From a virus, in IMG/VR virus record IMGVR_UViG_3300042691_007652, positions 1-25,108 of that record: a DNA stretch of 25,108 nt. One strand, given 5' to 3'. Both the position numbers and the translations under genes were made by a program. Shown piece by piece: positions 1-25,108 of this stretch. Every line of letters starts with the position of its first letter. Position 1 is the first letter of the stretch. The notes beneath the pieces are model-generated. The model was given only the letters and a program-made list of their open reading frames with translations. It ran no database searches and was not told the DNA's origin.

Positions 1-1514
1 GAAGCAGTGGTTTGAGTGGTACCAATGGTAGTAGTGGTACCAACGGTAGTAGCGGTACAAGAGGTAGTAGCGGCACAGGCGGAAGTAGTGGTAGCAGCGG
101 TTTGAGTGGTACCAATGGTAGTAGCGGCACAAATGGAAGCAGCGGTACAAGAGGAAGTAGTGGTACCAGTGGTAGCAGTGGAAGTAGTGGTTTGAGTGGT
201 ACGAATGGTAGTAGCGGTACCAATGGTAGTAGCGGCACAGGCGGATCAATTGGTACAAGTGGCAGCAGTGGACCAAGTGGTAGCAGCGGATCAAATGGTA
301 GCAATGGCACTAATGGCAGCAGCGGTACAAGAGGAAGTAGTGGTACCAGTGGTAGCAGTGGAAGTAGTGGTTTGAGTGGCACAAATGGCAGTAGTGGTAC
401 TAGTGGAAGTAGCGGTAGTAGTGGAAGCAGCGGCACAAGTGGTTCAACTTCAACATCAGGAACAAGTAGCACATTAGGCAGCAGTGGTAGTAGTGGAAGT
501 AGCGGTACAAGTGGAGCTATTACAACATCAGGAACAAGTAGCACATTAGGCAGCAGTGGTAGTAGTGGAAGTAGCGGCACAAGTGGTTCAACTTCAACAT
601 CAGGAAGAAGTAGCACATTAGGTAGTAGTGGTAGTAGTGGAAGTAGCGGCACAAGTGGTTCAACTTCAACATCAGGAACAAGTAGCACATTAGGTAGCAG
701 TGGTAGTAGTGGAAGTAGCGGCACAAGTGGAGCTATTACAACATCAGGAAGAAGTAGCACATTGGGTAGTAGTGGCAGTGGAGGTAGTAGTGGTACAAGT
801 GGATCTGTCACGACCTCTGGTACTAGTGCTCCAAGTGGTACTAGTGGAATTAGTGGTGGTAGTTTTGCAGCGGCTGATAGGGTTGTTTATGTATCATCTA
901 TATCTCCATCATATTTGATTAAAGATAGTACATTCTTGTATCACGATACCACAAATAGTAGATTAGGCATAGGTGTGTCTCCACTTACAGGTTTACATGT
1001 GGTTGGTGCAAATAATACCAAAGACGCCATCGTTTATGGTAATTTGTTTATTAGCACTACAAGTGCGTACAATACATCTGATCTCGGCGGATCACTTAGT
1101 TTTGGTGGTTATTATAATTCTCTAAGCGCAACTACTGCATGGGCATCTATAGCTGGAAGAAAAGAAACAACTGCGGATCCTTCATATGGCGGTTATATTT
1201 CATTTTCTACTAGAACTAATTTAAATGATTCTTCGATGCCTGAAAGAATGAGAATTGATTCTACTGGATATGTTGGAATTGGCGGTGTACCAACTACCAA
1301 TGGTAGACTTTATATTGCTGGTCCCGGATCCAGTACTAACTTTTTAGAACTTGCAACTTGTTATGGATTTAAGACTTCCAGTTCAACAGGTAGAACTTTA
1401 GCAGGTTATATTAGAATTAATATAAATTCATCTGTGACGGATGGGTCAAATCCGTTCGTCAATAACGGTGGTATAGGTGGTACTAACAATTATTATATAC
1501 CAGTATATACTTAA
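1..1514 (+). CDS. Tail fibre protein with collagen-like Gly-X-Y repeats (5' partial)
   Basis: The reading frame is open to the left edge: the codons before the TTG at 12 already encode Ser-Ser-Gly, so that TTG is an internal Leu and the true start lies outside the window. About the first 280 visible residues are Gly-X-Y triplets built from Ser, Thr and Asn with almost no Pro. The last ~220 residues are a non-repetitive fibre domain with two strand motifs of the kind common in phage fibres: RLGIGVSPLTGLHV near codon 315 and ERMRIDSTGYVGIG near codon 415. No peptidase S74 chaperone is visible; the protein ends in YYIPVYT. The likely role is a trimeric distal fibre or adhesin that binds the host. 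A glycosyltransferase two genes downstream may act on the Ser/Thr-rich shaft (inference). Fibre identity is fairly sure; receptor and exact fibre type are unknown. Confidence 0.8.
   Translation, partial: SSGLSGTNGSSGTNGSSGTRGSSGTGGSSGSSGLSGTNGSSGTNGSSGTRGSSGTSGSSGSSGLSGTNGSSGTNGSSGTGGSIGTSGSSGPSGSSGSNGSNGTNGSSGTRGSSGTSGSSGSSGLSGTNGSSGTSGSSGSSGSSGTSGSTSTSGTSSTLGSSGSSGSSGTSGAITTSGTSSTLGSSGSSGSSGTSGSTSTSGRSSTLGSSGSSGSSGTSGSTSTSGTSSTLGSSGSSGSSGTSGAITTSGRSSTLGSSGSGGSSGTSGSVTTSGTSAPSGTSGISGGSFAAADRVVYVSSISPSYLIKDSTFLYHDTTNSRLGIGVSPLTGLHVVGANNTKDAIVYGNLFISTTSAYNTSDLGGSLSFGGYYNSLSATTAWASIAGRKETTADPSYGGYISFSTRTNLNDSSMPERMRIDSTGYVGIGGVPTTNGRLYIAGPGSSTNFLELATCYGFKTSSSTGRTLAGYIRININSSVTDGSNPFVNNGGIGGTNNYYIPVYT
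12..443 (+). repeat. 90-bp (30-residue) higher-order repeat in the fibre shaft
   Basis: The TTG Leu codon that opens each unit falls at 12, 102, 192 and 372, an exact 90-bp spacing with one degenerate unit around 282. Each unit is ten Gly-X-Y triplets of the type LSG-TNG-SSG-TNG-SSG-TRG. Stretches are identical at DNA level (compare about 150-200 with about 330-380), which favours recombination and unit-number variation. Ten Asn-Gly-Ser/Thr sequons lie in this part. Confidence 0.85.
444..803 (+). repeat. 72-bp (24-residue) tandem repeat in the fibre shaft, five full units
   Basis: Units begin at 444, 516, 588, 660 and 732, with a decayed sixth from 804. The core is STLG followed by SSG-SSG-SSG-TSG and then a variable STSTSG or AITTSG block with Thr or Arg next. 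Units alternate between the two variable blocks, so they look like duplicated and shuffled modules. The DNA is nearly identical between units. Confidence 0.88.
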
Positions 1515-1536
1515 TTCTGATATATATTAGTATTAT

Positions 1537-1812
1537 ATGAGTGACTTTAATATAGTAATTACGAGATGCACATTTACGGCTGGTTTAGACGGAAATTTTC
1601 CCAGAAAAATAATAGGATTTACTGTACAAAGTACAGATGCGTCGAAACAAATTTATCATGAAACTGTATTGCAGCAAGATCAATTTGTGGGCAAAACTGA
1701 CGAAGAATGTGTAGAAGTTGCTTTTAGCATTTTAAGCGGTTCAATTGCTGAGTCGGCGAATCAAGTAAAAGATTCTCCTTCAGTTGTTGGTAATTTTTAT
1801 ATACCAGGTTGA
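1537..1812 (+). CDS. Hypothetical 91-aa protein downstream of fibre
   Basis: I do not recognise this family. It is an acidic 91-residue protein with alternating polar and hydrophobic residues (beta-like), no signal peptide, no membrane segment, and a C-terminus ending in NFYIPG. It starts 22 bases after the fibre stop, and its TGA overlaps the TTG start of the glycosyltransferase by four bases (TTGA), so it is probably cotranslated with that gene. The leader is A/T-rich with no Shine-Dalgarno. Position directly behind a fibre gene is typical of small fibre-assembly chaperones or fibre-tip proteins, but nothing in the sequence proves that role. Confidence 0.7.
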   Translation: MSDFNIVITRCTFTAGLDGNFPRKIIGFTVQSTDASKQIYHETVLQQDQFVGKTDEECVEVAFSILSGSIAESANQVKDSPSVVGNFYIPG

Positions 1813-2831
1813 AAACTATAACACTTAGCTCAAACTACAATTTTGAATCTGGTTATGGCATTTTACTTCATACTCTTTTAGAAGGGTTGTCAAAATGTTC
1901 TTTAAATGTTGTACCCAGAACATATACTACTGTTTCTAAATCTTATTTAGCATATTTTGATAATAAATCATTCTATCCGAATGATTTGGATTTGTCACTG
2001 TTGCCTATTGTCAACAGTTTTGATTCGGGTGCTAATAATCCATTTGTTTATTTATCGTTTGATCGACCACGTATATTGTATACAATGTGGGAAAGTACCA
2101 GAGTAAATGATCTTCTTATAGAAATATTAAACAAATTTAAGTGTGTTGTAGTTCCAAACGAGTATAATAAATTGAATTTTATTAATCAGGGTCTAAACAC
2201 ACGAATAGAAGTATTGCCGCTTTTTTGTGACACTGACTTTTATCATTATAAACCGTTTGTGTTAAAAGATAAATTTGTGTTTGGCATTTCAAACGAAGAC
2301 CCTCGTAAAAATTTAGATAAAGTTACTAAGAGTTTTTTGAAAGCTTTTAAAAACACAACTGATGTAGAGTTGCGAGTAAAAACAAATAGTTCTGTTAATC
2401 AGTATACAAGTAACAAAATTGTTTATAACTCTACTAAATTTTCCCGTGTAGATCTTCGTGATTGGTATCATAATTTAGATGTTTATGTAAGTGGCGCTAC
2501 ATGTGAGGGATGGGGTATGATGCAACAAGAAAGTTTGTGTTGTGGTAGGCCGGTAATATACACGCATTATGGTGGTCTATCAGAGTTTATATCATCTGAT
2601 ATTGGATATCAAGTAAAATATGAAGAAGTTTACAGTACTGAAGCTTGGGGTAATTATGCTGGAAAGTGGTCTGAATATAACGAGAATGACATGATTGATA
2701 AAATGTTACATTGTTATAATAATAGAGAAGAAGTATATAGTAAAGGTAGATTATCCGCAGAGAAAGCTGGGAAATATTCAAAAGACAGATTTATAAATAA
2801 TTTAATGGTTATTATAAATGACTATATATAA
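1809..2831 (+). CDS. GT-B fold glycosyltransferase (group 1 / GT4-like)
   Basis: A 340-residue protein that should transfer a sugar from an activated donor to an acceptor in the cytoplasm of the infected cell. The C-terminal Rossmann half carries the group 1 signature EX7E (Glu233 in EGWGMMQQES to Glu241), followed by CGRPVI and a GGLSEF segment. A donor-binding-type SNEDPRKNLD lies at 161-170. The N-terminal half has the acceptor-side GYG loop (residues 15-17) and a YTMWES segment. The chosen TTG start at 1809 overlaps the upstream stop and gives a full N-terminal strand, MKTITLSS. Neighbours are the fibre and two orphans, so a fibre Ser/Thr or Asn acceptor is plausible; DNA or cell-surface glycan are alternatives. 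Family is sure, acceptor is not. Confidence 0.85.
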   Translation: MKTITLSSNYNFESGYGILLHTLLEGLSKCSLNVVPRTYTTVSKSYLAYFDNKSFYPNDLDLSLLPIVNSFDSGANNPFVYLSFDRPRILYTMWESTRVNDLLIEILNKFKCVVVPNEYNKLNFINQGLNTRIEVLPLFCDTDFYHYKPFVLKDKFVFGISNEDPRKNLDKVTKSFLKAFKNTTDVELRVKTNSSVNQYTSNKIVYNSTKFSRVDLRDWYHNLDVYVSGATCEGWGMMQQESLCCGRPVIYTHYGGLSEFISSDIGYQVKYEEVYSTEAWGNYAGKWSEYNENDMIDKMLHCYNNREEVYSKGRLSAEKAGKYSKDRFINNLMVIINDYI

Positions 2832-2838
2832 CTAAATT

Positions 2839-3039
2839 ATGAACAACTTAATAAATCTCCAAAAACCGCTTTACGAATATACAGATCTTGAATTAAAAGC
2901 TATAGCATTTGACGAAAGTCAATTAATCAGAGTACATGAAAGAAACGTAAATCTTATATTGTCTGAATTAGAAAGACGCAATGCGTCGAAGGTTGTTACA
3001 ACTATGGGGACTGATAAGTTGAATCAAATCGTAAAATAA
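2839..3039 (+). CDS. Hypothetical 66-aa protein
   Basis: A short, mostly helical, charged protein (LELKAIAFDESQLIRVHERN, then LILSELERRNASK) that begins 7 bases after the glycosyltransferase stop with an ATG and ends before a 149-base non-coding region. No known domain is visible. Its codon composition and tight spacing match its neighbours, so it is probably real and the last gene of the fibre-glycosyltransferase transcript. Function unknown. Confidence 0.6.
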   Translation: MNNLINLQKPLYEYTDLELKAIAFDESQLIRVHERNVNLILSELERRNASKVVTTMGTDKLNQIVK

Positions 3040-3054
3040 AATAACTGAATTATC

Positions 3055-3083
3055 TTGACCTTGATCAATATAGAAAGTATAAG
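3055..3083 (+). promoter_or_regulatory. Candidate sigma70-type promoter
   Basis: TTGACC at 3055-3060, a 17-base spacer and TATAAG at 3078-3083. It lies in a non-coding stretch and would start a transcript near 3090 with a ~100-base leader before the HAD/nucleotidyltransferase gene. Confidence 0.55.
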
Positions 3084-3089
3084 TAAAGC

Positions 3090-3188
3090 AAGCGCTTTAT
3101 TAAATTAATGATTAATCGCTTATTAAATATAAAATGCTTATATAAAGTTATTAATTAAAGTGCTTGATAATGCTTATATTTATTATAA
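3090..3188 (+). promoter_or_regulatory. AT-rich leader with repeated GCTT elements
   Basis: The non-coding leader holds five GCTT cores at 3094, 3118, 3136, 3162 and 3172. An exact 11-base direct repeat, AATGCTTATAT, lies at 3133-3143 and 3169-3179. A short hairpin AAAGC/GCTTT brackets the first core. This may be a protein-binding array or simply AT-rich drift; no Shine-Dalgarno precedes the ATG at 3189. Confidence 0.35.
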
Positions 3189-4358
3189 ATGATTACTAAT
3201 AAATACAAAATATACGTTGATATGGATGGAGTGCTTACCGATTGGGAAGATCAGTTTAAGCGCTATAGCGGTGGTATACCTGTAAATGTATATGATAACT
3301 TATATGGCAAAGCTAAGCAATATCAATTAGTAAATCAAAATAGCCCAACATATTATGCTAATATGCATTGGATGAAAGATGGCAAATTGCTTTATAATTT
3401 TATTAAAGAATTTCCACACGTAGAAATATTAAGTCATGCGCCCGATAAAAAAGCATTTATTGGAAAAATGCAATGGTTAAAAAATAATCAAGTGACTTTT
3501 AAAGCTAATCTGGTGCCTCATAGAGAAGATAAATCAAAATTTGCAAATAGTGATAGTGTTCTTATTGATGATAGAGAAGATGTAGTAAATGACTTTATAC
3601 AAGCTGGTGGTAAAGCAATATTACATAAAGATAGTATAAGCACAATAAATCAACTAAAAGAAATGTTGGGTATGAAAGAAAGTCATAGAATTTATAATAG
3701 TGTGTTGAATCCAAACATTTGGGAAACAGATAATAATATAAAGACTGATGTGCTTAATTCTCTTTTGAAAATTGCAAATACTTTCTACAAAAGCACTGAA
3801 TTAAATGTGCCATTAGAAGACGTTTATTTTCTTGGCAGTACCGCTGGTTATAATTGGACTCCTACAAGCGATATTGATCTTCATTTAGTGGTAGATTTTT
3901 CTAAAATAGGCGATAATGAAGAACTTGTCAAACAATATGTCGATGGATTAAAGTCCAAATGGAATCAATCGCATGATATTAAGATAGGAAATCATCCTGT
4001 TGAAGTTTATATACAAGATAAAAAAGAAGTTAATAAAAGTCAAGCTGTATATAGTTTGATGAAAAATCATTGGGTAAAAAAGCCAAAACATGAAGACGTA
4101 AAGATTGATAAAGACGCAATCAAAAAGAAGTATTATGAATATACAAAATACATAGATACAGCTATTTCCGAAGCTGATTTGGATAAAATTAAAAGACTAA
4201 TTAAACGTCTTTATGAGATGAGACAAGCTGGATTGGATGCATCTGGAGAATACAGTACTGAAAATTTAGTATTCAAATTATTGCGGTCAACTGGATATAT
4301 TAATAAACTACGTGATTCAGCTGATAAAATAACAGACAAAGATTTGAGTAAAATATAA
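3189..4358 (+). CDS. HAD-family nucleotidase fused to a Pol-beta-type nucleotidyltransferase
   Basis: Two enzymes in one 389-residue chain. Residues 1-160 are a HAD phosphatase of the 5'(3')-deoxyribonucleotidase type: motif I DMDGVLTDW (Asp11, Asp13), motif II LSHA (81-84) and motif IV LIDDRE (Asp127, Asp128). Residues ~170-300 are a nucleotidyltransferase with GSTAGYNW and the metal-binding SDIDLH (Gly216-Ser217, Asp228, Asp230), and a likely third carboxylate in VEVYIQ (Glu272). The C-terminal ~90 residues are charged and helical. Both active sites look intact. The nucleotidase half would dephosphorylate (deoxy)nucleotides; the transferase half would move an NMP to an unknown acceptor. The linkage suggests linked chemistry, for example removal and addition on a nucleotide or RNA end (inference). 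Leader carries a candidate promoter and repeated GCTT elements. Confidence 0.85.
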   Translation: MITNKYKIYVDMDGVLTDWEDQFKRYSGGIPVNVYDNLYGKAKQYQLVNQNSPTYYANMHWMKDGKLLYNFIKEFPHVEILSHAPDKKAFIGKMQWLKNNQVTFKANLVPHREDKSKFANSDSVLIDDREDVVNDFIQAGGKAILHKDSISTINQLKEMLGMKESHRIYNSVLNPNIWETDNNIKTDVLNSLLKIANTFYKSTELNVPLEDVYFLGSTAGYNWTPTSDIDLHLVVDFSKIGDNEELVKQYVDGLKSKWNQSHDIKIGNHPVEVYIQDKKEVNKSQAVYSLMKNHWVKKPKHEDVKIDKDAIKKKYYEYTKYIDTAISEADLDKIKRLIKRLYEMRQAGLDASGEYSTENLVFKLLRSTGYINKLRDSADKITDKDLSKI

Positions 4359-4386
4359 AAAACTTTGTACAAAATCAATTTTTGTA

Positions 4387-4399
4387 ATATTTATATCTA
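4387..4399 (+). promoter_or_regulatory. Repeated AT-rich leader box before tail tube gene
   Basis: The 13 bases ATATTTATATCTA recur exactly at 17101-17113 before the 719-aa gene. The core TATTTATA also occurs at 6965, 6971 and 9438 before the tape-measure and 874-aa genes. It may be a late-promoter element; AT-rich background makes chance occurrence possible. Confidence 0.3.
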
Positions 4400-4419
4400 G
4401 AACATAATAAAGTAAAAAT

Positions 4420-4911
4420 ATGGCAGAACTACTTAATCCAAACGAAATCTTTGCTACAGCTTTCGAACCAAAGGTAAAAAACAGATTCATCTTGTACGTA
4501 GATGGTATTCCATCTTTCATCATCAAGAAAACTGATCGACCAAAAGTAAGTCAAGCAGCTAAAGAATTGGATCACATCAACATCAAGACTTTCTATAAAG
4601 GAAAGAGCGTGTGGCAAACAATAACGATGGAACTTTATGATCCAATCGTACCATCCGGCGCTCAAGCAGTAATGGAATGGGTACGTTTGCATCACGAATC
4701 TGTTACTGGTCGTGATGGTTATCAAGACTTCTATAAGAAAGATTTGACCGTTAATGTTCTCGGTCCAGTAGGTGATAAAGTAGAAGAATGGAGTCTACGT
4801 GGATGCTTTATTACTGAAGCTAGCTTCGGTGACATGGATTGGAGCAACGATGGTGAAGCACTAACCATTAGTTTGACAATCCAACCAGATTATTGTATTC
4901 TCCAATATTAA
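4420..4911 (+). CDS. 19: Tail tube protein (T4 gp19-like)
   Basis: A 163-residue protein, the usual length for T4 gp19 relatives, which stack as hexameric rings to form the inner tail tube inside the contractile sheath. Recognisable features are the N-terminal MAELLNPNEIFATAFEPK, the strand pair RFILYVDGIPSFIIKKTDRP, LYDPIVPSGAQAVMEWVR in the middle and the C-terminal LTISLTIQPDYCILQY characteristic of these tube proteins. Arg is mostly CGT here, in contrast to AGA in the baseplate genes, as expected for a highly made protein. The gene stands alone in its transcript segment, with an AT-rich leader and a strong intrinsic terminator right after it, matching the need for many copies. Confidence 0.9.
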   Translation: MAELLNPNEIFATAFEPKVKNRFILYVDGIPSFIIKKTDRPKVSQAAKELDHINIKTFYKGKSVWQTITMELYDPIVPSGAQAVMEWVRLHHESVTGRDGYQDFYKKDLTVNVLGPVGDKVEEWSLRGCFITEASFGDMDWSNDGEALTISLTIQPDYCILQY

Positions 4912-4924
4912 TTTTATTACATCA

Positions 4925-4957
4925 AAAAGAACCCCAGCAGAAACGCTGGGGTTTTTC
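4925..4957 (+). terminator. Intrinsic terminator after tail tube gene
   Basis: Perfect 9-bp stem AACCCCAGC / GCTGGGGTT (4930-4938 with 4945-4953), six-base loop AGAAAC, then a run of T to 4956, preceded by A's. Confidence 0.92.
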
Positions 4958-4970
4958 TATTTATTACTAT

Positions 4971-5888
4971 ATGGATCTAGGCAAGAAAATATTCGTAATT
5001 TACCCAGGCAGATTTCATCCTTTTCATAAAGGTCATAAAGGTGTATATAACTACTTAAGTACCAAATATGGCGGTAATGATGTTTATATAACAACTACAG
5101 ATGTTGTTGAACTACCTAAATCTCCATTTACTTTTGATGAAAAAGTTAAAATGATGACACTAACTGGTGTTCCTCTTAACAAAATTATAAAAGTAAAAAA
5201 TAATTATAACCTACAAAGTTTAGTTAATCAAATCCCGATTGACATCAACAGAGACAGTGTTATATTTGCAGTTAGTGAAAAAGACATGGCCGAAGATCCT
5301 AGATTTAGTAAGTTCACTAAAAAAGACGGTTCTCCTGCTTATTTACAGCCAATTCCAAAAAGACTGGATAAGTTACAACCAGCAATTACTCATGGTTATA
5401 TAGATACAGTACCAACAACTGATTTTACTGTATTAGGCGCACCTGCTAGAAGTGCAAGTCAGTTAAGAGCACAATATGCTAATTTAACTCCTCAACAAAG
5501 AAAAGAATTTATCAAAGATTTATTCGGTAAATATGATCCAACTGTATATAACATAATGAACAATAAATTGATTAGTCCCACTCCTGCTGCTGGTTTAACA
5601 GAAAAGCAAAAGAAGCTATTAAAGAAACTGATTGTTGGAGTATTAAAAGAAGATGAAGCTAAAATCAAAAACATGAAGAAGTTGGCTGACATGGCTTTAT
5701 TTAAACAAAGACAGGCTGAAGAAGATGATGCCAATGAAAAGTTAAAATCTGCTGAAGCTCAACAAGATGCAGCCTCATCGGATGAAGATAAGAAAAAAGC
5801 CGATGACTCTGTAAAAAAAGCTAAAGACATGGTAAAACGTGCTAATCTTATGACACAGGCCGCAAAACATCAAGTACAATCGACTTAA
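4971..5888 (+). CDS. NMNAT/cytidylyltransferase-like nucleotidyltransferase with charged C-terminal tail
   Basis: The start is the ATG at 4971; a longer in-frame reading from 4893 would run through the tail-tube end and the terminator hairpin. The 305-residue protein opens with IFVIYPGRFHPFHKGH (residues 7-22), the nucleotide-binding (H/T)xGH motif of the NMN/pantetheine/cytidylyl-transferase superfamily. SASQLR at 161-166 stands where ISxTxxR usually lies. Substrate could be NMN (NAD synthesis, as in some large phages) or another phosphorylated compound; sequence alone does not decide. From about residue 205 follows a Lys/Glu/Ala-rich, probably coiled-coil extension of 100 residues unlike a free metabolic enzyme. 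It sits between tail tube and baseplate genes, so it may be virion-associated (inference). Confidence 0.75.
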   Translation: MDLGKKIFVIYPGRFHPFHKGHKGVYNYLSTKYGGNDVYITTTDVVELPKSPFTFDEKVKMMTLTGVPLNKIIKVKNNYNLQSLVNQIPIDINRDSVIFAVSEKDMAEDPRFSKFTKKDGSPAYLQPIPKRLDKLQPAITHGYIDTVPTTDFTVLGAPARSASQLRAQYANLTPQQRKEFIKDLFGKYDPTVYNIMNNKLISPTPAAGLTEKQKKLLKKLIVGVLKEDEAKIKNMKKLADMALFKQRQAEEDDANEKLKSAEAQQDAASSDEDKKKADDSVKKAKDMVKRANLMTQAAKHQVQST

Positions 5889-5937
5889 ATATAATTACTA
5901 AAAAGTTATATAAAGTTCTATATATTGTTATAAAGTT

Positions 5938-6750
5938 ATGAGTGACGAAATTATAATTACACGAAATTCTGTACCAAAAGATACACAACCAACTGCCTAT
6001 CCATCTGAACGAATTGACTTGCCTAGTAAAGGATACTTTTATTCAGATAGCGATCCACTAAGTTTGGGGTACGTGGACATGAAGATGATGACTGCTAAAG
6101 AAGAAGATATTCTAACCAGTCAAAATTTAATTAAGAAGGGTGTTGTATTAGACAAGTTACTCGAAAGTTTGATCATAACTCCAAATGTAAATGTAGATAA
6201 CCTTTTGTTGTGTGATAAAAATGCTTTGTTTGTTGCGGCGAGACGATTGGCTTATGGAGACAATTATGGTCCCGTACAAATTAGATGTCAGAAGTGTTAT
6301 GAAGAATCTAAACAAGTTGTTAATTTGGGAGATCTAAATGAAAAACCATATAACTTTGATAAAGTACAAAAAGGCAGTAACCAATTTGAATTTCAGTTGC
6401 CATATTCTAAAAAAACAGTTGTATTTAAATTATTGAACTCAAAAGATGAAACCGATATTGATGGTGAGTTAAAAGCAACTGCAAAGTTTGTAAAATCTGG
6501 TGGTAGCACTGAAATTACTACACGATTGAAGAAAATGATAGTAGCTATTGATGGAAAAGCTGATAGAGCTACAGTCAATAAATTTGTTGACAATGAATTG
6601 TTATCTAAAGATAGCATGGCATTGCGATCTTATGTTCGTGAGATAACTCCAGAATTAGACATGACTTTCAACTTTAACTGCCCAAATTGCAGCAATGGAG
6701 AAAGGATGGATGTACCTATGACGGTACAGTTTTTTTGGCCTGAGTCCTGA
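5938..6750 (+). CDS. 26: gp26-like baseplate hub / tail assembly protein
   Basis: A 270-residue protein like the gp26 baseplate-hub subunits of T4-like phages (T4 gp26 itself is about 208). Seen: IDLPSKGYFY (26-35), the conserved MTAKEEDILTSQNLIKKGVV (51-70), LDKLLESLI, and two CxxC knuckles, Cys117/Cys120 and Cys248/Cys251, that probably bind one zinc. It ends in MTVQFFWPES at a TGA, just after a run of seven T. Position directly before the gp51-like gene and the tape measure is that of the tail assembly chaperone pair in most long-tailed phages. A +1 (or -2) slip on the T run would fuse it to the downstream gp51-like frame (see that entry). The leader has two GTTATAAAG-like repeats and no Shine-Dalgarno. 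Confidence 0.8.
   Translation: MSDEIIITRNSVPKDTQPTAYPSERIDLPSKGYFYSDSDPLSLGYVDMKMMTAKEEDILTSQNLIKKGVVLDKLLESLIITPNVNVDNLLLCDKNALFVAARRLAYGDNYGPVQIRCQKCYEESKQVVNLGDLNEKPYNFDKVQKGSNQFEFQLPYSKKTVVFKLLNSKDETDIDGELKATAKFVKSGGSTEITTRLKKMIVAIDGKADRATVNKFVDNELLSKDSMALRSYVREITPELDMTFNFNCPNCSNGERMDVPMTVQFFWPES
6727..6739 (+). promoter_or_regulatory. Candidate programmed ribosomal frameshift site (seven T)
   Basis: CAG TTT TTT TGG in the gp26 frame. A Phe-tRNA on TTT can re-pair after a +1 or -2 slip because all positions are T. The shifted frame reads FFGLSPEYRLHLHEQIF without interruption into the gp51-like protein. The frame behind the slip is closed upstream by a TGA at 6719-6721, and has no ATG before the conserved residues. 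Confidence 0.55.
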
Positions 6751-6757
6751 GTATAGA

Positions 6758-6955
6758 TTGCATCTCCACGAACAAATATTCCAGTTAAGTTACTTTTCCA
6801 ACGGAGCAGTAAATGTAAATATTGCGTATAATCTGCCTGTACATTTACGTAATTTTTATTATAGTCAACTTGTTAAATTAAAAGAACAAGAGAACCAGTC
6901 ATATGAACGTTCGTCTACCCCTCCTAAAAAAAGCAAGGTAGATAAACCACTCTAA
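6758..6955 (+). CDS. 51: gp51-like baseplate hub assembly protein (possibly made as a frameshift fusion)
   Basis: Sequence from the only in-frame start (TTG at 6758) is 65 residues: LHEQIFQLSYFSNGAVN, YNLPVHLRNFYYSQLVKLKE and a basic Ser/Pro/Lys tail. This resembles the small gp51-type hub assembly proteins of marine T4-like phages. The match appears to continue upstream of the TTG: codons 6731-6757 read FFGLSPEYR in frame, so the TTG start would cut off a seemingly conserved N-terminus, and no Shine-Dalgarno supports it. The simplest reading is a gp26-gp51 fusion of about 338 residues made by a +1 slip, with 72 residues contributed by this frame from 6737. Alternatives: TTG initiation, or a homopolymer sequencing error hiding an uninterrupted gene. 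It lies 34 bases before the tape measure. Confidence 0.65.
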   Translation: MHLHEQIFQLSYFSNGAVNVNIAYNLPVHLRNFYYSQLVKLKEQENQSYERSSTPPKKSKVDKPL

Positions 6956-6989
6956 AATATAATATATTTATATTTATATTATATAATTT

Positions 6990-9434
6990 ATGGCAGATAA
7001 CATCATAGACCAATTAAAGGCTTATCAAGAAGCCCAAGATGCTACAAGAAGAACCGCCGATGAAATTCAGAGAGAACGCAATCTTTTGAAAGAGGTTTCT
7101 TCTTTAGCAAAAGCTATTAAAATTGAATTTAATGATGTAACAAAAAATATCGGTAAATCTGTAGAAAATTTAGAACTTGGCTATGAATTAGAACAAAAAT
7201 TAAGAGATTCTGCTTTTGATCGTTCCTCATTGCAAAATAATTTACTTTCATTGATGAAAGAAACTGTTCAACAAGATAAACTAGTTGCGGAATTAGCTAG
7301 AGTGAATAGTTTAACACAAAAAGAAAGAAATGCCGAAGCCAGATTAGAAAAAGCAAATTTAGATGCTAAATTAGCAACTGGCGAAATAGAAGCACAACAA
7401 CATGCGGCTGCTCTGCAATTTTTACAGAAAAAATATTTACGAACAAACGAAACATATAGTAAAGAATTGCTATCGGTCAATAGATTAAGTCAACAGTTAG
7501 TAAACACAAAAGATTTATTGAATGTTGAAGATAAACGTCTTGCTAAATTAACAATACAAAATAACTTTCTTGGTTTAGGAAAAAAAATACTAGGCGACAT
7601 GGGTCCACTTGGATCCGCTGTTTCTGGTGCTTTCAATGCTTCTAAAATGAATCCTTGGGTATTATCCGCTAACACCGCATTAGCTATATTTGAAAAAGGT
7701 TACGAAAATTTTAAAGCATTTGATAAAGCATCCGCATCTTTAAGATTAAATTTAGGAATTTTGCCTGGCCAGGCTAATAAACTTGAAACGACTCTTAGAG
7801 ATGTATCTATAGATATGATGCATATTGGTGCCACATTTGACGATGTAGTCAAATCCGTGACATCAATATCAAATGCGTTTGGATCTTTAGTTGCTCGTGA
7901 CGCTGATCTATTAAAAACGACAACCGCATTTTCAAAACAATTTGGTATAGCCGAAGATACATCGGTTAAGTTTTTAGAAACACTTGGCGGTATAGCCGGA
8001 AAATCCGCAAAATCTCAGTTAGCTATGACTGGATTTGCTCAAAAAATTGCACAAGCATCTGGCGTTCCACTTGGAAAAATAATGCAAGATGTTGCTGATG
8101 CTAGTGACGATGTTAGAGTATACGTTGGTAATTCTGCTGTATCCATGATTAAAGCTGCGGCAGCTGCAAGAATGATGGGCATTGATTTGAATAAAGCCGC
8201 AGCATCGGCAGACAAACTACTACAGTTTGAAAGCAGTATTTCATCTGAGTTAAAAGCTAGCGCTTTGTTGGGTCAAAACGTCAACTTTAATTATGCTCGT
8301 CAGTTAGCTTTTAATAAAGATATAATCGGGGCTAATAAAGAAATATTAAAGATATCTAAACAGGTTAATTTCAATCAGTTAAATCCAATTCAACAAAAAG
8401 CATTCGCGGATGCTGCTGGTAAGAGTGTAAGTGAATTGCAGTCGATGCTTCAACAAGAAAAGAATATTCAACTTGTTAAAAATGGTACCAACAAAGAAGC
8501 AAAAGCTGCGTTAGCTGAATATGATCGATTGATGAAACTCAAAGATGATGAAGCTAAAAAAGAGGGAGAAATAGCAGAAAAACAAGCTATACAAGCCGCT
8601 AATCAAGCTAGAATGGAAAGATTGCAAAATGAGTTTAATAAGTTAATGAGTGAGTTAGCTAAACCTGTTATGGCAATATTGAATCCACTAGCAGATTTAG
8701 CGATTATATTATTGCCTAAAATAACAGAAGGAATGAAACATTTTGGTGCTTTCTTAAAACCAATAGGAAATGTTTTAATTATGTTGGCCGATAAAATGTC
8801 ACTTCGATTTTTGTCTCCGTTATTGAGAGGCATCGGAATATTCTCAAGATTTTTAGGACCAATAGGAGTTATAGTAAATTTATTTTCGTTTATTACATCA
8901 TTGATGAAAAGATGGGAAGAAACGCCCGATGGAATATTGGGCGGATTACAAGCCATAGGTGGTGCTTTATATGATACACTATTAAAACCATTTGTCGATG
9001 TATACGATTGGATAATGGATAAACTGGGCGGAAAATCTCCATCTGAAATAGGACTTTCTATAGTAAAAGGCCTAGTTTCTGTAAGTGGAATGATATTGGA
9101 TGCTTTAACTAGACCATTTATAAAAGGTTATAATTTTATATCAAAATACATTCCAGGTGCATCTGAAATGAAAATGCCCAGTGAAGTTTTATCTGATATA
9201 ACTGGGGATGCGAAGAAATCTAAAGAAACTATCAATGCATCCGCCGGCGAAGGTAATTTACTACAAACAATTCAAGCTGGCAATCAACAATTAGCTCAAA
9301 AGCTTGATACTTTGATCAATCTAATGGCTAATGGTGGTATTGCTGTAAATCTTGATGGTCAAAGAATTAATGCTGCTTTATCTACGTCGATGTTAAAATC
9401 AGGTGGATTTGGACAAGCAACAACTAGAGCTTAA
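6990..9434 (+). CDS. Tail tape measure protein
   Basis: At 814 residues, the longest helical protein of the tail block, placed right after the chaperone-like pair, as tape measures are. Residues 1-190 are charged heptad-like helices rich in Glu/Lys/Gln/Leu. Ala/Gly-rich helices follow to ~480 (PWVLSANTALAIFEKGYENF at 222-241), a charged coiled coil lies at ~500-555, and hydrophobic stretches at 558-578, 590-600 and 605-640 could cross or sit against a membrane on DNA ejection. The end, IAVNLDGQRINAALSTS and then GGFGQATTRA, is typical of tape-measure C-termini. At ~0.15 nm per helical residue the chain predicts a tail of up to ~120 nm, a little longer than T4 (gp29, ~590 residues). A TATTTATA box lies in its leader. 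Role is sure from composition and place; sequence family less so. Confidence 0.85.
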   Translation: MADNIIDQLKAYQEAQDATRRTADEIQRERNLLKEVSSLAKAIKIEFNDVTKNIGKSVENLELGYELEQKLRDSAFDRSSLQNNLLSLMKETVQQDKLVAELARVNSLTQKERNAEARLEKANLDAKLATGEIEAQQHAAALQFLQKKYLRTNETYSKELLSVNRLSQQLVNTKDLLNVEDKRLAKLTIQNNFLGLGKKILGDMGPLGSAVSGAFNASKMNPWVLSANTALAIFEKGYENFKAFDKASASLRLNLGILPGQANKLETTLRDVSIDMMHIGATFDDVVKSVTSISNAFGSLVARDADLLKTTTAFSKQFGIAEDTSVKFLETLGGIAGKSAKSQLAMTGFAQKIAQASGVPLGKIMQDVADASDDVRVYVGNSAVSMIKAAAAARMMGIDLNKAAASADKLLQFESSISSELKASALLGQNVNFNYARQLAFNKDIIGANKEILKISKQVNFNQLNPIQQKAFADAAGKSVSELQSMLQQEKNIQLVKNGTNKEAKAALAEYDRLMKLKDDEAKKEGEIAEKQAIQAANQARMERLQNEFNKLMSELAKPVMAILNPLADLAIILLPKITEGMKHFGAFLKPIGNVLIMLADKMSLRFLSPLLRGIGIFSRFLGPIGVIVNLFSFITSLMKRWEETPDGILGGLQAIGGALYDTLLKPFVDVYDWIMDKLGGKSPSEIGLSIVKGLVSVSGMILDALTRPFIKGYNFISKYIPGASEMKMPSEVLSDITGDAKKSKETINASAGEGNLLQTIQAGNQQLAQKLDTLINLMANGGIAVNLDGQRINAALSTSMLKSGGFGQATTRA

Positions 9435-9449
9435 TACTATTTATAATTA

Positions 9450-12074
9450 ATGGCAAATAGTAACACATACGTTGAAGGATACGGTAATCAAGGTACCCAG
9501 CTTACCACATATGATAACATTCAGGGAGCTGGACTAAAACTACCTGTTCCTACTCAAGATTTTATCAACATTAGAGCACCAGGTAAAATTGAAAGAATAT
9601 TCACAACAACTGGTAACTCAACTGTATTATACAACCAGAATAAACCACAAGATCTATATCTAAAAGGACCAGTAGCCAGTTCGATGTTTGTATACAAAAG
9701 CATCGAAGAAGGTCAAAGAAATAAACTAACTACTGTATTTCAAGCTTCTAGACAAGATGGTACAAGAGTAAGAAAATTCTTGGGTAGTGCAGCTGGAACT
9801 CGTTTTATACTAAAGCAATTAGTGCTTCAAGGATTTCAACCATTTGACGAAACAAAAGTATATAATCCAGCTTCTCCAGTAATAGCTGCTCTTAGATTAG
9901 CTTCTTTTGGATTGATAGATAGACCCACAAGACATCTTGATACCAGCAACATAGTTGGTGGATTATTAGGAGGAAGCGGATTAGGTTCTATAGCTAGAAC
10001 GGTTGGTGGTTTATTTGGCGGTGGTGGTCCAGCTGTGCCATCTCCTCCAAGAAGTAGCGTAGCCAGTGGAGCAAGCGGTGGATTGGGATTATCCACATTT
10101 ACATCTTTATTGGGTGGGGCTGATAATTCTGATAGAGTAGTAGCCCCCCTTGCAAGACCAGATGTACGTGACTTGTTAAGAGGTCAGACGGCTACGAATG
10201 CATATAACTCCCCAAGATACAGTAAATTGGTAAGTAGCGGTGGTGGTGGTTTCTTTAGTAAACTATTAGGAGCAGCTGGTAGTTTTCTACAAAACAATAC
10301 CATAATAGGCGGTATTATTCCGCCAAAACAACCATGGAAAGCAAATTACCGTGCGGACGAACAAACATATGATTTGTATCTAAATGCTGGTAAATTATTT
10401 GACGATTCAAATGCTACACCAACTAAAAGCGGTGGTATTTTGAGTGGTTTGAAAAATGTTCTTGGCATAGGAACAAATAGAAAATTCACAGGATTAAGAG
10501 CAAATCAAAGATTTTATCATGGAAGTGTTAATCCGTCATCGATGCTTAGAAATGATAAATACATCAAAACATATGGCGATCAAACGCAACAAAGTTCTGT
10601 TGGTATTGTTACATTCCAAGGAAAAACATCGTATAACGAAGTACAAGCTGTAGCAAGTAGTGATTTTCAAAAACCAGGAAAAAATAATTTTGGCAATCCC
10701 ATTACAGTTAATGGTAAAAGCACAGGACAACTTAAATATACAGATTTAATTAATGCTGATAGAAATACAGGTACGTTTATAGAACAAAGTGATCAATTAT
10801 TAAACTATAAAGTATTAATTGAAAATTCCAAGAATTTACCTGATACTTTTAGTGATGAAACAAAGACACCTACTAAGTTAATATTAGATAACTTAAATAA
10901 AGCAATTGAAAATATCGCTGGTACTCCTGCTAATAAATTGTATGACGCATCTACATATGATAGCAAGAAGAATGCTAAACCATTACAATTTGCTAAATAT
11001 GGTGAAGAAGGTATTGGTATGGATTATCTAAAAGATGTAAAAACTAAATACACAGACAAATTTAGTACAGATCCAAATCAATTAAACTTTCCAACAAGAC
11101 TTGGTAGAAAAGTTGGTAAAGATAGATTTATACAACCAACCCACAATGTTGATTATGTAAATTCTTTGGATGTATTGAACCAAGATCAATTTGATAAACA
11201 ATATGGAAAAGATTCCGATTATAAAGGATTTGGACCAGATATCGTTAAGTTCTATTTCTATGATATTGTAAATCAAAAGTATATTCCATTTAGCGCAACT
11301 GTAAAAGGAATACAAGATACAAATAACGCTGAATGGGAGACTATAGATTACTTGGGTCGTCCTGATAAACTCTACTACTATAAAGGATTTACTAGAGAAG
11401 TTAGCTTTGCATTTACAGTTAATGCACATAGTATCAAAGAATTGATGCCTATGTGGACCAGAATCAATTATCTAGTTAGCTTAACTAAACCAGCAAATTA
11501 TACTGAAATGGCATCTGGTGGATTTATGATACCGCCAATGGTTCAATTAACATTGGGAGATTTTTATAAAAACCACTTTGTTGTCATTAAAAGTTGTAAC
11601 ATAAATATACCAGATGACGCATCTTGGGAAACTATTCCTGAAAACATGAGTTCTCCAAATGATATATGGAGTTGGGGTACAAACAGAGCGTATACTTGGG
11701 GAAGTACAGATAATCTTTTGAGTACCAGAGGAGATAAAAGTGACTCTAAAGGTAGATTTGCACAAGTTCCAAGAACAGCGGATATCAACATCCAAATGGC
11801 AATTCTCGAAAAAGATAGACCAAAAGCTGGTAGAGCTGCTTGGGGAAATGCTCCAGTACCTATTGTGGATCAAAAACTACTTGATCAATTAGTAAAAGAT
11901 GGCGCATTACAATCAGCGGATAAAACTTTAATCGGAAACGATTTCTATGGAGTGGTGAATAAAAACACAGTAACGGTCTATAGAGATTATAACTTCTCCA
12001 CGAACATAAGATATGATACCGATTTAGAAGCATATGCTGCCGCTGCAAATAAACAAGTTTCTCCTACACCATGA
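9450..12074 (+). CDS. Large baseplate / tail-tube cap-like structural protein
   Basis: An 874-residue virion protein. The N-terminal ~165 residues include IRAPGKIERIF and PVIAALRLASFGLIDRPTRHL. Residues 168-290 are Gly/Ala/Ser-rich linkers (GGLLGGSGLG, VGGLFGGGG). The last ~290 residues form a conserved tail-tube-like domain: VKFYFYDIVN (599-608), YYYKGFTREVSFAFTV (642-657), MPMWTRINYLVSLTKPANY (666-684) and IPDDASWE (720-727). That pattern is seen in phage tube-initiator or cap proteins (T4 gp48/gp54 class) and related baseplate proteins. It sits between tape measure and LysM wedge, where such proteins belong, and its TGA overlaps the next ATG. It is two to three times longer than T4 gp48 or gp54, so it may combine their roles (inference). 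Confidence 0.65.
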   Translation: MANSNTYVEGYGNQGTQLTTYDNIQGAGLKLPVPTQDFINIRAPGKIERIFTTTGNSTVLYNQNKPQDLYLKGPVASSMFVYKSIEEGQRNKLTTVFQASRQDGTRVRKFLGSAAGTRFILKQLVLQGFQPFDETKVYNPASPVIAALRLASFGLIDRPTRHLDTSNIVGGLLGGSGLGSIARTVGGLFGGGGPAVPSPPRSSVASGASGGLGLSTFTSLLGGADNSDRVVAPLARPDVRDLLRGQTATNAYNSPRYSKLVSSGGGGFFSKLLGAAGSFLQNNTIIGGIIPPKQPWKANYRADEQTYDLYLNAGKLFDDSNATPTKSGGILSGLKNVLGIGTNRKFTGLRANQRFYHGSVNPSSMLRNDKYIKTYGDQTQQSSVGIVTFQGKTSYNEVQAVASSDFQKPGKNNFGNPITVNGKSTGQLKYTDLINADRNTGTFIEQSDQLLNYKVLIENSKNLPDTFSDETKTPTKLILDNLNKAIENIAGTPANKLYDASTYDSKKNAKPLQFAKYGEEGIGMDYLKDVKTKYTDKFSTDPNQLNFPTRLGRKVGKDRFIQPTHNVDYVNSLDVLNQDQFDKQYGKDSDYKGFGPDIVKFYFYDIVNQKYIPFSATVKGIQDTNNAEWETIDYLGRPDKLYYYKGFTREVSFAFTVNAHSIKELMPMWTRINYLVSLTKPANYTEMASGGFMIPPMVQLTLGDFYKNHFVVIKSCNINIPDDASWETIPENMSSPNDIWSWGTNRAYTWGSTDNLLSTRGDKSDSKGRFAQVPRTADINIQMAILEKDRPKAGRAAWGNAPVPIVDQKLLDQLVKDGALQSADKTLIGNDFYGVVNKNTVTVYRDYNFSTNIRYDTDLEAYAAAANKQVSPTP

Positions 12075-12361
12075 GATATCAATTTACACCAACTGAAAAA
12101 AGATGGGATGGTAAAAATGTATACAAAACAACATATTATCCATCTATACCAGAATCATATGATGATTTTTACATCACTGCTAGCGAAACTGACTATTTAG
12201 ATAGTATAGCTAAGAAGTATTATGGCGACGAAAACTTATGGTGGATAATTGCTAAAGCTAACAAACTAACGGGTTATCAATTATCTGTTGGAGTTAATAG
12301 ACAATTAAGAATACCAGCAAACGTTTCTACTATACTGAATCAGTTGAAGAATTTAAATTAA
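12071..12361 (+). CDS. 53: LysM-containing baseplate wedge protein (gp53-like)
   Basis: A 96-residue protein starting with ATG inside the upstream stop (ATGA). Residues ~34-84 are a LysM domain: YITASETDYLDSIAKKYYG, ENLWWIIAKANKL, then VGVNRQLRIP. The N-terminal MRYQFTPTEKRWDGKNVYKT and short length match the LysM-type wedge proteins of contractile tails (T4 gp53 and tail-tube adaptor relatives), which clamp baseplate parts or bind peptidoglycan. Translational coupling to the 874-aa protein and the hub-like gene 4 bases downstream supports assembly in one complex. Confidence 0.85.
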   Translation: MRYQFTPTEKRWDGKNVYKTTYYPSIPESYDDFYITASETDYLDSIAKKYYGDENLWWIIAKANKLTGYQLSVGVNRQLRIPANVSTILNQLKNLN

Positions 12362-12365
12362 TGTT

Positions 12366-15300
12366 ATGGCAACTAACGGAGAAATATTAGATACAGCGCC
12401 TTTGTGGTGGGAAATTCAAAATATTCCCACGGAGGTAGTTAGAGAATTGAGAAGAAGAAGTAATACCAATAATATTGGTATGAACATTCCTACGCCGTTT
12501 ATTAATACAACATTCGACTTTGAAAAAAACTATAAGAACTACAAAGGTCCAATGACTCCATGGGCTAGAGTATTCAGCAATAGCACCGGTAAATCAATTA
12601 ACGGAATGGTACCCAGAAGTTCTTATTTGGATAAAAATTATATCCAAAAAGACTATAATGGTTTTATATTAAAAGGTGGAGATGGATTTTTTAATGCATT
12701 TGGATACGAACAAGATAAACCACTTGATCAGAAAATTGCAATAATTGGTTATGAGGCCGATGGCACTCCTCACTATATCGATAACAAATATCGCACTCAG
12801 ACCAATTTTGAGACAAAAAAGAACGCCGACTTCCCACAGAACAATCAAGTATCTCCGATTATCCCTCCTCCTGGATTGGTTAGTGTAAGTGTAAAACAAA
12901 GTAAAGAGCTTTTGACTTATTCAAGTTTCAAGTTCAAATGTTATGGAGTTGCGCAACTTGAATATTTAACTCCATTCTTTTTAACAGCTGGTATAAATGT
13001 ATTTATAGAATTTGGTTGGAATCTTTTCAATCAAAAATCACTCATAAATTTAAACAATTTGAAAGAGTGTTGGGATTTAGTAAACAAACCACAAACAGCT
13101 TTAGATAGAGCAAACAAGTCAAATGGTAACTATGGATGTGTTAGTGGTATTATAACAAAGTATTCGTTTACTACAAATGACGGATTTGTATATGACTGCA
13201 ACGTAGATGTCATTTCTCGTCAAGGAATGTTTGCGGGAATGAGAACTGATAATAATGCTAAAATAGCAACAACCACTCCCGCAACAGCTAGTGATCAAAA
13301 CAATGTTGAATTTTTAGATTTAAGAACTTTTATACGCACATATTTGCCGTCGATAAACGATGTAATGCGTGAGAGTCAAACAATTTCAGCTAATGTCAAT
13401 AATAGTCAAGCTAATTTCTTGAATTATATAATCGACAAGATAAACATGATTCCTAAGAATAAAGTTACAAAAGATGCGTTAGCTAATGAAGAACAGTTAA
13501 AGAAAAGTAAACAAAATGTACAAACCGTGGTAACCACAAAACTCGCTGGTAGTAATTCAAGTTTATTTTATGGTGGAAAACCAGAAGATAGAGTTTTTGC
13601 TGGTAGATTAGAAGAGTTTTATAGAGCCAAAAAGAAACCAGACGGAAAATCCGATGTTATAAACTATGGCAGTGTAAAGCCTGATAAACAAGCATATACA
13701 CAATTTTCATTTGTCGATGATAAAACAGATTTTGATGCTAAAGATGGCGCATCTGAAGTTTGGATGCAGTTGGATTTCGTATTTGAGTTGGTTAATTTAT
13801 TCATGGCAAATTCGAATACAAAACAGTTCTTGGTAGATATAAGTGATATTATTATCAGTGGTCATCCAAACTTAATTTCTTGTGATAAAAATGTTTTGAT
13901 ACCAAATCCAGTTTCGCCAAAGATAAATCGTGGGTCTCCATATAAACAGAATTCTCCTAATAGTGGATTTCTAAAGACTGACAACTTAGATCCTGCTAAT
14001 AATCCATTTTTAAGACAGTTGCAAGACATCACTGTACCAAGAAACGATCAGTTGGAAAGATTGTATAAAAAAGCAGTTGAAGAGGGAACATTAACAGAAT
14101 TTTATAGAAACTTAACTCCTGAGAATAGTTTTTATTTTGCCGCGAATGCAGCCAAGAAAACATTTAAAACAAGCGGTAGATATAGAGATAACATTGATAG
14201 TGTAATTAACTATCTTTATTACCACAGTGTAAATTCAAACAGAAATTATTCAGCTGCTTTTCCATTTGCAGAAGATCAGATCGTAACTAGAAAAAACAAC
14301 TTTGGTCAATCAATCAATGTAAAATACAAAAAGTATTATTATGGATATTTGAAAAATCTTTATATAAGTAAAACTAAGTTGATAGAAATTGTACAATCGT
14401 CTGATACTAAAAATTATAAACAGTTTATTAATGCAATATTAAACACATTAAATGATGCTGTAGACAATTTTTGGAAATTTGATATTGTTGAGGGTAAAGA
14501 CCAAAATGGAAATTCAACTCTATCCATAATTGATAAAAACACTTCTAATTTTGATGAGTTGCGTGAAGTATATATGTTTGAGTTGGGTAGAACAAATAAC
14601 GTCGTAAGAAGCATAAATTTTGACGTTAGTTTAACAAATGAACAGGCTATAAATGTTATGTTTGGTGGGCAAAATTCTACTAATCTAAGAACAAAATTGA
14701 CCGATCAAATAAGTACTGCGCAAACGAAAGATAAGTTAAACGCCACACTAAACGATCTAAACAACATTCCATTTTTGAAGTTTGTTGATAGAATGGATAA
14801 ATACCAACTTGGCTTATTAGCAACACAACAAAGTGGTTCTATTGCAAGTGCGGATACATTAGTCCCAGGAACAACATCTGGTATAGAAGACGACAATAAT
14901 GCAATTGCGGATTTACAATCTTATGGATCCAAAGAAAAAAGTGGAGTATTGTGTATCACAACAAAACAAGTGTCATCTACATATATATCTGGATTAAAAA
15001 GTGGACCTGATTCAGATGCGTTTAAAGAATTGATCGACGATGATAGAAATCTTAAAAATCATAAGTTTTTATGTTTGCCATCTGACATGAAAGGTAAATT
15101 GACTCAGATGATGAATGATGATGATTACAAAAATAACGGCGCAAAATATAGCGGGGTTGCTGATAACTTTACTGTTACAATAAAATTTGATGGAATATTT
15201 TCATTTAGGAATTTGCAAGTTTTTGCAATAAGCAATTTACCAAAACCATATGTTCCAGGTAACGTAATATTTCAAATACTTGAAGTAGATCATGAAATAA

Positions 15301-15380
15301 GTGGCGGCAAATGGGAAACTACTGTATCTGCATTGGTTAGATGTATAGGATCATCAAAACTAGAATATATACCTGTATGA
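12366..15380 (+). CDS. Very large baseplate hub-like protein
   Basis: A 1004-residue structural protein. Region ~170-300 has the hub-type pattern GLVSVSVKQSKELLTYSSFK, QLEYLTPFFLTAGINVFIEF-GW (around 197-218), and VSGIITKYSFTTNDGFVYDC. The C-terminal ~60 residues (FTVTIKFDGIFSFRNLQVFA, LPKPYVPGNVIFQILEVDHE, WETTVSALVR) are the closing domain seen in hub proteins of large T4-like phages (gp27/gpD class). The middle (~330-850) is Asn/Asp/Lys-rich and I cannot assign it. T4 gp27 is only ~390 residues, so this protein has large insertions or added domains. Placement between LysM wedge and another baseplate protein fits. No lysozyme or spike motif was seen. The last codons overlap the next ATG. 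Confidence 0.65.
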   Translation: MATNGEILDTAPLWWEIQNIPTEVVRELRRRSNTNNIGMNIPTPFINTTFDFEKNYKNYKGPMTPWARVFSNSTGKSINGMVPRSSYLDKNYIQKDYNGFILKGGDGFFNAFGYEQDKPLDQKIAIIGYEADGTPHYIDNKYRTQTNFETKKNADFPQNNQVSPIIPPPGLVSVSVKQSKELLTYSSFKFKCYGVAQLEYLTPFFLTAGINVFIEFGWNLFNQKSLINLNNLKECWDLVNKPQTALDRANKSNGNYGCVSGIITKYSFTTNDGFVYDCNVDVISRQGMFAGMRTDNNAKIATTTPATASDQNNVEFLDLRTFIRTYLPSINDVMRESQTISANVNNSQANFLNYIIDKINMIPKNKVTKDALANEEQLKKSKQNVQTVVTTKLAGSNSSLFYGGKPEDRVFAGRLEEFYRAKKKPDGKSDVINYGSVKPDKQAYTQFSFVDDKTDFDAKDGASEVWMQLDFVFELVNLFMANSNTKQFLVDISDIIISGHPNLISCDKNVLIPNPVSPKINRGSPYKQNSPNSGFLKTDNLDPANNPFLRQLQDITVPRNDQLERLYKKAVEEGTLTEFYRNLTPENSFYFAANAAKKTFKTSGRYRDNIDSVINYLYYHSVNSNRNYSAAFPFAEDQIVTRKNNFGQSINVKYKKYYYGYLKNLYISKTKLIEIVQSSDTKNYKQFINAILNTLNDAVDNFWKFDIVEGKDQNGNSTLSIIDKNTSNFDELREVYMFELGRTNNVVRSINFDVSLTNEQAINVMFGGQNSTNLRTKLTDQISTAQTKDKLNATLNDLNNIPFLKFVDRMDKYQLGLLATQQSGSIASADTLVPGTTSGIEDDNNAIADLQSYGSKEKSGVLCITTKQVSSTYISGLKSGPDSDAFKELIDDDRNLKNHKFLCLPSDMKGKLTQMMNDDDYKNNGAKYSGVADNFTVTIKFDGIFSFRNLQVFAISNLPKPYVPGNVIFQILEVDHEISGGKWETTVSALVRCIGSSKLEYIPV

Positions 15381-15763
15381 TATACGATACTCCAGATAGT
15401 GTTAGAAACATAGTAGGTTTGGGTGGTTTTGAATTTGCAAAACCAGCAACGTATATTCCTACTATAACCAACGACGATTATGATCGTGGATATATTGACA
15501 GATTCTTTATAGCTAGAATTAATTACTTCGATATAATCGAAACGAGTTACAAAGAATATAATGTAGCCAATACATCTTATTTTATCAAAACGAAGATAGA
15601 TTGGAAGATAACAGGTCCAGAATTCAATAAGTATATAGGCAAAACACTACAAGAAACAGGCGTGGTTAATTACAACAATCTCAGAATTCGTGATGTTCAA
15701 GTTTATATACCGAACATCGCAATCATATTAAATAATCCAAAACAATTCTGGAGAGGTTTTTGA
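15377..15763 (+). CDS. Conserved phage structural protein, 128 aa (baseplate region)
   Basis: Start taken at the ATG overlapping the hub-gene TGA (ATGA); an in-frame TTG at 15341 would overlap the hub gene by 40 bases and is less likely. Seen are YIPTITNDDYDRGYIDRFF, INYFDIIETSYKEYN and KTKIDWKITGPEFNKYIG, a pattern I associate with small conserved proteins of T4-like tail modules, without a proven role. No membrane segment or catalytic motif. It ends the structural block; the polymerase-like gene follows 36 bases later. Confidence 0.65.
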   Translation: MIYDTPDSVRNIVGLGGFEFAKPATYIPTITNDDYDRGYIDRFFIARINYFDIIETSYKEYNVANTSYFIKTKIDWKITGPEFNKYIGKTLQETGVVNYNNLRIRDVQVYIPNIAIILNNPKQFWRGF

Positions 15764-15765
15764 TA

Positions 15766-15793
15766 TTGACTTTTGCCAAAAATGGTGTAAAGT
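15766..15793 (+). promoter_or_regulatory. Weak candidate sigma70-type promoter before polymerase-like gene
   Basis: TTGACT at 15766-15771, 16-base spacer, TAAAGT at 15788-15793. A start about seven bases on would fall on the GTG at 15800, giving a nearly leaderless message. Confidence 0.3.
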
Positions 15794-15799
15794 TAATTT

Positions 15800-17098
15800 G
15801 TGAAGTATAACTCAAAGATTTACGTAAAACTAATCGCTAAAGATAATAATTGTCATAACAAGAACAATTCTATTATCGCTGCGTTTGTTTATGACTTTGA
15901 ATCTGAAAACAAATACTATTACAATTTTTCCCACGGAGATGTAATGGTTGATTCTACATTTGATAAATTCAAAGAAGAAATTGAATCTGGTAAGTATATT
16001 GTTTATGTAAACAATAAAAAGACTTACAAATATTGGTTGAATTGTAAGTTGGTTGATGTAAATTTATTCGGGTTTATCAACAACAATGAAACTCTTAAAG
16101 AGTGTTCATCTTTTACAAAAGACTTTCTTGGTAGAAACTATCATAACATAAACAGTTTCAACTTAATAGTTCCATATGTAAATCATCAAGAATGTTTTGA
16201 TGATGAAGTAGAAACAATTAAAGAGTTACACGAACAAGAAACGGATACATACTGTTTCAAGTTTTTCAATGATATTATTACAGACACATTGTTTGAAGTT
16301 GAAAAGAATGGACTGAAAGTTGATGTGGATGTATTCAAACAGCATTTTAAAGCTCGTACACATGATGGGTTTATATACACAAATTACAACATATACAATC
16401 CTACTGGAAGACCTAGTAATTCATATGATAGCATCAATTATGTAGCTCTAAAGAAAGATGATGGGTCCAGAAATAGTTTTGTGTCTAGGTATGGCGATAA
16501 TGGTCATTTGATGATGATTGATTTTACAGGATTTCATCCATACATCGTAGCTAACCTAATTGATTATAAAGTACCCGAAGAAGAAACCATTTATGAACAT
16601 TTGGGAAAACAATATTTTGGGGTAGAAGAAGTTACATCTGAAATTATTGCTAAATCCAAGAAATTAACGATGGTTAACTTGTATGGCCAAATATCATCTC
16701 AGTATTGTAATATACCATATTTTGCTAAAGTAGAAGCTTTGAAGAATAAGTACTGGGAAACATTCCAAAAGAAAGGATATGTAACTACCCCTATTTATAA
16801 ACGAAAAATTACAAACAAGCATATTGCAGATCCAAATAAGAATAAGTTATTTGCTTATATTATTCAAGCAGCTGAAACTGAACATGGAATTGATAGTTTG
16901 GGTAAATGTGTAAAATTTATCAGCAATAAGAAGATCGTTCCAATATTGTACGTATATGATTCAATCGTATTTGATGTTCATAACGACGAAGATAGTCAAA
17001 ATGTATTGGATTTGATTGATATATTTAAGAATAAAAGGTTTAAAGTTAAGACTTACTTGGGAAATAATTACAATGATTTGAAATTAGTCAACTTATAA
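15800..17098 (+). CDS. Divergent family A DNA polymerase lacking most of the thumb
   Basis: A 432-residue relative of bacterial Pol I. The GTG at 15800 is the first possible start; stops precede it in frame. Residues ~1-150 look like a 3'-5' exonuclease fold without its catalytic acids. EVEKNGLKVD (166-175) matches the start of the polymerase domain and is followed almost at once by DGFIYTNYNIYNPTGRPS (189-206), so the ~100-residue thumb is missing. Motif A is MMIDFTGFHPY with Asp241 kept but His246 where the Pol I steric-gate Glu lies. Motif B is KKLTMVNLYGQ with Lys287 and Tyr295 kept. Motif C is VYDSIVFDV with Asp387 kept in YDS rather than HDE. Both catalytic aspartates remain, so it may still synthesise. 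T4 itself uses a family B enzyme; this may be a repair, priming or accessory polymerase (inference). Confidence 0.75.
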   Translation: MKYNSKIYVKLIAKDNNCHNKNNSIIAAFVYDFESENKYYYNFSHGDVMVDSTFDKFKEEIESGKYIVYVNNKKTYKYWLNCKLVDVNLFGFINNNETLKECSSFTKDFLGRNYHNINSFNLIVPYVNHQECFDDEVETIKELHEQETDTYCFKFFNDIITDTLFEVEKNGLKVDVDVFKQHFKARTHDGFIYTNYNIYNPTGRPSNSYDSINYVALKKDDGSRNSFVSRYGDNGHLMMIDFTGFHPYIVANLIDYKVPEEETIYEHLGKQYFGVEEVTSEIIAKSKKLTMVNLYGQISSQYCNIPYFAKVEALKNKYWETFQKKGYVTTPIYKRKITNKHIADPNKNKLFAYIIQAAETEHGIDSLGKCVKFISNKKIVPILYVYDSIVFDVHNDEDSQNVLDLIDIFKNKRFKVKTYLGNNYNDLKLVNL

Positions 17099-17123
17099 AT
17101 ATATTTATATCTATATTTATAAG
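17092..17123 (+). promoter_or_regulatory. 12-bp perfect inverted repeat, possible late promoter/operator
   Basis: CTTATAAATATA (17092-17103) and TATATTTATAAG (17112-17123) around an 8-base loop, overlapping the end of the polymerase-like gene and stopping two bases before the ATG at 17126. The left arm contains TATAAATA, the T4 late-promoter -10 consensus, at 17094-17101 in the right orientation. Confidence 0.45.
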
Positions 17124-17125
17124 AG

Positions 17126-19285
17126 ATGAACTTTAAATCCCTAATTAACGATATTTGTTGCGATAGTCGTATCAAGAATGGTACTTTTGATATGACCAAC
17201 ACAGACCATGTTTTTATTTTGCAAGAGTATCTTGAGAAGTATGGCAACGACATTAACACAATTGTAGACAAGACTGCTATACTATTTGAAGCCGGTAGAT
17301 TTCCAGAAAGACAAGCATATAATAAAGACGGAATACTTGTCACTTTTCCAAGCAAAGAATATCGTGATCGTGCTGTAAACAAGGGAACGCATTTTGCGGA
17401 AAATCCTAAAAAAGCACAAGCAAACATTTTTACAGAACCTCCTGCTGACGTTCAATCAGATAAAGATGCATCAAAAGAAGACGAAAAAGATGTGCAAGTT
17501 CCAATCGATCAAGCACTAGACCGCAAGATCGTTGATACTGATGAAGACGAAAGAACTCCCAAAGAAAAACAACAAGATGCGGTTGCTATACAAAGTGTGT
17601 TAATAGGACAGACTCCACTTGTAAATTATAGTGTAGATGAAGCTAAGAAGTTTGGTTTCTATAAAAAAGGATTAGAGTGGTTTGATACAAATGGAAACTT
17701 GATCGGAGAGCAAGTATATGATGAAGCTTCAAAGAAGCCTGTTATTAAACCATCTGTAAAAGGATCTTCTGGCGTAAAGTATAACAAAGAATATTTTAAA
17801 ATAGCAAAAGATAATTTGTTTTACGAGCCAATAGCTGGTATGGATGATGCTGGTAAAACCATACCACCGGAACTTTATTTTCAAAAAGTTTTTGAAACAA
17901 CTAATTTTGATGCATTTAAATTTCCAAGAGGAAGAGATATACAGTTTACATTTAATGACTTCGACAAATATCTATCCACAAACAATGTTAACTTAGTACC
18001 AGCTTCCACTTACGTTAAAATAAGAAGTTTGTCAGATGAGCGATTGGTACAATATAACAAGAACGATGTACAAACTCTTGCGGTATTGTCTATGCTGTAT
18101 AAAAAATATACAAATAAGTTTGTATCTAAAGCTAATAGTGATTTGGATAAATCTTGTCCCGCCAGACAAATGGAAAACTATATCGGTGAGGAATTTAATA
18201 AATCTGGCGGATCAAAAAATGCAGTTGCTAAAAAAATTGCAGACAAGTTGAAAATCGGAAAATATAAAGAAATTAGTGTTCCGGTTAAATCCGTTGAAAT
18301 TTTGGGTACATCGGGATGTAATTTATCCGAGGAGTTTGCTGGTATATCAAAGATATCTAAAACCGATTTAATCATCAATGGCAACATAAAATGTAGTGCG
18401 AAAAAAGCTGGTGGAGCACAAATCGCTTCGTCGCAACATAAGGAACTTACTACAGTAATGTCCGCAGTATTGAAAGACTTTCCAGAGATCAAAAACAAAA
18501 TAGTAGCCAATATAACCGAGACGTTAGCACATTTAATGGAAAAGTCTTTTTATTATGAACACGCCGATGTTATTAATAAGAATCTAACTACATTATCGAC
18601 CAGTACAGATTCAAAGAAAACTAAAGATGCTGTAAATAATTTGATTGGCTTGATTAAAAGTCCAGATGCAGTTAATGATATCAAAATAGAAGAAAAAGAA
18701 ATGCATCAAATGTTGTCGGAATTAAATAAAATTTTCACCGAGGACAAATATAAAAAAGCATTGTTGAGAGAATTTTCAACCGGAGAAAAAAGATTTGGCG
18801 TTGGTGAAAAATGTGTAGCTGATCATATTATGACTTGGGATTGTCAAGGTGATTGCTTGATTTACACAGTAGATGAATTTATAGATGACAACTATAATAA
18901 GATTAAATTTGGTGTTCGTGATAGAGGCAATGAACGCGGCGGATCATTAAGAATTGGAATTTTAAAAGAAGACTATGATGAAACTGATTATCTTTTATTG
19001 GAAAATCAAATCATAGAAGAAAGTTTAATGTCATTCATTAATAATTTAGGTGCGGAATTTAAGAATGTGATTCAAAATAGTTTGGAGTTTGTGAAACATC
19101 TTTCTGCTTCAGCTAAGAGTGCTTTGAATGTATTTTATAATAAAGTAAGAGAGTTTTTCAAAAAAATGGTAATTAAAATATCCATTGCTGTAAAACAAAT
19201 TTTAGATAAAGGATTTGAACATTTTGCCAATTATTTTGACATGGAGCCAAAGATTGACGGTAAATTTGAATTTGAAATACCATGA
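17126..19285 (+). CDS. Large phage protein with a PD-(D/E)XK nuclease-like core
   Basis: A 719-residue protein I cannot name. The best clue lies at 345-436: helix PARQMENYIGEEF (Glu350 or Glu355), then SKTDLIING with Asp414, then CSAKKAGGAQI with Ser424-x-Lys426. That spacing (helix Glu, Asp, (S/E)xK, then a GGAQ helix) is typical of PD-(D/E)XK endonuclease folds. Residues ~100-150 are acidic and disordered. The C-terminal ~90 residues (LMSFINNLGAEFKNVIQNSL to the end) are helical and amphipathic. No Walker or helicase motif. The gene lies between the polymerase-like gene and a 130-aa orphan (ATGA overlap), so DNA processing is possible; a virion structural protein with an inherited nuclease fold is the alternative. 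Function not established. Confidence 0.55.
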   Translation: MNFKSLINDICCDSRIKNGTFDMTNTDHVFILQEYLEKYGNDINTIVDKTAILFEAGRFPERQAYNKDGILVTFPSKEYRDRAVNKGTHFAENPKKAQANIFTEPPADVQSDKDASKEDEKDVQVPIDQALDRKIVDTDEDERTPKEKQQDAVAIQSVLIGQTPLVNYSVDEAKKFGFYKKGLEWFDTNGNLIGEQVYDEASKKPVIKPSVKGSSGVKYNKEYFKIAKDNLFYEPIAGMDDAGKTIPPELYFQKVFETTNFDAFKFPRGRDIQFTFNDFDKYLSTNNVNLVPASTYVKIRSLSDERLVQYNKNDVQTLAVLSMLYKKYTNKFVSKANSDLDKSCPARQMENYIGEEFNKSGGSKNAVAKKIADKLKIGKYKEISVPVKSVEILGTSGCNLSEEFAGISKISKTDLIINGNIKCSAKKAGGAQIASSQHKELTTVMSAVLKDFPEIKNKIVANITETLAHLMEKSFYYEHADVINKNLTTLSTSTDSKKTKDAVNNLIGLIKSPDAVNDIKIEEKEMHQMLSELNKIFTEDKYKKALLREFSTGEKRFGVGEKCVADHIMTWDCQGDCLIYTVDEFIDDNYNKIKFGVRDRGNERGGSLRIGILKEDYDETDYLLLENQIIEESLMSFINNLGAEFKNVIQNSLEFVKHLSASAKSALNVFYNKVREFFKKMVIKISIAVKQILDKGFEHFANYFDMEPKIDGKFEFEIP

Positions 19286-19674
19286 TACAAAAACAATTAC
19301 TTTGCACATTTTCAAATAGTGTAGAATACACAAATGTGTTGAAAGAAATACCTCAACAATATAAATTGATTGATAACAAGATCTTTATATTTGCTAATGA
19401 AAATAATCTGCGGGAATTGTATTTGACATTTAATGTTGAGAAAATTGATCGCAATAATCGTTATAAGGGTACTATTAGTATTCATCGTAAGAAACAAACA
19501 AATACACTATATACGCTCAATGCAATGAATAAGTTGATTGCTGACGAAAACAATGGTGTGTTTGATAAGAACTTCCAATTAAATTGGGAACTATATAAAA
19601 ACAGTATTATACTGACCAACGAAATTGGTGTAAAAATAGTTCCATTAAAGTTGTTTTCTATCTCTGAAGTTTGA
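19282..19674 (+). CDS. Hypothetical 130-aa protein, translationally coupled
   Basis: Its ATG lies in the upstream stop (ATGA), so it is likely cotranslated with the 719-aa protein. The strand-rich sequence contains KGTISIHRKKQTNTLYTLNA, MNKLIADENNGVF, LNWELYKNSIILTNE and VKIVPLKLFSI; it resembles a small conserved family of unknown function in T4-like phages, which I cannot name with confidence. No membrane segment, signal peptide or metal motif. It is the last gene before the gp32 promoter region and could serve as a partner of the 719-aa protein. Confidence 0.65.
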   Translation: MIQKQLLCTFSNSVEYTNVLKEIPQQYKLIDNKIFIFANENNLRELYLTFNVEKIDRNNRYKGTISIHRKKQTNTLYTLNAMNKLIADENNGVFDKNFQLNWELYKNSIILTNEIGVKIVPLKLFSISEV

Positions 19675-19683
19675 TATATATTT

Positions 19684-19712
19684 TTGACTTGATTTCAGTT
19701 GAAACATAGTGT
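19684..19712 (+). promoter_or_regulatory. Candidate sigma70-type promoter for gp32
   Basis: TTGACT at 19684-19689 and, after 17 bases, TAGTGT at 19707-19712 (or CATAGT after 15). The segment resembles the promoter at 3055: both read TTGAC(C)TTGAT, then seven bases, then GAAA. It would give an ~80-base leader. Confidence 0.4.
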
Positions 19713-19736
19713 AGACTGATTTTAGGTTGGTTATGT

Positions 19737-19797
19737 AACGAGTCGAGTGATTCGTTGAAATAATTAACTAATTAACAATTAATCAATTAAATAAATT
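19737..19797 (+). promoter_or_regulatory. Probable gp32 autogenous translational operator: hairpin plus unstructured A/U leader
   Basis: An 8-bp RNA hairpin AACGAGUC-GAGU-GAUUCGUU (19737-19756, one G.U pair) is followed by about 40 bases of unpaired A/U made of imperfect AATTAAC repeats up to the ATG at 19798. T4 gene 32 is controlled by gp32 binding to an upstream structured nucleus and an unstructured A/U leader; this layout is similar. No Shine-Dalgarno is present. Confidence 0.45.
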
Positions 19798-20631
19798 ATG
19801 GCATTAGACATTAGCAAGCTAAAGAGTCGTTTGAACTCTCTTTCAAACACAAATCAAAAATCCAACTTGATTTGGAAACCAAAGCCAGGCAAACAAGTGG
19901 TTCGTATTGTTCCCTACAAGTATGAACCTGATAATCCGTTTATCGAACTAAAGTTCCATTATAACATCAACAACAAGACTTATCTATCTCCTGATAGCTT
20001 TGGTCGTCCAGATCCTATTGTTGAGTTTTCTAATCGTTTGAAGAAGACTGGCTCTAAGGAAGATTGGCAGATGGGTCGTAAGATGGAACCTAAGATGCGT
20101 ACTTTTGCTCCTGTAATCGTTCGTGGTGAAGAGCATGAAGGCGTTAAGTTCTGGGGATTCGGAAAGCAAGTTTATCAAGAACTTCTTTCAATCATCAGTG
20201 ATCCTGATTTCGGTGATATTACCGATCTAACCAACGGTCGTGATATCGTTGTAGAATTCAAGACAGCTGAAGGCGGTGCTAGTTTCCCAGAAACCAGTAT
20301 TCGTGTTAAGCCAAATGTTAGTGTAGCTGTCGATCCAAAGAATAGTCAGTTGCTTGACGCTCTAAAGACTCAAGTTAATATCTTGGATCTTTTCCCAGAA
20401 CTATCCTATGAAGAACTCAAGGAAGTTATGGATAAGTGGTTGAATACTGATGCGGAAGCCACTGATGCAGCTGTTCCAACCGCAACTGCTTCAACGGCCA
20501 CAGATGATGATGAACCTCCATTCACAGCACCTGCTAAAGCCGCAACAGCACCGGCATCTTCACCAACTGCTGCTAAAGCAAAAGGTAAAGATAGTGTAGA
20601 ACAAGCATTTGATGACTTGTTTAACTCCTAA
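19798..20631 (+). CDS. 32: Single-stranded DNA binding protein (T4 gp32-like)
   Basis: A 277-residue relative of T4 gp32 (301), which coats single-stranded DNA and organises replication, recombination and repair proteins. The N-terminal MALDISKLKSRLNSL corresponds to the cooperativity domain. The OB core follows: NLIWKPKPGKQVVRIVPYKY, ELKFHYNINNKTYLSP and KFWGFGKQVYQELL. The tail is a flexible Ala/Thr/Pro/acidic stretch ending in the acidic tip EQAFDDLFNS that binds partners. The zinc ligands of T4 gp32 are gone: the protein has no cysteine, and the T4 CPVC-type segment reads DPIVEF. Arg is CGT almost throughout, as in the tail-tube gene, consistent with high expression. The leader has a probable autoregulatory hairpin; a terminator follows. 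Confidence 0.92.
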   Translation: MALDISKLKSRLNSLSNTNQKSNLIWKPKPGKQVVRIVPYKYEPDNPFIELKFHYNINNKTYLSPDSFGRPDPIVEFSNRLKKTGSKEDWQMGRKMEPKMRTFAPVIVRGEEHEGVKFWGFGKQVYQELLSIISDPDFGDITDLTNGRDIVVEFKTAEGGASFPETSIRVKPNVSVAVDPKNSQLLDALKTQVNILDLFPELSYEELKEVMDKWLNTDAEATDAAVPTATASTATDDDEPPFTAPAKAATAPASSPTAAKAKGKDSVEQAFDDLFNS

Positions 20632-20642
20632 AAAATAAAAAT

Positions 20643-20676
20643 AAGCCGGTGGAGTTTTTATACCCCACCGGCTTTC
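20643..20676 (+). terminator. Intrinsic terminator after gp32
   Basis: Ten-bp perfect stem AAGCCGGTGG / CCACCGGCTT (20643-20652 with 20665-20674), 12-base loop, preceded by A's; only three T at the end, so read-through into uvsX is likely. Confidence 0.8.
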
Positions 20677-20690
20677 TAGTTATATACGTT

Positions 20691-21833
20691 ATGGCAAAGA
20701 AAAGTGTTACAAAAGATACAACGGGTCAACGTGACGAGTTAATCGAAATGTTGGCGAATGAGCTTAATAAAGCAAACAAAGACGGTGGTAAAATTGCACA
20801 TTTCCTAGATGAACAAGATAATCCCGCAGAAATTACTGATTGGATTAGCACTGGTTCTTCTATGCTTGATCTAGCAATTAGCAATCGTCCACACGGCGGT
20901 CTACCAGTTGGCAAGATGGTTGAGTTTAACGGTCTTGAAGGTACTGGTAAGAGTCTAGTATCTGCACATGTTGTTGCTGATACACAGAAGAAAGGCGGAG
21001 TTGCTGTAGTAATCGATACTGAAAACTCAGCTGCGCCTGATTTCTGGAGAAGTCTTGGTGTAGACTTGTCTAAGCTATTGTATGTTCAATGTGAAACCGT
21101 TGAAGATATTTTTGCTCAGATGGAGAAGATGATCGCAATTGTTCGTAAGAGCAACAAAGATCGTATTCTCACAATCATTGTAGATTCTGTAGCAGCAGCA
21201 TCTACTAAGGCAGAACTTGAAAGTGATCATGGTAAGGATGGATTTGCGACGGGTAAGTCTATTATTATCAGTAAAGCAATGCGTAAAATTACTACCATGA
21301 TTGGTAAACAGAAAGTATTGACTGTATTTACTAATCAATTGCGTCAGAATCTAAATGCTATGGCATTTGGTGACAAGTACGTAGTAAGTGGTGGTAAAGC
21401 TCTAGCATATCATTGTAGTGTACGTGTTCGTTTGAATAACGCTGGTAAACTCAAGAAGGCTGAAGAAGTCATCGGAAATGAGTGTAAAGCTGTTGTTATC
21501 AAGAACCGTATGGGTCCGCCTCAACGTCAGGCTAATTTTGATATCTACTTTGATAGCGGAATTGCTGACTATAGTAGTTGGATTAAAGTTCTAAAAGAAC
21601 AAAATCTAATTAAACAGGGTGGTGCTTATTACACTTATAAGAAGAACGATGGAAATGAATGGAAGTTCCAATCCAAAGACTTTGTAAGCACAATGCAGAG
21701 TGACAAAGAATTGAGTGAAGAAATTTACTTGAAGATTTGTGATGCTGTAATTATGAAATACAAAGATCCTAATAGTCAAATTATTGAGGATGCTGTTGTA
21801 GATACAGAAGAAACTGCAGGCAACGAAGAATAA
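20691..21833 (+). CDS. uvsX: UvsX/RecA-like recombinase
   Basis: The strand-exchange protein that pairs single-stranded DNA with duplex for recombination-dependent replication. ATG at 20691 chosen; an in-frame GTG at 20649 lies inside the terminator stem. In the 380-residue protein, Walker A is GLEGTGKS (81-88), the catalytic region VVIDTENSA (106-114), Walker B TIIVD (161-165), and the DNA-binding loop region FTNQLRQNLNAMAFGDKYVV lies at 213-232. Length matches T4 UvsX (~390). The C-terminus is acidic (TEETAGNEE). It lies between gp32 and RNase H, with only 59 bases to gp32 and 3 to the next gene, as a replication-recombination operon. Confidence 0.93.
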   Translation: MAKKSVTKDTTGQRDELIEMLANELNKANKDGGKIAHFLDEQDNPAEITDWISTGSSMLDLAISNRPHGGLPVGKMVEFNGLEGTGKSLVSAHVVADTQKKGGVAVVIDTENSAAPDFWRSLGVDLSKLLYVQCETVEDIFAQMEKMIAIVRKSNKDRILTIIVDSVAAASTKAELESDHGKDGFATGKSIIISKAMRKITTMIGKQKVLTVFTNQLRQNLNAMAFGDKYVVSGGKALAYHCSVRVRLNNAGKLKKAEEVIGNECKAVVIKNRMGPPQRQANFDIYFDSGIADYSSWIKVLKEQNLIKQGGAYYTYKKNDGNEWKFQSKDFVSTMQSDKELSEEIYLKICDAVIMKYKDPNSQIIEDAVVDTEETAGNEE

Positions 21834-21836
21834 CGC

Positions 21837-22904
21837 ATGAGTGGATTCAGTTCATCTGAAAAGAAGAAACTGTTCTCCTTGTTTGAAAACATCAAGGAGG
21901 GTGCTGGAAGTGATGGTCTCAAAAAGACTACCAATTCTGACATCCTCCTTGTTGATGGCCTTAATACTTACATTCGTAGTTTTATGGCCATTCCTTCACT
22001 CAATGAAGATGGATTGCATACTGGTGGTATTGCTGGTTTCTTAAAGAGCATTGGATATGCAATTAAATTACTTTCTCCTACCCGAGTTATTATTGTATTT
22101 GACGGTAAAGGTGGTAGTCAGAAACGTAGAAAGATTTATCCAGATTACAAAAACGGTAGAAAGACCGACATTCGTCTTAACCGTAATTATGAAGAACTAT
22201 CTTCTTCAAAGATTGAGTCTGTTAATTTTAAAAAAGAATTGATTCGTACTGTAAATTATTTAGATACATTGCCTGTAACAGTTATGGCAATTGATCAAAT
22301 AGAAGCAGATGATACAATTGCTTATTTAGCTAAAGAAACTTTCAAAGACAGTAATGTAACAATTATGTCTACTGACAAAGATTTTCTTCAGTTAGCAAGT
22401 GACAAGATTAAAATCTGGAGTCCAACCAAGAAGAAAGTATTTGGTTGTAAAGAAATAGTAGATGAATATGGAATTACATGTAATAACTTTATCTTTTATA
22501 GAATTATGGAAGGTGATGTTAGCGACAATATTCCAGGTTTAGATGGTGTTGGATTGAAAAGAGTAGTTAAAGCATTTCCATTTTTATCAGATGGAAATCA
22601 AGCTTGTTTACAGCAAATTTATAACTATTCTGAAAATCATCGGGGAGAATATAAAATTTATGAAACTGTATTGAGTAATAAACTATTGCTTGAACGCAAT
22701 TATGAATTGATGCAGTTACATAACACACAAATTCAATCTTTTACACAACTACGTGTAGAAGAAATAATAAATACTCCCGTTAGAAAAATTGATAAAATTA
22801 GTTTCTCAAAACTAATTACAGAAGACAAAATGTGGAACAACATTCCTAATTACCATATCTGGTTAAACGAATGTTTCGGTAAATTAAATAGTTTCGTAGA
22901 ATAA
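21837..22904 (+). CDS. rnh: RNase H / FEN-type 5'-3' nuclease (T4 rnh-like)
   Basis: A 355-residue metal-dependent flap nuclease that removes RNA primers from Okazaki fragments. Seen: LLVDGLNTYIRSF (37-49), VIIVFDGKGG (84-93) and QKRRKIYPDYKNGRK (95-109). The acidic clusters are IEADDTIAYLA (Glu156, Asp158, Asp159), MSTDKDFLQLA (Asp180, Asp182) and GDVSDNIPGLDGVG (Asp227, Asp230), the last being the helix-hairpin region. All expected metal ligands are present. The first ~33 residues are an extra charged N-terminus. It begins 3 bases after uvsX (TAACGCATGAG) and so is cotranscribed with it. Confidence 0.92.
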   Translation: MSGFSSSEKKKLFSLFENIKEGAGSDGLKKTTNSDILLVDGLNTYIRSFMAIPSLNEDGLHTGGIAGFLKSIGYAIKLLSPTRVIIVFDGKGGSQKRRKIYPDYKNGRKTDIRLNRNYEELSSSKIESVNFKKELIRTVNYLDTLPVTVMAIDQIEADDTIAYLAKETFKDSNVTIMSTDKDFLQLASDKIKIWSPTKKKVFGCKEIVDEYGITCNNFIFYRIMEGDVSDNIPGLDGVGLKRVVKAFPFLSDGNQACLQQIYNYSENHRGEYKIYETVLSNKLLLERNYELMQLHNTQIQSFTQLRVEEIINTPVRKIDKISFSKLITEDKMWNNIPNYHIWLNECFGKLNSFVE

Positions 22905-22909
22905 AAAAA

Positions 22910-22928
22910 CAACGTCATTTAGATGTTG
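22910..22928 (+). other. Small hairpin after RNase H gene
   Basis: Seven-bp RNA stem CAACGUC / GAUGUUG with a five-base loop, one G.U pair. It follows a run of A but has no T-tract, so termination is doubtful. It overlaps the -35 of the next promoter. Confidence 0.35.
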
Positions 22929-22954
22929 AGCTTCTTCAAATTCAGTGGTATAGT
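22926..22954 (+). promoter_or_regulatory. Candidate sigma70-type promoter for the helicase gene
   Basis: TTGAGC at 22926-22931, 17-base spacer, TATAGT at 22949-22954. A start near 22961 would leave only about five bases before the ATG at 22966. Confidence 0.55.
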
Positions 22955-22965
22955 AGAGTTATCTT

Positions 22966-24348
22966 ATGGAAAACAAAAAAGCAATTGATTCATTAACAAA
23001 ATACGGCCGTGACTTCCAAATCAAGTGTATTTCATGCTTGATATCTGATCGTTCATTTATTGAACGTATTCATGATATTATTGAAGTAGACTTCTTTGAA
23101 AGTGATGCAAATAAGTGGGTGGTAAAAGAAAGTATTAAATATTTCAATGAATATAAAGATCTTCCAACATTAACAGTATTTAAGATTAAAGTTGACGAAG
23201 TACAAGACGAACTTCTAAAACGAAGTATCGTAGACAATCTCAAATTGGTTTATCAAAAAGTTAGCGATAACGATTTGAAGTTTGTTAAAGAACAGTTTTT
23301 GGAATTTTGTAAGAACCAAAAGCTAAAGAACGCTATCATTGAAAGTGCCGATCTATTGGCACTTGGTCAATACGAAAAGATTAAAAACGTAGTTGATCAC
23401 GCAATGAAAGCTGGTATGGAACGTAATATCGGTCACGATTATTCCGAAGACGTTGAAAAACGTATGAGTGTAATGAGTCGAAATTGTATCAAAACCAATT
23501 GGACTGAAATTGATACAATCATGGATGGTGGATTGGCTGCCGGTGAACTTGGCATTATTACTGCTTGTGCAGGTAGTGGTAAGAGTTGGGTATTGTCTAA
23601 GCTAGGAGCTGAAGCAATGAAACAGGGTAAGAATGTAGTTCATTTTACTCTTGAGTTGAATGAAAACTATGTGGGTCTACGTTATGATGCTTGTTTTACT
23701 GGAATTGATTTCCAAAACATTCGTAATAACGTTGATATCGTAAAGCAGAAGATTGCTGATGTTCCCGGTAAGTTGAAGATTAAATACTTCCCTATCAAGA
23801 CAGTTAGTGCTTATAGTCTAAAAGCACATTGTGAACGATTGGCTGTACTTGGTACAAAAGTAGATATGATTATTGTTGACTATGCAGATATTCTACGTCC
23901 ATCACAAAGTGAACGTAATAGTAACAGTTATAGTGAGGCTGGCGGTATTTATGAAGAACTACGTGGTGTAGCTGGTGAATTACAAGTTCCTATTTGGAGT
24001 GCTTCGCAGAGTAATCGTGCTGCTATGGATGAAGATATCATTCAGGCTAATAACATCGCTGATAGTTATCGCAAGATTATGACCGCTGACTTTGTTATGT
24101 CACTCAGCCGTAAAGTTAATGATAAACAAGCAAATACAGCTAGATTCCATGTAATTAAGAATCGTTTCGGACCAGATGGTTTGACATTCCCAAGTAAAAT
24201 GAACGCTGGTTGTGGCCACATTGAAATTTATGGAGAAAATAGCCGTGAGGGTATGAGTATTCTAAATGAAATGATGGACGGTGAGAATCAAGTCAAAAAA
24301 GCACTAAAGTCCAAGTGGAACGTGCATAATAGTGACGATGAAGAATAA
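22966..24348 (+). CDS. 41: Replicative DNA helicase (T4 gp41 / DnaB family)
   Basis: A 460-residue hexameric 5'-3' helicase that unwinds the fork. The N-terminal ~150 residues are the helical collar domain. The RecA-like motor follows: TNWTEIDTIMDGGLAAGELG leads into Walker A ACAGSGKS (200-207); LELNENYVGLRYD follows; Walker B is MIIVDYADIL (Asp305); sensor SASQSNRAAMDED; and an arginine-finger region HVIKNRFGPDGLTF (395-408). Length equals T4 gp41 (~475). It has its own candidate promoter with almost no leader. A terminator-like hairpin separates it from the reductase gene. Confidence 0.93.
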   Translation: MENKKAIDSLTKYGRDFQIKCISCLISDRSFIERIHDIIEVDFFESDANKWVVKESIKYFNEYKDLPTLTVFKIKVDEVQDELLKRSIVDNLKLVYQKVSDNDLKFVKEQFLEFCKNQKLKNAIIESADLLALGQYEKIKNVVDHAMKAGMERNIGHDYSEDVEKRMSVMSRNCIKTNWTEIDTIMDGGLAAGELGIITACAGSGKSWVLSKLGAEAMKQGKNVVHFTLELNENYVGLRYDACFTGIDFQNIRNNVDIVKQKIADVPGKLKIKYFPIKTVSAYSLKAHCERLAVLGTKVDMIIVDYADILRPSQSERNSNSYSEAGGIYEELRGVAGELQVPIWSASQSNRAAMDEDIIQANNIADSYRKIMTADFVMSLSRKVNDKQANTARFHVIKNRFGPDGLTFPSKMNAGCGHIEIYGENSREGMSILNEMMDGENQVKKALKSKWNVHNSDDEE

Positions 24349-24413
24349 TTTATAGTATGTAACAAACAAAAAACGTACAAAAAAATTATTAAAAAAGTTA
24401 TAATCTAATCACA

Positions 24414-24444
24414 AAATAGACTATCCAAAAGATAGTTATTTTTT
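24414..24444 (+). terminator. Terminator-like hairpin between helicase and reductase genes
   Basis: AAATA(G)ACTATC pairs with GATAGTTATTT (24414-24425 with 24431-24441, one bulged G, loop CAAAA) and runs into six T to 24444. It lies seven bases before the next ATG, so it could also affect translation of that gene. Confidence 0.6.
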
Positions 24445-24450
24445 ACCCAT

Positions 24451-25108
24451 ATGAATAAAGAAATTTTTATAAAGAAACGAAATGGTAATGTCGAGAAATT
24501 CAATGCAGATAAAATCAATAAGATTTTGCAATGGGCTACTGAAGACATAAAAGGTGTTAGTTTTGAAGAAGTTGCAATGAATGCTCATCTATCGTTTTTC
24601 GATGGTATGACATCCAAAGACATTCATGCAATGTTGATTGAGGCTTCTGCAAATCTAATTACTGAAGATAAACCCAATTATCAATATGTATCTTCACGTT
24701 TGTTGAACTATCAACTACGTAAGAATGTTTGGGGAGGTAAGAATCCTCCTAAACTATATGATATTGTTAAAGCCAATATTGACGCATTAGTATATGATGA
24801 TGAAATTCTAAACTGGTACTCTAAACAAGAGTTTGATAAGCTAGATGAATTTCTACGTCATGATCGTGATTTTAATTTCACATATGCTGGTATTAAACAG
24901 TTGTGTGATAAGTACATGGTTCAAAATCGTGTAACCAAACAGATTTATGAAACCCCACAGTTTGCTTATATGCTTATCGCAATGACATTCTTTAAGGGTT
25001 ATAAAGAAAAGCGATTAGATTATATTAAGAAAGCTTATAACTACTTTAGTAAGCATAAGATTAATCTACCAACCCCTATTATGGCGGGTGTAAGAACTCC
25101 AATGAAGA
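24451..25108 (+). CDS. nrdA: Ribonucleotide reductase class I large subunit, N-terminal part (3' partial)
   Basis: The first 219 residues of NrdA, which reduces ribonucleotides to deoxyribonucleotides to supply phage DNA synthesis. It reads MNKEIFIKKRNGNVEKFNAD, then ILQWATEDIKGVSFEEV (ATP-cone region, residues 1 to ~90), YQYVSSRLLNYQLRK, HDRDFNFTYAGIKQL, KYMVQNRVTKQIYETPQFAY and LPTPIMAGVRTPM at the window edge. It aligns along its whole visible length with E. coli NrdA. The first catalytic cysteine would lie just past the edge. The ATP cone, where activity is tuned by ATP/dATP, looks intact. No Shine-Dalgarno; start chosen from the match to NrdA. Confidence 0.93.
   Translation, partial: MNKEIFIKKRNGNVEKFNADKINKILQWATEDIKGVSFEEVAMNAHLSFFDGMTSKDIHAMLIEASANLITEDKPNYQYVSSRLLNYQLRKNVWGGKNPPKLYDIVKANIDALVYDDEILNWYSKQEFDKLDEFLRHDRDFNFTYAGIKQLCDKYMVQNRVTKQIYETPQFAYMLIAMTFFKGYKEKRLDYIKKAYNYFSKHKINLPTPIMAGVRTPMK

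Follow-up and report, generated by a model that had tools for sequence, protein, structure and literature searches.

The window, by which we mean the whole 25,108-base stretch analysed (a virus record with its class assigned by IMG/VR), carries on its plus strand a gp26-like gene and a gp51-like reading frame between a tail tube gene and a probable tape measure gene. The tube gene (gp19-like; 4420..4911, +) matches PHROG 4542, tail tube, at E=1.6e-29, and PF06841 at E=2.3e-5, which is below cutoff. The gp26-like ORF (5938..6750, +; 270 aa, with the C-terminal end FFWPES) matches PHROG 150, baseplate hub, and PF12322 (T4_baseplate) at E=6.8e-12, its 46.0 bits against a curated cutoff of 24.5 making it a member of that family. 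The 814-aa ORF at 6990..9434 (+) is probably the tape measure protein, judging from its position directly downstream, its length and its composition; the annotated tape measure genes of the loci L022, L025 and L229 have the same position, and in all three the order tube, gp26-gp51, tape measure is found with annotated genes. This ORF had no family match among the PHROG and Pfam profiles and a weak pairwise match to L022. The sequence-only reading of the window had placed a frameshift just before the tape measure, as in other phages, and this stands to the extent that the tape measure, assigned by position, is probable. Between the tube gene and gp26, within the tail cassette, lies a cytidylyltransferase-like (nucleotidyltransferase-like) protein (4893-5888, PF01467). 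Upstream of the tail genes are a glycosyltransferase group 1 gene (1809-2831, PF00534) and, at the window edge, a collagen-like repeat protein (12-1514; PF01391, E=7e-27) that is probably a fibre or surface protein.

The gp26-like ORF ends in CAG TTT TTT TGG CCT GAG TCC TGA, the first four codons occupying 6727-6738 and the TGA (6748..6750, +) ending the short product. The putative slippery run TTT TTT T (T7; 6730..6736, +) is the sole run of at least seven T on the plus strand of the window. In the +1 frame, which a TGA (6719..6721, +) closes 5' of the site, the gp51-like C-domain (6737..6955, +; 72 codons and a stop) is open until the TAA at 6953-6955; the frame contains no ATG or GTG, and its sole ATG/GTG/TTG triplet is the TTG at 6758. 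When we re-checked the sequence, the T7, both stops and the lack of an ATG were all as the sequence-only reading had placed them, and the fusion of about 338 residues that it foresaw agrees with the 266 + 72 = 338 aa predicted for a +1 slip (339 aa for a -2 slip). A canonical -1 site (X_XXY_YYZ) was considered for the window and rejected: a G precedes the run, whose first T is in codon position 1, and the -1 frame runs into a stop after two codons.

Conservation of the site and of the +1 frame

Loci retrieved at the protein level by several searches were combined with MAG and cultured-phage loci and clustered at 90% identity into 278 gp26 clusters; one retrieval search used a protein pattern with FFWP, which fixes the amino acids and leaves the codons free. 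The contig search gave 16 loci, all in MAGs and several of them Flavobacteriales, and among cultured phages such a site was found in Microcystis phage Mel-JY01, Flavobacterium phage immuto and Rhodothermus phage RM378. IMG/VR relatives whose protein identity ranges from 95% to about 30% keep the T run, the +1 protein and the frame offset. The site is spelled TTTTTTTGG in 233 clusters, TTTTTTTAC in 17, TTTCTTTGG in 12, TTCTTTTGG in 9 and otherwise in 7, and the second codon of the Phe-Phe pair is YTT before a T in 275 of the 278. Where this second codon encodes Phe it is TTT in 262/264 clusters, against 0.783 TTT elsewhere in the same genes (p=2.9e-25), and 267/278 of the first Phe codons are likewise TTT (p=4.6e-17); these p-values count clusters as independent and are weakened by shared descent, the second-codon signal standing at p=2.7e-5 with clustering at 50% (50 clusters). 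Judging from this codon usage, the slippery sequence is under codon-level selection.

A +1 ORF of at least 45 aa is present in 268/270 complete cases, compared with a -1 ORF in 22/270. Comparison with related sequences gave a dN/dS of 0.03-0.19 in the +1 frame and of about 0.7 or more for the same bases in the other frames; by this measure the +1 protein is under purifying selection. Its conservation starts exactly at the slip, with GL[ST]xEY. Comparative evidence of this breadth bears out the earlier claim of a programmed frameshift joining the gp26-like and gp51-like proteins, and the alignment of homologous junctions then proposed shows a conserved T run and a frame offset, with no ATG upstream of the site in the +1 frame of 227/278 clusters. 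A scan with the 14-mer TTTTTTTGGCCTGA that ignored the protein returned 120 stretches; 114 contigs carried it at the gp26 C-terminus, 112 of these with a +1 ORF of at least 40 aa and the other two with 31 and 5 aa. The search thus returns almost exclusively the gp26-gp51 junction, which makes the 14-mer a practical marker for it.

It could be argued that gp51 is translated separately, by ribosomes that either start at a non-AUG codon or reinitiate once they have terminated at the gp26 stop, as the TTG at 6758 is present in the window and its close relatives, an ATG stands in the gp51 frame of one locus (L021) and another follows shortly after the slip site in cyanophages. However, the TTG is not conserved, being absent in L007-L012, the +1 frame of 128/278 clusters contains no ATG, GTG or TTG on the upstream side of the site, and few clusters have such a codon just after it in the gp51 frame. 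Separate translation would also leave the selection on synonymous Phe positions unexplained, and the conservation of the +1 protein begins at the slip itself. We consider it very unlikely. That the arrangement is a sequencing error or a decayed gene has a negligible probability; homopolymers are error-prone and MAG and IMG/VR contigs are unfinished, but hundreds of independent assemblies agree with three groups of cultured phages and purifying selection is strong; for practical purposes this explanation is refuted.

Probable direction of the putative slip and loci that do without it

Our interpretation, to which we give a probability of about 0.85, is that the locus would encode a two-form tail assembly chaperone, short and long, by +1 ribosomal slippage at YUU_U. 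Both forms would arise from one start codon. The majority of ribosomes would follow the gp26 frame to the TGA at 6748 and produce the 270-aa short chaperone. In a fraction of ribosomes, whose P site would hold peptidyl-tRNA-Phe on UUU 6733-6735 while UGG occupies the A site, a one-base forward slip would let the tRNA-Phe re-pair perfectly with UUU 6734-6736 as GGC 6737-6739 enters the A site, and reading on through the C-domain would give the gp26-gp51 fusion. The efficiency of the slip would presumably be low. Upstream of the site, anti-Shine-Dalgarno pairing was equal to the control, structure downstream was weak, and the search found no stimulator; nearly all members have TGG, TAC or TTC as the A-site codon.

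A -2 slip of the kind used by phage Mu, with the P-site tRNA-Phe moving back two bases, could also produce the fusion, with one extra Phe. On the T7 it too would re-pair perfectly, and the window alone fits +1 and -2 equally; moreover, the first Phe codon is TTT above background, and its over-represented third-position T is not needed for a simple +1 slip in the P site. It is the natural variants that separate the two directions. In the nine independent clusters with TTC-TTT-TGG, a -2 slip would put the tRNA-Phe on TCT, and yet the +1 ORF is kept in all but L339; the 12 clusters with TTT-CTT-TGG resemble the prfB +1 site CUU_U, and over both variants the +1 ORF is kept in nearly all. The same variants bear on RNA polymerase slippage, which is known at homopolymers and could act on the T7 to give transcripts with six or nine U. 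Most members do have the homopolymer, but the T runs of the two variants do not exceed four, and the arrangement is still kept. As the variants exclude both perfect -2 re-pairing and homopolymer slippage, a +1 slip on YUU_U is the best supported; we regard the -2 slip as unlikely and polymerase slippage as highly improbable.

The natural variants thus argue strongly for the +1 direction. What members with a +1 ORF share is a P-site YUU_U; only L021, with an ATG of its own, is an exception. The seven-T slip of the sequence-only reading was therefore right in putting the slip at the T run and too strict in its seven T, as natural variants keep only YTT-T. For the window, a +1 slip predicts the junction peptide MDVPMTVQFFGLSPEYR, with two Phe, and a -2 slip MDVPMTVQFFFGLSPEYR, with three (QFFFGLSPEYR).

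Four loci (L016, L017, L339 and L341) lack the slip and the +1 ORF. In each, a second gp26 paralogue lies directly downstream and is fused in frame to the same gp51 domain, which the gp51 profile matches at E 4e-18 to 2e-23, the tandem paralogues occupying 2905-4670 in L016, 1384-3176 in L339 and 1330-3139 in L341, and being present also in L017. The first gp26 copy is spelled TTC-TTC in L016, L017 and L341, the only loci with TTC-TTC-TGG, and TTC-TTT in L339, and in L021 (TTTCTATTC), where the gp51 frame has an ATG, the site reads TTT CTA TTC. Thus, where the long form is supplied in another way, the slippery spelling has mostly been lost. The four with a fused duplicate in place of frameshifting are, as far as their gene arrangement tells, a natural control.

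Probable chaperone identity of the two predicted products

Position, domain homology and, more tentatively, fold support the assignment of gp26 as the short (TAC-N, G-like) chaperone and of gp26-gp51 as the long one (TAC-NC, GT-like). The short form was modelled with AF2 (pLDDT 91), and the best PDB relatives of the model were two tail assembly chaperones, YqbN (3klu, Z 5.4, rmsd 4.8, 87 aligned) and HK97 gp13 (2ob9, Z 5.1, rmsd 4.4, 81 aligned); scores of 5.1-5.4 are middling, with the next PDB rows at Z 3.8 and 3.2, and these matches support, rather than prove, a chaperone fold. A Foldseek search of the short form against PDB gave no significant match (HK97 gp13 at E 2.1), and a PDB sequence search with the gp26 and gp51 profiles gave nothing relevant. 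The long form was represented by a model of the in-frame fusion that L016 carries naturally, and VIA-align of this model found no convincing relative for its C-domain. Known chaperone folds align to gp26 residues 17-111 in the window model but to fusion residues 127-199 in the L016 model. One possible reading of the models is that the chaperone fold may occur twice in gp26, on either side of a zinc ribbon.

The C-domain had no match in Pfam or PHROGs. By hhalign, the C-domain of the window matches cyanophage gp51 at 69%, and cyanophage gp51 matches residues 209-245 of T4 gp51 at 67%; no direct match of the window C-domain to T4 gp51 was found, and the gp26-like family profile matches T4 gp26/gp51 weakly. 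The small ORF of the window would therefore be the counterpart of the 63-aa cyanophage gp51 and, by this two-step comparison, of the C-terminal part of T4 gp51, and not of the whole 249-aa T4 protein. In lambda, the short form coats the tape measure and the extension recruits the tube protein (PMC5009743). If the two forms predicted here act like lambda gpG and gpGT, both would bind the tape measure protein, the C-domain would recruit the tube protein, and both would then leave the tail.

Other solutions in T4-like phages and known frameshift systems

T4 cannot frameshift here, its genes 26 and 51 being on different strands. Frameshifting is reportedly conserved in several T4-like groups, with T4 using separate genes 26 and 51. 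The 249-aa T4 gp51 looks, from its sequence, like a full-length long form, its last ~40 residues matching cyanophage gp51, and with a separate gene 51 that ends in this way T4 is comparable to the duplicate-bearing loci. Cyanophages (Sf-FS3-like) resemble the window in a gp26-gp51 frame change at the same Phe-Phe codons and differ from it in having gp51 in the -1 frame and with an ATG; the canonical heptamer T_TTT_TTC is present in 20/20 cyanophage clusters (the chance of TTC in all 20 is about 4e-11). In L236-L315 and L233, the cyanophage gp26 ends in T_TTT_TTC and gp51 is open in the -1 frame from there; in Sf-FS3 it is annotated as a separate gene. The jumbo phages PA5oct and RAS14 have the same two proteins and the same Phe-Phe codons as the window, but gp51 in the -1 frame. 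In Pseudomonas phage PA5oct (L231, 3286-3519) a 78-codon -1 ORF without ATG, GTG or TTG follows gp26, and in Stenotrophomonas phage RAS14 (L235, 3229-3483) the -1 ORF after gp26 has no start near the site. Both ORFs, at present unannotated or mis-started, probably encode -1 frameshifted long chaperones. The huge phage LR756511 (L023) has a gp51-like -1 ORF at about 3672-3941, after GGT TTT TTC at the gp26 end and with an ATG at the gp26 stop, which makes it a possible -1 member.

We lean towards an evolutionary pathway in which one ancestral Phe-Phe site would have switched direction within one family. A very large uncultured clade and RM378 would have the +1 state at YUU_U, and cyanophages and jumbo phages the -1 state at U_UUU_UUC; the site would also have been replaced more than once by an in-frame fused duplicate (in T4, and separately in L016/L339/L341), and the +1 state would be the first in T4-like phages. 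The group with the putative +1 site is a very large one of mostly uncultured T4-like phages, and the present annotation of its cultured members misses the predicted long form. With hundreds of T4-like relatives having an apparent frameshift at gp26/gp51 and others a fused duplicate, the role of gp26/gp51 becomes directly testable.

According to PMC5009743, T4 is the exception to a wide conservation of G-T frameshifting, and tailed phages use slips of -1, -2 and +1. The T4-like tail assembly chaperone genes were identified by Vladimirov, Gautam & Davidson 2022 (Virology 566:9-15, as cited in PMC10885494 and PMC12846349), and papers citing that study describe a short gene with a separate fused gene in some T4-like phages (PMC10885494) and polyT -1 sites (PMC12846349). 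The link of gp26/gp51 to the chaperone class, which the sequence-only reading had put forward and which our comparisons support, was thus already published, as were -1 polyT sites in T4-like phages, going by these citing papers. What looks new is the +1 YUU_U form in T4-like phages, its breadth, the direction switches and the occurrence of -1 sites alongside it within one family, of which we found no description.

The chaperones of genes 26/51 in T4-like phages share with the window the homologous gp26 family (PF12322), the C-domain and the short and long forms, and differ in their -1 polyT signal, as the citing papers give it, compared with +1 YUU_U. Lambda gpG/gpGT has the same order of tube, short chaperone, frameshifted extension and tape measure, and its C-domain too is reached by frameshifting only, but the slip is -1 and no sequence similarity to the window was found. 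In phage Mu the +1 frame is likewise accessed at the chaperone gene, by a -2 slip (PMC5009743); a Mu-type slip for all members was rejected on the nine TTC-TTT-TGG clusters, while the window alone is compatible with it. HSTV-2, an archaeal myovirus likened here by description only, also uses the +1 frame at its chaperone gene, very likely by a +1 slip (PMC5009743). A site of the prfB (release factor 2) type, CUU_UGA, was rejected as such, since prfB has a stop in the A site, whereas the window family has UGG or UAC there and no upstream Shine-Dalgarno enrichment. The likeness to prfB lies in the P-site tRNA moving forward from YUU onto UUU, and the variant TTT-CTT-TGG reads CUU_U.
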